Positions 1 through 64,000 of a stretch of 64,000 bases of DNA are shown here, piece after piece (the stretch's first letter is position 1; each line of letters opens with the position of its first letter). The position numbers and the translations under genes were made by a program. Location: positions 2,542,001 to 2,606,000 of the forward strand of contig NZ_CP058579.1 in the NCBI RefSeq assembly GCF_013402875.1, written 5' to 3'. This DNA is from Halorarum salinum. Its GTDB lineage: Archaea > Halobacteriota > Halobacteria > Halobacteriales > Haloferacaceae. Under the pieces are notes generated by a model. The model searched no databases. It was not told where the DNA came from and was given only the letters and a program-made list of their open reading frames with translations.

Positions 1-638
1 ATGCCCGGCGCGACCTCCTCGCGAAGCCCCAGCGAGTGGCCGAGTTCGTGGACGAACACGGCGGGGTCCCCGCATGTGACGAGGCTCGCGTGCCCCTCGT
101 TGTAGCCCCGCGCCGGCGCCAGGAGGACGTAGTGGTGGCCGGCGTCGCCGCGGTCGCGGTACTCGTGCGCGTAGCGGTAGAGCAGGTCGGCGGGGATCGG
201 GTCGGTCCCGGGCACCGCGTCGTCCCGGACCAGGTGGAGCGCCACCCCCGTGTCACCGCCGGGGTTCTCGACGGGCGCGTCCGCGAACGTCCTCCGGAGC
301 CGTTCGGCGTCCCGCTCCGGGAGCCCACAGCCCGTCCGGTAGTCGACCTCCACGTACACGTCCGTCCGGAGCGGGTCCGCATCGGGGAGCGCGCCGGTCG
401 CGTGCACCTCGACGCCGTCCGGGAGCGCGTCGCCGTCGGTGTCGGGGTTCCCCGGGTCGGTTCCGCGCCGGAGCTCCGCCGCGTTCGAGAGGCCGTCGCC
501 GTCGGCGTCGCCCGCCGGGTCCGCGAGGGCCGCGGCGACGGCTCCCGGGTCCGGAACCGCGTGGACGGCGCCGCCGCCGACCGTCGCCCCGAACAGCAGC
601 GCCAGGACGAGCGCGCGTACGGCGGGGACGGGGAGCAC
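1..638 (-). CDS. Secreted metzincin-like zinc metalloprotease, C-terminus cut by window edge
   Basis: The protein starts at a GTG at 638 and runs off the left edge after about 212 residues. Residues 2-25 form a hydrophobic signal-like helix. They are followed by an Asp/Gly-rich stretch (DADGDGLSN, then DTDGDALPDG) typical of thrombospondin type-3 calcium-binding repeats. The last visible residues contain HELGHSLGL, the zinc-binding HExxHxxG core of metzincins, which makes a secreted zinc protease likely. The third zinc ligand and the Met-turn lie outside the window. A second, distinct HELGH protein is encoded at 57660. The GTG was chosen because it directly precedes the hydrophobic segment. 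The substrate is unknown. Confidence 0.8.
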   Translation of the reverse strand, partial: MLPVPAVRALVLALLFGATVGGGAVHAVPDPGAVAAALADPAGDADGDGLSNAAELRRGTDPGNPDTDGDALPDGVEVHATGALPDADPLRTDVYVEVDYRTGCGLPERDAERLRRTFADAPVENPGGDTGVALHLVRDDAVPGTDPIPADLLYRYAHEYRDRGDAGHHYVLLAPARGYNEGHASLVTCGDPAVFVHELGHSLGLREEVAPG

Positions 639-731
639 GCTCTCGGGGTGCGGGCAGGGACGCGTTAAGTGTTGGCACGGGACGAAGGGGGAGGACCGTC
701 GCGCTCCGTCGGCCGGATCGTCCGCTCGCTC

Positions 732-1184
732 TCACTCCCCGTCGGGCGCCGCGAACTCGACGAGCGTGAGATCGCGGTCCAGCGCGCAGTGGTCGTGGGG
801 CGGGTCGCCGCGGACCTCCGCGATGCGGTGCTCCTCGTCGAAGTCGGCGCCCTGTGGGACGCAGAACTCGTGGCTGGGGCACTCGACGTGGGGACACGGG
901 CCGGCGAGGGAGGCCTTGCTCCCGGCGTACGCGCCCTTCGAGGGCACGTTGGCGGCGACCGTCGACGGCTCGACCTCGACCGCGCGGACGCCGGCGTCGT
1001 GGACCGCACAGTCGAGCAACTGGGTGTTCTCGCGCACGTCGCTCACGCGGTAGCGGCGGCCCTCGACGAGGTTGAGACACTGCCCCCGGTACGGACAGCC
1101 CTCGCAGGCCGACGACTCCCCCTCGTACACGAACTCGGTGCCCTCCTCCGCGAGGCGGCTACCGACGAGCGTGACCGTGGTCAT
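732..1184 (-). CDS. UPF0179 family protein
   Basis: The 150-residue protein matches the archaeal UPF0179 family, whose function is unknown. Two cysteine clusters are visible, CEGCPYRGQC at residues 28-37 and CPHVECPSHEFC around residues 97-108. They suggest a bound metal or iron-sulfur cluster, which is inference. The start is the ATG at 1184. The gene is transcribed toward the protease gene and lies 94 bases from it. Length and cysteine pattern agree with the family as I know it. Confidence 0.85.
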   Translation of the reverse strand: MTTVTLVGSRLAEEGTEFVYEGESSACEGCPYRGQCLNLVEGRRYRVSDVRENTQLLDCAVHDAGVRAVEVEPSTVAANVPSKGAYAGSKASLAGPCPHVECPSHEFCVPQGADFDEEHRIAEVRGDPPHDHCALDRDLTLVEFAAPDGE

Positions 1185-1260
1185 GGGTGGTGGTACCCCG
1201 GGCCCGCGGTTACGCCTTTCGCCCGTTCGGACGACGTGGGCCCCGACCCCGACGGGCAGA

Positions 1261-1653
1261 CTACGGCGTTCGACCGGTCAGTTCGTCCAACTCCGCGAAG
1301 TACTCCTCGCGGGGAACCTGATAGACGCCGCGGTAGTCGACGTCGCCGCTCGCGAACCGCTCGGCGAGGTCGGCGGCCGCCCCGACCGCCTCCGCCCGGT
1401 CCCCGAGCGTCGTCGACTCGGCCTCGACCTCGGGTTCGAGGAACAGGGTGACCCGCCACTCGTCCGTCTCGCGGTGGGCCGCGCCCGGCCGCTTGCGCGG
1501 GGAGCCGTTCGTCACGTAGAGGGTCGGGAGGCAGGCCGACGGGAACTCGTCGCCGTCGAACACGTCCGGCCGGTAGACGAGCACGGTCCGCCCCTCCGGC
1601 TCCTCGTTCCAGACGCGCCAGCCGTCCGCCAGCGACTCCGGATCGAAGCTCAT
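1261..1653 (-). CDS. Haloarchaeal conserved protein (DUF5820-like)
   Basis: This is a 130-residue acidic soluble protein. Its N-terminal half contains the conserved-looking stretch RTVLVYRPDVFDGDEFPSAC and its C-terminal half is Glu/Ala rich. I recognise it as a small conserved haloarchaeal family, probably DUF5820, whose function is not known. No signal peptide, membrane segment or catalytic motif is visible. It lies 76 bases upstream of the UPF0179 gene on the same strand and could share its transcript. Confidence 0.65.
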   Translation of the reverse strand: MSFDPESLADGWRVWNEEPEGRTVLVYRPDVFDGDEFPSACLPTLYVTNGSPRKRPGAAHRETDEWRVTLFLEPEVEAESTTLGDRAEAVGAAADLAERFASGDVDYRGVYQVPREEYFAELDELTGRTP

Positions 1654-2020
1654 GGCCGAACGGAGGGCGCCGGCCTACAAAGGCGGCCCGCTCCGGGCAC
1701 CGTTGAGCGCCCCCCGTCCGGACCGGTCGCGTTCGCGGGCCGGTGCGTCGGCGGCACCGGGGTACCGTCCCAGGGTCGCTTATAAAGAATGACGGACGGG
1801 GAGCGGCGGCGTGGCTGGCGCGTGCGATTTTTCACCTGGGCCGGCAAAACCCTTTTACCTGTTAACAACCCACATGGCATTAAGCCTCCCCCCGAACGGG
1901 GAGGTCGACCCCGCTCATCCCGCCGCTCTGGTCGCCCCTCGCTGTCTCGTCGCGTGGGTAGGGTCGAACGCGGTCGGTGTCGACGACTGACGCCGCCGAC
2001 GTGCGGACACACACACAACC
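1654..2020 (+). promoter_or_regulatory. Upstream region of the prkA operon, with TATA element
   Basis: This 367-base gap carries no convincing gene. A TATA-like CTTATAAA sits at 1779-1786, about 235 bases before the first prkA start, which would imply a long leader. A second AT-rich stretch (AACCCTTTTACCTGTTAAC) near 1848-1866 is a closer candidate promoter. The divergent gene ending this gap starts at 1653. An ATG at 1789 opens a frame into the kinase gene, but its Arg/Pro-rich translation looks like an artefact of GC-rich DNA. Confidence 0.45.
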
Positions 2021-4093
2021 ATGACCGGAGCCATGAAAACCCTCGAGGAACTGAGCGACCGATACAAGGAGACGGTGCCCTCGGACCTCCGCGAGGCGAA
2101 GCCGTTCGACTGGTACCTCGCCGAGATCCACGAGCACCCCCGAATCGCCCGCAACGCCCACCAGCGCGTCGCCGACATGTTCGACCACTACGGCACGCGC
2201 TACGACGAGGACGCGGGCGTCGTCGATTACCTGATGGCCAGCGAGGACCCCCTCCACGACGGGGAGAACGCCTTCTATGGCCGGGAGGTCCACGAGTCGA
2301 TCCACGAGTTCGTGAACAAGGTGAAGTCGGGCGCGCGCGGGCTCGGGCCCGAGAAACGGATCAAGCTCCTGCTCGGACCGGTCGGCTCGGGCAAGAGCCA
2401 CTTCGACTGGCTCGTCCGCCGGTACTTCGAGGACTTCACCCGCACCGACGAGGGACGGCTGTACACCTTCCGCTGGACGAACCTCTGTGACGTCATCCCC
2501 GACCAGGACCCCGCCGACGACACGGTCCGGTCGCCGATGAATCAGGACCCGATCGTCCTCCTCCCCCAGCCCCAGCGCGACGAGGTCATCGACGCGCTGA
2601 ACGACGCGCTCGACGCCCCCTACACCATCAGGAACGAGCAGAGCCTCGACCCCGCGTCGGGCTTCTACATGAACGAACTGCTCGCGGCGTACGACGACGA
2701 CCTGCGGGCGGTCCTCGACGACCACGTCGAGGTGGTCCGACTCGTCGCCGACGAGAACCGGCGCCGCTGCGTCGAGACGTTCGAGCCGAAGGACAAGAAG
2801 AACCAGGACGAGACGGAGCTGACCGGCGACGTCAACTACTCGAAGCTCGCGGTGTACGGCGAGAACGACCCGCGCTCGTTCGACTACGCGGGGGCGTTCT
2901 GCAACGCGAACCGGGGCATCTTCAGCGGCGAGGAGCTGTTGAAGCTCCAGCGCGAGTTCCTCTACGACTTCCTGCACGCCTCCCAGGAGCAGACGATCAA
3001 GCCCCGGAACAACCCCCGAATCGACATCGACGAGGTCATCGTCGGCCGGACGAACATGCCCGAGTACCGGGACAAGAAGGGCGACGAGAAGATGGAGGCG
3101 TTCAACGACCGCACCAAGCGGATCGACTACCCGTACGTCCTCGAGTACGAGCAGGAGGCCGAGATCTACCGGAAGATGCTCCGGAACGCCGACGTGCCCG
3201 ACATGCACATCGAGCCGCACGCAATGGAGATGGCGGGACTGTTCGGCGTGCTCACCCGCATCGAGGAGCCCTCCGACGGCGCCGTCACGCTCGTCCAGAA
3301 GGCGAAGGCGTACAACGGCGAGATCGACGAGACCGACGACGTCGACGAGCGGAAGCTCCGGGAGGACGGCGACTCGGTCGCGAACATCGCCGAGGGGATG
3401 GAGGGCGTCTCCGCGCGGTTCATCGGCGACGAGATCGCCGAGGCGATCATGGACGCCACCCACCGCGGGCGCGAGTACCTCTCGCCGCTGTCGGTGTTCA
3501 CCCACTTCGAGGAGAACCTGCAGAACCACGGCTCCATCCACGAGGAGAACCTCGAGCGGTACGAGCGCTACCTCGAACTGGTGCGCGAGGAGTACCGCGA
3601 GCGCGCCATCGAGGACGTCCGCCACGCGCTCGCGTACGACGTCGAGGAGATCAGGCGCCAGGGCGAGAAGTACATGGACCACGTGATGGCGTACATCGAC
3701 GACGCGACCGTCGAGGACGACCTCACCGGCCGGGAGCAGGAGCCGGACGAGACGTTCCTCCGCTCGGTCGAGGAGAAACTGGACATCCCCGGCGACCGGA
3801 AGGACGACTTCCGCCAGGAGGTCGCCAACTGGGTGTCCCGCCGCGCGCGCGAGGGCGTGAGCTTCGACCCCCAGGACAACGATCGCCTCCGCCGCGCGCT
3901 GGAGCGGAAGCTCTGGGAGGACAAGAAGCACAACATCAACTTCTCCGCGCTGGTGTCGGCCGGCGAACTGGACGACGACGAGCGGAGCGCCTGGGTCGAC
4001 GCGCTCCACGAGCAGGGGTACTCCCGGGAGGGGGCCCGCGAAGTGCTGGAGTTCGCCGGCGCGGAGGTGGCAAAGAGCGAACTGGAGGACTGA
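2021..4093 (+). CDS. PrkA family AAA+ serine protein kinase, first copy
   Basis: The 690-residue protein belongs to the PrkA (YeaG) family: an N-terminal AAA+ module followed by a C-terminal kinase-like region. The Walker A motif GPVGSGKS is at residues 119-126, and the protein is close to the usual 640-690 length. In bacteria PrkA/YeaG acts with YeaH in starvation and sustained-stress responses. The same partners follow here, so a shared cytoplasmic stress-signalling role is inferred. An in-frame ATG four codons in (2033) is an alternative start. The stop codon overlaps the next start by one base (TGATGA), so the two kinases are translationally coupled. Confidence 0.9.
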   Translation: MTGAMKTLEELSDRYKETVPSDLREAKPFDWYLAEIHEHPRIARNAHQRVADMFDHYGTRYDEDAGVVDYLMASEDPLHDGENAFYGREVHESIHEFVNKVKSGARGLGPEKRIKLLLGPVGSGKSHFDWLVRRYFEDFTRTDEGRLYTFRWTNLCDVIPDQDPADDTVRSPMNQDPIVLLPQPQRDEVIDALNDALDAPYTIRNEQSLDPASGFYMNELLAAYDDDLRAVLDDHVEVVRLVADENRRRCVETFEPKDKKNQDETELTGDVNYSKLAVYGENDPRSFDYAGAFCNANRGIFSGEELLKLQREFLYDFLHASQEQTIKPRNNPRIDIDEVIVGRTNMPEYRDKKGDEKMEAFNDRTKRIDYPYVLEYEQEAEIYRKMLRNADVPDMHIEPHAMEMAGLFGVLTRIEEPSDGAVTLVQKAKAYNGEIDETDDVDERKLREDGDSVANIAEGMEGVSARFIGDEIAEAIMDATHRGREYLSPLSVFTHFEENLQNHGSIHEENLERYERYLELVREEYRERAIEDVRHALAYDVEEIRRQGEKYMDHVMAYIDDATVEDDLTGREQEPDETFLRSVEEKLDIPGDRKDDFRQEVANWVSRRAREGVSFDPQDNDRLRRALERKLWEDKKHNINFSALVSAGELDDDERSAWVDALHEQGYSREGAREVLEFAGAEVAKSELED

Positions 4094-6540
4094 TGACCGA
4101 CTACATCGACCGGGCCGACCGCGCGCTCGCCGGGGCCTACGAGCCGCCGATGAGCCTCTCCGAGTACGTCGAACTGGCCTTCGAGCGCCCCGGGACGGCC
4201 GCGGGCGCGGCGACGTACCTGCTCGACGCGATCGAGTCGCTCGGCACGCGGACCGTGATCGAGGAGGGGGAGCGGCGCGAGCGCTACCGCTTCTTCGACG
4301 ACCCGCACAACGACGGCGAGCACGCGGTGCTCGGCAACACCGCCGTCCTGAACGCGTTCGTCGACGACCTACGGACCCTCGCCGCTGGCCGTGGCAAGGA
4401 CGAGAAGATCCACTGGTTCGACGGGCCGACCGCGACGGGCAAGTCGGAGCTGAAGCGCTGTCTGGTCAACGGCCTCCGCGAGTACTCGAAGACCGAGGCG
4501 GGCCGGCGCTACACCGTCGAGTGGAACATCGCCGGCGGCGACGACGCGAGTTCGCTCGGCTACGGCCCGGCCCGGGACCACGAGGACGACTGGTACGAGA
4601 GCCCCGTCCGGGCGCACCCGCTCTCCGTGTTCCCGGCCGAGGTCCGCCGCGAACTGGTCGCGGCGCTGAACGAGCGGGCCGACCCCGAGTTCCCCGTCCG
4701 CGTCGACTGTGACATGGACCCGTTCAGCCGCGAGGCGTACGACCACCTCGAGGAGCAGTACCGCCGCGACGGACGCGGGGACCTGTTCTCGGCGGTCACC
4801 GACGACCGCCACCTCCGGGTGAAGAACTACGTCGTCGACGTCGGCGCCGGCATCGGCGTGCTCCACGCCGAGGACGACGGCAGCCCGAAGGAGCGGCTCG
4901 TCGGCTCGTGGATGCCAGGAATGCTCCGGGAGCTCGACAGCCGCGGCCGGAAGGACCCGCGCGCGTTCAGCTACGACGGCGTCCTCTCGCAGGGGAACGG
5001 CCTGCTGACCGTCGTCGAGGACGCGAGCCAGCACGCGGACCTCCTCCGGAAGCTGCTGAACGTCCCCGACGAGAAGCGGGTGAAACTGGACAAGGGGATC
5101 GGGATGGACGTCGACACCCAGCTCGTGGTCATCTCGAACCCCGACCTCGACGCCGAACTCGACCAGTTCTCCGACCGGAACGGTCGCGACCCGCTGAAGG
5201 CGCTCAAGCGCCGGCTCGACCGCCACGAGTTCCGCTACCTCACAAGCGTCTCGCTGGAGACGGAGCTGATCCACCGCGAACTGACCGACCAGACCGAGGT
5301 CTGGCAGACGGTGGCGGCCGCGGAGGCGGGTGGCGAGGGCGAGGTGAGCGGTGAGCGAGAGGCGGGCCGCGAGGGGGTCGGCGGTCGGGCCCGCGGGGGA
5401 GCCCGAACCGCCGATCGGGTCGACGGCGATGGCCGGGACCGTACTGGCGACCGCGACGGCGACGCCGACCGTGGTTTCTCTGCCGACCCCGACCGCGACG
5501 CGGTCCGCGAGGCCGTCGACGAGCGCGTCCGCGCGCCCCTGTCCCTGACCGTCCGCGACGAGCGGGGCCGGACGACCGAGCGCGAACTCGCCCCCCACGC
5601 GCTCGAGGCGGCCGCGGCGTACAGCGTCGTCACCCGCCTCGACGGGGAGGACCTCCCCGCGGACCTCTCGCTCGTCGACAAGGCGCTGCTGTACGAGCGG
5701 GGCTACCTCCGCGAGGGCGACGAGCGCCTCGGGGCCGACGAGTTCGAGTTCGACGGCGAGGACGGCACCCACGGCATCCCCGTCACCTACACCCGTGACG
5801 TCGTCGCGGACCTGCTCCACGAAGCCTCCGACCGGGCCCACCCCGAACTCGACGTCGAGTCCGTGCTGATGCCCGACGACGTGCTGGAGGCGATGGCCGA
5901 GGACCTGGCGGAGGCGCCGGTGTTCTCGCGCGCGGAGGCCGCCGAGTACGAGAACCGGCTGGCCGTCGTGAAGGAGTACGTCTTCGAGCGGCAGGAGGCG
6001 GACGTGCTCGACGCCGTGCTCGCCGAGAAGGGCGTCGCGGAGGAAACCGTCGCCGAGTACGTCGAGCACGTGTTCGCCTGGGACGCCGGCGAGCGCGTCG
6101 AGACCGGCCGCGGCGCGGTCGACCCCGACCCGCTGCTGATGCAGGTGTTCGAGACCGAGCACCTCGGCCGGTTCGAGGAGGCCGACTACGAGGGAACCGA
6201 CCCGTCACCGCCGGTCGAGCGCTTCCGGACGGAGAAGGTCATCACCGCGCTGAACCGCTACGCCTGGGAGCACCGCGACGAGGACTTCGCCGCCTCGGAC
6301 GTCGACCTCACGGAGATTCCGGTCATCCGCGAGGTGCTCGACACCCACTCGTGGGGGGACGTCCGGCGCATCTACCCGGACTTCGACCCCGGGCAGTGGA
6401 GCGATCCGCCGGCGAACACCGAGACCGAGCGCGTGAAGGAACGGACCGTCGAAAAGCTCCGGGAGACCGGCTACAGTGCCGCCTCGGCCGAACTGACCGG
6501 GCGGGCGGTCATGCGGGAGGTGAACGCGCGATGGGACTGA
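4093..6540 (+). CDS. PrkA family AAA+ serine protein kinase, second copy with insertion
   Basis: This 815-residue protein is a second PrkA-type kinase. Its Walker A motif, GPTATGKS at residues 111-118, differs from that of its neighbour, so the two are divergent paralogues and not a recent duplication. Residues of about 407-472 (bases 5313-5510) form a low-complexity Glu/Gly/Arg/Asp insertion that accounts for much of the extra length over typical PrkA. The family C-terminal region continues after it. The gene overlaps both neighbours: one base with the first kinase and ten with the DUF444 gene. It may form a heteromeric complex with the first kinase, which is inference. Confidence 0.88.
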
Positions 6541-7844
6541 GGGAGGACCTCGAACGGTTCCGCGCGGTCGGCGAGGAGCGGCGCCCCGACCTCGCGGAGT
6601 TCATCCGCGAGGGCGACCTCGCGGGCGGCAGCGACACCGTCCGCATCCCGGTGAAGATGGTCGACCTGCCGGAGTTCGCCTACGACCGGCGGGACATGGG
6701 CGGCGTCGGTCAGGGGCAGGGCGGCACGCCCGAACCCGGCCAGCCCGTCGACGTCCCGGGCGACCCCGGCGACGACGAGGAGGGCGACGGCGACGAGGCC
6801 GGCGACGACTCGGGCGAGCACGGCTACTACGAGATGGATCCCGAGGAGTTCGCCGAGGAGCTCGACGAGACGCTCGGGCTCGATCTCGAGCCGAAGGGCA
6901 AACGCGTCGTCGAGGAGGTGGAGGGCGACTTCACGGAGCTCACCCGCGCGGGCCCCAACTCGACGCTCGACTTCGAGACGCTGTTCAAGCGCGGCCTGAA
7001 GCGGAAGCTCGCGACCGACTTCGACGACTCGTTCGTCCGCGAGGCGTGCAAGGTCGAGGGCGCCACCGCCCGGGACGTGTTCGAGTTCTGCCGGACCGAG
7101 AACGTGCTCGTCTCGCTCCCCTGGATCGAGGAGGCGATGGGGGAGGTGGCCGACGAGCGGGGCGCCTGGGCCTCCTTCGAGGAGGTCCGCGAGGAGGTCG
7201 AACGCGAGCCGGTCACCGACCGCATCCGACGCGACGGCCTGCGCGAGATCCCGTTCCGCCGGGAGGACGAGCGCTACCGCCACCCGGAGGTCGTGGAGAA
7301 GAAGCAGAAGAACGTCGTGGTCGTCAACATCCGCGACGTCTCCGGGTCGATGCGCCAGCGCAAGCGGGAGCTGGTCGAGCGGGTGTTCACGCCGCTGGAC
7401 TGGTATCTCACCGGGAAGTACGACGAGGCCGAGTTCCGGTACGTCGCCCACGACGCGGAGGCCTGGGAGGTCGACCGGAGCGAGTTCTTCGGCATCCGCT
7501 CGGGCGGCGGGACCCGGATCTCCAGCGCGTACGAACTCGCCGCCGAGATCCTCGAGGAGTACCCCTGGAGCGAGTGGAACCGCTACGTGTTCGCCGCGGG
7601 CGACTCGGAGAACTCCAGCAACGACACCGTCGAGAGCGTCGTGCCGCTGATGCGCGAACTCGACGCGAACCTCCACGCCTACGTGGAGACACAGCCCGGC
7701 GGCGGCGCTGTGAACGCGACCCACGCGGAGGAGGTCGAGGGGGAACTGGCCGACCGAGACAACGTCGCGGTCGCCCGCGTCGCCGACGCCGACGACGTGA
7801 CCGACGCGATCTACGAGATACTCAGCACCGAGGACGACTCATGA
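6531..7844 (+). CDS. YeaH/YhbH family protein (DUF444), VWA-like
   Basis: The protein is 437 residues from the ATG at 6531, which overlaps the end of the second kinase by ten bases. It matches the YeaH/YhbH family. A von Willebrand A-like fold is suggested by [11 protein letters not shown] near residue 269, which carries the DxSxS metal-site pattern. An acidic low-complexity linker (many Gly/Asp/Glu) lies around residues 60-105. In bacteria YeaH is encoded with PrkA/YeaG and functionally linked to it. I chose this start because upstream sequence in the frame is an Arg-rich shadow of the kinase gene and the ATG opens the family N-terminus ([10 protein letters not shown]). Confidence 0.9.
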
Positions 7845-9826
7845 GCACGACCAACGACCGCCGCGCCCGCCGCGAGGCGGGCCGGCTCACCGAACCGACC
7901 GAGCGGGCCCGGGAACTGGCCGAGAAGCTCGGCCTGCGGCCGTACCCGGTGAACTACTGGGTCGTCGACTACGACGAGATGAACGAGCTCATCGCCTACG
8001 ACGGGTTCCAGACCCGGTACCCGCACTGGCGCTGGGGGATGAAGTACGATCGCCAGCGCAAGCAGGACACGTTCGGGATGGGGAAGGCGTTCGAGATCGT
8101 CAACAACGACAACCCCTGCCACGCGTTCCTCCAGGAGTCGAACGCGCTGGCCGACCAGAAGGCGGTCATCACCCACGTCGAGGCGCACGCGGACTTCTTC
8201 CGCAACAACGAGTGGTTCGCACGGTTCGCGGGCGACCGCGAGGAGCCGGCCGCCGCCGCGATGCTGGCCCGGCACGCGGACGCGATCGCGGGGTTCATGG
8301 AGGACCCCGAGATCGACCGCGGCGAGGTGGAACGGTTCATCGACGCCGTGCTCTGTCTCGAGGACACCATCGACCAGCACCGCGCGCTGGCCGAGGAGCG
8401 CGGCGGCGAGTTCGAGGAGGAGGTCGCGGACATCGAGGAGCGACTCGACCGGCTGGGGCTCTCCCCCGAGGTCCGCGAGCAGGTGTTCGACGAGGAGTGG
8501 GTCGCCGCGCGGGAGGCCGAGGAGAGCCCGGACGCACCCCGTCCGGACGTGCTGGCGTTCCTCCGCGAGCACGGCGAGCGCTACGACGAGGAGGAGGGTA
8601 AAGCCGTCGAGCGCGAGCCGTGGATGGACGAGACGCTGGAACTGCTCCGGCGGGAGGCGTACTACTTCGCCCCGCAGAAGCTGACCAAGTGCATGAACGA
8701 GGGGTGGGCGGCCTACTGGGAGTCGATCATGATGGCCGACGAGGGGTTCGCGGGCGAGGACGAGTTCCTCACCTACGCGGACCACCAGTCGCGCGTGCTC
8801 GGGTCGCCGGGGCTCAACCCCTACAAGCTCGGCAAGGAGCTGTGGGAGTACATCGAGAACACGGCGAACCGCCGCGAGGTCGTCGACAAGCTGCTCCGGG
8901 TCGAGGGCGTCACCTGGCGGAGCTTCCACGACGCCGTGGACTTCGAGGAGGTCGAGGAGCTGCTCGCGCCCGACCCCGTGGTCGACGAGGTCCGGCCGGA
9001 CACGCTCGACCGCCTCGACCCCGAGGACCCGCGGGTGGACGCCGACGCGCTGGCCACCGCCCGCGAGGGCGACGTCGACGTCGAGCGGTACCCCTGGGCC
9101 GTGCTCACGACCCAGGGGCTCGCGGAGCGACACTTCTCGCTCGCGAAGCCCGCGAACCGGGGCTTCCTCTCCCGGATCGGTCGCTCGGAGCTGGAGCGGC
9201 TCGCCCGCTACATGTTCGACGACGGGAAGTACGCGACCGTCGAGGAGGCGCTCGCGGACGTCGACTACGGCGCCGGGTGGGAGCGGATGCGCGAGGTGCG
9301 CGAGAGCCACAACGACGTGACGTTCGTCGACGAGTTCCTCACCGACGAGTTCGTGACGGAGGGGAACTACTTCACCTACGAGTACTCCCGGGCGGCGGGC
9401 GACTACCGCGTCGCCAGCACGGACCCGGAGGACGTGAAGAAGAAGCTCCTGCTCCAGTTCACGAACTTCGGCAAGCCCAGCGTCGCCGTGTTCGACGGCA
9501 ACTACGGCAACCGGGGTGAACTACTGCTCGGCCACCGCTACAACGGGGTCGCCCTCGACCTGGAGCAGGCCGAGCGGACGCTGGAACGCGCCTTCGAGCT
9601 CTGGGGTCGCCCGGTCAACCTCGCCACCATCGTCACGGAGTACGACGAGCACGAACTGGAGGTCGCGAGCCGCCGCGGCTACGAGCCCGCCGGCGAGGAG
9701 GTCGGGACGCTCCTCCGGTACGACGGCTCCGAGATAGAGCATCTCGACCTGGACCCCGACCTGGAGGACCTCATCGCGGCCGAGGGGGTCGACTACGACA
9801 CGAAGCCCGAGGAGTGGCTGGCGTAA
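7841..9826 (+). CDS. SpoVR family protein
   Basis: The 661-residue protein starts at the ATG at 7841 and shares ATGA with the stop of the DUF444 gene. It matches the SpoVR (YcgB) family in its N-terminal block ([19 protein letters not shown]) and in [23 protein letters not shown] and [11 protein letters not shown]. The family is named for a Bacillus spore-cortex phenotype, but its biochemistry is unknown and archaea do not sporulate. It usually travels with PrkA and YeaH, and here it closes the operon. Conserved His, Glu and Asp residues hint at a metal site, which is inference. Confidence 0.92.
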
Positions 9827-10023
9827 CTCCGGACCCGCCCGCCGCCCGGCGGCACCCACGCCTCCCCTGCCGGACTCCACGCCCTAACTGATGATGGGTT
9901 AACATAAATTATCCGGACGTAATCGCCGATGCAAAACGCAGGTACGGTGCGATTGAGGATCGCGAAACGAGGGACAAGCTATATCGTGTAGTACGTAACA
10001 GTGACGGACATCGGTGTGACGTA

Positions 10024-10797
10024 GTGGTGGACACGGACAGCGGCACGGAGTACCGGCTCGACGAGATCGACCGGCGCATCGTCCACGCGCTGATGTCGGA
10101 CGCCCGGAACACGTCGGCGCCGATGATCGCCGAGGAGGTCAACGTCTCCCCGGGGACGATCCGGAACAGGATCGACCTGCTCGAGAGCCACGGGATCATC
10201 AGGGGGTACGGGGCCGTCGTCGACTTCGAGCGGGCGGACGGGCGGCTGAGCAACCTCTACATGTGTAACGTGCCCGTCTCCGAACGCGAGACGCTCGCGC
10301 AGGAGGCGCGCGCCGTCCCGGGGGTCGTCAACGTCCGGGAGCTGATGACCGGCCGGCGGAACCTCCATGTGCTGGCGGTCGGCGAGGACACCGGCGACCT
10401 CCGGCGCATCTCCCGGGCGCTCTCGGCGCTCGGCATCGAGATCGAGGACGAGGACCTCGTCCAGAACGAGGAGTTCGACGCGTACTCGCCGTTCGGCCCC
10501 GCCGACTCGACGCCCTCGCCCGCGCCGACCGACTTCATCAGCCTGGCGGGCGGCGCCGATGTCGTGGAGGTGACGGTCCGTGCGGACGCCCCCATCACCG
10601 GCCACACGCTGGAGGAGGTGGGAAAGCGGGGGGTGATCGACGACCAGACGCTCATCATCGCGATCGAGCGCGACGACGCCGTGTTGACGCCCCGCGGCGG
10701 AACGACGATCCGATCCGACGACGTCGTCACCGTCCTCTCCCGCGGCGGGGATCGCGAGGGAACCCTCGACGCGTTCCTCGGCACGGACGACTCCTGA
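10024..10797 (+). CDS. Lrp/AsnC-type regulator fused to RCK_C (TrkA C-terminal) domain
   Basis: The protein has 257 residues. Residues of about 10-60 form an Lrp/AsnC winged helix (IDRRIVHALMSDARNTSAPM, then the recognition helix around SPGTIRNRIDLL). Residues 65-145 resemble an effector-binding RAM domain. Residues of about 165-250 form an RCK_C/TrkA-C domain, which binds small ligands and nucleotides in potassium channels and transporters. With TrkH encoded next door on the other strand, control of potassium uptake in response to a ligand is a reasonable inference. The start is GTG at 10024 or the next GTG at 10027. A TATA-like CTATAT lies at 9979-9984 and the AT-rich stretch at 9894-9912 may hold further control sites. 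Confidence 0.85.
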   Translation: MVDTDSGTEYRLDEIDRRIVHALMSDARNTSAPMIAEEVNVSPGTIRNRIDLLESHGIIRGYGAVVDFERADGRLSNLYMCNVPVSERETLAQEARAVPGVVNVRELMTGRRNLHVLAVGEDTGDLRRISRALSALGIEIEDEDLVQNEEFDAYSPFGPADSTPSPAPTDFISLAGGADVVEVTVRADAPITGHTLEEVGKRGVIDDQTLIIAIERDDAVLTPRGGTTIRSDDVVTVLSRGGDREGTLDAFLGTDDS

Positions 10798-10803
10798 TAC
10801 ACC

Positions 10804-10950
10804 ATGTCGCTACCGGCACCGCTCCGCTGGCTGTTTGCGACGGACGAGGTCGTTCACGAGTGTCGCGAGTGCGGCGTCACGGTCGAGGAGGGGGCCGAGG
10901 TCTGCCCGAACTGTGGCTCGACCGAGATCGCCCGGTACGAGTTCGAGTGA
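10804..10950 (+). CDS. 48-residue zinc-ribbon protein
   Basis: This very small protein starts at the ATG at 10804, six bases after the regulator stop codon, so it is probably cotranscribed. It contains two CxxC pairs, CREC near residue 20 and CPNC near residue 35, that form a rubredoxin-like zinc ribbon. The N-terminus is hydrophobic (LPAPLRWLF) and the C-terminus ends in FE. Small zinc-ribbon proteins are numerous in haloarchaea and mostly have no assigned function. Linkage to the potassium regulator is suggested only by position. Confidence 0.75.
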   Translation: MSLPAPLRWLFATDEVVHECRECGVTVEEGAEVCPNCGSTEIARYEFE

Positions 10951-11038
10951 ACCAGTCACGGTCCGCCGACCCCGCAGTTACTCCCGATCCGTCGACCCGG
11001 TAGCCGCTCTCGGACGGTCGAACCCCCCGACTCCCCGG

Positions 11039-12574
11039 CTACTCGCGCCAGAACGTACGCGTGAACAGCAACAGCACCGGGATGATCTCCAGCCGGCCGG
11101 CCCACATGAGAAAGACCATGAGCAGCTTCGTGGTCGACGGGAGCGCGAGGTACGACCCGAACGGGCCCAACCGTCCGAACCCCGGCCCGATGTTGCCGAG
11201 CGTGGCGAGGCTCCCGCTGATCGCCTCCAGCGGGGTGAGCGGGAGGCCGACCCGGTTCGCGTCGAGCGCGATGAACACGGTGGCGAACGCGAACAGGACG
11301 AAGTAGACGAGGCTGAAGACCAGGATGTCCCGGATGGTGTCCTCGTCGATCACCGTCCCGCCGAGTCGAACCGGCTTCACCGCCTCGGGATGGACCGTCG
11401 TGAACACCGAGCGGCGCGCCGCCTTGACGATGACCAGCCATCGGACGACCTTGATCCCGCTCCCGGTCGAACCGGCGGAGCCGCCGATGAACATCGCGAA
11501 CAGGAGGAGGACCTTCCCCTCCGTGCTCCACTGCGCGAAGTCGCTCGTGGCGAACCCGGTCGAGTTCATCAGCGAGCCGATCTGGAACGCCGCCTGTCGG
11601 AGCGCGTTCCCGGTCACGCCGTTCGTCGCGCCGCCGAGCGGCAGCGCGGGGGCCGCGCCGGTGAAAAGCAGGACGGCGAGCGTGCCGGTAAGGACGGCGA
11701 TCGCCCCGATGTAGGCCCTGAACTCGGGGTCCTTCACCACCCGTTCGTGCCGGCCGGCCAGCAGGAACCAGAACAGCGCGAAGTTCGTCCCGGCCACGAT
11801 CATGAACGGGATGATCGTCCACTGCACGACCGGCGAGAACGCGGCGATGCTGTCGGCCTCCGGCGAGAACCCGCCGGTCGGCAGCGTCGAGAAGGCGTGG
11901 GCGACGGCGTTGTACGGGCCCATGTTGGGCGCGAGCCCGGACAGGTGGAGCCCATAGAGGAGGACCGCCAGCAGCACGGTGAAGCCGAAGTACACCTTCC
12001 AGAGCACCTGTGCGGTCTCCGAGATGCGCGGGGTGAGCTTCTCGAAGGTCGGTCCCGGCGCCTCGGTGTCCATCAACTGGGCGCCGTTGACGGCGAGTTC
12101 CGGGAAGATGGCGACCATCAGCACGATGATCCCCATCCCGCCGAGCCACTGGGTGAGCTGGCGCCACATGAGCAGCGCGTGCGAGTGTTGCTCCAGCGAG
12201 ATGTCGCCCATCACCGTCGCGCCGGTGGTGGTGAACCCGGACGTCGACTCGAAGAGCGCGTTCACGGGGTGTGCCAGCGTCGACTCGGTGCCGTGGCCGG
12301 CGAGCACGTACGGGACGGCCCCGACGAGGCTGACCGAGAACCACGCCAGCCCGACGAAGAGGAACGCCTCCCGCGGCCCGAGGTCCTCGGCCGTGTCGAA
12401 CCGCTCCAGCCCGGTACCGACGGCGAACGTCAGCACGATGGTCGCGAGGAACGTTGCCACGTCCTCCCCGTAGACGATCGCGAGCAGGAGCGGGACGAGC
12501 AGGGCGACCGCGAGGAACTTGACGACGGTCCCCGTGAGCGCGACGCTGTTCCGCCAGTCGACGTGTAGCGACAC
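11039..12574 (-). CDS. TrkH family potassium uptake membrane protein
   Basis: The 511-residue protein is very hydrophobic, with about ten to twelve membrane segments. It matches the TrkH/KtrB family, in which four pore repeats build a K+ channel-like conduit. Selectivity-loop-like stretches include GFTTTGATV, PTGGFSP, NSTGFAT and GGSAGSTGSGIK. TrkH works with a cytoplasmic RCK protein (TrkA). None is encoded immediately beside it, but the convergent gene at 10024 carries an RCK_C domain. High potassium uptake is central to the salt-in strategy of haloarchaea. The start is the ATG at 12574. Confidence 0.93.
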   Translation of the reverse strand: MSLHVDWRNSVALTGTVVKFLAVALLVPLLLAIVYGEDVATFLATIVLTFAVGTGLERFDTAEDLGPREAFLFVGLAWFSVSLVGAVPYVLAGHGTESTLAHPVNALFESTSGFTTTGATVMGDISLEQHSHALLMWRQLTQWLGGMGIIVLMVAIFPELAVNGAQLMDTEAPGPTFEKLTPRISETAQVLWKVYFGFTVLLAVLLYGLHLSGLAPNMGPYNAVAHAFSTLPTGGFSPEADSIAAFSPVVQWTIIPFMIVAGTNFALFWFLLAGRHERVVKDPEFRAYIGAIAVLTGTLAVLLFTGAAPALPLGGATNGVTGNALRQAAFQIGSLMNSTGFATSDFAQWSTEGKVLLLFAMFIGGSAGSTGSGIKVVRWLVIVKAARRSVFTTVHPEAVKPVRLGGTVIDEDTIRDILVFSLVYFVLFAFATVFIALDANRVGLPLTPLEAISGSLATLGNIGPGFGRLGPFGSYLALPSTTKLLMVFLMWAGRLEIIPVLLLFTRTFWRE

Positions 12575-12701
12575 GGTGGTTCGGTGTGGGCTGCGTCCGG
12601 TCTTCCCTTAAGTATCGGTCATCCCGTCGCGTGACGGAAGGCAGCTCCGGGGGCGACCGGAACGACGGAGGACGTCGCTCGCCGCTTCGTTCGTCAGAAC
12701 A

Positions 12702-12776
12702 TGCTCGGTCAGGGATTTGAACCCTGGTCGTCGGCTCGAAAGGCCAACATGATTGGCCGGACTACACCAACCGAGC
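12702..12776 (-). tRNA. tRNA-Glu, anticodon TTC
   Basis: On the minus strand the sequence folds as a full cloverleaf of 75 bases. The acceptor stem is GCTCGGT pairing with ACCGAGC, with discriminator A. The anticodon loop is CTTTCGA, giving TTC, and the T arm contains GGTTCAAATCC. The 3' CCA is not encoded. A TATA-like GTTAAT (read on the plus strand) lies at 12803-12808, about 30 bases upstream of the tRNA 5' end. Its D-arm region is almost identical to the second tRNA-Glu at 24643. Confidence 0.95.
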
Positions 12777-12836
12777 GTACCCCTCACTTCCCGTCGGGGT
12801 GTGTTAATCGTGTCGAATCGCGGCGCCCGCGTCCGG

Positions 12837-13814
12837 TCAGGTCCACTCGTCCAGGCCGGTCTGGGTCAGCGACTCCTCGATGCGCTCGAAGCCGCGTTCC
12901 ACCTCCTCTGCGGGCACCTCCCACTCCTCGACGACGTACTCGCGGGCGGCGGCCACGTCCGGGTCGACCGTCGCGTCCAGGTCGTACTCGTCGGTCGTCG
13001 GCGGGTCGAAGAAGAACTCCCTGACCCGCTCGGCGTATGCGATCTCCGCGCCGCGCGCCTCGAGCACCGCGAACAGATCGCCGTGCTCCTTCACGGCCTT
13101 CAGCGCCGTCTTCGGGCCGATGCCGGGGACCCCCTCGTTGAAGTCCGTCCCGCAGAGCATCGCGACGTCCACGAGCTGCTCGTAGCTCACGTCGAGGTCC
13201 GCCAGGGTCGCCTCCAGGTCCATCAGTTCGGGGTCGCCCGACGAGGTGAGCTTCCGGAGGGTCCGGGGCCCGCCGAACAGCAGCACGTCGTAGTCCTCGC
13301 TGCCCGTGTAGTCGACGTCGCCGACGCGGTTCATGTACGCGCACTGGGCCTCGCCCTCCGCGGGCGCCTCGATGACGGGGACGTCGAGCCGGCGTAGCAG
13401 CTCGCGGGACGTCTCGTGGATGGTGTCGGTGAGCCGCTGGGTGCGGGCCTCCAGCCGCGCCGCCTCGACGGCGTCCCCGCGGTCCTCGGCCGCCTGCCGC
13501 AGCTCCTCGGCCTTCTCGCGCGCCTCGCGACGCTTCGCCACCTCGTCGGCTTTGAGGTCCGTGACGCCCCCGTCGAAGACGAACGCCGGCGTGAGGTCGT
13601 GCTCGAGGAACTTCGGGAGCCCCTGGACGATGCCGATGAGGTTGGCCACCTCCTCGCCGTCGGCGGTCGTGTACGCTCCGTCGGCGGTGAACTTCACCGT
13701 CGTGGTGAGATAGCGGTAGAGCCAGTTGTGCGCGTCGACGGCGACGCTGCCGCCCACCTCGTCGAACGACACCTCCTCGATCGCCGCGAGCGCGCGGAGG
13801 TCTGCGTTTCCCAT
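12837..13814 (-). CDS. fen: Flap endonuclease 1 (FEN1)
   Basis: The 325-residue protein is the archaeal structure-specific nuclease that removes 5' flaps during Okazaki fragment maturation and repair. The N-terminus MGNADL and the motif [11 protein letters not shown] supply early active-site residues. [12 protein letters not shown] carries the paired catalytic Glu residues, [11 protein letters not shown] the paired Asp, and [17 protein letters not shown] the helix-hairpin-helix region. The C-terminal QTGLDEWT resembles a PCNA-interacting (PIP) box. Length and motif order match the family. The start is the ATG at 13814. Confidence 0.95.
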
Positions 13815-13859
13815 CGCCGGGGGTACGACGCTCGGGGTGTTGAAACCCCCGAGTCGCGG

Positions 13860-14543
13860 TCACTCCGCGGCGGTCCGGTCCGGCGGCCCGCGCCCGCGCC
13901 GCTCGCGGAGGAACGCCCGCTCCCCGTCGGTGAGGTCCCCCCTGTCCGCGAAGGCGTCCAGTCCGGCGCGGTACCGGTCGGCGTCCCGCGGGGCCACGCG
14001 TTCGGCGGGCCGCTCGAGCACCAGTTCCGCGAGACCGGTCTCCTCCCCCGTGAACGCGAAGCCGGCCCTGGAGAGCGCCTCGAAGGCGTACGGGTTGTTC
14101 ACGGCGATCCGAACCCGCTCGTACCCCCGGTCGGCCGCCCGCGTGCAGACGAACGCGCACAGCCGCGGCCCGTGTCCCTCGCCGCGGCGGTCGTCCCTGA
14201 CGGTGACGTACCGGAGCCGAAGCGTCCCGGGGTCGGTCCGGTCCTCGTCGAACGAGGCGGCGGCGAGTAACCCGTCCTCCATCGACGCCCCGTCCACCCG
14301 GTTCCCCCGCGTCCCCGTCGCCTCCTCGGCCGCGTCGACCTCCTCGGCGGCATCGGCTCCCTCGGCTGCTCCGACTCCCCGGGTTTCCTCGGCGACGGGC
14401 TCCCAGCCCTCGGGCGCGATGACCGCCTTCCCGGTGCTCGACACGACGAACTTCCCCGCGTAGGCGTACCGCCGGTAGTCGAGCCTGAGCGTCGGGCCGT
14501 CCGGGGGCCACCCGAGCAGGCGCGGCGCCGCGGGAGTCTCCAT
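13860..14543 (-). CDS. GNAT family N-acetyltransferase
   Basis: The protein has 227 residues. The acetyl-CoA binding region of the GNAT fold is visible as YVTVRDDRRGEGHGPRL (the R-x2-G-x-G/A loop) followed by a helix. The later part IAVNNPYAFEALSRAGF is also typical of GNAT enzymes. An Ala/Glu-rich linker of about 30 residues (roughly 52-82) interrupts the domain and looks species-specific. The substrate is unknown. It lies 45 bases downstream of FEN1 on the same strand reading order (upstream of it in transcription) and could be cotranscribed. Confidence 0.8.
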   Translation of the reverse strand: METPAAPRLLGWPPDGPTLRLDYRRYAYAGKFVVSSTGKAVIAPEGWEPVAEETRGVGAAEGADAAEEVDAAEEATGTRGNRVDGASMEDGLLAAASFDEDRTDPGTLRLRYVTVRDDRRGEGHGPRLCAFVCTRAADRGYERVRIAVNNPYAFEALSRAGFAFTGEETGLAELVLERPAERVAPRDADRYRAGLDAFADRGDLTDGERAFLRERRGRGPPDRTAAE

Positions 14544-14609
14544 GCTCGGGCTCGGTCCCCCGGGGGCATGAGCGCCACGGCTTTGACGGGTCCGGCCGAA
14601 TCAAACGGC

Positions 14610-15203
14610 ATGTTCGGCCCCGGCGACGTCCGCTTCTTCGACGCGGTCGCTGCGCTGTACGACCGCACGATGCCCGCGGCCAGCACGACCGACCTGCAGG
14701 CCGGACTCGCGTTCGCCCACCGGCCGCTCGAGCGCGTCCTCGACGTCGGCGGCGGGACGGGGCGGGCCGCCAGGGCGCTCCGGCCGCGCGGCCTCGAGCC
14801 GACGGTCGTGGACTTCTCCGGGGGCATGCTCGCCCGCGCGCGCGCCGTTGGCCACCCGGCCATCCGCGCCGACGCCGGACGGCTCCCCGTCCGCGACGAC
14901 GCCGTCGACGCCGTCGTCGTCGCCGACGCGCTCCACCACTTCCCGTCGCCCGAGGCGGCCGTCGCCGAGTGCACCCGCGCCCTCGGCCCGGGCGGGGTGC
15001 TCGTCCTCCGCGAGTTCGACCCGACGACCCGGCGCGGCCGCGCGCTGGTCGCGCTGGAGCACCTCGCGGGCATGGATTCGCGCTTCTTCGCTCCGGCCGA
15101 GTTGATCGAACTGCTCGCCGACGAGGGCCTCAGGAGCTACCTCGTCCAGCCCGGCTTCGGGTACACCGTCGTCGGCGTGAAGCCGACCGACGGCGATGGG
15201 TAG
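14610..15203 (+). CDS. Class I SAM-dependent methyltransferase
   Basis: This is a 197-residue Rossmann-fold methyltransferase. Motif I is VLDVGGGTGRAA near residue 40, an acidic strand end follows (VVDFSGGML), and the post-I motif region VVVADALHHFPSPEAA is of the Methyltransf_11 type. The enzyme probably methylates a small molecule or lipid headgroup, but the substrate cannot be read from sequence. I prefer the ATG at 14610 (MFGPGDVRFF). An in-frame ATG at 14568 would add 14 residues of unremarkable sequence very close to the divergent GNAT start. Confidence 0.82.
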   Translation: MFGPGDVRFFDAVAALYDRTMPAASTTDLQAGLAFAHRPLERVLDVGGGTGRAARALRPRGLEPTVVDFSGGMLARARAVGHPAIRADAGRLPVRDDAVDAVVVADALHHFPSPEAAVAECTRALGPGGVLVLREFDPTTRRGRALVALEHLAGMDSRFFAPAELIELLADEGLRSYLVQPGFGYTVVGVKPTDGDG

Positions 15204-15691
15204 GGCGGTTCCGCTTCCGTCGCGTCGGTTCCGAACGTTCCCCTCCACTCTCGGTTCGAAGTCGGTCCGTTGGCGGTCCAGCAGGCTCCGGCGGCCCGCG
15301 GCTCTCGGCTCGGGGATCGGTTCGTTCGACGGGAAGCGGTTCCCGAAAGCCCCCGCGACCGTCGAGTCGGGGGATCGCGCATTCGGCTGGCACTACCCGG
15401 GACCCTCGGTCCCGGGAGGTGCTACGAGAATCGAAGATTCTCGGCACGACGAGACGCCGAAGCCGTCTCGAACCGTCACCCTCGCTCGCGCGAACGGAGG
15501 CCAGCCGCCGCGCACCATCGCACGTAGCCGACTCACGGTTTGAACCAGCCGGAACCGGTGATGCGGCGCTCGCCCCGTTTCCATGCGGACGGACGCTTCG
15601 AGACGGCCGAACCGCCTCGCCCGACCTCGACTCCGGGGGCCGCCGAGCGGAGAACCCCGAACGTTAAGCGGAACGCCGCGAACGCCCGGAC
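15204..15691. other. Intergenic stretch without a gene
   Basis: About 490 bases separate the methyltransferase from the DUF3054 gene. Open frames on both strands give Arg/Ser/Pro-rich translations with no family features, so I treat them as artefacts. The notable content is the cluster of three hairpins at 15396-15470, annotated separately. GTTAAG at about 15663-15668 is a plausible TATA element for the gene at 15692. Confidence 0.5.
15396..15470. repeat. Cluster of three consecutive perfect hairpins
   Basis: Three inverted repeats follow one another. CCCGGGACC (15396-15404) pairs with 15408-15416 across a CTC loop. CGAGAATC (15425-15432) pairs with 15436-15443 across GAA, and the outer GTGC/GCAC pairs extend this stem. 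CGAGACG (15450-15456) pairs with 15464-15470 across CCGAAGC. The second and third share the plan CGAGA...CGAAG...TCTCG. The cluster lies in a gene-free stretch. It could be a dispersed palindromic repeat, a transcription terminator or a structured RNA. Confidence 0.7.
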
Positions 15692-16114
15692 ATGGCAGTC
15701 GCCGACTTCCTCGATCGCCGGGTCGACGCGGGGGCGCTCCCGCTGGTACTCGGGGACGTGCTGGTCATCCTGGCGTTCATCTACGCGGGATCGACCCGTC
15801 ACCAGTCAGTCGCCTTCCCGCCCGCGGGGGCCCAGGACCTCGTCACGCTGCTCGTCATCGCCGCGCCGTTCCTCGTCGGGTGGGCCATCGCCGCGCCGCT
15901 CGTCGGCGCCTACTCCGCGGGCGCAGTCGAGTCCGCGAAGGCGTCCGTGCCGCTCACGATCCGCTCGTGGATTCCCGCCGCGGTCATCGGGCTTGCGCTC
16001 CGGGCCACGCCCTGGGTCGAGGGCGGGGTCGCGCTGGCGTTCGCTCTCGTGATGCTCGTCGTCGGCAGCGTCTCGCTGGCCGTCTGGCGGGTCGTGGCCG
16101 CACGGTTCGTCTGA
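15692..16114 (+). CDS. DUF3054 family membrane protein
   Basis: The protein has 140 residues and about four membrane segments. It matches DUF3054, a small integral membrane family of bacteria and haloarchaea without known function. Conserved features include an early LGDVLVILAFIYAG helix and IRSWIPAAVIGLALRA in the third segment. The ATG at 15692 lies about 25 bases after a TATA-like GTTAAG, which fits a leaderless transcript. Confidence 0.8.
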   Translation: MAVADFLDRRVDAGALPLVLGDVLVILAFIYAGSTRHQSVAFPPAGAQDLVTLLVIAAPFLVGWAIAAPLVGAYSAGAVESAKASVPLTIRSWIPAAVIGLALRATPWVEGGVALAFALVMLVVGSVSLAVWRVVAARFV

Positions 16115-16280
16115 GCGATTCCCTTCCTCGCCCGCCGTCCGTCGCCGTCCGGTTCCGTAACGGCGACGGCTCCGGCTACGTGCCGGAGGAGGACGCGGGA
16201 CTAGCTCCGTCGAAATCCCCGGAGCCCGGCGAATCCCGTCTTGACCGGGAAGAACGGAGAACGCATCCACCACTACCCTC

Positions 16281-17675
16281 CTAGTCCGCCGGTTTCACGT
16301 TTTGATTCAGCCGGAAGACGTTCTCGGGGTCGTACTTGGCTTTCAGCTCGGCGAGCCGAGCGTAGTTCTCGTCGTAGACGTTCTCCTCACGGCCCTGGCG
16401 GTCGCCCTCGAAGTTCGCATACGTCCCGCCGGTCGCACCTTCGGCGAGAGCGTCGTGGCACTCTCGCACCCAAGCGATGCACTCGTCGTCCTTCGCCGAA
16501 TCCTCCCAGCGCGCGGCAACGGTCACGATGAACTCCACGTCTCGATGCGGATATGCGGTCGCGTTCGGCCCGACGTCGTTGACGGCGCCTCCGACCTGGT
16601 GGATGAGGATTTCGGAGTACGGTGTCGGGAATCGGTCAGCGTGTTCGGTGACGGTATCGATCGTCTCCTCGGTGAGTTCCGTGAAGTTCGGCGCCTTCCA
16701 GTAGTTCCGGGCCCCCTCCGCGTACAGGTCATCCAGCATGCTTTGAGCCTCCGTATAGCGGGTCGGCGCCACGGCGTCGGCGATGGGATCGCCGTGTTCA
16801 CGGAGCGGTGCGAGCACCGTCTCACCCTCCCTCAGGTCGCCGGCGTAGAACGGGACGAGTATCAGGACCGTGGTGCCGTGAACGTCGTCCGGGAGGAACG
16901 GGAGCGGCGGCGCCGCCACGCTGTTCACCCAGACGCCGCATTCTCGTGGTGCGTTCCGGGTGAACTCCCGGTAATGGGCGAGGACGTCGGGGGCGTCCTC
17001 GTACGGGTGGACGATCGGGCCGAAGAGCACTTCGTGGCCGACCTCGTGGAGGTCGAATTCGAACGACGTGACGATCCCGAAGTTGCCACCCCCGCCGCGG
17101 ACCGCCCAGAAGAGGTCCGCGTTCTCGTCTTCGCTTGCCGTTACTCCCCTCCCGTCCGCAGTGACGACGTCGACCGATCCCAGATTGTCGATCGCCAGGC
17201 CGTATTTGCGGCTGAGCCAGCCGATCCCTCCCCCGAGCGTAAGGCCCGCGACGCCCGTGGTCGAGATGACGCCACCGGGCGTGGCGAGGCCGAAGGCCTG
17301 CGTTTCGTGGTCGAGGTCGGCCATGGTCGCCCCGGGCCCAACGCGAGCAGTTTGCGCTGCGGGATTGACCCGCACTGACGACATCAGGGACAGGTCGATC
17401 ATGAGGCCGTCATCACAGACGGCGTTGCCGGCGACGTTGTGGCCGCCACCTTTGACGGCGAGGGGGAGATCGGATTCACGGGCGAAATCGACCGCAGTGA
17501 TCACGTCGGCCGCTCCGGTGGGACGAACGATGACCGCCGGTTTCCGGTCGATCATCGCGTTCCAGATCGTCCGAGCCTCGTCGTAGGCGTCGTCTCCAGG
17601 CCGGAGTACCTCGCCGTGGATCCCCCGAGCGAGCGTTTCGTGTTCCGCGTCGTCTATCGGATCTTTGACTGCCAT
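16281..17675 (-). CDS. FAD-linked oxidase, berberine-bridge (BBE) type
   Basis: The 464-residue protein has an N-terminal PCMH-type FAD domain and a C-terminal BBE segment (YANFEGDRQG, then YDPENVFRLNQN). KGGGHNVAGNAVCDDG contains the histidine that in this family usually carries covalent FAD. The second, cysteinyl attachment seen in bicovalent members is not evident near GWLSRKYGLAIDNL. Such enzymes oxidise sugars, alcohols or secondary metabolites with oxygen; the substrate here is unknown. Codon use is less GC-rich than in neighbours (codons such as CGA, GAT and ATT are more frequent), and the gene is flanked by gene-free DNA, which suggests acquisition. The start is the ATG at 17675. Confidence 0.88.
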   Translation of the reverse strand: MAVKDPIDDAEHETLARGIHGEVLRPGDDAYDEARTIWNAMIDRKPAVIVRPTGAADVITAVDFARESDLPLAVKGGGHNVAGNAVCDDGLMIDLSLMSSVRVNPAAQTARVGPGATMADLDHETQAFGLATPGGVISTTGVAGLTLGGGIGWLSRKYGLAIDNLGSVDVVTADGRGVTASEDENADLFWAVRGGGGNFGIVTSFEFDLHEVGHEVLFGPIVHPYEDAPDVLAHYREFTRNAPRECGVWVNSVAAPPLPFLPDDVHGTTVLILVPFYAGDLREGETVLAPLREHGDPIADAVAPTRYTEAQSMLDDLYAEGARNYWKAPNFTELTEETIDTVTEHADRFPTPYSEILIHQVGGAVNDVGPNATAYPHRDVEFIVTVAARWEDSAKDDECIAWVRECHDALAEGATGGTYANFEGDRQGREENVYDENYARLAELKAKYDPENVFRLNQNVKPAD

Positions 17676-18098
17676 CGGTCACGCCTCACCCGTGATTCGA
17701 AACGGACGTGTGGATAGTTATCTAGTGACGTTTCTGCAGCTCCTGCCGTCCGTGCAGTGTCTGGAAGGGCGAACGCCAGCTACGTTCGAGGCGCGAGCCG
17801 CCCTGCGCCCGCCTCTTTCTCGAACGAACGTCACCATCCGCGGACGGCGACGCATCAACCTCTCCGTCGATCACTGCTCCTCACCGACCGACCGTCGGAG
17901 TCGGCCGAATACGCGCCCCGTACGCAGCACGGAACTGTGAACGTCCACTGTTGCTGATGGGACTCGCGGTGATCAATGAGCACGCCTACTTGCCGGCTAT
18001 TCCACGCTCTGGATCGTCGAACGAACGGGTTTTCCGCGGAGTCGCAGGGATGGATTCCGGACCGTTCACCGCGCAGGTGGGCCTCGAGCGGGACCGAC
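17676..18098. other. Gene-free stretch, possible remnant of acquired DNA
   Basis: About 420 bases lie between the oxidase and the MFS gene. Base composition is closer to that of the oxidase than to the MFS gene. No frame shows a recognisable protein. A minus-strand frame over about 17900-18010 contains the segment GVLIDHRESHQQQWTF, which looks more protein-like than its surroundings but has no start, partner or family I can name. It may be a fragment of a mobile element. Confidence 0.35.
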
Positions 18099-19400
18099 TC
18101 AGCGCCGGGAGAGGTAGACGCCGATGCCCGACGCGACGACGGCGAAGCAGGCGAGGATGCCGAACAGCGTCGGCGGGTTCGCGTACTGGAGGACCACGCC
18201 GGCGACGGTGCCGCCGAGCGCGCCGACGCCGAACACGCCGAGGTAGGTGAAGCCGTACGAGAGGCCGCGCGTGCCCGCCGGGGTGTACTCCGCGACGGTC
18301 GCCTGGTAGAACGGCTGGACGACGAACAGCGCGGCGCCGAGGACGAACCCGAGGACGAGCAGGGCGGCGAGCCCGGCGTTCGCGGCCGGGAGGAACAGCA
18401 CCGCGAGCACGGCAAGCAGGCCGAAGCCGCCGGCGATGCCGTGCTCGACGGGGATGCGATCGGTGAGCTTCCCTCCGACGTACTGGCCGAGGACGCCGAC
18501 CATCAACAGCCCCGCGTAGAAGTAGTCGCCCGGGCGGACCCGCCGGTCGCCGACCCCTTCGATGCCGAGCGTCTCCAGCACGCCCGCCGGGACGACCGAC
18601 GAGACCGGCACCGGCCGGAACGCCGGGATGCCGTCGAGCAGATCCGGCATGAACGTGAGGATGCCGCGGTAGTACAGTCCGGAGCACATCACGACGAGGA
18701 ACACGAGCGCGAACGCGCCGGTGAACAGTTTCGCGCTCTCGCGTCGGAACTCCCCGAGCGACTCGACGCCCGAGGAGGCCTTCGATCCCCCGCCGTCGGT
18801 TGCGGTCTCGACCGCCGCGGTCTCGTCGAAGCTGGCGGTCGTCGCGTACGCGGCGGCGACGAGCGCGGGGACGGCGAGCACGGCCGCGACGAGCCGCCAG
18901 TCGAAGAACAGCAGGAGGACCGCGGTGAGGAGCGGCCCGAGGCCGATGCCGACGTTGCCCGCGATGCCGTGGAAGGCGAACCCGGAGCCGCGCTCCTCGA
19001 CGCCCTTCGAGATGAGCGCCAGCCCGGCCGGGTGGTACACGGACGCGGAGACGCCCCAGACGACCATCGCGAGCGTCACGGCGACGAGCCCCGGCGCGGC
19101 CCCGAGCAGGAGGAAGGCGGCCGCCATCCCGACGAGGCAGGCGACGATGAGCCGGCGCGAGCCGACGCGGTCGACGAGGATTCCCCCGGGGAGCGCGCCG
19201 AGGCCGAACAGGCCGTAGCCGACCGTGACGAGGACGCCGAGCGACGCGGAGGTGACCGCCAGCTCGACCGGCCCGAGGCTGACGACGTCGAAGGCGTCCA
19301 GCCAGACGGGGATGAAGATGGGGATCGACAGTTCGTAGGTGTGGACCATCCCGTGGGCCAGCATCACGAGCGCGACGATCGAGCGGTCGTTTCGGTTCAC
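18099..19400 (-). CDS. MFS transporter
   Basis: The 433-residue protein has about twelve membrane segments and a charged central loop near residues 195-225, the layout of the major facilitator superfamily. The motif GGILVDRVGSRRLI after the second helix is the classic MFS loop 2-3 signature. A substrate cannot be assigned. The GTG at 19400 (MNRNDRSIVALVML) was chosen because it immediately precedes the first hydrophobic helix; the longer upstream frame gives low-complexity Pro/Arg/Ser sequence. It is divergent from the gene at 19628. Confidence 0.88.
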   Translation of the reverse strand: MNRNDRSIVALVMLAHGMVHTYELSIPIFIPVWLDAFDVVSLGPVELAVTSASLGVLVTVGYGLFGLGALPGGILVDRVGSRRLIVACLVGMAAAFLLLGAAPGLVAVTLAMVVWGVSASVYHPAGLALISKGVEERGSGFAFHGIAGNVGIGLGPLLTAVLLLFFDWRLVAAVLAVPALVAAAYATTASFDETAAVETATDGGGSKASSGVESLGEFRRESAKLFTGAFALVFLVVMCSGLYYRGILTFMPDLLDGIPAFRPVPVSSVVPAGVLETLGIEGVGDRRVRPGDYFYAGLLMVGVLGQYVGGKLTDRIPVEHGIAGGFGLLAVLAVLFLPAANAGLAALLVLGFVLGAALFVVQPFYQATVAEYTPAGTRGLSYGFTYLGVFGVGALGGTVAGVVLQYANPPTLFGILACFAVVASGIGVYLSRR

Positions 19401-19627
19401 TACGTCGGGGTGCGCGTTTGGGGAACCTGTAAGCGTCGGTTTCGGCAGTCTCCTCGGGGACCGCCGGGCGAGGATCGGGGGTCGAACTGCGGGTGGGAGT
19501 CGGGGCCGACTGCGGGGACGAGTCGAGCGGGAGTCAGGGTCGAACTGAGAGGAGTCGAGCGGGAGCCGGGGGCGAGCGTCGGGGGAGAGCGAAACGGCTA
19601 ACCGACCCCCCTCACAACTCGGAGCCA

Positions 19628-19948
19628 ATGAGCGCGCAGGACTGGCCGCACGACCCGGACGGCGAGGAGGGAAGCGAGGGACGCCGCAAGTACGGACACG
19701 CGGTGCTGGTGAAGAAGATCGACGAGGAGGACGACTTCCCGCTCCGGGCGGGCGACTACGTCGAGCGGTTCGGGAACCACCCCGTCAGGCTCGACGCCGA
19801 CACCGTCGTCTCCGTCTCGGACGTCTTCGCGACCATCGACGAGGACGCGACGTACGACGACATCGTCACGTTCCACAAGGCGGTCGGCGCGGCCATGCGC
19901 GAACAGGGGTACTGGACGTACGAGGGGCCGGACGCGTTCGCCCGGTAG
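19628..19948 (+). CDS. Haloarchaeal conserved protein (DUF5785-like)
   Basis: This is a 106-residue acidic protein from the ATG at 19628. I recognise the opening pattern DWPHDPDGEEGSEGRRKYG and the ending AAMREQGYWTYEGPDAF as a conserved haloarchaeal family, probably DUF5785, of unknown function. It has no membrane segments and no metal motif. The frame extends upstream to 19493, but that part is an Arg/Gly-rich artefact. The gene stands alone with the divergent MFS gene on one side. Confidence 0.7.
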   Translation: MSAQDWPHDPDGEEGSEGRRKYGHAVLVKKIDEEDDFPLRAGDYVERFGNHPVRLDADTVVSVSDVFATIDEDATYDDIVTFHKAVGAAMREQGYWTYEGPDAFAR

Positions 19949-20110
19949 TCGTCCGCGGAACGGCGTTCTGCCGCCCGCGGAACCGCACCGGCGATCCTCC
20001 TCCCGTACGGAAAACCGACTCGGTGGGGCAGTTGAAACGACCCCTTTCCGATACGATTCAGCGTGAAACCGCTGCGTGGTGGCTCTGCAAACCGAGCAGG
20101 GCTTCGTCCA

Positions 20111-20782
20111 TTATTCGCAATCGAACCGATCGCTTAGTGGTCCTAAACTCTGCACTGTCGGGAGATTCCAGTCGTACGTAACCGCAGCTAACCGAGTCGC
20201 AACGGTCACTACCGCACACACCCCAGCAGCCGTACTCCCGGTAGCTCCGAACGATCCCGCTAGCCAGTACGCACCTCCGCCGAGGACCGCACAACTCGCA
20301 TAGAAATCCTCGAAGAGGATGAACGGGGATCGATCGAGAAGAACATCCGCGAACGCACCACCGCCTACGGCGTTGATCGTTGCTACTGCGACGATACCGA
20401 ACGCTGAAACACCCGCTTCAGTCGCTACGATGGCACCAGTCGTAGCGAAGGCGGCAAGCCCGATGGCATCCGAGACGAGAGCGACCGGATGTGTTTCTGG
20501 AGACGACAGGACGACGCTCAGCGTGATCGCTAAGCCAACTCCGAGTAGCCCCAGACCGATTTCGATCGGCGACTGGAGTGCTAACGGAACTCGTGTCACG
20601 AGGAGATCGCGCGTCGCTCCACCGGCAAACGCCATTGCCAGCCCAACGATGGTGATCCCGAACAAGTCGAATTCCTCACGGATCGCCTTCGATGATCCGA
20701 CGAGTGCGAACGCGACCAAGCCGATCGTGTTCATTACGGCAAACGGGCTGCCGAACAGTATCGAGACGAAGTCCTGACTCAC
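20111..20782 (-). CDS. TRIC-type cation channel family membrane protein (UPF0126/YadS)
   Basis: The 223-residue protein has seven predicted membrane helices in two similar halves. Each half has a Gly-rich kink, AFAGGATRDLLV near residue 55 and INAVGGGAFADVLL near residue 140, which is the hallmark of bacterial and archaeal TRIC channels (trimeric, cation-selective). The base composition is distinctly lower in GC than that of neighbouring genes, with many codons such as GCA, GTA, ACT and CGA, and the flanking non-coding DNA shares this. Recent transfer from a lower-GC relative is likely. The start is the ATG at 20782. Confidence 0.85.
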   Translation of the reverse strand: MSQDFVSILFGSPFAVMNTIGLVAFALVGSSKAIREEFDLFGITIVGLAMAFAGGATRDLLVTRVPLALQSPIEIGLGLLGVGLAITLSVVLSSPETHPVALVSDAIGLAAFATTGAIVATEAGVSAFGIVAVATINAVGGGAFADVLLDRSPFILFEDFYASCAVLGGGAYWLAGSFGATGSTAAGVCAVVTVATRLAAVTYDWNLPTVQSLGPLSDRFDCE

Positions 20783-20955
20783 TGCTCTCGCCTATGGGAG
20801 CGAGTATCTTGAGTGGTGCGTGTCAAATACTCCCCCACTCGAGGCACCTGCGCGAGGGCACCTGCGGTAACTGTACGACCCGTACTGATCATCGAGGCGG
20901 CCAACCCGTCTCCTTCTGAGGGTTTCGACGGATCCGACTCGGGAGGGTGACCGAA

Positions 20956-21642
20956 CTACTCCCGTGCCGGCCGCGCGCCGGTCACGTGCTTCTCGAGCGC
21001 GCCACGCTCCCACGTCCGCGTCGCGTCGCCGTTCACCTCGTTCCGGAGGCGCTCCTCCAGCAGGTTCACCGCCATCGAGTTCGCCCCCTCGGGGATGATG
21101 AGGTCGGCGTGCTTCTTGGTCGGCTCGATGAACTGCTCGTGCATCGGCTTCACCGTCGAGAGGTACTGGTCGATGACGCCCTCCAGGTTCCGCCCCCGAT
21201 CGATCACGTCGCGCTCGATGCGCCGGAGGATGCGCACGTCGGCGTCGGTCTCGACGTAGAGGCGCAGGTCGAGCATGTCGTTGATCTCGTCGTCGTACAG
21301 CGCGAGGATGCCCTCGAGGACGATGACGTCCGTCGGCTCCACCGTCACCGTCTCCTCGGCGCGGTTGTGCACCTCGAAGTCGTACTGGGGCATCTCGACC
21401 GACTGGCCCGAGAGCAGCATCCCGAGGTGGTCGCGGAGGAGCGACCACTCGAACGCGTCGGGGTGGTCGTAGTTGACCTCCGCCCGCTCCTCGAGGTCCA
21501 TGTGCGAGAGGTCCCGGTAGTAGTTGTCGAGCGGGATCCGCGTCACCGCGTCCGCGACGTTCTCGGTGATGAGCCGCGAGACGGTCGTCTTGCCGGCACC
21601 GGTGCCCCCGGCGATGCCGACGACGAACGAGGGGTACGTCAT
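20956..21642 (-). CDS. udk: Uridine kinase
   Basis: The 228-residue protein is a P-loop kinase that phosphorylates uridine and cytidine to their monophosphates in pyrimidine salvage. The P-loop GGTGAGKTTVS starts near residue 12. The family motifs PLDNYYRD, NYDHPDAFEW and PQYDFEVHNR are present, as is the Arg-rich lid (RRIERDVIDRGRN). The length is slightly above the bacterial norm because of an acidic tail. It is a single gene on the minus strand, divergent from the binding-protein gene at 21826. Confidence 0.93.
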   Translation of the reverse strand: MTYPSFVVGIAGGTGAGKTTVSRLITENVADAVTRIPLDNYYRDLSHMDLEERAEVNYDHPDAFEWSLLRDHLGMLLSGQSVEMPQYDFEVHNRAEETVTVEPTDVIVLEGILALYDDEINDMLDLRLYVETDADVRILRRIERDVIDRGRNLEGVIDQYLSTVKPMHEQFIEPTKKHADLIIPEGANSMAVNLLEERLRNEVNGDATRTWERGALEKHVTGARPARE

Positions 21643-21794
21643 CGTCGGAAAGGCGGCCTCCGACGGTTTGAACGCATCGCTCCGTCGCGCCGTCCCCGTC
21701 GACGGTCACGTCCCGCCGCGTCCCGAACCGACGTACCTGGTCGCCCTGTGCCGGCCCGTGACCGCACGACTGCGAGTTCCCGCTCATCGGACAG

Positions 21795-21801
21795 TTTTAT
21801 A
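21795..21801 (+). promoter_or_regulatory. TATA element of the substrate-binding protein gene
   Basis: TTTTATAA-like sequence at about 21795-21802 is a strong haloarchaeal TATA box. A start point about 25 bases on would fall at the ATG at 21826, so a leaderless transcript is expected. This also argues against the in-frame ATG at 21802, which overlaps the TATA element. Confidence 0.65.
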
Positions 21802-21825
21802 ATGGGGTGGGTCATGCTTGCGGGC

Positions 21826-23157
21826 ATGGTGCGTGATATCGACCGTCGAGACGTGCTGAAGAGCGTCGGAGGCGCCGGCGTGGTCGGCCTCGCTGGCTGT
21901 ATTACACAGGACGGAAACGGTAGCGGGAACGGCGGCGGAAACGGCGGCGGCGAGGACACCCCCGGAGGGGAGGAGACGGACGCCACGGACGACGGGTCCG
22001 GCGACTCCTCGCGGACACTCAACCACGGCGTGTTGATGCCGGTCACGGGCGACCTCGCGTCGCTGGGCGGCCCGATCCGCGACGGCGCCATCCTCCCCGC
22101 GGCGGTGCTCGAGGGCGAGGACATCCCGTTCGAGATCGACGTCCAGGAGGAGGACTCCCAGACGGACCCCCAGGCGGGCGTCCAGGCGGCGAGTTCGTTC
22201 GCGAGCGCCGGCGTCCCGTCGGTGACGGGGGCCGCTTCCTCCGCGGTGAGCCTGCAGGTGTACCAGCAGACGTTCATCCCGAACGGCATCGTCGGCTGTT
22301 CGCCGGCGTCGACCTCGCCGGCGATCACCGGCCTCGACGACGACAACCTCATCTTCCGGACCTGCCCGTCGGACGCCCTGCAGGGCCAGGTGATGGCCCA
22401 GGTCGGCAGCGAGGAGATCGGCGGCTCGACCGCCTCGGTGATGTACGTCAACAACGACTACGGCCAGGCGCTGAACGACTCGTTCGTCAGCTCCTTCGAG
22501 GACGAGTACGGCGGCACGGTGCAGGCGGAGGTCGCGTTCGAACCCGAGCAGGCGTCGTACACGTCGCCGCTGTCGGATGCGATGGGTGACGGCCCGGAGA
22601 TGCTGATCGTCATCGGCTACCCGGCGTCTGGCATCCAGATCTTCCGCGACTTCTACGCGGACTACGGCACCGACACAGACATCATGGTGACCGACGGCCT
22701 GCGCGACTCGACGCTCCCTGACGAGGTCGGCAACGACATGACGAACGTCTACGGGACGTCCCCGCTCGCCCAGGGCCCCGGAACGGACGCGTTCAACCAG
22801 CAGTACGAGGACGAGTACGACCGCACGCCCGGCGTGTTCAACGCGCAGGCGTACGACGCGACCGCCGTCTGCCTGCTCGCGAACGCCGCCGCCGGCGAGA
22901 ACGACGGCGACGCCATCAAGGAGCAGATGCAGGCCGTGGCGAACCCGAACGACGGGACCGAGATCACCCCCGAGAACCTCGCGGAGGGGTTCCGGCTCGT
23001 GGCCGAGGGCGAGTCCGTCTACTACCAGGGCGCCTCCTCGAGCGTCGACTTCGACGAGAACGGCGACATGACCGCCGTGACCTACGAGTACTTCCGGTTC
23101 AACACGGACGAGGACGACAACATCGAGACCGTCAGCACCGTCGAATTCGAGGCGTAA
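21826..23157 (+). CDS. LIV-type ABC transporter substrate-binding lipoprotein
   Basis: The protein has 443 residues. The N-terminus DRRDVLKSVGG...VGLAGC combines a twin-arginine motif with a lipobox Cys, so it is probably Tat-exported and lipid-anchored. A Gly/Asn/Asp/Glu-rich linker to about residue 65 leads into a periplasmic binding protein type I (Peripla_BP_6) domain starting at VLMPVTGDLASLGGPI. That fold binds branched-chain amino acids, amides or short-chain organic acids. No permease or ATPase genes lie beside it, which is unusual for this class. The start was chosen by the promoter position and the twin-arginine context. Confidence 0.88.
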   Translation: MVRDIDRRDVLKSVGGAGVVGLAGCITQDGNGSGNGGGNGGGEDTPGGEETDATDDGSGDSSRTLNHGVLMPVTGDLASLGGPIRDGAILPAAVLEGEDIPFEIDVQEEDSQTDPQAGVQAASSFASAGVPSVTGAASSAVSLQVYQQTFIPNGIVGCSPASTSPAITGLDDDNLIFRTCPSDALQGQVMAQVGSEEIGGSTASVMYVNNDYGQALNDSFVSSFEDEYGGTVQAEVAFEPEQASYTSPLSDAMGDGPEMLIVIGYPASGIQIFRDFYADYGTDTDIMVTDGLRDSTLPDEVGNDMTNVYGTSPLAQGPGTDAFNQQYEDEYDRTPGVFNAQAYDATAVCLLANAAAGENDGDAIKEQMQAVANPNDGTEITPENLAEGFRLVAEGESVYYQGASSSVDFDENGDMTAVTYEYFRFNTDEDDNIETVSTVEFEA

Positions 23158-23176
23158 GTCCGGAACCGCGCGGCAG

Positions 23177-23189
23177 TTTTCCCGTTTTT
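23177..23189 (+). terminator. T-rich putative terminator after the binding-protein gene
   Basis: Two T runs (TTTT and TTTTT) 20 to 32 bases after the stop codon match the oligo-T stretches at which archaeal RNA polymerase commonly terminates. There is no strong hairpin. Confidence 0.45.
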
Positions 23190-23368
23190 CATCCGCTGCC
23201 AGCCCCGGCGCTGGCCCCTGCAACCACCGCCGCCGTCCGCGTCGCTCCGCCCATCGGGATACGATCCGCCGGCCGGCGGGTGAACCCCGTCGACCGGCCG
23301 GCCCGGGCCTACCGGCAACCGCGCTGGCTACCGCGGGCTTTACGCTGCGGTGTGCGCAGGGGGTTCCC

Positions 23369-24517
23369 ATGCACGTGCTCAGGAACGGGACGGTCGTGGA
23401 CGCGGACGGCGAGCGGGAGGCGGACGTCGCCGTCGAGGGCGACGGGATCGTCGCCGTGGGCGACGTCGGCCGCGGCGACGCCGAAACCGACGTCTCCGGA
23501 CGGTACGTCGCGCCCGGCCTCGTCGACAGCCACGTCCACCTGATGTTGGACGGCCGCCCGGACGTCGCCACCGTACAGTCCGAGTCCGCGTTCGATCACG
23601 CCTACGCCGCGGCCGCGAACCTCCGGGCCGCCGTCGAGGCGGGCGTGACGACCGTCCGCGACCTCGGCGGACCGGGGACGCTCGCGCTCGACGCGGGTCG
23701 CGCCGTGGCCGAGGGTCGGCTCGTCGGCCCGCGCGTGCTCGCGTGCGGGGAAAACATCACGATGACGGGCGGGCACGGCCACTGGTTCGGCCGCGAGGCG
23801 GACGGCCCGGACGAGGTCCGAAAGGCGACCCGCGAGCAGCTCAAGCGCGGCGCGGACGTGGTGAAGTGCATGGCGACCGGCGGCGTCCTCACCGAGGGCG
23901 CACGGACCGGCGCGCCGGAGCTCACCTACGAGGAGATCGAGGCGCTCGTCGACGCGGCCGCGGCGAAGGACGTCCCGACGGCGGCCCACGCCCACGGCAA
24001 GGAGGGGCTGTTGAACGCCGTGGAGGCGGGCATCACGAGCATCGAACACGGGACGTTCATGGACCGCGAGGCCGCCGCGGCGATGGCCGCGGCGGGGACC
24101 TACTGGGTGCCGACCGCGAGCGCGCTCTTCGACATCGTGGACAACCCCGACGCCGGCATCCCCCCGTCCGCGATGGCAAAGGCAGAGGCGTCCGCGGAGT
24201 CGTTCGTCACCTCATTCGACCACGCGGCCGCCGAGGGCGTGACGGTGGCGATGGGCACCGACGCCGGGACGCCGTTCAACCACTTCGGCGACATCCCCGG
24301 GGAGCTGGAGTACATGGTCGAGTACGGGATGACCCCCGCGGAGGCGCTGGAAGCGGCGACGGTGAACGCCGCGGAACTGTGCGGGCTCGACGACGTCGGC
24401 CGGGTGTCCGAGGGCTACCGGGCCGACCTCATCGTGCTCGATTCGGACCCGACGGCGGACGCGGGAGCGTGGACCGACCCGGACCACGTGTTCGCCGGCG
24501 GCGAGAGGGTCGTCTGA
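23369..24517 (+). CDS. Metal-dependent amidohydrolase (imidazolonepropionase/prolidase-like)
   Basis: The 382-residue protein has the amidohydrolase TIM-barrel motif set. It has SHVHL (HxH) near residue 54, a candidate carboxylated lysine in DVVKCMATGG near residue 168, metal His in AAHAHGKEG and IEHGTF, and the catalytic Asp in MGTDAGTPF. The ending GRVSEGYRADLIVLDSDP is the family's C-terminal composite domain. Members of this group hydrolyse cyclic amides or Xaa-Pro-type dipeptides; the substrate here is unknown. The gene follows the binding protein by 211 bases, so separate transcription is likely. Confidence 0.88.
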   Translation: MHVLRNGTVVDADGEREADVAVEGDGIVAVGDVGRGDAETDVSGRYVAPGLVDSHVHLMLDGRPDVATVQSESAFDHAYAAAANLRAAVEAGVTTVRDLGGPGTLALDAGRAVAEGRLVGPRVLACGENITMTGGHGHWFGREADGPDEVRKATREQLKRGADVVKCMATGGVLTEGARTGAPELTYEEIEALVDAAAAKDVPTAAHAHGKEGLLNAVEAGITSIEHGTFMDREAAAAMAAAGTYWVPTASALFDIVDNPDAGIPPSAMAKAEASAESFVTSFDHAAAEGVTVAMGTDAGTPFNHFGDIPGELEYMVEYGMTPAEALEAATVNAAELCGLDDVGRVSEGYRADLIVLDSDPTADAGAWTDPDHVFAGGERVV

Positions 24518-24642
24518 CCGTCGCCCAGGGTACCCACGGCTCCCCCGTTCCCCGCCAATCCGCCACACGGCGGGGTCGAAGCGACACCGTTTTAATGTGG
24601 TCGCCACTACCGAAGAGTGCACGCCGAAGCCGCGTGATGCAC

Positions 24643-24717
24643 GCTCCGTTGGTGTAGTCCGGCCAATCATATCACCCTCTCACGGTGATGACTTGGGTTC
24701 GAATCCCAAACGGAGCA
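24643..24717 (+). tRNA. tRNA-Glu, anticodon CTC
   Basis: This is a full cloverleaf of 75 bases. The acceptor stem is GCTCCGT pairing with ACGGAGC, with discriminator A. The anticodon stem is TCACC/GGTGA around CTCTCAC, giving anticodon CTC, and the T arm contains GGTTCGAATCC. No CCA is encoded. A TATA-like GTTTTAAT lies at about 24588-24596. Together with the gene at 12702, both glutamate isoacceptors fall within 12 kb. Confidence 0.95.
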
Positions 24718-24771
24718 CTCCTCCCTCGAACTCGACGCGATCGGGGTAGCCGCCCCGGCGAACGACCCGTC

Positions 24772-25047
24772 TCAGGACTCGATCTTCTCGACGATATCCC
24801 GGGCCTTCTCGCGCGCCTCGTCCCCGTCGTCGACGGCGTCGAGCGGGATCAGCACGCTCTGTATCTCCCAGTCGTCGTTCCCCTCCTCGTGGCCGGTTCG
24901 GACCTCGCTCCCCTCGACGACCGATCCGGCCGGTTTGTCGGCCCAGTCGGGCGTGCGGATCTCGTCGAACTCGTCCGGGTCGCGGAAGCGCACGTGGTAG
25001 TAGTCGTCGCCCTCCTCGACCTCCTCGACGGATGGCGTATCGGCCAT
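24772..25047 (-). CDS. Small acidic haloarchaeal hypothetical protein
   Basis: This is a 91-residue protein from the ATG at 25047 (MADTPSVEEV). It has the motif EGDDYYHVRFRDPDEFDEIR and a Glu/Asp-rich C-terminal helix. I do not recognise a named family, but the balance of hydrophobic and acidic residues and the third-position GC bias look like a real haloarchaeal protein. The longer upstream frame is discarded because it reads through a Pro/Arg-rich non-coding region. It is convergent with tRNA-Glu(CTC). Confidence 0.65.
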   Translation of the reverse strand: MADTPSVEEVEEGDDYYHVRFRDPDEFDEIRTPDWADKPAGSVVEGSEVRTGHEEGNDDWEIQSVLIPLDAVDDGDEAREKARDIVEKIES

Positions 25048-25213
25048 GTCCGGCACATCGGAAGGCGGCGTCAAGAGCGGCGGCCCGACATACGCAAGGG
25101 TGCCGTCGACTCCGCGCCACGTCCTCAGCGGGACGGGGACCCGTTCCGGGCAGGCGCCCGACGACGTCGGCTCCGACCGCATAAAAAAGCGACCGGCGAG
25201 TGACGTCGCCGGC

Positions 25214-25906
25214 TCAGTACTGCGGTGCGGGCTGCTGGACGCCGCCGGCCGTCGCCTGCCGTTCGAACGACTCCAGCATCGACCACGTCGAGTTCACCGC
25301 GCGGGTGAGCGTGCTCGCACACTCCTGGCAGTGCGAGTGCGGGTGGCGCGCGCACTCGTTCGCACACTCCTGGGCCGCGCTGGCGAACGTCTCCGCCAGG
25401 TCCTGGCCGAACGCCGAGTCTCGTGCCATGAACTGGACGTTCAGCGTGGCGAGGTCGGCCACGTCCCGACAGAGCCGGATGCACTCCTCCATCCCCGGCC
25501 CCTCGTCGATGCACTGGTCCGCACACCACTCACAGACGATGGCCGCCTGGACGAAGTCGTGGAGCGCGAGTCGCATCTCGCCGGTCAGCGCGTCCTCCAT
25601 CTCGGTGAGCTGTGGACCGGGCTGTTGCACGGCCCCCTCCTGGGCCTGCTGGGTCCCCATCGGCTGCTGGGGACTCTGCTGTTGAGTCTCGATCTGCTGG
25701 GGACCCTGCTGTTGGTACGCCTCGGACCCCTGCTGGGGTCCGGTCCCCTGCTGGATTCCCGACTGGGATCGTCGGTGCCCGCCCGTCGTCTGGCCCGCCC
25801 CTCCCATCGAGGGCTGGTCCGTCCCGGTCGCTTCGGTGATGTACTCGGTCGCCATTCGGTTCCCCTCGTCGGACCCCGTCTGGGGCATCTGTTGCTGTTG
25901 TGACAT
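25214..25906 (-). CDS. Cys-rich four-helix protein (Csp/DUF326-like) with Gln-rich N-terminus
   Basis: The protein has 230 residues. Residues 1-105 are Gln/Gly/Pro rich and likely disordered. The remaining part is helical with regularly spaced cysteines (CEWCADQC, CIRLC, CANEC, then CQEC with nearby His). This pattern matches the DUF326 / copper storage protein (Csp) four-helix bundle, in which thiols lining the core bind many Cu(I) ions. Copper binding is inferred from the family. There is no Tat signal, so it would be cytosolic like Csp3, though the Gln-rich head is unusual. The gene begins three bases after the PRC-barrel gene and is probably cotranscribed with it. Confidence 0.78.
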   Translation of the reverse strand: MSQQQQMPQTGSDEGNRMATEYITEATGTDQPSMGGAGQTTGGHRRSQSGIQQGTGPQQGSEAYQQQGPQQIETQQQSPQQPMGTQQAQEGAVQQPGPQLTEMEDALTGEMRLALHDFVQAAIVCEWCADQCIDEGPGMEECIRLCRDVADLATLNVQFMARDSAFGQDLAETFASAAQECANECARHPHSHCQECASTLTRAVNSTWSMLESFERQATAGGVQQPAPQY

Positions 25907-25909
25907 CGG

Positions 25910-26155
25910 TTACAATTCCCGCTTCAGTCGGATCTCGTCGTCCGTGATCGATTCGATCTTCGAACGGTCGAGCGGATAGTCGTCCTCGTCGGCGTCCGAC
26001 CAGCCGAGCTTCGACAGGACGGTGTCGCCGAGCCCGGCGTCGGGGTCGACGTAGGCCGTACCGCCCCTGACGTCCGAGACCATCCCGATCTCGTCGCCGT
26101 TCTCGTTCACGACGCGCTTCCCCTCGTCCTCCTCCGTGATCGATCGTTGTGACAT
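25910..26155 (-). CDS. PRC-barrel domain protein
   Basis: The 81-residue protein starts at the ATG at 26155 and consists of a single PRC-barrel-like beta domain: GKRVVNENGDEIGMVSDV, AYVDP, DEDDYPLD and ITDDEIRLK. PRC-barrels mediate protein or RNA contacts (for example in RimM and photosynthetic reaction centre H). The same module forms the C-terminus of the large protein at 55784, so the two are paralogous. It is the first gene of a two-gene unit with the Cys-rich protein. Confidence 0.78.
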   Translation of the reverse strand: MSQRSITEEDEGKRVVNENGDEIGMVSDVRGGTAYVDPDAGLGDTVLSKLGWSDADEDDYPLDRSKIESITDDEIRLKREL

Positions 26156-26749
26156 CCGTGTGGCTCCTCGAACTCCTCCGCGTTCGGTGATCGTGTGGCG
26201 GTGCTCCGGGTCGACTCGGTCGCTACCGAGCATCCCTCCACCCGACGTGGTGGCGTCCGGTGCATGTCCGGTGAGTCGGTTAGTTATGGGTACCGAATCG
26301 ACCCGGCGGTCGTCTCAGGGAGCGTACAGTGTCCGCGTACGTCCGCATTACTCGAGCGTTCCGTCCGTCCCGTCAGGTCGTCCGCCCCGCCTGCGGACTA
26401 TGCCCGACCGGCGTCGTCGAGCACGTCTCCGCCAATATCCGGGGCTCGTCCGGCGCCCTCGGGACCGGTGCGGGAGGTAAGCCCCCAGTCGGCCCCAGTA
26501 GCCCCGAGTTACTCGTGTGCTCCGTGCCACGACGCGGGCGAGACTGCCCACGCGGAAGATCTCCGTGCGGACCGTTCCGGGCGAACGACGTCGCGGCCCG
26601 TCGATCCGTACAACCACGGTGGATGTGGGTCCCGATCGGGTTGAAGTACGGCAACTCAGGTTTGCCCGGTCGTCTCGAGACGGCGGCCATCGGGGACCTG
26701 AGCGACGACGGGGAAAAGGTACTTGCACGCCGCCGTCCTGCACCCGACG
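26156..26749. other. Gene-free stretch upstream of the winged-helix regulator
   Basis: Nearly 600 bases have no convincing gene. Frames here translate to Arg/Ser/Pro-rich strings. The stretch holds the divergent promoters of the PRC-barrel gene and of the regulator at 26750; GAAAAGG near 26713-26719 lies about 30 bases before the regulator start. A 12-base perfect palindrome CGTCTCGAGACG lies at about 26672-26683 and could be an operator. Confidence 0.45.
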
Positions 26750-27562
26750 ATGGCCGACCAGGGGAGCGGGGGCGAACCGTCGAGCGTCCTCCGGAACAAG
26801 CGGGACGCGACGCGCTATCAGATCCTCGTCCAGATCGCGGACAGACAGCCGGCGGTGAGCCAGCAGGAGGTCGCCGACGCCATCGGCATCACCTCGCAGG
26901 CGGTGAGCGACTACCTGCAGGACCTCACCGAGCAGGGGGCCGTCAGGAAGCACGGGCGCGGCCGCTACGAGGTGACCAAGGAGGGCGTCGACTGGCTCAT
27001 CACACGGACCGACGAGCTCCGCGAGTTCACCGACCACGTCTCCGAGAGCGTCATCGGACAGGTCGAGATCGACACGGCGCTCGCGACCACCGACGTCTCC
27101 GAGGGCCAACCGGTGTCGATATCGATGGCCGACGGCGTCCTCCGTGCGGCCGCAGGGACCGGAGGGACCGTCACCGCCGTCGCCGTCACCGACGCGGCCG
27201 CGGGCGAGGACGTCGGCGTCACCAACTTCGAGGGCGTCCTCGAGTACGATCTGGGCAAGGTGACGGTGATCGCGGTCCCCCAGGTCCAGGACGGCGGGAG
27301 CAGGCTCGCGGACGCCGACGCGGTCGCCGCCGCCGCCGCAGAGCACGACCTCGTCGGCGTCGCGGGGACCGAGGCGCTCGCGCTCGCGCGCCGCGCCGAC
27401 GTCTCCCCCGACGTCCGGTTCGGGACCCCGTTCGCGGTACAGGAGGCCGCGATGAAGGGGCTCGACGTGCTCCTGCTCGCGACGACGGGCGAGGTGTCCT
27501 CCCACACCAACAAGCTGGTCGCAGAGAACATCAGCTACGAGGTCGTCGACGCCGCGGAGTGA
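26750..27562 (+). CDS. Winged-helix (MarR/ArsR-like) transcriptional regulator
   Basis: The protein has 270 residues. Residues of about 20-75 form a winged helix-turn-helix (VSQQEVADAIGITSQAVSDYLQDLTEQGAV, seen in part). The C-terminal 180 residues form an alpha/beta domain rich in Val, Ala and Asp. This architecture is a conserved haloarchaeal regulator family whose ligand is not known to me. The ATG at 26750 was chosen over an upstream in-frame ATG at 26723 because it directly precedes the domain and lies at leaderless distance from an A-rich element. Confidence 0.78.
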   Translation: MADQGSGGEPSSVLRNKRDATRYQILVQIADRQPAVSQQEVADAIGITSQAVSDYLQDLTEQGAVRKHGRGRYEVTKEGVDWLITRTDELREFTDHVSESVIGQVEIDTALATTDVSEGQPVSISMADGVLRAAAGTGGTVTAVAVTDAAAGEDVGVTNFEGVLEYDLGKVTVIAVPQVQDGGSRLADADAVAAAAAEHDLVGVAGTEALALARRADVSPDVRFGTPFAVQEAAMKGLDVLLLATTGEVSSHTNKLVAENISYEVVDAAE

Positions 27563-27643
27563 CGGTCCCGCCGACCCCGCCGGGGCGGAACCCCGTCCCG
27601 TCTCCCGCCCGGTCGAGGTGACGCGGGCTCCGCCTCGACCCCG

Positions 27644-30007
27644 TCAGTCCCCGTCCGCAGTGTGTAGCCGAATCCGGAGCTCCGTCCCGCCGGCCTCGCG
27701 TTCGCGGATGTCGAGCGTCCCGCGCGAGGCCGTCACGATCCACTTGATGAGCCAGAGCCCGAGCCCGCTGCTGTGGGTGAGCGCCGTCTCGGTCCGGCGC
27801 TCGATGGCGACGCGGTCCTGCTCCGGGATGCCGGGGCCGTCGTCCCTGACACAGAGGAGCACGTCGCCGCGCCCGTCGGCGCGACCGACGTCCAGCGACA
27901 CCTCGATCTCGACCGGCGGTTCGCCGCCGTGTCGGGCCGCGTTCTCGACTGCCTCCTGCAGGGCGGCGCCGAGCACGGGGACCGCGACGACCCGACACGA
28001 CTCGGGCAGCGACGTTCGGATCGAGACGTCGTGTCGTCGCTGGACCGCGTCCACCCGGCGACGGACGATGGCCGCGAGATCGAGCGGCGTCCGGTCGTCC
28101 TCGCGCTCGGTTCCCAGCAGCCCCTCCAGCGTCCCCGCCTTCTCGCTGTGTCCGATGAGCTTCCGCGCGGCCGACCGGACGCGGTCGACGCTCTCGAGCG
28201 CCGCCTCGTCGTCCAGTCGCCGTTCGAGGTTCTCGGCGTGCCCGGAGATGACCTGCACGTCGTTGCGGAGGTTGTGCCGCAGGAACCGGTTCAGCACCTC
28301 CAGTTGTGCGCGCCGCCGGTTCCCCGTGACGTCGGTGACGATGCCCTCGAGCGTCGCCGACGCGTCCCCGTCGGTGAACAGCCCGGTCGCGCGCTCGCGG
28401 ACCCACCGCTCCCCGGAGTCGGCGGTCCGGAGGCGGTAGGTCGACTCGTAGGACCCGCCCTCGGCGAGGGCCGTCCGGCGGTTCCGGACGATGCCCGCGC
28501 GGTCCTCCTCGTGGACGAGGTCCGCGAAGGCGACGCCGTCGGAACCCGTGAGCGTCGCGGGGTCGTACCCGGTCAGCTCGGCGGCGTAGTCGTTGACGAA
28601 CGCGAGCCGTCCCGCGTCGTCGGTCGCCGTCCGGAACACCATCCCAGGGAGGGTGGCGACGAGCGAGGAGAACTGCGTCTTCTGCCGTTCGAGCGCCTGC
28701 TCGGAGCGGTTCCGCTCGATGCAGGTCGCGACGTGTGCGGCGAGCAGTTCGGCGAGTTCGACGTCCGACTCGGAGAAGGCGGCCGGTTCGTTCGAGTACG
28801 CCTGGAACACCCCCACGTCGCCGAGGGGGACGGTGATCCCCGAGACGATGTCCCCGAACACCGGTTCGGCGTCCTCGTCGACGACGACGTCGTCCATCAG
28901 CTCGCTCTCGCCGCGCCGTAGCACCCTCCCGGCGACGCCCTCGTCGGTCCCGAGCACGCGGTCCGGCAGTTCCAGCCCGGTCGAGGTCGCCGCGGAGACG
29001 AACTTCCCGTCGACCGCGCGCAGGAACGTACACTGATCGAACCGGAGGATCTCCTCGGCGGCGTCGACCGCGAGTTCGAAGACGCGCGACTCGCCGTCGG
29101 CGGTGACCATCCCGTCGGCCACGTCGTGGAGGCTCGCGATCTTCCGGCGGTTCTCCCGGAGGGCGTTCACGCTCCGGACGCGTTCGAGCGCGTCGGCGGC
29201 GTGGCCAGCGAGCAGTTCCGCGAGCTCGAGGTCGCGCTCCGAGAACGCGCCGACCCGGGTCGCGGCGGCCTGGAGGACCCCGACGGACCCGACCGGCACG
29301 CTCATCAGGGACCGGTACCGGCTCCGGGCCGGGTCGACGTCGGGGTCGCCGTGGACGTCGTCGACCCGGACGCCCTCGTTGCTCCGGTACGTCTCGCCGG
29401 CGATCCCGTACTCGAGCGGGACCGAGTCGTGGAAGTCGGCCGACGCCGCGGACGTGCTCGCCTTCGTGACCAGTTCCTCTCCCTCGGCGACCGACATCGT
29501 GCTGGTGTCGAAATCGAGGATGTCGGCCGCCGCCGTCACCGTCAGCTCGTGGATCTCGGCCGCCCGCGAACACGACTCGAACTCCGTCGCGACGTCGTGG
29601 AGTCGCTCGACCGGGCGAACCGACCAGTCGTCGTGGGTCCGGGCCGGCGGCCCGCGGACGAAAAGCGCCGTCTCGTACGCGTCGGCCTCGGCCGGTCGGG
29701 CGGCGAGTTCGGTCGCCACCTCCCCGGTCGTGCCGCGCGCGAACACCCACTCGAAGCTGTCCCCCGTCTCGCGGCTCCTGGCGATCGCCCCCTCCAGGTG
29801 CTCCCCGGAGAAGACGGTGGGGCTCGGCGGGCAGAGGGCCGACAGCGGTTCGCCGCGCAGTTCCTCGGGGTCGAGTTCGAGCAGGGACGCGACGACCTCG
29901 TCGACGCCCCGAACGACCCCGTCGGTGACGGCGATCATCCCGTCCTCGAACGGGGAGGTCGCTTCGGGGGCGATCGTCCCGACCGGCGTCCGCGCTTCGT
30001 CCGTCAT
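27644..30007 (-). CDS. Sensor histidine kinase, GAF-GAF-PAS-HisKA/HATPase
   Basis: The protein has 787 residues. An N-terminal PAS-like segment (1-130) is followed by two GAF domains (about 150-300 and 320-480), a PAS/PAC domain (about 495-560) and a kinase core. The phospho-acceptor His lies in FLRHNLRNDVQVISGH near residue 577. The N box EAVENAARHGG, G1 box DDGPGIP and G2 box SSGLGLWLIKWIV complete the ATPase. No membrane segment is visible, so it is a soluble sensor. No response regulator gene is adjacent, which is common for haloarchaeal kinases. The start at 30007 (MTDEARTPVG) omits an Arg-rich upstream extension. A TATA-like GATATTTAC precedes it by about 70 bases. Confidence 0.88.
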   Translation of the reverse strand: MTDEARTPVGTIAPEATSPFEDGMIAVTDGVVRGVDEVVASLLELDPEELRGEPLSALCPPSPTVFSGEHLEGAIARSRETGDSFEWVFARGTTGEVATELAARPAEADAYETALFVRGPPARTHDDWSVRPVERLHDVATEFESCSRAAEIHELTVTAAADILDFDTSTMSVAEGEELVTKASTSAASADFHDSVPLEYGIAGETYRSNEGVRVDDVHGDPDVDPARSRYRSLMSVPVGSVGVLQAAATRVGAFSERDLELAELLAGHAADALERVRSVNALRENRRKIASLHDVADGMVTADGESRVFELAVDAAEEILRFDQCTFLRAVDGKFVSAATSTGLELPDRVLGTDEGVAGRVLRRGESELMDDVVVDEDAEPVFGDIVSGITVPLGDVGVFQAYSNEPAAFSESDVELAELLAAHVATCIERNRSEQALERQKTQFSSLVATLPGMVFRTATDDAGRLAFVNDYAAELTGYDPATLTGSDGVAFADLVHEEDRAGIVRNRRTALAEGGSYESTYRLRTADSGERWVRERATGLFTDGDASATLEGIVTDVTGNRRRAQLEVLNRFLRHNLRNDVQVISGHAENLERRLDDEAALESVDRVRSAARKLIGHSEKAGTLEGLLGTEREDDRTPLDLAAIVRRRVDAVQRRHDVSIRTSLPESCRVVAVPVLGAALQEAVENAARHGGEPPVEIEVSLDVGRADGRGDVLLCVRDDGPGIPEQDRVAIERRTETALTHSSGLGLWLIKWIVTASRGTLDIREREAGGTELRIRLHTADGD

Positions 30008-30134
30008 CGGTTCTCCTCGGTATGCGGGGCCGTTCGCCCCGCGTCCTCGTACCTTCCAGTTGCAAGTGGCCAGTAAATATCCTTCGACCCGACTGATTGC
30101 GACGGCCGACCGGACGTTCCGGCCGGAACGCCCC

Positions 30135-31445
30135 TCACGACCGGAGTTCCACGCCGACGCGTTCGGCGGCCTCGGGGAGGGCACGCGCCCGCTCGGCCGC
30201 GGCCACGTACTCCGCGATCGGCCGGTCGAGCGCGTCGACCCGGACGTCGCCGTCGCGGTGGGTCAGGCGTTCGTCGGCGTACGCCACCCGGCGGGCCGGG
30301 TCGGGGACCACCTCGGCGACGAGTTCCGGTTCGGCGGACGACGCCGCCGCGTCCGCGACGGCCTCGACCGCGGCCCGCCGGCGTTCCTCCACGTCCCCCG
30401 CGTCGTCCACGGCGAACGACTCGCCGTCCTCGATTCGGGACCGGACCGAATCGAACGCGTCGAGCGAGGCGAACCCGTCGACCGCCGCGACGACCGCCCG
30501 TGCCGGGCCCTCAGCGACGGATTCAGGGCTCCACGCCCCGCCGACGAGGTCGTACACGAGTTCCTCGAGCGCCCGCTCTGCCGGCGTCCCCGCCACGTCG
30601 CGGTCCATGTGCTCGGAGGCGTCGAACCCCCGCGTCAGGGACCGTTCGTCGACCGCGTCGTCCAACGCCGCGGCCAGCGACGTCGCGGCGTCCTCCAGGG
30701 CGGCTGCGATGTCGGTCTCCGCGTCGAGCGACTCGACGAACGCGTCGTACAGCGTCGCCGCGTCCGCGGTCAGCGCGCGGGCGTCCTCGTGCTCGCCCGC
30801 GAGTTCACCGACCCCGAGGACGCCCTCCGACTCCGCGTGGGGGCCGGACCGTCCGTCCAGCCGACCCTCGGCGTGCGCCGTGAACCCCTCGATCGCGGCG
30901 TGGACCACCGCCGCGCGGGCCGGGTCGTCGCCGACGTACTCCGTCCGCTCGCGAACGGCCGAGAGCTCCTCCCCGAGCTCCCCGCTCTCGGACGCCACGT
31001 CCTCGCGGGTCAACTCGCCCTCCGTCGCCCGCCACGCGGCCGAGACGGTCATCGAACGCCGGCGGGCGCGGCGGGCCTCGGACAGGAGTTCCCGCTCGGT
31101 CTCCGCCTCGACGGCACGCCGGATCGCCTCCTCGGCGTCCCCGTACCGGCGTCGCATCCGTTCCCTGACTGCGCCGTTCGGGACCTCGTCGGGGCCGAGC
31201 CGGTCGGGAACGTCGGCGAGCAGCTCCCGCGCGCGGTCGAGGCTGCCCGAGAGGCGCTCGTCGGGGAGGTCGACCGGGAACGTCCCGGCCACGGTCGGGT
31301 CCGACTCCCCCACGGCGCTCCGGAGCGCCGCCCCGTCCAGCGTGGGCGGCTCCTCCTCCCCGACCGGGAGGCGCCCGCACCCGGCGAGCGCGACGCCGCC
31401 GACGAGCGTGAGGGCGCCGCGTCGGGTCGTCCGCGGGCCCGTCAT
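30135..31445 (-). CDS. Tat-type lipoprotein of unknown function
   Basis: The protein has 436 residues. The N-terminus TTRRGALTLVGGVALAGC has a twin-arginine pair, a hydrophobic stretch and a lipobox Cys, so it is probably exported and lipid-anchored. The rest is almost entirely Ala/Glu/Arg-rich helix without recognisable domains, suggesting a helical bundle or coiled-coil-like extracellular protein. The ATG at 31445 overlaps the stop of the upstream lipoprotein gene (ATGA), so the pair is translationally coupled. I do not recognise the family. Confidence 0.72.
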   Translation of the reverse strand: MTGPRTTRRGALTLVGGVALAGCGRLPVGEEEPPTLDGAALRSAVGESDPTVAGTFPVDLPDERLSGSLDRARELLADVPDRLGPDEVPNGAVRERMRRRYGDAEEAIRRAVEAETERELLSEARRARRRSMTVSAAWRATEGELTREDVASESGELGEELSAVRERTEYVGDDPARAAVVHAAIEGFTAHAEGRLDGRSGPHAESEGVLGVGELAGEHEDARALTADAATLYDAFVESLDAETDIAAALEDAATSLAAALDDAVDERSLTRGFDASEHMDRDVAGTPAERALEELVYDLVGGAWSPESVAEGPARAVVAAVDGFASLDAFDSVRSRIEDGESFAVDDAGDVEERRRAAVEAVADAAASSAEPELVAEVVPDPARRVAYADERLTHRDGDVRVDALDRPIAEYVAAAERARALPEAAERVGVELRS

Positions 31446-32083
31446 CGGTCGTCCCCCGTCGCGTTCCCCTCCCGGTCGCGGATCCACGGCGGGAGCCGAC
31501 ACCCGCTGAAACTGGATCCGGACCCGTATCCGCTGACCTGGTCGGGGTCCACGACGTCGGGGATCCGGACGAGCGTCGCCACCGTGTCGTACGTGTCCGT
31601 CTCGCAGGCAACGTCAACGTCCCGGAGCACGCGCCCGTAGTCCGTGCGGATCTCCGTGGCCGACCAGCCGACGTAACACAGTTCGCGGCGGTAGCACTCC
31701 CCGATCCGGGACTGGTCGACGTACACGGTCTCCTCGTCGAAGTCCGTCGCCTCGAGGAACTCGCGCGCGGCCCCGGCGCCGTCCACGTCGGCGAACCGCG
31801 TCGCGTCGACGCGTTCCCCGTCGGCGACGAACCCCTGCGGGTGGTACGACTCGGGGGGTCCATCCCCGTCAGTGGCGGTCCGCCCGTCCGCGAACCAGAC
31901 GACCGCACGCTCGCCCGGGCCCCTGAGCGTCGCGAGCTCGGGGTCGGTCTCGACGTTCTCGGGGCCGCGCCGCTCGGTGGGCGTCCGGCTCGGCGAGTCG
32001 AACTCCGTCCCGTTACATCCGGCCGCGAGCGGGAGCAGCGCCGCCGCTCCGCGGAGGGCGTCTCGTCTCGTGATGGGGACCAT
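31442..32083 (-). CDS. Small Tat-type lipoprotein of unknown function
   Basis: The 213-residue protein opens with ITRRDALRGAAALLPLAAGC, a twin-arginine and lipobox signal. The mature part contains several cysteines (CYRRELCYVGW, then a later Cys pair including SGCRLPPW), which may form disulfides outside the cell. The family is unknown to me. It is the first gene of the two-lipoprotein unit. The ATG at 32083 is preferred; the frame continues upstream to 32167 without signal-like character. Confidence 0.72.
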   Translation of the reverse strand: MVPITRRDALRGAAALLPLAAGCNGTEFDSPSRTPTERRGPENVETDPELATLRGPGERAVVWFADGRTATDGDGPPESYHPQGFVADGERVDATRFADVDGAGAAREFLEATDFDEETVYVDQSRIGECYRRELCYVGWSATEIRTDYGRVLRDVDVACETDTYDTVATLVRIPDVVDPDQVSGYGSGSSFSGCRLPPWIRDREGNATGDDR

Positions 32084-32204
32084 CCTTTCGGCGGGAGTGG
32101 GTCCCCGGCCCCCATATAACGGTCGGATCCCCGCCCGCGGCCGTCGACCGGGGCCGACGAACTTCACCCCCGACCTTTATCGACCCTCCCTGCCACCCCG
32201 GCGT

Positions 32205-32993
32205 ATGCCCGACGTGACGCTCGTCGACCGCGGCCGCGTCCGCGCGGACGCCGGCTACGTGCTCGACGGCCACACGATGGCGAGCGCGGCGGAGCCGAAC
32301 CCCGACCACGAGCGCCTCGAGTTCGTCGTCTGGAGCGCGGTCGTCGAGGCCGGCGGCCGGACCTACCTCTGGGACACCGGCCCGCCGCCGAACGCCGCCG
32401 ACTACTGGCCGGACCCGCTGTACGGCGCCTTCGAGGCGTACGACGCCGACGGGCGCTCGCTCGCGGCCGACCTCGCGACGGCGGGCTACGACCTCGGCGA
32501 CGTCGACGCGGTGGTCGCGAGCCACCTCCACCTCGACCACGCCGGCGAACTCGACGCGTTCGCGGGGACGGGGACCCCGGTGTACGTCCACGAGGAGGAG
32601 CTGAAGTACGCCTTCTACTCCGCGAAGACGGGAGAGGGCTCCGTCGCGTACCTCGCGGACGACTTCGACGGCGACCTGAACTGGTCGGTCGTCCGCCGGC
32701 ACCGCCACACCCTCGCGGACGGCTTCGAACTGCTCCACCTGCCCGGACACACCCCGGGCGTGCTCGGCGCGCTGGTCGAGACGGACGCCGGCACCCTGCT
32801 CGTCGCCGGAGACGAGGCGTACGTCGAAGCGAACCTCGAAGACGGCGTCCCCCTCGGGCCAGGACTTCTGTGGAGCGAACCGGCGTGGCGCGAGAGCCGG
32901 GAGACGCTGCTGGAACTCCGGCGGCGCCACGACGCCGACGTGCTGTACGGCCACGACCTCGACCGGTTCGAGGAACTGGCCGAGCGGTACTGA
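32205..32993 (+). CDS. Metallo-beta-lactamase fold hydrolase (lactonase-like)
   Basis: The 262-residue protein contains the MBL zinc motif SHLHLDHAG near residues 105-113. A further metal His is in LPGHTPGVLG, the bridging Asp in VAGDEAYVE, and the last His in LYGHDLDRF. This pattern is closest to the N-acyl homoserine lactonase-like branch (AhlD/AttM type). The true substrate is unknown. The ATG at 32205 lies about 27 bases after a TATA-like CTTTATC, fitting a leaderless transcript. It is divergent from the lipoprotein pair. Confidence 0.85.
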   Translation: MPDVTLVDRGRVRADAGYVLDGHTMASAAEPNPDHERLEFVVWSAVVEAGGRTYLWDTGPPPNAADYWPDPLYGAFEAYDADGRSLAADLATAGYDLGDVDAVVASHLHLDHAGELDAFAGTGTPVYVHEEELKYAFYSAKTGEGSVAYLADDFDGDLNWSVVRRHRHTLADGFELLHLPGHTPGVLGALVETDAGTLLVAGDEAYVEANLEDGVPLGPGLLWSEPAWRESRETLLELRRRHDADVLYGHDLDRFEELAERY

Positions 32994-33061
32994 GCGGCCG
33001 GGTCGGTCGCCGACGCCGCTGGGCCGGCGACCGACCGTCGGTTCGCGGCCCGGCCGAGTTC

Positions 33062-33091
33062 CGTAAACCATTACTCGTAGCTCGGTTTACG
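33062..33091 (+). promoter_or_regulatory. BirA-type biotin operator upstream of bioY
   Basis: A perfect inverted repeat CGTAAACC (33062-33069) and GGTTTACG (33084-33091) is separated by 14 bases and ends eight bases before the bioY start. The half-sites and spacing match the known BirA operator (GTAAACC-N14-16-GGTTTAC), which is documented in bacteria and predicted in some archaea. Biotin-dependent repression of the uptake operon by a BirA with a DNA-binding domain is inferred. Confidence 0.85.
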
Positions 33092-33099
33092 ACACCTCG

Positions 33100-33681
33100 A
33101 TGAGCACGGACACTCGGCAGGTCGACCTCGTCGACGACGCCGTCGTCGGCAACCTCGCCCGCGCGGCGCTGTTCGCGGCGCTCACGGGCGTCTTCGCGTA
33201 CGTCTCGTTCCAGCTCCCGGTCACCTCGGTTCCGTTCACGCTGCAGGTGCTCGGCGTGTTCCTCGCCGGCGCGTTCCTCGGGCCGGCCTGGGGCGCCGGT
33301 TCGATGACGCTGTACCTGCTCGCGGGCGCGGTCGGCGCGCCCGTCTTCGCCTACGGGGCGGCGGGCGTCGGCGTCCTGTTCGGCCAGTGGGGCGGCTACC
33401 TCTGGTCGTACCCGTTCGCTGCGGGAGTCGTCGGCCTCGCGGCGCACGGCACTGGGGACCGACGCGACCCCCGCGAGGTCGGGCTGGCGCGGCTCGTCGG
33501 CGGGATGGCGGCGGCGACGCTCGTCGTCTACACGTTCGGGACGGTCGGATACGCGGTCGTGGGCGACGTCAGTTTCGCGGCGGCCGTCCTCGCGGCGGCG
33601 GTCCCGTTCGTCCCCGCGGAACTCCTGAAGATGGCCGCGGCCGTGGCGGTCGTCAGGAGCGACGCCGTCGTCGCCCGGTAG
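33100..33681 (+). CDS. bioY: BioY biotin transporter, substrate-binding (S) component
   Basis: The 193-residue protein has six membrane helices and matches BioY. The motifs VTSVPFTLQVLGVFLAGAFL, GAGSMTLYLLAGAVGAPVFA and GQWGGYLWSYPFA are characteristic. BioY captures biotin within an energy-coupling factor (ECF) transporter. The next two genes supply the ATPase and T component, so this is a complete dedicated BioMNY-type system. The stop codon abuts the ATG of the ATPase gene. A BirA-type operator lies directly upstream. Confidence 0.93.
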   Translation: MSTDTRQVDLVDDAVVGNLARAALFAALTGVFAYVSFQLPVTSVPFTLQVLGVFLAGAFLGPAWGAGSMTLYLLAGAVGAPVFAYGAAGVGVLFGQWGGYLWSYPFAAGVVGLAAHGTGDRRDPREVGLARLVGGMAAATLVVYTFGTVGYAVVGDVSFAAAVLAAAVPFVPAELLKMAAAVAVVRSDAVVAR

Positions 33682-34389
33682 ATGATCTCGGTCCGGGGGG
33701 TGACCCACGGCTACGGCGACGACGTCGTGCTCGCGGACGTGTCGCTCACCGTCCCCGACGGCGAGTTCCTCGTCCTCGCGGGCGCGAACGGCTCCGGGAA
33801 GACGACGCTCGTCCGGCACTTCAACGGGCTGCTCGCCCCCGACGAGGGGGAGGTGCTCGTCGACGGGACGCCCGTCGCCGACGACCCCGTCGCGGCACGG
33901 ACGGCGGTCGGAATGGTGTTCCAGGAGCCGCGCGACGCGTTCGTCGCGGCGACCGTCGGCGCCGACGTGGCGTTCGGCCCGGAGAACCTGGGGCTCGCCC
34001 GCCCTGAGATCGACGACCGCGTCGGCGACGCGCTGGCAGGCGTGGGGCTGGCGGGTCGGCGGGACGAACGGATCGACCGGCTCTCGGGCGGCGAGCGGGA
34101 GCGGGTCGCGATCGCCGGCGCGCTCGCGATGCGCCCGGGGCACCTCGTCCTCGACGAACCGTTCACGGGACTGGACGAACCGGCGCGTCGTTCCGTGCTC
34201 GCACGGCTCGACGAACTGCACGCGGGAGGGACCGGCGTGATCGTCGTCACCCACGACCTCCGGGACGTGTTCGACCGAGCGGATCGGCTGATCGCCCTCT
34301 CGGACGGGCGAATCGCCGTCGACGGCGCGCCCGCTGCCGTGCGCGAGGAGCTGACCGACCTCCCGATCCGCGTGCCCGGACCCCGCTGA
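33682..34389 (+). CDS. ECF transporter ATP-binding protein (BioM/EcfA-like)
   Basis: This is a 235-residue ABC ATPase. Walker A ANGSGKTT is near residue 35, Q-loop context is GMVFQEPRDAF, signature LSGGE is near residue 134, Walker B LVLDEPFTGLD follows, and the switch His is in VVTHDLRD. It powers biotin uptake with BioY and EcfT. A single ATPase gene means a homodimer here, as in BioMNY. It starts immediately after bioY and overlaps the EcfT gene by one base, so the three form one translationally linked operon. Confidence 0.92.
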   Translation: MISVRGVTHGYGDDVVLADVSLTVPDGEFLVLAGANGSGKTTLVRHFNGLLAPDEGEVLVDGTPVADDPVAARTAVGMVFQEPRDAFVAATVGADVAFGPENLGLARPEIDDRVGDALAGVGLAGRRDERIDRLSGGERERVAIAGALAMRPGHLVLDEPFTGLDEPARRSVLARLDELHAGGTGVIVVTHDLRDVFDRADRLIALSDGRIAVDGAPAAVREELTDLPIRVPGPR

Positions 34390-35096
34390 TGCTCCGGTAC
34401 GCCCCCGGCGACACGCTCGCACACCGGCTCGACCCCCGCACGAAACTCACGGCCCAGGCGGCGTTCGTTACGGTCGCGTTCGCACACACCACCCCCGTCG
34501 GACTGCTCGCCCTGACGGCCGTTGCCCTCGGACTCCTCGCGCTCGCGGGGCTCGGTCCCCGGGTCGCGCTCGGCGAGGTCCGCGGCGTCGTGCCGTTCCT
34601 GCTCGTGGGACCCGTCGTCGAGGCCGCGCGCTTCGGCCCGCCCTGGCTCGTCCCCGCCGACGCCGTCGCGCCGGCGCTGGCGAGCTACCGGACCGTCCTC
34701 CTGCTGCTGCTCGCGGTCGCCTACGTCCGGACGACGCCGGTGCGGGACTCGGAGGCGGCGGTCGCCCGGCTCGTCCCCGGCCGGCCGGGTCGGCTGGCCG
34801 CCATCGGCGTCGGACTCGTCTTCCGGTTCCTGCCGCTGCTGCAGGCGGACGTCGCGAGGGCGCGGACGGCGATGCGCGCGCGCCTCGGGACCGAGCGGCC
34901 CGTCGCGGAGCGGGTCCGCCTCGTCGCGACCGCCGGCCTGGGGCACGCCCTCGGCCGAGCGGACGCGCTCGCGCTCGCGCTCCGGGCGCGGTGCGTCTCC
35001 TGGAACCCGACGCCGCCGCCCCTCGAGTTCGGCCGCGCCGACGCGGCGGGCCTGGCGTTCTCGGCCGGACTGCTCGCCTGGGGGCTGCTCCCGTGA
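34389..35096 (+). CDS. ECF transporter transmembrane coupling protein (BioN/EcfT-like)
   Basis: The 235-residue membrane protein has about five helices and opens with RYAPGDTLAHRLDPRTKL, the typical EcfT beginning. The cytosolic coupling helices with small-residue/Arg motifs are represented by RARTAMRARLG and later ALALRARC. It joins BioY to the ATPase. It is the last gene of the biotin operon. Confidence 0.9.
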   Translation: MLRYAPGDTLAHRLDPRTKLTAQAAFVTVAFAHTTPVGLLALTAVALGLLALAGLGPRVALGEVRGVVPFLLVGPVVEAARFGPPWLVPADAVAPALASYRTVLLLLLAVAYVRTTPVRDSEAAVARLVPGRPGRLAAIGVGLVFRFLPLLQADVARARTAMRARLGTERPVAERVRLVATAGLGHALGRADALALALRARCVSWNPTPPPLEFGRADAAGLAFSAGLLAWGLLP

Positions 35097-35256
35097 GCGT
35101 GGCCGTTCCCCGCGTCGCCGGCGCAGGTCCCGTTCCCGGGTCGCGGTCCGAGGTCGGAGGGCGCCGAACTGCCGCCGGCATCGGTCGTCCGCGCTCGAAC
35201 CCGGCCGACCGATGCCGACGTGCTTTTTATGGCCGCCGGGAGAACTCACGGACGAC

Positions 35257-35451
35257 ATGAGCGAACGCGGCATGGAGGACTGGCTGGTTCGGTATCTGGT
35301 GGTGCTGGTCGTCGGCTCGACGGCGCTGCTGGCGCTCCTGTACGGGCTCGTCTTCATGAACTCGATGGGGACGGCCGCGCTCTCGGTCGTCGTGCTCGCG
35401 CTGGTGAGCGTCCTCGTCGTCCGCGACCTCAGGGACTGGCGGACGGCTTAG
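35257..35451 (+). CDS. 64-residue membrane protein
   Basis: This small protein has two membrane helices, roughly residues 11-33 and 37-55, and a basic C-terminus (VRDLRDWRTA). The ATG at 35257 follows a TATA-like CTTTTTA at about 35223-35229 by 28 bases, supporting a leaderless transcript and a real gene. Its stop overlaps the convergent aldo/keto reductase stop by three bases. The function is unknown. Confidence 0.7.
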   Translation: MSERGMEDWLVRYLVVLVVGSTALLALLYGLVFMNSMGTAALSVVVLALVSVLVVRDLRDWRTA

Positions 35452-36305
35452 GCGGCGTCCTCCAGCGTCGCGAGTTCGTCGTCGGACAGGTCGAGTTCGG
35501 CGGCGCCCACGTTCTCCTCCAGGTGGTCGACGCTCGAGGTTCCCGGAATCGGGAGCGTCACGTCCCAGCGCTCGAGCAACCACGCGAGCGCGACCTGCTG
35601 CTCCGTGGCGTCGTGTACGTCCGCCACCTCCCCGAGCGGGTTCGCCGCGTCCCCGAGGTCGCCCGCCTCGAGCGGGAAGTAGGGGATGAACCCGATGCCC
35701 GCGTCCTCGCAGGCCGAGAGCACGTCCTCGTGCTCGCGGTTCGCGACGCTGTAGCTGTTCTGGACGGTCGCCACGTCGACCTGCTCGCGCGCCTCGTCCA
35801 GTTGCTCGACCGAGACGTTCGACAGGCCGACGTGACGAACGTGCCCCGCGTCCTTCAGTTCCGCGAACGCTGCGACGCTGTCGGCGAACGGGGTGTCGGG
35901 GTCGGGTCGGTGGAACTGGTAGAGGTCGACGGTGTCGACGCCGAGTCTGTCCTTGCTCACGAGAACCTGGTTCCGGACGTAGTCGGGGTCGCCGTGGGGC
36001 TTCCACTCGCCGGCGTCGTCACGCAGGAGCCCGGCCTTCGTCGCGACGACCGCCTCCCCCGGGACCTCGGCCTCCCGGAGGAGACGCTCCGAGACGCCCG
36101 GGCCGTAGGAGTCCGCGGTGTCGACGAAGTCGACGCCCAGTTCGAGCGCCCGGCGGGCGACCGTTCGGGCCGCCCCTTCGTCGTCGGGCGGGCCGATGAC
36201 GTCCTCCCCACAGAGCCGCATCGCGCCGAACCCGAGGCGATTCACCGTCGTCTCCCCGCCGATGTCGAACGTGCCGGCCGCGCCGGCGTCGGGCTGGTCG
36301 CTCAT
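35448..36305 (-). CDS. Aldo/keto reductase
   Basis: The 285-residue protein has the AKR catalytic tetrad in order: Asp and Tyr in VDTADSYGPG, Lys in VVATKAGLL, and His in LYQFHRPDP. The late motif PIPGTSSVDHLEENV is the NADPH-binding region. It reduces aldehydes or ketones with NAD(P)H; the physiological substrate is not evident. Length fits the shorter bacterial/archaeal AKR class. The start is the ATG at 36305. Confidence 0.9.
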   Translation of the reverse strand: MSDQPDAGAAGTFDIGGETTVNRLGFGAMRLCGEDVIGPPDDEGAARTVARRALELGVDFVDTADSYGPGVSERLLREAEVPGEAVVATKAGLLRDDAGEWKPHGDPDYVRNQVLVSKDRLGVDTVDLYQFHRPDPDTPFADSVAAFAELKDAGHVRHVGLSNVSVEQLDEAREQVDVATVQNSYSVANREHEDVLSACEDAGIGFIPYFPLEAGDLGDAANPLGEVADVHDATEQQVALAWLLERWDVTLPIPGTSSVDHLEENVGAAELDLSDDELATLEDAA

Positions 36306-36563
36306 GCGGGAATCGGTTCGGCTCCCCGCCTGATAATCGATGCGGCGGGACGGTGGTGGGCTCCCCGCGGGCCGCTCCGGTCCGGTCGCGCGATCCGTCG
36401 GCCGGGTCCGGATGGCCCGCCAGTACGGACGGTGGAGCCGACGCTGGTCCGTTTCACGTTCCGCCCCGCATCGCCGACGCGAGCCCTCGGCTGGCCGGGA
36501 TAGCGTTCGAAAGAATCGTTCGTTCGTGTCCGACGTCGCCGCGAGGCGACGGTGGAACCCTAT

Positions 36564-36758
36564 CTACAGGCGCTCGACGTTCGTCGCGCGCGGGCCCTTG
36601 GGGGCCTGCTCGATGTCGAACTCGATCTCCTGTCCTTCTTCGAGATCCGGACCGCCGACGTCCTCCATGTGGAAGAACACGTCCTCGTCCGCGTCGTCGC
36701 TCTCGATGAAACCGTAGCCGCCAGTGTCGTTGAAGAAGTCAACCTTCCCTTTCGCCAT
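36564..36758 (-). CDS. cspA: Cold-shock domain protein (CspA family)
   Basis: The 64-residue protein is a single cold-shock domain with both RNA-binding motifs, GGYGFIES (RNP1) and DVFFHM (RNP2). It binds single-stranded RNA or DNA as a chaperone. It is strongly acidic, as expected for a halophile. A TATA-like GGTTATCC lies about 30 bases upstream on the minus strand (36787-36795). The gene is monocistronic. Confidence 0.93.
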   Translation of the reverse strand: MAKGKVDFFNDTGGYGFIESDDADEDVFFHMEDVGGPDLEEGQEIEFDIEQAPKGPRATNVERL

Positions 36759-36896
36759 TGCAACCTCCCGTAGCGGGGGCCGAGGGATAACCCTTCCGCG
36801 TGTCGCGGTACCACGGACCCCTATGGGTCTCCGGCACGAAACCGCACCGAGACGGGTCGACGACGACCGTCTCGAGCGAATCGCCGGTTCGACCGG

Positions 36897-38210
36897 TCAC
36901 GCCGGCCCGAGGTAGCTCCAGGCGTGGAGCCTGTCCCCGTCGCCCTCGATCCAGCGCTCGCCGACGTCGTCGCGGTAGTACATGTTCGGCATCACGACGT
37001 CGCCGATGCGGTCGTAACACCGTTCGCGGGCCTCCTGCATCGTCTCGCCCTTCCCGGTCACGACGAGGGGCATGCCGTTGTCGCCCGCGACGCGCCACTG
37101 ACCGTCGACCCGCTTCACGTCCTCGAGGTGGACCCCCTCGTGGCTGTCGGCGTCGAAGACGACGGCGGCGTTCCGCGAACACTCGTCGTACGTCCGCTCG
37201 TCGTCGAACGGGAACGGGGGCAGGACGATCCGCACCCCTACCTGATACCCGTCGTGAACCTCCAACTCGGGGTCGTCGCCGTGGGCGAGGTCGTGGAGGA
37301 ACTCGCCGGTTCCGGACTCGAACGACTCCTCCTGGAGCGCGATGGTGGGGTACCCGAAGCGGGGCGTGAACTCCAGGGGGTGGATGCCGTCCCCGTTGAC
37401 GATGCAGTTCAGGTCGATGCTCCCGACGTAGCCCTCCTCCGCCAGCCAGCCCTCCAGTTTGCCGAGTGTTTCCTCGAACAGCTTGTTGTGCCCCGCCCAG
37501 AACATCGACGTCCCCATCTCGCCCGTCGAGGGTCCGATGTTCCCCGGGAACAGTTTCTTGTGCTCGAAGTTGAAGTTGACCCGGTCGATGAACCCCTCGC
37601 CGTCGAAGAAGCCGCAGACGGCGATCTCGACGCCCTCGACCTTCCGCTGGAGCTGGAACCCCTTCATCCGGTACCCCCACGCCTTCTCGTAGGCGCCAAG
37701 CACGTCCACGACGTCGCTCCCGTCGTCCTCGTTCCCGACGTAGAGGAGCCTCTTGACGTTCTGGACCTCGCCGAGGGGCTTGATCACGTACGGGGCGGGG
37801 TTCTTACGGACGTGCCGGATGCCCTCGTCGAAGTCGTGGAACACGTGGTGTTCGATCGTGTTCACGCCGTGTTCCTCGAGGATCTGCATGGCGTAGCCGC
37901 GATCCTCCTCGAGGCTGTCCGTGTTCGGCGTGCCGCCGACGACTGCTTTGCCACGTTCACGGAGCTCCCGTGCGAGTTCGCCGGTGCCGACGTCCGAGCC
38001 GACCCAGACGTCGTCGAAGACGACGACGTCGGCCCATTCGACGTCCGCGCGCCAATCGTCCGTCTTCGGCACGAAGCCGTTCCCGATCTCCCCGTCGCTC
38101 TCGGCTTCGATGTAGTACCTCACGTCGTGTCCCTCCTCGTGGACCTGCCACGCGAGGTCGGCGATCAGTGCGGCGTCCAGCGAACAGAAGAGGAAGCGTT
38201 TCGGGTCCAT
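36897..38210 (-). CDS. ATP-grasp protein related to phosphoribosylamine-glycine ligase (PurD-like)
   Basis: The 437-residue protein resembles PurD (GARS) in its ATP-grasp part. GGTPNTDSLEEDRGYAM, YVIKPLGE, and EHKKLFPGNIGPSTGEMGT (compare the GPNTGGMG signature of PurD) are visible, and it has a GARS-like C-terminal domain (VVTGKGETMQEARERCYDRI). The N-terminal glycine-rich HALA-type start of true PurD is missing and replaced by FLFCSLDAALIADLAW. It is therefore probably a paralogue with a different amine or acid substrate, though PurD function is not excluded. The ATG at 38210 is preceded by a TATA-like TATTTTATCC at 38231-38240. Confidence 0.75.
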   Translation of the reverse strand: MDPKRFLFCSLDAALIADLAWQVHEEGHDVRYYIEAESDGEIGNGFVPKTDDWRADVEWADVVVFDDVWVGSDVGTGELARELRERGKAVVGGTPNTDSLEEDRGYAMQILEEHGVNTIEHHVFHDFDEGIRHVRKNPAPYVIKPLGEVQNVKRLLYVGNEDDGSDVVDVLGAYEKAWGYRMKGFQLQRKVEGVEIAVCGFFDGEGFIDRVNFNFEHKKLFPGNIGPSTGEMGTSMFWAGHNKLFEETLGKLEGWLAEEGYVGSIDLNCIVNGDGIHPLEFTPRFGYPTIALQEESFESGTGEFLHDLAHGDDPELEVHDGYQVGVRIVLPPFPFDDERTYDECSRNAAVVFDADSHEGVHLEDVKRVDGQWRVAGDNGMPLVVTGKGETMQEARERCYDRIGDVVMPNMYYRDDVGERWIEGDGDRLHAWSYLGPA

Positions 38211-38367
38211 GACGGGTGCCCGCAGGCAACGGATAAAATACCCGCCGCCCGCGGTCGGGGCCTCCCGCCGGGGACGCTTCGGGCCGCCCGCGGGCAGGCC
38301 TCGCCCCGACGGGGCCGCATCACGCTCGGACGAGGACGACCCGCGATGATTCGAATCGAAACCTTTG

Positions 38368-38385
38368 ACTGACTGGCCAGTCAGT
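38368..38385 (+). promoter_or_regulatory. 18-bp perfect palindrome, probable TetR operator
   Basis: ACTGACTGGCCAGTCAGT is fully self-complementary and lies 41 bases before the TetR gene start, just after an A/T-rich candidate TATA (AAACCTTT). This position fits autorepression of the TetR-MATE operon. Size and symmetry are typical of TetR-family operators. Confidence 0.8.
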
Positions 38386-38426
38386 ATTCGACAACGCCGG
38401 CCACGCGGCCGGACCCCCGTTCCACG

Positions 38427-39092
38427 ATGAGTCAGGAGCACGACACCGAGACGGCGTTCATGGAGGCGACGTACCGGGCCCTCTGCAAGCACGGGTACGC
38501 CGACCTCACCATGCAGGACATCGCCGACGAGACGGACAAGAGCAAGGCCGCCCTCCACTACCACTTCGAGGGCAAGGAGGACCTGCTGTTGCGGTTCCTC
38601 ACGTACCTCCACGAGCAGTTCCGGGAGCGCACCGCCGACCCGGCAGGGGACACCCCGGCCGAACGGCTGGTCGCGCTCGTCCGCACGGTGCTGGAGACGC
38701 CCGCCGACGGCGCCGACCAGCAGTTCAACACGGCGTACATGGAGATCAAGGCCCAGGCGCCGTTCCACGAGGGGTACCGCGAGCAGCTCCGCGCCATCGA
38801 CGAGGGGCTACGCGTGACGGTTCGCGACCTCGTCGCCGACGGCGTCGAGGTCGGCCAGTTCCCCGCGGACGTCGACCCCGACGAGGTCGCTGCGTTCGTG
38901 ACCACCTACGTCCACGGGACGTGGACCCGCTCGGCGGCCGTCGGCGCGGACGTCTCCGCCATGCGCGAGCGGCTGGTGAACTACGTCGACGACCTCCTCG
39001 CCGACGACGTCGCGGTCGCGGTCGACCCCGAGTGCGAGGCGTCCGACCCGGAGCGGGAGACGTCAAGTACGGACCCGGAGGGCTCCGAGTGA
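38427..39092 (+). CDS. TetR/AcrR family transcriptional regulator
   Basis: The protein has 221 residues. Residues of about 8-55 form the TetR helix-turn-helix (AFMEATYRALCKHGYADLTM, then IADETDKSKAALHYHFEGKEDLL in part). The remaining helical domain binds an unknown ligand. The last 35 residues are a charged, probably disordered tail. Its stop overlaps the GTG of the MATE exporter gene (GTGA), and an 18-bp palindrome lies in its promoter. A drug- or metabolite-responsive repressor of the exporter is the natural reading. Confidence 0.92.
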   Translation: MSQEHDTETAFMEATYRALCKHGYADLTMQDIADETDKSKAALHYHFEGKEDLLLRFLTYLHEQFRERTADPAGDTPAERLVALVRTVLETPADGADQQFNTAYMEIKAQAPFHEGYREQLRAIDEGLRVTVRDLVADGVEVGQFPADVDPDEVAAFVTTYVHGTWTRSAAVGADVSAMRERLVNYVDDLLADDVAVAVDPECEASDPERETSSTDPEGSE

Positions 39093-40615
39093 GCCTTCGT
39101 GACGGCCTCTCCTCCGTGTTCAAGGGCCGCGAGGAGTTCGACCTCACCTCCGGCGACATCGGGAAGCCGCTGTTCTACCTCTCGCTGCCCATCGTCATCA
39201 CGAACCTCCTCCAGACGGCCTACAACCTCGCGGACACCTACTGGCTCGGCCGGTACAGCACGGAGGCGCTGGCGGCCATCTCCTTCGCGTTCCCGATGGT
39301 GTTCCTGCTCATCTCGCTCGGGATGGGCGTCTCGGTCGCCGGCAGCGTCCTCGTCGCCCAGCACACGGGCGCCGACGAGGAGCGGGAGGCGGAGTACGCC
39401 GCCTCACAGACCGTCACGTTCGCCGTCCTCGCGTCGATCGTCCTCGGCGGAATCGGCTACTTCCTCGTCGGCGACCTGCTCGCGCTGCTCGGCGCCTCGG
39501 ACGAGGTGCTCCCGCTGGCGACCGACTACATGGAGGTCATCGCACAGGGGATGGTGTTCATGTTCGGCTTCTTCGTGTTCGTCGCGCTCATGCGGGGCTA
39601 CGGGGACACCATCACCCCGATGCTGGTGATGTTCGGGACGGTCGTGCTCAACATCGTCATCGACCCGTTCCTCATCTTCGGATTCGAGAACAACCCCCTG
39701 TTCGGGATGGTCGGCGCGAGGGGTCTCGAGGCGAACCTGCTTGCGGCCACCGGCTACGCCGGGTCGGGCGTGGCGGGGGCGGCGTACGCCACCATCTTCT
39801 CGCGGGCGCTCGCGTTCGTGGTCGGACTCGCCATCATGTTCCGCGGGACGCGGGGGGTCAGGATCCGCCTCCGCGACCTGGCGCCGGACTTCACCTACGC
39901 CCGGCGCATCGTCAGGCTCGGCGTGCCCGCCTCGATCGAGGGGACCGGGCGCTCGCTCTCGGTGAACCTGATGCTCGTCATCGTCGCGCTCTTCCCCACC
40001 ACGGTCGTCGCCGGGTACGGCATCGGCGTCAGGGTGTTCTCGGTCATCTTCCTCCCGGCAATCGCGGTCGCCCGCGGCGTCGAGACGATGACCGGACAGA
40101 ACATCGGCGCCGGGAAGCCGGACCGGGCGGCGGAGGCCGCCCGCCTCGCCGCGAAGGTGATGTTCCTCGTCCTCACCGGCGTCGGGATCGTCACGTGGGT
40201 CGCCGCCGCCCCCATCGCGGCGGTGTTCACCGACGACCCGGCGGTCGTCACGGTCACCGAGGACTTCCTCCGGTGGGTCGCGCCCTCCTTCGGGTTCATC
40301 GGCGTGATGCGGGCCTACACGGGGAGTTTCCGCGGCGCGAGCAAGACGCTCACCGCGGCGGCCATCTCGATCCTCATGCTCGGGTTCATCCGGCTCCCGG
40401 TCGCCTTCGTCGCCGTCCGGCCGCCCGCGTTCCTCCCGGTCCCGTCGTTCGAGGAGCCCGGCATCTGGATGGCCTTCGCCGTCTCGAACACGCTCGGGGC
40501 GCTCATCGCCTACGCCTGGTACCAGCGGGGCACCTGGCGCGGGGGCGATCTCACCGACGAGACGGTCACGGCCGGCGACGACGGCGAGGCGAACGTGACG
40601 CCGGTCGACGACTGA
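39089..40615 (+). CDS. MATE family efflux transporter
   Basis: The 508-residue protein has twelve membrane helices in two homologous halves, as in the NorM/DinF (MatE) family. The first half includes LFYLSLPIVITNLLQTAYNL and the second VPASIEGTGRSLSVN. MATE proteins export cationic compounds using Na+ or H+ gradients. The GTG at 39089 overlaps the TetR stop codon, so translation is coupled. The C-terminus has an acidic tail. Confidence 0.92.
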   Translation: MSLRDGLSSVFKGREEFDLTSGDIGKPLFYLSLPIVITNLLQTAYNLADTYWLGRYSTEALAAISFAFPMVFLLISLGMGVSVAGSVLVAQHTGADEEREAEYAASQTVTFAVLASIVLGGIGYFLVGDLLALLGASDEVLPLATDYMEVIAQGMVFMFGFFVFVALMRGYGDTITPMLVMFGTVVLNIVIDPFLIFGFENNPLFGMVGARGLEANLLAATGYAGSGVAGAAYATIFSRALAFVVGLAIMFRGTRGVRIRLRDLAPDFTYARRIVRLGVPASIEGTGRSLSVNLMLVIVALFPTTVVAGYGIGVRVFSVIFLPAIAVARGVETMTGQNIGAGKPDRAAEAARLAAKVMFLVLTGVGIVTWVAAAPIAAVFTDDPAVVTVTEDFLRWVAPSFGFIGVMRAYTGSFRGASKTLTAAAISILMLGFIRLPVAFVAVRPPAFLPVPSFEEPGIWMAFAVSNTLGALIAYAWYQRGTWRGGDLTDETVTAGDDGEANVTPVDD

Positions 40616-40663
40616 GGTCGGTCCGTCGGTGCCGTTTTCGTCCGCGGCCCCGTCCCCCGACGT

Positions 40664-40957
40664 GTGAACACGGATCCGGACTCCCTGGCGGAGGAACGGC
40701 GCGTCTGGCTCGTGGAGCGCACCTACGGCGACGACGAACTGAACCTCGTCATCCTCGTCTACGCGACCCCCGACGGCGAGCGGTACCTCAGGAAGGAGCG
40801 GGCGCTGACGAGTTTCGACGACGAGCGGCCGACCCCCGTCTCCATGCTGGTCGCCCCCGAGGAACTGGGCGAGGTGGGCGACGCGGCAGAAAGCGAGCGG
40901 TACGCGGCGGAAGCCGACAGGATGCGGTCGAACCACGACCCCGAGGACACGATCTGA
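40664..40957 (+). CDS. Small haloarchaeal hypothetical protein
   Basis: This is a 97-residue acidic protein from a GTG at 40664. Predicted structure is beta-rich at the start (VWLVERTYGDDELNLVILVYAT) and helical in the second half. No known motif is visible and I do not recognise the family. It lies 48 bases after the MATE gene and could be read through from it. Codon bias matches neighbouring real genes. Confidence 0.65.
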   Translation: MNTDPDSLAEERRVWLVERTYGDDELNLVILVYATPDGERYLRKERALTSFDDERPTPVSMLVAPEELGEVGDAAESERYAAEADRMRSNHDPEDTI

Positions 40958-41046
40958 CGCCGACCGGGTCCGGCGGGCGGCCCGCGGGAACCGGCAATCG
41001 CCCCAATGGGGGACACGGTTTTCACGCGGCGGGTGGACCGTCAGGT

Positions 41047-42741
41047 ATGCTTCACGCGACTGGGCCGCTCCTGACCGTCGACGTCACGAAGCGCGCCGTA
41101 GAGGAGACCGACGTCTCGGACGTCCTCGAGGAGTTCATCGGCGGACGGGGCGCCGCGACCGCGCTCGCCCACGAGCGCATCCCGTTCGACGCCGACCCGT
41201 TCGGTCCCGAGAACCGGGCATATCTCGCCACGGGGCCGCTCCAGCTGAGTCGGATGAGCTTCACCGGCCGGATGAGCATGACCGGCCTCTCGCCGCTCAC
41301 CGACGGTCTCGCCTCCACCAACGCGGGCGGCTACCTCTCGCGGAACTTCGCCGACACGGGCTACTCGGTCGTCGAGTTCGCCGGCCAGTCCGACGAGTTG
41401 CTCGCGATCCACGTCACCGACGGGGGCGTCGAGTTCGAGGAAGTGCCCGAACTCGAGGGTGCCACGGTTCCCGAGACGTCCGACTACGTCGAGGAGCGCC
41501 GCGATCTCGGCCCGGAGCACTGCATCGCCATCGGTCCAGCGGGGGAGAACCTCGTCCGGTTCGCCTCCGTGATGACGTTCGACTCGCGCGCGTTCGGCCG
41601 CGGCGGTCTGGGGGCCGTCCTCGGCTCGAAGGGGATCAAGTGCGTCTCCTTCGAGGGCGACTCCAGCCCGGACATCGAGGTGTCGAACCCGCCGGCGATG
41701 GACGTCCACCGCGAGGCCGCCACCAGCGACGACCGGATGAAACGACAGGGGACGACCGGCGGGACGGAGTTCAGGAACGACAACTTCGCGCTTCCCACGC
41801 GCTACTTCGACGAGTACGAGTTCGAGTCAGCGGCGGGGATCGGCGGGGACGCCGTCGAGGAGAAGAAGTACAAGAAGGGCGCCTGCTCGCAGTGCGCGTA
41901 CGCCTGCAAGCTTCCCACCCGCGACGAGGCCGAAGGGGTGGAGACGGAGGGCCCCGAGTTCGAGACGGTGTACGCGTTCGGCTCCTGTCAGGGCGTCGGC
42001 GACATCGTCGACGTGATGAAGGCGAACGAACTGTGCGACACGCTCGGGATGGACACCATCTCCGCGGGCGTCACCGTCGCCGCCTTCCTCAAGAGCGAGG
42101 ACGCCTTCGGCGACGCCGAACTGGCACAGGAGATCACCGAGAAGATCGCCCATCGGGAGGGGATCGGCGACCTGCTCGCCGAGGGCGTCGACCGCGCCCA
42201 CGAGGAACTCGGCGTCGACAACTACTCGGTGAAGGGGATGGAGTTCGCCGCCCACGACGGCCGCGTGCTCCACGGCCAGGGGCTCTCGTACGCGGTGGCG
42301 AACCGCGGCGCCGACCACATGTACGGGGGAATGCTCAGGCTGGAGTACTCCGGCGAACTCGACCCGCAGGGGACGCTCGGAAAGGCCGAACGGCTGGTCC
42401 ACGAGGAGAACCGGAACGTGATCCGCGACTCGGGCATCGTCTGTGCGTTCGCCGGCGACTACGTCACCGACGACCGCCTCGCGGCGCTGCTCGAGACCGA
42501 CTACGAGCACCTGCTCGAGATCGGCGCCCGCGTCGTCGCACGCGAGCGCCACTTCAACAACGAGCGGGGGAGGGACGGCGCCGCCGACGAACTCCCCTAC
42601 GCGGACGAGGTCCCGGACCTCGGGGCGTCGATCCGGGAGTACTACGGGGCGCGCGGCTGGAACGACGACGGGACGGTGCCCGCGGACGCGCTCGACGCCC
42701 CGACCGACACGGCGGTCGGCGCGGCGGTCGCCGACGACTGA
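41047..42741 (+). CDS. Aldehyde:ferredoxin oxidoreductase, tungsten-type
   Basis: The 564-residue protein matches the AOR family, which oxidises aldehydes to acids with ferredoxin using a tungsto-bispterin cofactor and a [4Fe-4S] cluster. Family features include GGRGAATALAHERIP, GPLQLSRMSFTGRMSMTGLSPLT, and cluster ligands in CSQCAYAC near residues 280-287 with a further Cys in GIVCAF near 466. The protein is slightly shorter than the approximately 600-residue Pyrococcus enzyme. A MoaD-like gene lies convergently 18 bases beyond the stop. The ATG at 41047 begins the canonical N-terminus. Confidence 0.92.
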   Translation: MLHATGPLLTVDVTKRAVEETDVSDVLEEFIGGRGAATALAHERIPFDADPFGPENRAYLATGPLQLSRMSFTGRMSMTGLSPLTDGLASTNAGGYLSRNFADTGYSVVEFAGQSDELLAIHVTDGGVEFEEVPELEGATVPETSDYVEERRDLGPEHCIAIGPAGENLVRFASVMTFDSRAFGRGGLGAVLGSKGIKCVSFEGDSSPDIEVSNPPAMDVHREAATSDDRMKRQGTTGGTEFRNDNFALPTRYFDEYEFESAAGIGGDAVEEKKYKKGACSQCAYACKLPTRDEAEGVETEGPEFETVYAFGSCQGVGDIVDVMKANELCDTLGMDTISAGVTVAAFLKSEDAFGDAELAQEITEKIAHREGIGDLLAEGVDRAHEELGVDNYSVKGMEFAAHDGRVLHGQGLSYAVANRGADHMYGGMLRLEYSGELDPQGTLGKAERLVHEENRNVIRDSGIVCAFAGDYVTDDRLAALLETDYEHLLEIGARVVARERHFNNERGRDGAADELPYADEVPDLGASIREYYGARGWNDDGTVPADALDAPTDTAVGAAVADD

Positions 42742-42759
42742 GCCCGGTCGTTGGCCGGC

Positions 42760-43035
42760 TCACCCGCCGTACACGGACGGGACCAGCCGGATGACGTTCC
42801 CCTCCTCCAGGGGCGTCTCCAGGCCGTCGAGGTGCCGAACGTCGGTCTTCTCCTTCGTGACGACGGTCGACCCGGCGAGGCCGTCGCCGTCGACGAGGCG
42901 TCCGGCCAGCGGGGGGTAGTCGGCCTCCAGTTCCCGGAGCAACGCCCCGACGGTCGCGGCGTCGGTCCCGCGGCGCTCCCGCGTCTCACCGACGTCCTCG
43001 CGAAACGGCCCGAAGAAGCGACACTCGACCTGCAC
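42760..43035 (-). CDS. MoaD/ThiS-like sulfur-carrier protein
   Basis: The 91-residue protein has the beta-grasp fold pattern of MoaD (FFGPFREDVG, LLRELEADYPPLAGR, DGLETPLEEGNVIRLVP) and ends in Gly-Gly, the residue pair that is adenylated and thiocarboxylated. It would supply sulfur for pterin cofactor synthesis. Its position facing the AOR gene, which needs that cofactor, supports this. The GTG at 43035 begins QVECRFFGPF; upstream codons in the frame are Arg/Pro-rich and unlikely to be translated. Confidence 0.85.
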   Translation of the reverse strand: MQVECRFFGPFREDVGETRERRGTDAATVGALLRELEADYPPLAGRLVDGDGLAGSTVVTKEKTDVRHLDGLETPLEEGNVIRLVPSVYGG

Positions 43036-43294
43036 GGCCGACGGTACGCGTCGACCCGCTTTGTATCCGATGGTTCGAACGCGGGGACGGGGGGTACCCG
43101 TCCTTCGACGGGGCACACCCGACATCCACCCCCCGACGACTCACGTCCCGCGTGCGTCTCATCCCCATCCCGTACCCCGAACCCACGACGACGGTACGCG
43201 ACGGGGCCCACCTATTGTCGTCGTAACATCATAAACGTTCCTGTCGTTTCGGCCGGCCGGTGCGGCTTTGGCGGGGGAACCGCTACGGGCGGGC

Positions 43295-43624
43295 ATGACG
43301 GACGACGCGGACCCGCGCGCCGACGGCGACTCCGGCGCCGATCAGGGACCGGGAGACACGTTCGGCGTCGGCATCCAGGTGACCGCCGAGGAGTTCCGGT
43401 TCGTCGTGCACGTCCCCTCCGACATCGACGCCGGGTGGACCGACCCGGAGGCGTTCCAGCGTCGCATCGAGGCGACGACCTGGGAGGTCCTCGACCGCGA
43501 GGAGACGCTGCGCGCGGTGGGGGCGACCGCCGAGGAGGGCGAGACCGTGACGCTCGGGACGGTGACGATGCGACCCGACGGGACCGTCGTCTCGCACGGG
43601 CTTGCGGCGCCCGGGCGTGATTGA
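43295..43624 (+). CDS. Small haloarchaeal hypothetical protein
   Basis: This is a 109-residue acidic protein from the ATG at 43295. The first 28 residues are Asp/Gly-rich and probably disordered. The rest looks like a small alpha/beta domain (FRFVVHVPSDIDAGWTDPEA...). I do not recognise the family. The region upstream (43036-43294) carries no gene; it contains the divergent promoters of this gene and the MoaD-like gene. Confidence 0.65.
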   Translation: MTDDADPRADGDSGADQGPGDTFGVGIQVTAEEFRFVVHVPSDIDAGWTDPEAFQRRIEATTWEVLDREETLRAVGATAEEGETVTLGTVTMRPDGTVVSHGLAAPGRD

Positions 43625-43697
43625 ACGGAACTGACGTCACGCCGGGGGAACTACTCGAAGAACGAAACGGAACCGCTCGGGGACCGAAACGGAGGAA

Positions 43698-44525
43698 CTA
43701 GTCGTCGAGCGAGTCGATCGCGTCGCCGATGGCGGCGACCCGCTCGGGGTCGTACGCCGTCAGGTCGTAGCGGTTCGCCGCGACGGTGTCGCCCCAGACG
43801 TCGAGCGCGCCGAGTTCGACCAGCCCGCCGAGCGCGGCCCCGAGCGTTCGCGGCGTCGTCTCGGGCTCCCGAAGCGCCGCGTGGACCTGTTTGGCCTGGG
43901 GATACGTCATCTCGACTGCCTCGAGGCCCGCCCTCGCCTCCTCCCAGTGGCGACGGAGGTAGCCGAAGTTCGTGGGGTCGGCCTCCCGGAGGTAGCTGAG
44001 CCCCTCGCTCGCCACGACCCTGGCCGTGGCGTCGTCGACCGGCGTGAAGTGTCGCGCGACCGTCGTCGCGGCCTCGGCGTCGTCGGGGAGCCCGACGTGC
44101 AGTTCGGCGCTCGCGTCGGTCGCGACCGTCTGAAGCCGCTCCAGCGCGGTCGCCGCGTCGTCGGCGTCCCGCAGCAGGACCGAGAGGTCGTCCACGACGA
44201 GCGATCCGCCCGACGTCCCCTCGAACGCGTCCGCGAGCACCGGCGAGGGGTCGGCGACCGGCCGTTCGAGCACCGAGACGTACATCCCGCCGCCGACGGC
44301 CCGTCCCGTCCCGTTCGTCGCCGTCGCCGACCGCACCGCGTCGTCCACGCTGACGAAGTGACAGGTGTCGGGGGCGGCCGGTCCCAGCGACCGGTGCCAC
44401 TCGTCGACCGTCGAAGCATAGAGGAGCGCTACGTGTGTTCCCCCCGCGGCGACCGCCGCGCTCCGTAGCCCGTCGTCGTCCGCGTGTACGCACCCGGGGC
44501 GCGGCACGCGTTCGCTATCGCCCAT
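43698..44525 (-). CDS. Haloarchaeal protein with degenerate RecA/KaiC-like domain
   Basis: The protein has 275 residues. The N-terminal 160 residues read like a RecA/KaiC-type alpha/beta domain, including a Walker B-like strand SLVVDDLSVLL near residue 110. I see no Walker A, so ATP binding is doubtful. The C-terminal 100 residues contain helices reminiscent of a winged helix (VEMTYPQAKQVHAALREPET, LGALDVWGDTVAANRYDL). It may be a regulatory or signalling protein. A TATA-like element (TAATTTTATG on the minus strand, at about 44551-44560) lies 27 to 35 bases before the ATG at 44525, indicating a leaderless transcript. Confidence 0.7.
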   Translation of the reverse strand: MGDSERVPRPGCVHADDDGLRSAAVAAGGTHVALLYASTVDEWHRSLGPAAPDTCHFVSVDDAVRSATATNGTGRAVGGGMYVSVLERPVADPSPVLADAFEGTSGGSLVVDDLSVLLRDADDAATALERLQTVATDASAELHVGLPDDAEAATTVARHFTPVDDATARVVASEGLSYLREADPTNFGYLRRHWEEARAGLEAVEMTYPQAKQVHAALREPETTPRTLGAALGGLVELGALDVWGDTVAANRYDLTAYDPERVAAIGDAIDSLDD

Positions 44526-44751
44526 TCACGTTCAGTTGACGGTTAGGCGGCATAAAATTATGGGTGGGATCGGTTCGACCGGCAGGCTCGTGACCGCCCG
44601 GGTGGGCCATCGTAACCACTCCGCGACCCCACCCTCGCAGTCCCGAGAGTGCGGGCGATCGCCGCGCCCCGTCGACCCCGTGAAGGCCGCCGGCAGCCCC
44701 GGCCGGACGGCCGGCCGAACTCGACCGGCAGGACGGGGCGGAGACACCCGG

Positions 44752-44777
44752 CTTTATAAACCAGCGGTTTATAAACC
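44752..44777 (+). promoter_or_regulatory. Doubled TATA element upstream of the TBP gene
   Basis: Two near-identical TATA boxes, CTTTATAAACC (44752-44762) and GGTTTATAAACC (44766-44777), lie in tandem 14 bases apart. The second is a perfect 12-bp palindrome. It lies about 26 bases before the TBP start codon and would direct a leaderless transcript; the first would start about 14 bases earlier. Because the gene product is the TATA-binding protein, autoregulation by occupancy is an attractive inference. Confidence 0.75.
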
Positions 44778-44797
44778 ATGACGAGGAACGACGACGC

Positions 44798-45358
44798 ATG
44801 ACGGACCCGGCAGACTCAATCGAGATACAGAACGTGGTCGCATCGACGGGTATCGGGCAGGAACTCGACCTGGAGGCGCTGGCGGAGGACCTCCCCGGGG
44901 CCGACTTCAACCCGGACAACTTCCCGGGGCTCGTGTACCGGACCCAGGAACCGAAAGCCGCCGCACTCATCTTCCGATCGGGGAAGATCGTCTGCACCGG
45001 CGCGAAGAGCATCGCCGACGTCCACGACGCGCTCGGCATCATCTTCGAGAAACTGCGTGACCTCTCCATCCCCGTGGAGGACGACCCGAACATCACCGTC
45101 CAGAACATCGTCTCGTCGGCCGATCTCGGCCACCAGCTCAACCTCAACGCCCTCGCGATCGGACTGGGGCTCGAGGACGTCGAGTACGAGCCCGAACAGT
45201 TCCCCGGACTCGTCTATCGGATGGACGAACCGGACGTGGTCATCCTCCTCTTCGGCTCGGGGAAGATCGTGATCACGGGCGGCAAGCGGACCGACGACGC
45301 CGAGGGGGCCGTCGAGGAGATCGTCGAGCGCATCGAGTCGCTGGGCCTGCTCGGCTGA
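44798..45358 (+). CDS. tbp: TATA-box binding protein (TBP)
   Basis: The 186-residue protein is the archaeal general transcription factor that binds TATA boxes and recruits TFB. The two direct repeats are clear: IQNVVASTGIGQELDLEALA / FPGLVYRTQEPKAAALIFRSGKIVCTGAK in part, and VQNIVSSADLGHQLNLNALA / FPGLVYRMDEP...LLFGSGKIVITGGK. Haloarchaea often have several TBPs; this one is near the usual length and shows no unusual change. A doubled TATA element precedes it. Confidence 0.97.
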   Translation: MTDPADSIEIQNVVASTGIGQELDLEALAEDLPGADFNPDNFPGLVYRTQEPKAAALIFRSGKIVCTGAKSIADVHDALGIIFEKLRDLSIPVEDDPNITVQNIVSSADLGHQLNLNALAIGLGLEDVEYEPEQFPGLVYRMDEPDVVILLFGSGKIVITGGKRTDDAEGAVEEIVERIESLGLLG

Positions 45359-45412
45359 GCCACCCCCACATCGGGGCAAAGCGTTTATACGAAGACGGCT
45401 AACTGCGACTCA

Positions 45413-46039
45413 GTGGCATCCCGACAAGGGGGCTCCGGCACCGGCCGGGTTCCGGACCCCATATCGGACGACGTGTCGCTCCCGACCGCCCCCCACGGTC
45501 CCCACGGGTCCGCGCCCGCGACGGGTCCTCGTGACGTCTCCTCGCCGCCGTTGCGCGACCCGTCGGCGTACGCACAGACCGACCACTTCCGCGAGCGACT
45601 GCGCCAGCAGGGCCGGTACGTCACCCTCGCGTCCGCGAGCGAGGCCATCAGGCGCGGCCAGCTCCGCTGGAACTCGAGCGACGGCTGGCGGTTCGCGCTC
45701 GTCGAGGACGGGATCCGGTACGTCATCGTCGTCGGCGACACGGAGACGCCCTCGCCGGTGCTGGTCACCGGCTGGACCGAGATCGCCGACTGGGAGGCGG
45801 TGACCGGTTCGGACCGCTGGAGCGAGGTGGACGCCCACACCATCAGACTCCGCGAGGACCTCTCGGCCCACAGGGACCGCCAGATCCCCGGCCGCATCCG
45901 CCCGCGGGTCGTCACCCGCCCGTTCGCCGTCGGCGGCCACCGGGTCCGGACCGCCGCGGGCGAGGGGTACGTGGAGTGTGCCGACTGCGGCGGCCGCTTC
46001 CGCTCGAAGCGGGCGCTCTGCGAGCGGCACTGCGAGTAG
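45413..46039 (+). CDS. Haloarchaeal protein with C-terminal Cys/His metal site
   Basis: This is a 208-residue protein from a GTG at 45413. A TATA-like GTTTATA at about 45383-45389 lies 25-30 bases upstream, which supports this leaderless start. The first 45 residues are Pro/Gly/Ser-rich and probably disordered. A central domain follows (ERLRQQGRYVTLASASEAIR, RWNSSDGWRFALVEDGIRY). The C-terminus contains CADCGGRF, then CERHC, a likely zinc finger. The family name is not known to me. It lies 54 bases after TBP but has its own promoter. Confidence 0.72.
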   Translation: MASRQGGSGTGRVPDPISDDVSLPTAPHGPHGSAPATGPRDVSSPPLRDPSAYAQTDHFRERLRQQGRYVTLASASEAIRRGQLRWNSSDGWRFALVEDGIRYVIVVGDTETPSPVLVTGWTEIADWEAVTGSDRWSEVDAHTIRLREDLSAHRDRQIPGRIRPRVVTRPFAVGGHRVRTAAGEGYVECADCGGRFRSKRALCERHCE

Positions 46040-46152
46040 ACCGTCCCCCGAACGTCGTTTTCGCGGATGGGTGAGCCGGCAGGTGGCCGGCCGGACGACC
46101 CGGCCGTCCCGGGAGCGCGACCCATTTACCGGGCGAGGGCGTACCACCGGCG

Positions 46153-48000
46153 ATGACAGGGGAGACGGAGGACGCCGGGGACGGGCGAGGCCCGTCGGAG
46201 CCGGTCACCGTCGACGAGTTCTACGACGCGGTCGAGACCGAGGAGCGCCCCGTACTCACCGCCTCGCAGGTGGCCCGACGCGCCGGACTGTCGCAGGCGG
46301 CGGCTCGCGACGCGCTCGACGGCCTCGCCGGCGAGGGTGACCTGGAGCGGGTCGACGTCGAGACGGACCCGGTGGTGTACTACCCGACCTCGTGGGGCGA
46401 CCTCGCGGAGCGCGAGCGCGTCGTGCTGTTCCCAGACCGCCGCGAAGTGGTGGTCGACCGGCCGACCCAGTACACGCGGGCCCAGCTCTCGCAGTTCGCC
46501 CACCTCGTCGACTCGACGGGCACCGAGCCCGGGACGCGGGGGTACCTCTACGAGATCCGCCAGGAGGACGTGTGGGCCGCGCCGTTCGAGGATCTCCCGG
46601 AACTGCTCGCGCGGATGCGCTCGGTGTTCCCCCGTCGCTCGCCGCACCTCGAGGGCTGGGTCGAGGACCAGTGGAAGCGCGCCCGCCAGTTCGTCCTCCG
46701 GACCCACGAGGACGGCTACGTCGTGCTGGCGGCCGACCGCGAGGAGCTGATGGGCAACGTCGCCCGACAGAAGCTGGACGAGAATCACCTCCGAGCGGAC
46801 CTCTCGGACGCCGAGTCCTGGGTCAACGAGCAGGAGATCGGCGCCGTCAAGCGGATCCTCTACGAGGCGGGCTACCCGGTCCGGGACGAGCGCGACCTGG
46901 ACTCGGGCGACCCGCTCGACGTGTCGCTGTCCGCCGAACCGCGCGCGTACCAGGCCGACTGGCGGGACCGGTTCCTCGAGAAGCGGGCCGGCGTGTTCGT
47001 CGGGCCGCCGGGGAGCGGGAAGACCGTCGCGGCCATCTCGGTGCTCGCGGCGGTCGGCGGCGAGACGCTGGTCCTCGTCCCCTCGCGCGAACTCGCGGGG
47101 CAGTGGCGGGACGAACTCCTCCGGCACACCGACCTCTCGGAGGAGCAGGTCGGCGAGTACCACGGCGGGACGAAGGACGTCCGACCGGTCACGGTCGCCA
47201 CGTACCAGACCGCCGGGATGGATCGACACCGATCGCTGTTCGACTCCCGCGAGTGGGGGCTCGTCGTCTACGACGAGGTCCAGCACGTCCCCGCGGACGT
47301 GTTCCGGCGGACGGCGGACCTCCAGACGAAGCATCGATTGGGGCTGTCCGCGACACCCGTCCGCGAGGACGACCGTGAGGAGGAGATCTTCACGCTCATC
47401 GGCCCGCCCATCGGCACCGACTGGGGCGCGCTGTTCGAGGCCGGCTTCGTGCAGGAGCCGGAGGTCGAGATCCGGTACGTTCCGTGGCGCGACGACGAGG
47501 CGAAAAACGGGTGGGCGAGCGCGGAACGCCGGGAGAAACACCGGATCGCGGCGCGCAATCCCGGGAAGATCGAGGAGGTTCGACGCCTCCGCGGGAAGCA
47601 TCCGGACGCGAAGGCGCTCGTCTTCGCGGACTACCTCGAACAGGGCGGGGCGATCGCGGAGGCGCTCGGCGTCCCGTTCGTCTCGGGGGAGACGCGCCAC
47701 GCCGAGCGGCGGCGGCTGTTCGAGGAGTTCAGGCAGGGCGAGCGACGGACGCTCGTCGTCTCGCGCATCGCCGACGAGGGGATCGACCTCCCGAACGCCG
47801 AACTCGCGGTCGTCGCCTCCGGGCTCGGCGGAAGCCGCCGGCAGGGCGCCCAGCGCGCCGGCCGGACGATGCGCCCGGCCGGGTCGGCGCTCGTGTACGT
47901 CCTCGCGACGCGCGGGACGAGCGAGGAGGACTTCGCCCAGCGGCGGATGAACCACCTCGCCGGGAAGGGAATCCGGGTGCGAGAGCGGACGGTCGACTGA
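46153..48000 (+). CDS. XPB/Rad25-like superfamily 2 DNA helicase
   Basis: The protein has 615 residues. An N-terminal winged helix (residues 30-75, SQVARRAGLSQAAARDALDGL) precedes an SF2 helicase core. Walker A GPPGSGKT is near residue 284, motif Ia TLVLVPSRELAGQW follows, motif II is DEVQ near 373, motif III is GLSATPVRED, and motif VI is QRAGRTMRP near 566. This set is closest to XPB/Rad25, the DNA-opening helicase of repair and transcription; the DEVQ box resembles the archaeal XPB group. A role in nucleotide excision repair is inferred. It is monocistronic and convergent with the gene at 48031. Confidence 0.9.
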   Translation: MTGETEDAGDGRGPSEPVTVDEFYDAVETEERPVLTASQVARRAGLSQAAARDALDGLAGEGDLERVDVETDPVVYYPTSWGDLAERERVVLFPDRREVVVDRPTQYTRAQLSQFAHLVDSTGTEPGTRGYLYEIRQEDVWAAPFEDLPELLARMRSVFPRRSPHLEGWVEDQWKRARQFVLRTHEDGYVVLAADREELMGNVARQKLDENHLRADLSDAESWVNEQEIGAVKRILYEAGYPVRDERDLDSGDPLDVSLSAEPRAYQADWRDRFLEKRAGVFVGPPGSGKTVAAISVLAAVGGETLVLVPSRELAGQWRDELLRHTDLSEEQVGEYHGGTKDVRPVTVATYQTAGMDRHRSLFDSREWGLVVYDEVQHVPADVFRRTADLQTKHRLGLSATPVREDDREEEIFTLIGPPIGTDWGALFEAGFVQEPEVEIRYVPWRDDEAKNGWASAERREKHRIAARNPGKIEEVRRLRGKHPDAKALVFADYLEQGGAIAEALGVPFVSGETRHAERRRLFEEFRQGERRTLVVSRIADEGIDLPNAELAVVASGLGGSRRQGAQRAGRTMRPAGSALVYVLATRGTSEEDFAQRRMNHLAGKGIRVRERTVD

Positions 48001-48030
48001 GCCGCCGACCGCGTCCCGCCCGGCGGCGGC

Positions 48031-48798
48031 TCAGCCGTCGAACGTCGGCTCCTCCCACCGCCCGTCCGGGTCGACCGGGGCGAGCGCGTGCTCGAGTTCC
48101 TCCTCCGAGAACTCGTCGTCGCGGGCGAGCATGTTCAGCCGCTGCCAGTGCGCGCTCGGGCCTTCCTCGCCCTCCGGACCGACGCGCGCGCCGTGCACCT
48201 TGAAGAAGCGCCCGCCGCGCCCCATCCGGCTCCCCTCGCCGGTGTGTTTGTCGAACGCCACGTCGTACTCGCCGCCCGGTTCGAGGTCGCCGACCGGGAA
48301 CTCCAGCGACGGCTCCTCGCCGCGCTCCCGCGCCTCGGCGCGCTCGGCCGCGGCGTTCCGGAAGTACTCGTCCGCGTTCGACGCCTCCCTGGTCGAGCGG
48401 GCGCGGGCGCACGCCAGCGCGGCGTGGACGGCACACAGGCGTCCCCGCCACTCCGCCGGTTCCCAGCGCTCCGTCGCCAGTTCCTCGTACCGCTCGACGA
48501 GCAGCGCGACGTCGTCGCCGGCGCGGAGGTCCTCCACGACGTAGAGGGTGAGCCGGTCCCAGAGGTTCCACGCGAACCCCGAGCGGGCCAGCTCCCAGGC
48601 GGCCCAGGCGGCGACCTCCTCGTCCGAGCGCCGGACGGCCTTCTGGAGCAGGCTGGAGACCGCGTAGCGGTTGTACCCGCCGTCCGTCTCGTCGGCGTCC
48701 TTCGGCTCGCCGAAGTCGTTCGTTCCGTCGGCGTCGGGAGCGCGCTCGGAGAGGTCGCCGTCCGCCCCGAACGTGGCCTGTCTGCTCTCGTCGTCCAT
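48031..48798 (-). CDS. Protein resembling the C-terminal domain of MgsA/RarA
   Basis: The protein has 255 residues. The central helical part (YNRYAVSSLLQKAVRRSDEE, AAWELARSGFAWNLWDRL, VVEDLRAGDD) resembles the C-terminal clamp-loader-like oligomerisation domain of the MgsA/RarA AAA+ family, without the ATPase. The C-terminal part includes FDKHTGEGSRMGRGGRFF. A role beside a replication or repair complex is a guess. The ATG at 48798 lies 25-30 bases after a TATA-like TTTATCGC (minus strand) that is part of the direct repeat copy at 48821. Confidence 0.7.
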   Translation of the reverse strand: MDDESRQATFGADGDLSERAPDADGTNDFGEPKDADETDGGYNRYAVSSLLQKAVRRSDEEVAAWAAWELARSGFAWNLWDRLTLYVVEDLRAGDDVALLVERYEELATERWEPAEWRGRLCAVHAALACARARSTREASNADEYFRNAAAERAEARERGEEPSLEFPVGDLEPGGEYDVAFDKHTGEGSRMGRGGRFFKVHGARVGPEGEEGPSAHWQRLNMLARDDEFSEEELEHALAPVDPDGRWEEPTFDG

Positions 48799-48820
48799 GT
48801 CGGTCGGGTGTGGACGGGGC

Positions 48821-48852
48821 GCGATAAACCCCGCGACGGGAGCGCGGTTTCG
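48821..48852. repeat. Direct repeat copy A (32 bp)
   Basis: The 32 bases starting GCGATAAACCCCGCGACGGG match those at 53971-54002 in the same orientation with one mismatch. A looser similarity extends into the preceding 25 bases (TCGGTCGG...GTGGA). This copy includes the probable minus-strand promoter of the gene at 48031. Confidence 0.85.
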
Positions 48853-49054
48853 GGGGTCGCCTTCGGGCCTGCACGGGCCTGCGCAGGCCGCGCCGGCCCG
48901 GCGACGCGGATGGGCGTCGACGTGTCGCGAGGACCCCCGTCGCGTCCGCGGGACGTCCCCGTACGAAACGCACCCGAGGGGCCCTCTTGCGGTGCTGGCG
49001 TACGCAGGCACGCCGACTATCCAGCGACGTTTGCAACGAACGGTAGTTGGGTCA

Positions 49055-49816
49055 ATGAGGGGACGCGAGGAGGAACCGGACGCCATCGTCTCCGTCGAGG
49101 AGGTGCACAAGGTCTACCAGCTCGGCGAGCCGGTGCCGGTGCTCAACGGCGTCTCCGTCGCGCTCCCGAGGGGCTCGTACACCGCCATCATGGGTCCCAG
49201 CGGCTCCGGCAAGAGCACCCTGCTGAACCTCATCGGCTGTCTCGATCGGCCGAGCGCGGGGAGCGTCCGCATCGACGGCATCGACGTCTCGACGCTCGAC
49301 GACGCCGATCGCACGACGATCCGGCGCGACAAGGTCGGCTTCGTCTTCCAGCAGTTCAACCTGATGCCGAAACTCACGGCGACCCAGAACGTGGCGCTGC
49401 CGCTCGTCTTCAAGGGCGTCCCGCGAGACCGTCGGCGGTCGCGGGCGAACGAACTCCTGGGCCGGATGGACATGGCCGACCGCGGCGACCACCGTCCGAA
49501 CGAGCTCTCGGGCGGCCAGCGCCAGCGGGTCGCCATCGCCCGGGCGCTCGCAAACGACCCCGTGCTGCTGCTGGCCGACGAGCCCACGGGGAGCCTCGAC
49601 TCCGAGACGGGTGCCCGCATCATGGACGTGTTCGAGACGCTCCACGAGGCGGGCAACACAATCGTCCTCGTGACCCACGAGCGGCCCATCGCGGAACACG
49701 CCGAGCGGATCGTCCACCTCCTCGACGGCGAACTGGAGCGCATCGAAGAACCCGCCGACGCCCCGCCCGACGAGGACGGACGGGAAACCGAGACGGACTA
49801 CCGATGGACTTCGTAG
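49055..49816 (+). CDS. ABC transporter ATP-binding protein (MacB/LolD type)
   Basis: This is a 253-residue ABC ATPase. Walker A GPSGSGKS is near residue 47, the Q-loop is VFQQFNLMPKL, signature LSGGQ is near 150, Walker B LLLADEPTGSLD, and switch His is in LVTHERP. The LIGCLDRPSAGSVRIDG and QRVAIARALANDP stretches are typical of the MacB/LolD class, which partners with FtsX-like permeases. The next gene is such a permease and overlaps by 13 bases. The ATG at 49055 is the first that precedes the domain. Confidence 0.92.
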   Translation: MRGREEEPDAIVSVEEVHKVYQLGEPVPVLNGVSVALPRGSYTAIMGPSGSGKSTLLNLIGCLDRPSAGSVRIDGIDVSTLDDADRTTIRRDKVGFVFQQFNLMPKLTATQNVALPLVFKGVPRDRRRSRANELLGRMDMADRGDHRPNELSGGQRQRVAIARALANDPVLLLADEPTGSLDSETGARIMDVFETLHEAGNTIVLVTHERPIAEHAERIVHLLDGELERIEEPADAPPDEDGRETETDYRWTS

Positions 49817-51069
49817 AGACGTTCCGCATCAGCTGGCTGAACATCCGGAGCCACAAGCTCCGGTCGGTTCTGACCACCCTGGGCGTCGTCATCGGCGTGG
49901 CCGCCGTCATCACGTTCGTGACGCTGGGCGCGGGGCTGCAGGCGGACATCGTCCGGACGATCGCCGGCGACAACGCGGACATCCTCTACGTCTCGGCCGA
50001 GTCCGGGTCGGATAGCGGCCTCCCCAACGTCCGCGGCGGGGAGACCGTCTTCACCACCTACGACGTCGACCGAATACGGGGCATCGACGGCGTCGCGGGG
50101 GTCGCCCCGCAGGGCGGCATCGTCACGTCCTCGGTCACCCACGGGAACTCCTCGGTCTCCCGCCAGTGGGTCTCGGTCACGACGCCGAACTACTTCGGAA
50201 TGAAGGGGCACAGGTTCGTGGAGGGCCGAACCTACAGGACCGGCGAGCGGGAGGTCGTCCTCAACCAACAAGCCGCCCTGATGTTCGAGGAGAACGTCTC
50301 CGTCGGCGACCGGATCACGTTCGTCAGGGCCGTGAACAACGAGCCCCTGAACGCGACCGTCGTCGGCATCGTCCAGGAGGAGTCGAACGAGGGCGGCGGC
50401 GCGGGGTCGTTCATCGGTCGGGAACCCCAGCCGGCCATCTACGCGCCGCCCGACCCGTACTACGCGAACACGAGGGTCAGTCCGACCCAGGACGCCCGCC
50501 AGCGGGTCTACAACCAGATCGTCGTCGAGGCGGAGAGCCCGGGTCAGGTGGAGGCAGTCCAGGGACGGATCCACGAATACCTCGGTGACCAGTCCGACGC
50601 CCGCGTCCTCAAACCGACCGACGCTCGGTTCGAGGTCACCACGTACGACCAGCTCGTCAACCAGATCCAGGACGTCAGCAGCACGTTCACCGCCTACATC
50701 ACGGGGATCGCGCTCATCTCCCTCGTCGTCGGCGCCATCGGCATCGCCAACATCATGCTCGTGAGCGTCACCGAGCGGACCCGCGAGATCGGCATCATGA
50801 AGGCGCTCGGCGCCCAGAAGCGGGACATCCTGCAGCTGTTCCTCCTGGAGGCCATCCTGCTGGGGCTCATCGGGGCCATCACCGGCGCCGTCGCCGGTGC
50901 GCTCGGCGGGTACGTCGGAACTCGCCTCATCGAGCTCCCGCTCGCCTTCCGTCCGGAGTGGTTCGTCTTCTCGGTCGTCGTCGGCGTCGTCGTGGGCATA
51001 CTCGCCGGTCTCTACCCCGCCTGGAACGCCGCCAGAACCGATCCGATCGACGCGCTCCGGTACGAATGA
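49804..51069 (+). CDS. MacB-like FtsX-domain ABC permease
   Basis: The protein has 421 residues. One membrane helix (about 20-45, VLTTLGVVIGVAAVITFVTL) is followed by a large MacB_PCD extracytoplasmic domain (about 50-290) and three C-terminal membrane helices (ITGIALISLVVGAIGIANIM, then the TEKTREIG-like motif TERTREIGIMKALGAQ). This is the MacB-type topology for mechanotransmission without transport through the membrane. With the overlapping ATPase gene it forms a complete exporter-like pair. The substrate is unknown. Confidence 0.9.
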   Translation: MDFVETFRISWLNIRSHKLRSVLTTLGVVIGVAAVITFVTLGAGLQADIVRTIAGDNADILYVSAESGSDSGLPNVRGGETVFTTYDVDRIRGIDGVAGVAPQGGIVTSSVTHGNSSVSRQWVSVTTPNYFGMKGHRFVEGRTYRTGEREVVLNQQAALMFEENVSVGDRITFVRAVNNEPLNATVVGIVQEESNEGGGAGSFIGREPQPAIYAPPDPYYANTRVSPTQDARQRVYNQIVVEAESPGQVEAVQGRIHEYLGDQSDARVLKPTDARFEVTTYDQLVNQIQDVSSTFTAYITGIALISLVVGAIGIANIMLVSVTERTREIGIMKALGAQKRDILQLFLLEAILLGLIGAITGAVAGALGGYVGTRLIELPLAFRPEWFVFSVVVGVVVGILAGLYPAWNAARTDPIDALRYE

Positions 51070-51169
51070 CCCGACACGGCCCCGCCCGATCGACGAGTCG
51101 CTCCCGGCACGCCCGGGCTCCCAGTTCGGGGCTCGTCCGTCCCCAGCGTGCTTCCACGATCGAGGGTCG

Positions 51170-53101
51170 ATGGCGACGATAGGGGATCTCCGGGCACCGA
51201 CCAAGCGCGACGTCACCGTCACCGCCGTCGACGCCGTATACCTCTTCCCGGGGTTGGCCGCGAGTACGCTCGTGTACGCGGCCTACCTCTCGACGCACCC
51301 GTTGCCGTCCTACGGCGCCGGTCTCTTCTTCGCCATGGCCGAGGCCGTCAGCGGCAACGGCTACCTGCCGCCCGAGACGGTCCGGGGGTACACTGCCGAT
51401 GGGGTTCCCTTCGCCTACCCGCCGCTGGCCATCTACGCGCTCGCGGTCGTCCGGGACGCGACGGGGGTCGACGCGCTGACCCAGGCGCGGTTCCTCCCCG
51501 GCCTCGTCTCGACGCTCGCGGTCGTCCCGACCTACTTTCTCTCGCGGGCGCTGCTCGACACCCGTCCGCGGGCCGCGCTCGCGACCGTGCTGACCGCCAC
51601 GTCGCCGCCGGTGCTCCAGTGGCACCTGTCGGCCGGCGGCGTGGTTCGGGCGCCCGCGTACCTGCTCCTGCTGTCCGGCCTCTACGCCGCCGTCCGGCTG
51701 TTCGGGGACCGGAACCGGTCGTGGCTGTGGCCCGCCACGGGCCTGTTCGGGCTCACGGTGCTCACCCACCCCCTGTACGCGGCAGCGTTCGCCCTCAGCT
51801 GCCTCTGGCTGTACGTCGCCCTCGATGGGACGCGTCGAGGGCTCGGCGACGGGACGATCGTCGCGGGCGGCGGTCTCGTGCTCGCGTCCCCGTGGCTCGC
51901 GACCGTCGCGGCCAATCACGGCCTCGGGACGCTCGCCGCGGCGGCGGGGACACACGGCGGGATCGGCGGCAGGCTCGTGGACCTGCTCGCCGGACGCGAC
52001 GTCGCCTCCATCCTCTTCAGCCCCCCCGGTTCGGGGACGGGGTCGCCGGCCGGCCAGTTGGTCCTCTGGGTCTGGCTGGCGCTCGTGATCGCGGCCTTCG
52101 CGTACACGCTCCGGGAACGTGGGCCGCTCCTTCCGGGCTGGTTCCTGGTGATCGGCGCGACGCTGTGGAAGGGACGGTTCGTGTTCCTCCTCGGCGCGAT
52201 GGTGACCGCGTTCGCGACCGCCGACGGGTTCCCGCGACTGCTCGGCGGGTCGGACGGCGTACGCCGGGAGCGGGTGGCGGTCGCCGCGGCCGTCGTCCTC
52301 GCCGTCACCAGCGTCGCGGTCGGCGGCCTCTACGCCGCGGGCGCGGTTCAGACGCACCCGGGGAACCCGAGCCAGCCCCAGTACATCGACGAGGCGGACG
52401 TCGAGGCGATGGAGGCCGTCGCGGCGACCACCGACCCGGACGCCACGTTCGTCGTCCTCGGGGACGCCGCCGAGTGGTTCCCCTACCTGACGGACCGGAC
52501 GATCCTGTCGAGCCACTGGGGCGTCGAGTGGCACGGCGCCGACGAGTTCACCCGCCAGTTCAGCCTCCAGCGACGGATCTCGCGCTGCCCGACCGGCGCG
52601 TGCATCACCGAACGGTTGCGGGAGAACCGGGTCGAGCCCGACTTCCTGTACGTTCCCACGGACGCCTACACGGTCAACGGCGTCGTGTACCGCCCGGAAC
52701 CCGGCCGAGTCGCGGCCCTCGTCGCCGCCGACCGCTACCGCCTCGTGTACCGGAACGAGGGGGTTGCCGTCGTCGCGGTCGATCACGGGGGCGATCCGTC
52801 CGCGCCGGCGTCCGCGACGTCGACCCTCCCGTCACGCCCGCTCGAACCGTCCGGGAAGCGTCTCGCCCCGGAGGGGCCTCCGGACGAGCGTGCGACTCGC
52901 GGCGTCACGGACGGCGTCGGTTCCCGGACCCAGTCCCGTCCGGAAGGGATGGAGCCCGGCTCCCGTCACCTCCCGGCGCCCGTCGTCTCCGCCCCCGACA
53001 GGGCCTCGTCGACCCAGGAGGGACGGCCGACCGAGGAGACGTCGAGTTCCCTGAGGTCGAACGAGAGCGTGTGGGTCCGGTCCACGCCACTGATGGTGTA
53101 G
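51170..53101 (+). CDS. Large multi-pass membrane protein, glycosyltransferase (ArnT/PMT-like) fold
   Basis: The protein has 643 residues with about eleven hydrophobic segments in the first 400, then a soluble extracytoplasmic domain. The order (first helix, a loop ending with GNGYLPP, then PFAYPPLAIYALA, and further helices) resembles GT-C-type polyprenyl-sugar transferases. Donor and acceptor are unknown, and the match is structural in type only. The last 44 residues are Ser/Glu-rich and overlap the convergent gene at 52966 by 136 bases. The start is the ATG at 51170. Confidence 0.72.
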   Translation: MATIGDLRAPTKRDVTVTAVDAVYLFPGLAASTLVYAAYLSTHPLPSYGAGLFFAMAEAVSGNGYLPPETVRGYTADGVPFAYPPLAIYALAVVRDATGVDALTQARFLPGLVSTLAVVPTYFLSRALLDTRPRAALATVLTATSPPVLQWHLSAGGVVRAPAYLLLLSGLYAAVRLFGDRNRSWLWPATGLFGLTVLTHPLYAAAFALSCLWLYVALDGTRRGLGDGTIVAGGGLVLASPWLATVAANHGLGTLAAAAGTHGGIGGRLVDLLAGRDVASILFSPPGSGTGSPAGQLVLWVWLALVIAAFAYTLRERGPLLPGWFLVIGATLWKGRFVFLLGAMVTAFATADGFPRLLGGSDGVRRERVAVAAAVVLAVTSVAVGGLYAAGAVQTHPGNPSQPQYIDEADVEAMEAVAATTDPDATFVVLGDAAEWFPYLTDRTILSSHWGVEWHGADEFTRQFSLQRRISRCPTGACITERLRENRVEPDFLYVPTDAYTVNGVVYRPEPGRVAALVAADRYRLVYRNEGVAVVAVDHGGDPSAPASATSTLPSRPLEPSGKRLAPEGPPDERATRGVTDGVGSRTQSRPEGMEPGSRHLPAPVVSAPDRASSTQEGRPTEETSSSLRSNESVWVRSTPLMV

Positions 53102-53805
53102 TCGACGCTCGCGTCGAACTCGTGGACGCGTCCGTCCTCGTCCACGACGACGGTGGCCTCGAAGTTACGTGGGTCGGACGCGCCGTCGGGGAGCGCGTTC
53201 ACCAGCCGGGTCGTGTCGCCGGGGCCGGTCGCGGTGAGCGTGTAGCGCCTCTCGCCGCCGACGGGGCCGCCGGAGTACCGTCCGACGCCGGCGTACCCGG
53301 CGTCGCTCACAACGTAGGTGGCCGAGCGGAGATACGGTCGCATGAGGGCGGCCGCCGAGAGCCGACCGTCGGTCTTCCCCTTCCGGACGTCGTAGCTCGT
53401 CCGGTCGTTCTCGACCGTCCGCCGGCCCTCGACGCTGTCGTTCCCCCAGAACTCCTCCTCCCGGGTCGTCGAGCCGACGGGCGCCTGCGCGACGGTTCGC
53501 TGCGACTGGCGGTAGCTGGCGGCGTCGACGCTCACGGTCCTGTCGGCGGTCCGTTCGACGTCGACCGGAACGCCCTGCCGCCGGATCGTCACGTCGACCG
53601 CCCCGTTCGCCGAGAAGCCGTCCGCGAGGAGCGCCGAGGTGTGGGCCCGGAGCAGCGACGACGGCGAGTCGAGTTCCCCGTCGACCACGCCCGGCGGTTC
53701 CGTGCCGTCTCCCTGTCCCTGGGCGGCGGTCAGCGATCCCGTCGCGGGCGCGACCGCCATCGCGATCGCCAGGGCGAGCACCCAGCGGCGGGACGCGCGT
53801 GCCAT
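52966..53805 (-). CDS. Secreted haloarchaeal protein of unknown function
   Basis: The protein has 279 residues. Residues 1-28 (SRRWVLALAIAMAVAPATG...) form a signal peptide; there is no lipobox Cys. The mature part is beta-rich and similar in style to the haloarchaeal secreted/lipoprotein families with a DUF7537-like fold, but I would not name it. A TATA-like CTCGTTTTTCC element at about 53830-53840 precedes the ATG at 53805. The 3' end overlaps the convergent membrane protein gene. Confidence 0.7.
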   Translation of the reverse strand: MARASRRWVLALAIAMAVAPATGSLTAAQGQGDGTEPPGVVDGELDSPSSLLRAHTSALLADGFSANGAVDVTIRRQGVPVDVERTADRTVSVDAASYRQSQRTVAQAPVGSTTREEEFWGNDSVEGRRTVENDRTSYDVRKGKTDGRLSAAALMRPYLRSATYVVSDAGYAGVGRYSGGPVGGERRYTLTATGPGDTTRLVNALPDGASDPRNFEATVVVDEDGRVHEFDASVDYTISGVDRTHTLSFDLRELDVSSVGRPSWVDEALSGAETTGAGR

Positions 53806-53970
53806 GGGTCAGTGTTCGCCGGTGAACCGGAAAAACGAGCGTTCCAGTTGCCGACCAGGTCGCGTTCAGCGGTGGCGGTGCCGTTTGCGAGTCCGGTCCC
53901 GCGCCACCCCGTCCGCGCCGGAGTCGATCCGCCCGGTCGTCCGTCTCGGTCGGACGTGGAGGGGAGGGGG

Positions 53971-54002
53971 GCGATAAACCCCGCGACGGGAGCGTGGTTT
54001 CG
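53971..54002. repeat. Direct repeat copy B (32 bp)
   Basis: This is the second copy of the repeat at 48821, same orientation, with one C/T difference. It lies 62 bases before the 5' end of tRNA-Tyr. No gene starts within leaderless distance on the minus strand, so the promoter-like part appears unused here. Confidence 0.85.
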
Positions 54003-54063
54003 AGTCACGAAGGGGCGCCGAATGAGAATCCTTAAGTCCGACACCGGCCGAGTAGGTGACGGA

Positions 54064-54137
54064 CCGCCCTTAGCTCAGCCTGGTAGAGCAGCCGACTGTA
54101 GATCGGCTTGTCCCCCGTTCAATTCGGGGAGGGCGGA
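54064..54137 (+). tRNA. tRNA-Tyr, anticodon GTA
   Basis: This is a full cloverleaf of 74 bases. The acceptor stem is CCGCCCT pairing with AGGGCGG, with discriminator A. The anticodon loop is CTGTAGA, giving GTA, and the T arm contains GTTCAATTC. No intron is seen and no CCA is encoded. A TATA-like CCTTAAG at about 54030-54036 lies 28-34 bases upstream. Confidence 0.95.
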
Positions 54138-54382
54138 CTTTCTCCGGCGACGACGCGAACGAGCGGAGCGAGTGAGCCGGCGGCAGCCGTCGTGTAGGAC
54201 CATCGATACGAGGTCTCCTCGACCGCGGACCCATCCGGGTACCGGAAGCCGTCGAGGACGCGTGAAATCCGCCGTCGACGGGGGCGACGGTCGCTCCCCC
54301 CGGATCGGTCGAGGAACCGTGCTCGCACCCCGGAAACCCCCGTATTTGCCGCCATGACTGTTTAGGCGATGGGCCGCCATCC

Positions 54383-55213
54383 ATGGGCATGACACAGAGC
54401 GTACGGGCACTCCTTCGCGATCAGGGGCGTGGCGTGGTCGGTGCGCTCGTCGTCAGCGTCGAACTCCTGTTCACGATGGAGATGTGGTGGCACGGGTGGC
54501 AGTTGCCGGCGGAGTGGCTGGTCGTGTACGCGGTCGTCGGCCTCGCGATCGTGCTCGCGATCACCCGCTCGGTCGGGTTCCAGAAGCGGGAGAGCCAGCG
54601 ACGATCGCCCGCGAAGAGGGCCGTGAAGGACTTCACGGAGCTGCTATTGCAGAGCTTCGTGACGGCCTACGCCGTCCTCCTGCTGTTCGGCATCGTCGAC
54701 GTGGGCGACCCGCCCTTCCTGGTCGCGCGGCTCGGACTCCTCTTCGTCGTTCCGCTGGGCTTCGGCGCGGCGCTGGCGAACGCCCTGCTGAAGGAAACCG
54801 ACGAGGAGCAGGGGACGGACTACCCGTTCTCCCGACACCTCGGCGTGTTCGCCATCGGCGCGGTGTTCGTCAGCATGACGATGGCTCCGACGGACGAGAT
54901 GTCGCTGATGGCCGCGTACGCGAGCTGGTCCCGGCTCGGCCTGATCCTCGTCCTAAGCGTTCTGATGGCACACCTCGTCCTCTTCGAACTGGAGTTCCGG
55001 GGTCACGAGAGCCGCACCTCCCACAGTACCGCGATCGACCAGTGGGGGCACACGTTCGTCACGTACGCGGTCGGCGTCGTCGTCGCGGTCGGACTGCTGG
55101 CCGCGTTCGGTCAGTTCAAACAGGCGCCGGTCGCGGTCTGGGTGCAGATGGTGGTCGTGCTGGGGCTCCCCGCGTCGCTCGGCGCGAGCGGTGCCAGGGT
55201 GGTCCTCGGATGA
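54383..55213 (+). CDS. TIGR02587 family integral membrane protein
   Basis: The protein has 276 residues and about seven membrane helices. It matches the TIGR02587 (DUF2391) family, which typically sits next to a TIGR02588 gene, as here. The function is unknown. Characteristic stretches are ELLFTMEMWWHGWQLP and KDFTELLLQSFVTAYA. A second in-frame ATG at 54389 is equally possible as start. Its stop overlaps the next gene (ATGA), so the two are coupled. Confidence 0.85.
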   Translation: MGMTQSVRALLRDQGRGVVGALVVSVELLFTMEMWWHGWQLPAEWLVVYAVVGLAIVLAITRSVGFQKRESQRRSPAKRAVKDFTELLLQSFVTAYAVLLLFGIVDVGDPPFLVARLGLLFVVPLGFGAALANALLKETDEEQGTDYPFSRHLGVFAIGAVFVSMTMAPTDEMSLMAAYASWSRLGLILVLSVLMAHLVLFELEFRGHESRTSHSTAIDQWGHTFVTYAVGVVVAVGLLAAFGQFKQAPVAVWVQMVVVLGLPASLGASGARVVLG

Positions 55214-55626
55214 GCGACGGATCGGGCGGAGCGGAGGGTCGGAACGATCGAGCGGGCGACGGCGGGAACGACGAGGGTGGGACCTGGGGCGAGCGCCTCC
55301 TGGTGGCGACGAGCGTCGTGTTCACGGTCGTGCTCCTGTCGTTCGTGATCTGGCAGGCGTCGACGACGCCCGCCATGGCCGAGCCGACGGCCTCCGTCAC
55401 GGGGACGGAAACGCTCCCCGGCGGCGACGTCAAGGTCACCGTGAGATTCCGGAACGCCCAGGACGTCGGCCTCGTGATTGCCACGGTCGAGGTCGACTGT
55501 GACGCGCCGCCGCCGGAACTCACGTTCGAGCACGTCCCGGCGGACGACCGTCGGACCGGACACGTGATCTGCCCGCCCGGTTCCGGGGACTCGACCGCGA
55601 CGGTCTCAACGTGGGTGGAAGCCTAG
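55210..55626 (+). CDS. TIGR02588 family protein
   Basis: The protein has 138 residues. A Gly/Asp/Asn-rich cytosolic head (1-28) is followed by one membrane helix (about 33-52) and an extracytoplasmic beta domain with two cysteines (VEVDCDAPPP and VICPPG). This is the layout of TIGR02588, the regular partner of TIGR02587. A joint membrane complex is inferred from constant adjacency. Translation is coupled to the previous gene by ATGA. Confidence 0.82.
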   Translation: MSDGSGGAEGRNDRAGDGGNDEGGTWGERLLVATSVVFTVVLLSFVIWQASTTPAMAEPTASVTGTETLPGGDVKVTVRFRNAQDVGLVIATVEVDCDAPPPELTFEHVPADDRRTGHVICPPGSGDSTATVSTWVEA

Positions 55627-55783
55627 ACGCGTCTCCCTCCCACTAATCAGGAGGCCCTCGCCGGGAGGTCCGGTCCGCCTCGACGGATCCACTGTACGGG
55701 AGGCGGATCGAGGTCGAACGTCGGAGCCGGACGTCCGTTCGACGGGCGGGGAGGTCCGACCCGACGGGACGCGCCTCGGGAAC

Positions 55784-57163
55784 TCAGCGCCGTGCCGACT
55801 CCTCCATCTCGTCAGTCCCCTTCAGCTCCACCGCGTCGTCGGTGATCCGCGCGACCTGCTGGGCGTCCACAGGGTAGTCCTCGTCGCTGCTGCCCCAGTC
55901 GAGCGCGGCCTTGATCCGCTCGGCGATCCCCGGTTCGGGGTTGACGTACATCATCCCCCCGCCGTCGTCCACGTCCGTGATCATCCCGACCTCCTCGCCG
56001 GTCGAGTCGACGACCGACTTTCCGATCTCGTCGTCCGTGAGCATGACCGCGCCCGGTTCGGCGACGTCGGCCTCCACCTCGGCGTCGGTCGTCGCGGTCG
56101 TGTCCGTCCCGTCCGTCCCCGTCGCGGTCGGTTCGGCCTCCGTGGCACCCGTGGCGGCTCCCTCCTCCCGGGGCATCGTCTCCGCGACGTCCTCGCTGTG
56201 GACGGTCTCCATCCCGAGCAGTTCGCCCTCGACGACGTCCGCGCGGAGGCGCCGGCGGTCCACGACCTCGTCCTCGACCACGCGCTGGCGGTCGAAGTAC
56301 GTGAGGATCGTCTCGCCCTCGTCCATCTCCGTCTCGACGTCGTACTCCGTCATGACCTCCTCGGCCGACATGTCCACGTCGAGGACGTCGCTCTCGACGA
56401 TGGTCCGATGGAGCCCCTCGACGTCGATGTCCCGGTCCTCGATCGTGTCCGTCTCGGTGACGTCCTCCTCGACGACGCGGCTCTCGACCGTGAGTCGTTC
56501 CCCGATCTCGCGCGTGACCGCCCACGCCTCCTCCACGCCCAGTTCCACGTGGTACGGGAGTTCGTCTTCGGGGCCGAGGGCGCCCATCGGCTCGCCGGCG
56601 GCGTACTCCGTCGCGCCGACGCTCTCGAAGTACCGGTTCGTGTCGAACAGCTCGTCGGCCTCGACCCCGCGGTCCTCGACGAGTTCGCAGTCCGTGCATT
56701 CGCGCCGGAGGAGGTCGACGTCGACCACGTTCTGGTCGACGATCTCGGTGTCGACGAGTTCGCTCTCGACGGTCGCGTGCTCGACGATGACGCGCTCGAC
56801 GACGGTGGTCTCCGTGATCTCGCTCCGCACCGTCTCGCCCGCGAGGAGTCGATCCTCGACCTCCTCGCGTTCCAGATCCATCCGGGTCAGGGCCTCCCGC
56901 CTGCCGGCCACCTCGAACGTCTCGTCGGCGCCTTCGCCGTGGTGGATCACGACGTAATCCCCCTCGTCGAGCTCCGAGAAGAACTCGTTCCAGTCGACGC
57001 GTTCGTGGGTCTCACCCGTCTCGGTCTCCCCGACGAAACGGTACTCCCCGGCGCCCTCCTCGTGACGGACCGGAACCGCACCGTGTTTCTCGGCCCACCC
57101 GCGGATCGTCTCCCTGTCCGTCGACATGCGTCTCTCTTCCGGTCGGTCAGAGCTGTCGGACAT
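55784..57163 (-). CDS. Repetitive acidic protein with C-terminal PRC-barrel
   Basis: The protein has 459 residues. Residues of about 60-330 contain two blocks of short Val/Ile/Glu-rich repeats (for example TTVVERVIVEHATVESELVD and VVEEDVTETDTIEDRDIDV) that look like beta-strands stacking into a solenoid or sheet. A Thr/Ala/Glu-rich linker (335-380) follows. The last 75 residues are a PRC-barrel very similar to the protein at 25910 (GKSVVDSTGEEVGMITDV, DEDYPVD, ITDDAVELKG). The start at 57163 was chosen because a TATA-like TTTTTATCC lies about 30 bases upstream; the ATG at 57181 would be too close to it. Confidence 0.72.
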   Translation of the reverse strand: MSDSSDRPEERRMSTDRETIRGWAEKHGAVPVRHEEGAGEYRFVGETETGETHERVDWNEFFSELDEGDYVVIHHGEGADETFEVAGRREALTRMDLEREEVEDRLLAGETVRSEITETTVVERVIVEHATVESELVDTEIVDQNVVDVDLLRRECTDCELVEDRGVEADELFDTNRYFESVGATEYAAGEPMGALGPEDELPYHVELGVEEAWAVTREIGERLTVESRVVEEDVTETDTIEDRDIDVEGLHRTIVESDVLDVDMSAEEVMTEYDVETEMDEGETILTYFDRQRVVEDEVVDRRRLRADVVEGELLGMETVHSEDVAETMPREEGAATGATEAEPTATGTDGTDTTATTDAEVEADVAEPGAVMLTDDEIGKSVVDSTGEEVGMITDVDDGGGMMYVNPEPGIAERIKAALDWGSSDEDYPVDAQQVARITDDAVELKGTDEMEESARR

Positions 57164-57659
57164 GGCGTGTTGGTCTTCCACGCTCGGGCGGATAAAAACG
57201 GACTATCGTTCAACGTCTCGTCGCCCGGTAGGCCGACCCAACGCCGACCGCTTGGATCGCTTGCCGATTCGCCGATTCGAACCCGGAGGACCCCCGGCTG
57301 TACGGAAGTGGCTTCCGATCGACCGGAGCCGTACGTCGGGATTTCCCCCACGTACACTACGGCTACTGCAGGCTTGCCGGACCGCTCCGGGGACGTTCCG
57401 ACGAACGGCGGAATGTGGCAGTCGAGCAGCACCCCCGGCCGGCGGTCGCTCGGAGCCGATTCCGAATCCGGTCAGTAGGCCCGACGAAGCACCGGAAGGC
57501 TTCGGTTACGTCCTCCGTCGACGCGTCGGGAGAACCCCCGTATCCGCGTATCCCGACGATCCGGACGGCCGAGTTCGGACGGACGACGAGGGCGACCGAA
57601 TGGGTGCACGGCCGAACTGGTAACAAAACACTCATTACCGGGTGTGAATCTGGTAGGTC
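57164..57659. other. Gene-free stretch between divergent genes
   Basis: About 500 bases have no convincing gene. It holds the minus-strand TATA of the PRC-barrel protein near 57190-57198 and, near 57618-57640, the inverted pair GGTAA...TTACC around an A-rich segment upstream of the protease gene. The rest is Arg/Pro-coding GC-rich sequence without coding character. Confidence 0.4.
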
Positions 57660-58259
57660 ATGTCCCGGGCTACCGTCCCGCTCGCGTCGGGGGTTGCGAC
57701 GCTGGGGGCCGTTCTCGCGGTCGTTCTGGCGGCGGGGGTCGTGGGACCGCCGGCGGTCGCCGAGGGAACGGGCCTGCCGACGGTCGACCGACTCGCGAAT
57801 CCGGCGGCGGCGGACAACCCTTGGGGAAAGCGAACGGTGACCGTCCACGTCGTTCACGAGGACACCGAGTCCGACCGCCTCGACCCGCTCGCCGAGCGGG
57901 AACTCGACCACTGGGAGGCCAACTCCCCACGGTACGCGGACAGCAACGTCTCGTTCGATGTGATCGGTGACCGCGGCCCGGCGGATCTGGCCATCGTCTT
58001 CCAGGCGGACGTCGGGTGTGGGCCGGAGCGAAACGCCGTCGGCTGTTCGAGGACCCGGACCGACGACCGAACCGGTCGGGTCACGAGCGCGACGGTGTGG
58101 GTCGAAACCGGGCACGAGGAGTCGTTCACGAGGGAGGTGCTTCGCCACGAACTCGGCCACGTCTTCGGACTGTCCCACGACGACGCGGACGAGTTCCCCT
58201 TCATGCACTACGCGATCCGGGGCGAACCCGAGGGGTTCGATTCCGACGAGACGGAGTAA
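57660..58259 (+). CDS. Secreted metzincin-type zinc metalloprotease
   Basis: The protein has 199 residues. Residues 1-35 form a signal peptide (GVATLGAVLAVVLAAGVVGP). The core contains HELGHVFGLSHDDADEFPFM: the three zinc ligands of HExxHxxGxxH are present and a Met follows about 9 residues on, consistent with a metzincin Met-turn. Two cysteines (VGCGPERNAVGC) may form a disulfide. It is small, near matrixin or archaemetzincin-like size. The substrate is unknown. It differs from the protease at the left edge. Confidence 0.82.
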   Translation: MSRATVPLASGVATLGAVLAVVLAAGVVGPPAVAEGTGLPTVDRLANPAAADNPWGKRTVTVHVVHEDTESDRLDPLAERELDHWEANSPRYADSNVSFDVIGDRGPADLAIVFQADVGCGPERNAVGCSRTRTDDRTGRVTSATVWVETGHEESFTREVLRHELGHVFGLSHDDADEFPFMHYAIRGEPEGFDSDETE

Positions 58260-58332
58260 CTTCCGGCGAGCGACGTTCGACGGTGACCGTCGACGGTCCG
58301 GTTTTATTTTCCCGGCGCCCGAACCTCGAACC

Positions 58333-58917
58333 ATGGCTCACGTAGCAGTGGTCGGCGGCGGCCCCGCCGGCCTCTCGGCGGCGCTGTTCGCCGCGAAGAA
58401 CGGCCTCGACGTCACCGTCTTCGACACGGACGGGACGTGGATGCACAAGGCGCACCTCTTCAACTACCTCGGCGTCGACTCGATCGACGGCGACGCGTAC
58501 GTGGAGATCGCGCGCGAACAGGCGACCCGCTTCGGCGCGGACCTCCGCCAGGGGGAGGAGGTCACGGCCGTGGGTGCCGACGGCGACCTCTCGGTCACGA
58601 CCGACGACGGCGAGTACGACGCCGACTACGTCGTCCTGGCGACCGGCGCGAAGCGCGGCCTCGCGGAGGAACTCGGCTGTGCGTTCACCGAGGAGGGCGC
58701 CGTCGACGTGGACGTGACGATGGAGACGAGCGTCGACGGGGTGTACGCCACCGGCGCGATGGTTCGCACCGAGGAGTGGCAGGCCGTCATCTCCGCGGGC
58801 GACGGCGCCGCGGCGGCGCTCAACGTCCTCACCCGCGAGAAGGGCGAGCACTTCCACGACTTCGACACGCCCGCGGACGCCGACGCGGCGCTCGGGACGC
58901 TCGTCGACGAAGGTTGA
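58333..58917 (+). CDS. Single-domain FAD-dependent oxidoreductase (thioredoxin reductase-like)
   Basis: The protein has 194 residues. The N-terminal FAD motif GGGPAGLSAALFAAKNG and a later ATGAKRGL segment match the FAD-binding half of thioredoxin reductase. The NADPH domain and the CxxC redox pair are absent; the second FAD motif is TSVDGVYATGAMVRTEEWQ. It could work with a separate partner or be a haloarchaeal short family. It is complete, with its own start and stop, so it does not look like a broken gene. It is not obviously operonic. Confidence 0.8.
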   Translation: MAHVAVVGGGPAGLSAALFAAKNGLDVTVFDTDGTWMHKAHLFNYLGVDSIDGDAYVEIAREQATRFGADLRQGEEVTAVGADGDLSVTTDDGEYDADYVVLATGAKRGLAEELGCAFTEEGAVDVDVTMETSVDGVYATGAMVRTEEWQAVISAGDGAAAALNVLTREKGEHFHDFDTPADADAALGTLVDEG

Positions 58918-59061
58918 AACGGGATGGGGCGACCAGTCGCACCGTGACCTGACCACCCGCCGACGGGGGACGAGCGGTCGTGCGGCGCATCCCCCGTCGA
59001 ACCGGCCCGCCCGCCTGTCCGCAAACAGAAGCGATAACGCCCCTCCCCGAAAGCCGGAGGT

Positions 59062-59979
59062 GTGGCCTCACTCGCCGCCCTCGAGGAGCGCGTCCCGCCG
59101 CTCGCGGCGCTCGCGGTCGCCGTCGTCGCGGTCTCCACGAGCGCCATCCTCGTCGAGTGGAGCCGCGCGCCGAGCCTGGTGAAGGCGCTCTACCGCGTCG
59201 TCTTCACCCTCGCGATCCTCCTCCCCGTCGCGCTCGGTCGGCCGAGCGACCGCGCCGCGTTCCGTCGCCTCCGCCCGCTGGACGCGCTCGTCGCCGCGAT
59301 CTCGGGGCTCGCGCTCGCGGTCCACTTCGCCTCCTGGTTCGAGAGTCTCCGGTGGACCTCCGTCGCCGCGAGCGTCACGCTCGTCCAGGCCCAGCCGCTG
59401 TTCGTCGTGCTCGGCGCCTGGGCGCTCCTCGACGAGCGGGTCACCCGACGGACCGTCGCCGGCATCCTCGTCGCGCTCGCGGGGATGGCCGTGATGAGCG
59501 GCGGCGACGTCGTGCTCGGCACGGCCGCGCTCGTCGGCGAGCGTCCGCTGTTCGGCAACGCGCTCGCCGTCGTCGGCGCCGTCACCGCCGCCGGCTACGT
59601 CCTCGCCGGCCGGTCGCTTCGCCAGCGGCTGCCGCTGCTCCCCTACGTGCTCGTCGTCTACGCGACCTGCGCGCTCGCGCTCCTCGCCGCGACGCTCGGC
59701 CGCGGTCACCCGCTGGCTGGCTACCCCCCCCGCGAGTGGCTCCTCTTCCTGGGGATGGCTGCGGGGCCGGGGCTGTTCGGTCACACGGTCATCAACTGGG
59801 CGCTCGCGCACGTGGAGTCGAGCGTCGTCTCCGTGTCGCTGCTGGGCGAACCGGTCGGGAGCACGCTGCTCGCGGTCGTCCTCCTCTCCGAGTTCCCGAC
59901 CCCGGTCACGGTCGTCGGCGGGGCCGTGGTCCTCGCAGGCGTCTACGTCACGACGACCGCGCGGGCGAGCGTGCCCTGA
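59062..59979 (+). CDS. EamA/DMT family transporter
   Basis: The protein has 305 residues with ten membrane helices in two EamA halves, each ending in a typical DMT strand (for example VEWSRAPSLVKALYRVVF in the first, and ALAHVESSVVSVSLLGEPVGS in the second). DMT proteins export amino acids or related metabolites; the substrate is unknown. The start is GTG at 59062. Confidence 0.88.
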   Translation: MASLAALEERVPPLAALAVAVVAVSTSAILVEWSRAPSLVKALYRVVFTLAILLPVALGRPSDRAAFRRLRPLDALVAAISGLALAVHFASWFESLRWTSVAASVTLVQAQPLFVVLGAWALLDERVTRRTVAGILVALAGMAVMSGGDVVLGTAALVGERPLFGNALAVVGAVTAAGYVLAGRSLRQRLPLLPYVLVVYATCALALLAATLGRGHPLAGYPPREWLLFLGMAAGPGLFGHTVINWALAHVESSVVSVSLLGEPVGSTLLAVVLLSEFPTPVTVVGGAVVLAGVYVTTTARASVP

Positions 59980-59995
59980 ACTGGCCGTCCGCCGC

Positions 59996-60475
59996 TCACT
60001 CGAGCAGTGCTCTCGTCCGTCGGTGTCGGTACCGGAACATCGGCTCGAACCCGACGACGGCGAACGGCCCGGCCGCCCTTCCGAGCACCCCTCCGGGAAG
60101 CCGGTAGTGCACGTCGTCGTGGACGACCGTCCCGTCGCCGTCGGCGCGGAGCCGGTGGGCGTGTCTCCACTCCGGGAAGGGCCCGTCCTCCATGACGTCC
60201 ACGAAGTAGGCGTCGTGCGCTCCCGCCTCCAGTTCGACGATCCGCGACGTCCAGGACTGCCGGGGACCGACGCCGAACGGCCGCGCGACGAGTTCGATCC
60301 GCGAACCGACTTCCAGCGGTCCCGGGTCCTCCTCGCCGTCCGGGCCGACGACACGCTCCACGCGGAGGTTCACGAACCCGGGCGTCACCGCCTCGAGTCC
60401 GGATACCCGCCGGTGAAACGCCCACACCTCGTCGAACGGCGCGTTCACCCGTACCGTACGACGGTAACGGCTCAT
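59996..60475 (-). CDS. SRPBCC (START-like) family protein
   Basis: The protein has 159 residues. It opens with YRRTVRVNAPFDEVWAFHRR, the usual SRPBCC/polyketide-cyclase-like beginning, and continues with alternating strands and a final helix (YRHRRTRALLE). The fold binds hydrophobic ligands. No catalytic residues are evident. It is convergent with the EamA gene and divergent from the fumarase gene. Confidence 0.8.
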   Translation of the reverse strand: MSRYRRTVRVNAPFDEVWAFHRRVSGLEAVTPGFVNLRVERVVGPDGEEDPGPLEVGSRIELVARPFGVGPRQSWTSRIVELEAGAHDAYFVDVMEDGPFPEWRHAHRLRADGDGTVVHDDVHYRLPGGVLGRAAGPFAVVGFEPMFRYRHRRTRALLE

Positions 60476-60620
60476 CGGTGAACCCAGGCGCCGGAAGCGG
60501 AAAGGAGTGGGTGCCCTTCCGCCCCGTCCCGGAGCCCGGAGCGGACTCGTAGGTCCAGTTCGGTCGGGGAATCGCGCCCGTATCGGTGGCTTTTACGACC
60601 GTAGCCGCGAGGGCTAGTCC

Positions 60621-62033
<1,413 letters not shown>

Positions 62034-62196
62034 GCGGAATCGGGAGTCCACGACGGTCGGCGAGGGGTGCGTGGGATCGGGAACCGGCGACGGCGGGATC
62101 GGCCGGCGTCGTGCGTTCGTCGGGTCGGGCGTCCGATCTCACGCGAGGCGCGCGACACCTATCAGTTTTTGTCGCAGGCGTGTCAACCGTCCACGC

Positions 62197-63336
62197 ATGA
62201 CAGACGACATCGCACGCGGGCTCGAGGGAGTCACCGTTGCAGAAACGCGACTGAGCAGCATCGACGGCGAGGCCGGCGAACTGACCATCGGCGGGTTCCC
62301 GCTCCCGGAACTCGCCGGCAACGCGACGTTCGAGGAGACCGTGTTCCTCCTGCGGGAGGACCGGCTCCCCGACGCGGACGAGTTCGAGTCGATCCGGGCA
62401 GACCTCGCCTCGCGCCGCGACGTCGAACCCGAAACGCTGGAGACGCTCCGGGCGGCCGCCGAGGACGGTCTCCCCGCGATGGACGCGCTCCGGATGGGTG
62501 TCGCTGCGGCCACGCTCGGAGGCGAGGCGTCGACGGCCGGCGACCCCGCGGATGACGCGCTCACCGCCGTCGCCGTGATGCCGACCCTCGTCGCGGCCTA
62601 CTGGCGGTACCACGAGGGCGACGAGCCGGTCGCCCCCCGCGAGGACCTCGGCCACGCCGCGAACTACCTCCACATGCTGAACGACGAGGAACCCGACGAA
62701 GCCCGGGTTCGCGGACTCGAGACGTACCTGAACTCGGTCGTCGACCACGGGCTGAACGCCTCGACGTTCACCGCGCGGTGTATCGCCTCCACCGAGTCCG
62801 ACGTCGTTTCGGCGGTCACGGGCGCGGTCGGCGCCCTGAAGGGGCCGCTCCACGGCGGGGCGCCCGGTCCGGTCCTCGACATGCTCCTCGACGTCCACGA
62901 GTCCGGCGATCCGGAGGCGGCCGTCCGCGATCGTCTGGAAGCCGGCGAGCGTCTCATGGGGTTCGGCCACCGGGTGTACGAGGTACGCGACCCCCGCGCG
63001 GCGGTGCTCTCGGACGCCGCGGAGTCGTTCTACGGGGACGCGGGCGACGCCGACTTCTTCGAGTCCGCGCGCGAGGCCGAGCGGGTCGGCGTCGAGGCGC
63101 TGGCCGAGCACAAGCCGGGGCGGCGACTGGAGACGAACGTGGAGTTCTACACCGCGGTGCTCCTGCACGGCATCGGCGTCCCGAGGGAGCTGTTCACGGC
63201 GACGTTCGGCGTCGCCCGGGTCGGCGGCTGGACTGCCCACTGTCTGGAACAGCTGGCGGACAACAGGATCATCCGGCCACGTGCCCGCTACGTCGGCGAG
63301 ACGAACCGGACCTGGGTACCGGTCTCCGAGCGGTGA
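62197..63336 (+). CDS. Citrate synthase
   Basis: The 379-residue protein condenses oxaloacetate with acetyl-CoA. Active-site motifs are VVDHGLNAST (first catalytic His near residue 185), GFGHRVYEVRDPRA (second His) and RRLETNVEFYT, where the usual catalytic Asp of the NVDFY-type motif is Glu. A 2-methylcitrate synthase activity is also possible, since the families overlap. A T-rich TATA-like element (AGTTTTTG) lies at about 62164-62171. The gene is downstream of fumC and upstream of a convergent regulator. Confidence 0.9.
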   Translation: MTDDIARGLEGVTVAETRLSSIDGEAGELTIGGFPLPELAGNATFEETVFLLREDRLPDADEFESIRADLASRRDVEPETLETLRAAAEDGLPAMDALRMGVAAATLGGEASTAGDPADDALTAVAVMPTLVAAYWRYHEGDEPVAPREDLGHAANYLHMLNDEEPDEARVRGLETYLNSVVDHGLNASTFTARCIASTESDVVSAVTGAVGALKGPLHGGAPGPVLDMLLDVHESGDPEAAVRDRLEAGERLMGFGHRVYEVRDPRAAVLSDAAESFYGDAGDADFFESAREAERVGVEALAEHKPGRRLETNVEFYTAVLLHGIGVPRELFTATFGVARVGGWTAHCLEQLADNRIIRPRARYVGETNRTWVPVSER

Positions 63337-63363
63337 CCGGAGGGACGAACGGGACCCGGACGC

Positions 63364-63954
63364 TCAGGCCTCCTCCTCGATCCGCTCGTAGCGCTCGCGG
63401 AACTGCGACTCGCAGGTCGGACAGCAGAAGTGGTGGAGCGTGCCGCCGACGCGCGCGGTCGACCCCTCGTTCGTCACGGAGTTGCCGCACTCGGCGCACT
63501 CGAACGCGAACTCGGCGGCGCCGACGCTCGGCGTCCACTCGGCGTCCACGAGCGGTTCCGCCGCGAAGTCGGCCACGTGCTGGGGGCCGAGCGTCGCCTC
63601 GACCCACTCGTAGGTCGGCCGGTCCGGGACGCGGACGTGGGCGAGCACGTCGCCGTCGTCGGTGACGAACACGTGCTCGACCGCGCCGGCGTCCACGAGG
63701 GATTCGCGGACCGTCTCCCGGTCGCCGGCCGCCGGCGTCACGCGGACCAGCGTGGGGGCGCCGGCCCGGAGCGTCGAGCGGTCCACGTCGACCGTGAACC
63801 GCCGGATGACGCCGGTCTCCCGCAGGCGGGAGACGCGGTCCGAGACGGCCGGAGGGGAGAGGTCGACCGCCTCGGCGATGTCGCTGTAGGACCGGCGGCC
63901 GTCCTCTGTGAGCATGCGGAGGATGTCCAGGTCGGTGTCGTCGAGATCGCGCAT
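63364..63954 (-). CDS. AsnC/Lrp-family regulator with C-terminal TRASH domain
   Basis: The protein has 196 residues. Residues of about 5-55 form an Lrp/AsnC winged helix (LDDTDLDILRMLTEDGRRSY, then LSPPAVSDRVSRL), and residues 65-140 a RAM-like ligand domain. The C-terminal 45 residues are a TRASH metal-binding domain with CAECGN...HHFCCPTCESQF. This architecture is that of haloarchaeal copper-responsive regulators such as the VNG1179C type, so metal sensing is likely. No copper ATPase lies within the window. The start is the ATG at 63954. Confidence 0.88.
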   Translation of the reverse strand: MRDLDDTDLDILRMLTEDGRRSYSDIAEAVDLSPPAVSDRVSRLRETGVIRRFTVDVDRSTLRAGAPTLVRVTPAAGDRETVRESLVDAGAVEHVFVTDDGDVLAHVRVPDRPTYEWVEATLGPQHVADFAAEPLVDAEWTPSVGAAEFAFECAECGNSVTNEGSTARVGGTLHHFCCPTCESQFRERYERIEEEA

Positions 63955-64000
63955 GGTCGGGCACTGGGAACGCGCGGGGAAAGTTCCTGCCCAAACCGGC

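Follow-up and report, generated by a model that had tools for sequence, protein, structure and literature searches.

A candidate BirA operator upstream of the biotin uptake operon of Halorarum salinum and its conservation in haloarchaea

Background

According to later papers that cite the work, the BirA regulon and its sites were reportedly predicted in both bacteria and Archaea by Rodionov et al. in 2002. The published consensus of BirA sites is TTGTAAACC-[N14/15]-GGTTTACAA (PMC545781). The sites of delta-proteobacteria are given as TTGTAAACC/TTGTcAACC-[N14]-GGTTTACAA/GGTTgACAA, with GTcAACC-N14-GGTTgAC included, and accepted sites vary at the outer bases, as in acGTcAACC and GGTTgACgA (PMC545781). 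Literature searches found no experimental work on BirA regulation in haloarchaea.

Here we describe a candidate BirA operator in Halorarum salinum. The additions to earlier work are an order-wide map of the site, a test based on the loss of the BirA helix-turn-helix (HTH) domain and a model of promoter overlap. Together, site, HTH and target gene form an order-wide dataset for a bifunctional ligase-repressor on a eukaryote-like transcription apparatus. The window is the whole analysed stretch of 64,000 nucleotides of contig NZ_CP058579.1, and all positions refer to it unless stated otherwise.

Results

The palindrome and the bioY operon

A putative BirA-type operator, CGTAAACC-N14-GGTTTACG, is located at positions 33062-33091, with no strand assigned; the prediction is based on its sequence and on conservation upstream of bioY in related genomes. 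The left half-site CGTAAACC (33062-33069) and the right half-site GGTTTACG (33084-33091) are separated by the spacer attactcgtagctc (33070-33083). In the window sequence the symmetry is exact over 8 bp, and the ninth pair is mismatched. The gap between the palindrome and the bioY start codon (33100) is 8 nt, and thus the exact inverted repeat eight bases before bioY that was claimed in the preliminary description agrees with the sequence in both letters and coordinates. The inverted halves GTAAACC and GGTTTAC of the published sites are present without changes, and the N14 spacing falls within the published N14/15. The outer bases of the 9-bp half-sites are CC...GA instead of TT...AA, a difference at positions that are not essential to a BirA site.

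The downstream genes are indeed a biotin uptake operon, as had been proposed. The first gene, bioY (33100-33681, plus strand), encodes the substrate-binding (S) component of the biotin ECF transporter and is a genuine BioY (PF02632, 122.8 bits). It is directly followed by a bioM-like gene of an ECF-type ATPase (33682-34389, plus strand; ABC_tran, 105 bits; TIGR04520, E=4e-64, which is under the curated cut-off of this model). The gene of the T component is bioN-like, belongs to the CbiQ family and overlaps the ATPase stop codon (34389-35096, plus strand; PF02361, 43.7 bits), so the three genes are packed as one operon. Further downstream in the window (38427-40615, plus strand), an ORF of a TetR-like regulator is directly followed by an ORF of a MATE/DinF-type efflux transporter; these assignments were read by eye from the translations, and the two may be a regulator-pump pair.

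The pattern GTAAACC-N13-16-GGTTTAC has one exact copy in the H. salinum genome (4.26 Mb, 2 contigs), and the reversed control pattern has none. The next-best genomic matches are three, each with 2 mismatches; relaxing the limit to 3 mismatches gives 35 matches per strand, compared to 15 for the control. The two best-looking of the 2-mismatch places are probably due to chance, their neighbourhoods (MCM and glycosyltransferase) having no adjoining biotin genes. A scan of the window at up to 3 mismatches yielded one match, with 0 mismatches, against a mean of 0.38 in shuffled sequences. The bioB gene was not found in the genome, which encodes no BATS-domain protein. Biotin is therefore probably imported by H. 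salinum, and the bioY uptake operon is probably the only BirA target there.

Conservation of the site

The family is represented by 170 genomes, of which 167 encode BioY and 73 carry the exact site; the reversed control is found in one. In all 66 genomes where both coordinates are listed, the site immediately precedes the BioY domain, as judged by comparing the two listings by eye, and the spacer is N14 in every exact site. Most family genomes lacking the exact pattern retain a version with 1-3 mismatches at the same place. Among 109 individually read upstream regions, from genomes with and without the exact site and with the window included, a site with no more than 3 mismatches is present in 105 (N14 in 101, N13 in 4), and in 3 of 109 when each region is shuffled once. 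The left half often reads GTCAACC, and the right half AGTTTAC. The resulting haloarchaeal consensus is TCGTMAACC-N14-GGTTTACGA, with the 9-bp half-site written TCGTAAACC.

At the level of the order, GTMAACC-N14-GGTTKAC was found in 170 of 293 genomes, compared to about 6 for the control, and 37 of 40 order genomes without the strict pattern still have a near-consensus palindrome, mostly at the same position. One contig carries two operator-like palindromes 123 bp apart (G379:C77:7534 and 7657). The 30 order loci that were read have bioY just downstream in 25 cases and bioB in four. The remaining locus, L163 (G271:C1:946391), has a perfect GTCAACC-N14-GGTTGAC and neither gene within 1.5 kb; it may be a chance match or another BirA target.

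The site precedes bioB in five relatives, including the family member G033, where bioY and bioB each have an exact site in front of them. The loci with a BirA-type site directly before bioB are L177-L180 and L129. This suggests that the BirA regulon extends to biotin synthesis in those haloarchaea that have bioB. The preliminary description had proposed looking for the same site before other biotin genes; none was found in the genome of H. salinum, which has no bioB, and the expectation held in the relatives.

BirA and the loss of its HTH domain

A BirA with an N-terminal HTH domain, which the preliminary description had suggested seeking elsewhere in the genome, is present. It is the single BirA-type ligase L001 (C1:2687587-2688552, minus strand), encoded about 82 kb past the end of the window. 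Its domains are HTH_11 (PF08279, 34.3 bits, N-terminal), the catalytic BPL domain (PF03099, 57.3 bits) and BPL_C (PF02237, 49.7 bits), and with this composition it is a group II biotin protein ligase. The alignment to E. coli BirA (1bia) spans query positions 12-311 and covers the HTH region. The ligase-domain model TIGR00121 is the only NCBIfam BirA model above its curated cut-off; the match to TIGR00122 (birA_repr_reg, 'biotin operon repressor') has E=4e-10 and is under the cut-off. The second PF03099 match in the genome is a lipoate-ligase-like protein without HTH.

The HTH domain of BirA has apparently been lost independently in at least three haloarchaeal lineages. Genera g3 (G004, G005) and g23 (G159, G160), as well as G187 from a different family, have BirA frames with catalytic and C-terminal regions and no HTH region; the HTH-less loci are L140, L141, L142, L143, L232 and L236. 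No site was found in the bioY upstream regions of these five genomes. By comparison, the site is present in 142 of 144 genomes with HTH-containing BirA whose bioY upstream region was read; here, the HTH in other family members was judged from the part of the query covered by the protein match and not domain by domain, and it was assumed for order-level genomes without an entry among the matches listed. The two exceptions with no recognisable site before bioY, G176 and G183, are incomplete assemblies (81% and 76% completeness), and the BirA of G183 is divergent (34% identity). A 2x2 Fisher test of site against HTH gives p=4e-8 with phylogeny ignored, the independent evidence being the three HTH-loss lineages with five genomes. 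These lineages are natural cases of site and HTH vanishing together. Genomes without a BirA match belong mainly to genera that also have no BioY (g29, g39, g62, g70), among the BioY-negative genomes listed.

These data bear on the possibility that the palindrome is bound not by BirA, but by a different biotin-responsive regulator, such as a BioR-, BioQ- or TrmB-like HTH protein. Indeed, BioR or BioQ control the same genes in other bacteria (PMC4554459; PMC3398298). However, the half-site is of the BirA type, an HTH-containing BirA is encoded in the genome, and the site is absent in the examined lineages with HTH-less BirA, which makes such a regulator improbable.

Proposed overlap with the promoter

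In Haloferax, 72% of transcripts are leaderless, and the promoter elements proposed for haloarchaea are the TATA box TTWT and the BRE CGAAA (PMC4983044). A putative TATA-like element, ATTACT (33070-33075, plus strand; -30 to -25 relative to the ATG), falls within the operator spacer. It is weak in H. salinum taken alone, and the assignment is based on the AT profiles of 98 relatives together with leaderless transcription in Haloferax. In 83 genomes the distance from the operator end to the ATG is 14-16 nt, and the spacer bases at -30 to -26 are AT-rich, with the consensus TTCAA. In 11 genomes, including H. salinum, this distance is 9-10 nt (counted from GGTTTAC), and the AT-rich region is at -30 to -28. 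Finally, in four genomes with a gap of 18-19 nt, the AT-rich element tracks the operator and not the ATG. Since these long-leader genomes deviate, the claim that the TATA box tracks the ATG is based only on the former two groups.

Thus the TATA box is probably within the spacer and the BRE position under the left half-site, so that a BirA dimer on the operator would keep TBP/TFB off the promoter. We lean slightly towards the general form of this model, in which the BirA operator of haloarchaea spans the core promoter, the TATA box stays near -30 to -25 relative to the ATG despite a 5-nt shift of the operator, and a repressor of the bacterial type, itself a metabolic enzyme, directly excludes TBP/TFB.

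The same position, which is that expected of BRE and TATA for a leaderless transcript, could mean that the palindrome is simply a pair of promoter elements, or else an RNA hairpin, with no repressor involved. This is still less probable than another regulator, as the 7-bp halves at the fixed N14 are nearly invariant, whereas the spacer is variable, the distance between the operator and the ATG differs among clades, and the palindrome is found before bioB as well. A hairpin has the further difficulty that the palindrome would be outside a leaderless mRNA.

Discussion

The palindrome is very likely the operator of BirA, with biotin-dependent binding and repression of bioY by promoter occlusion as the predicted mode of action. 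With abundant biotin, BirA carrying biotinoyl-AMP would dimerise and bind with one HTH per half-site. The bound dimer would cover the TATA box and BRE of the leaderless bioY promoter and thereby switch off biotin uptake. When apo-biotin-acceptor proteins use up biotinoyl-AMP, BirA would leave the operator, and the transporter operon would be expressed. Although the motif is short and versions with 2-3 mismatches arise randomly in the genome, a chance palindrome has a negligible probability and is already refuted by conservation, the sole exact genomic copy adjoining bioY and the site recurring in 73 of 170 genomes against one for the control.

The initial reading of the site as a BirA-type operator is thus supported by the HTH-containing BirA of the genome, by the co-occurrence of site and HTH and by the bioB sites of the relatives. 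Its likeness to bacterial operators in half-site and spacing was stated too generally: it agrees with the published N14/15 consensus (PMC545781), but not with the spacer of E. coli or with the outer base. The bioO operator of E. coli K-12 has the same 7-bp halves GTAAACC and GGTTTAC, separated by N16 instead of N14, and it lies between the divergent synthesis genes bioA and bioB, whereas the site of H. salinum precedes the uptake gene bioY.

The operators of delta-proteobacteria are similar in the core GTMAACC, the N14 spacer, the number of sites (1-2 per genome) and the position before biotin genes. They differ in the outer base of the half-site, which is T in delta-proteobacteria (TTGTAAACC) and C in haloarchaea (TCGTAAACC). 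Moreover, the haloarchaeal site would lie on an archaeal promoter of the TBP/TFB type, and in H. salinum it precedes uptake genes only.

The combination of group II BirA with BirA sites is reportedly shared with the archaeal regulon of Rodionov et al. (2002), as cited in later papers. Since an archaeal BirA regulon was predicted then, the present site, located before a biotin uptake gene, conserved in relatives and found in a genome with HTH-containing BirA, is a well-supported further member of a known regulon. The near-universal presence of the site in the order is an addition to that earlier prediction.
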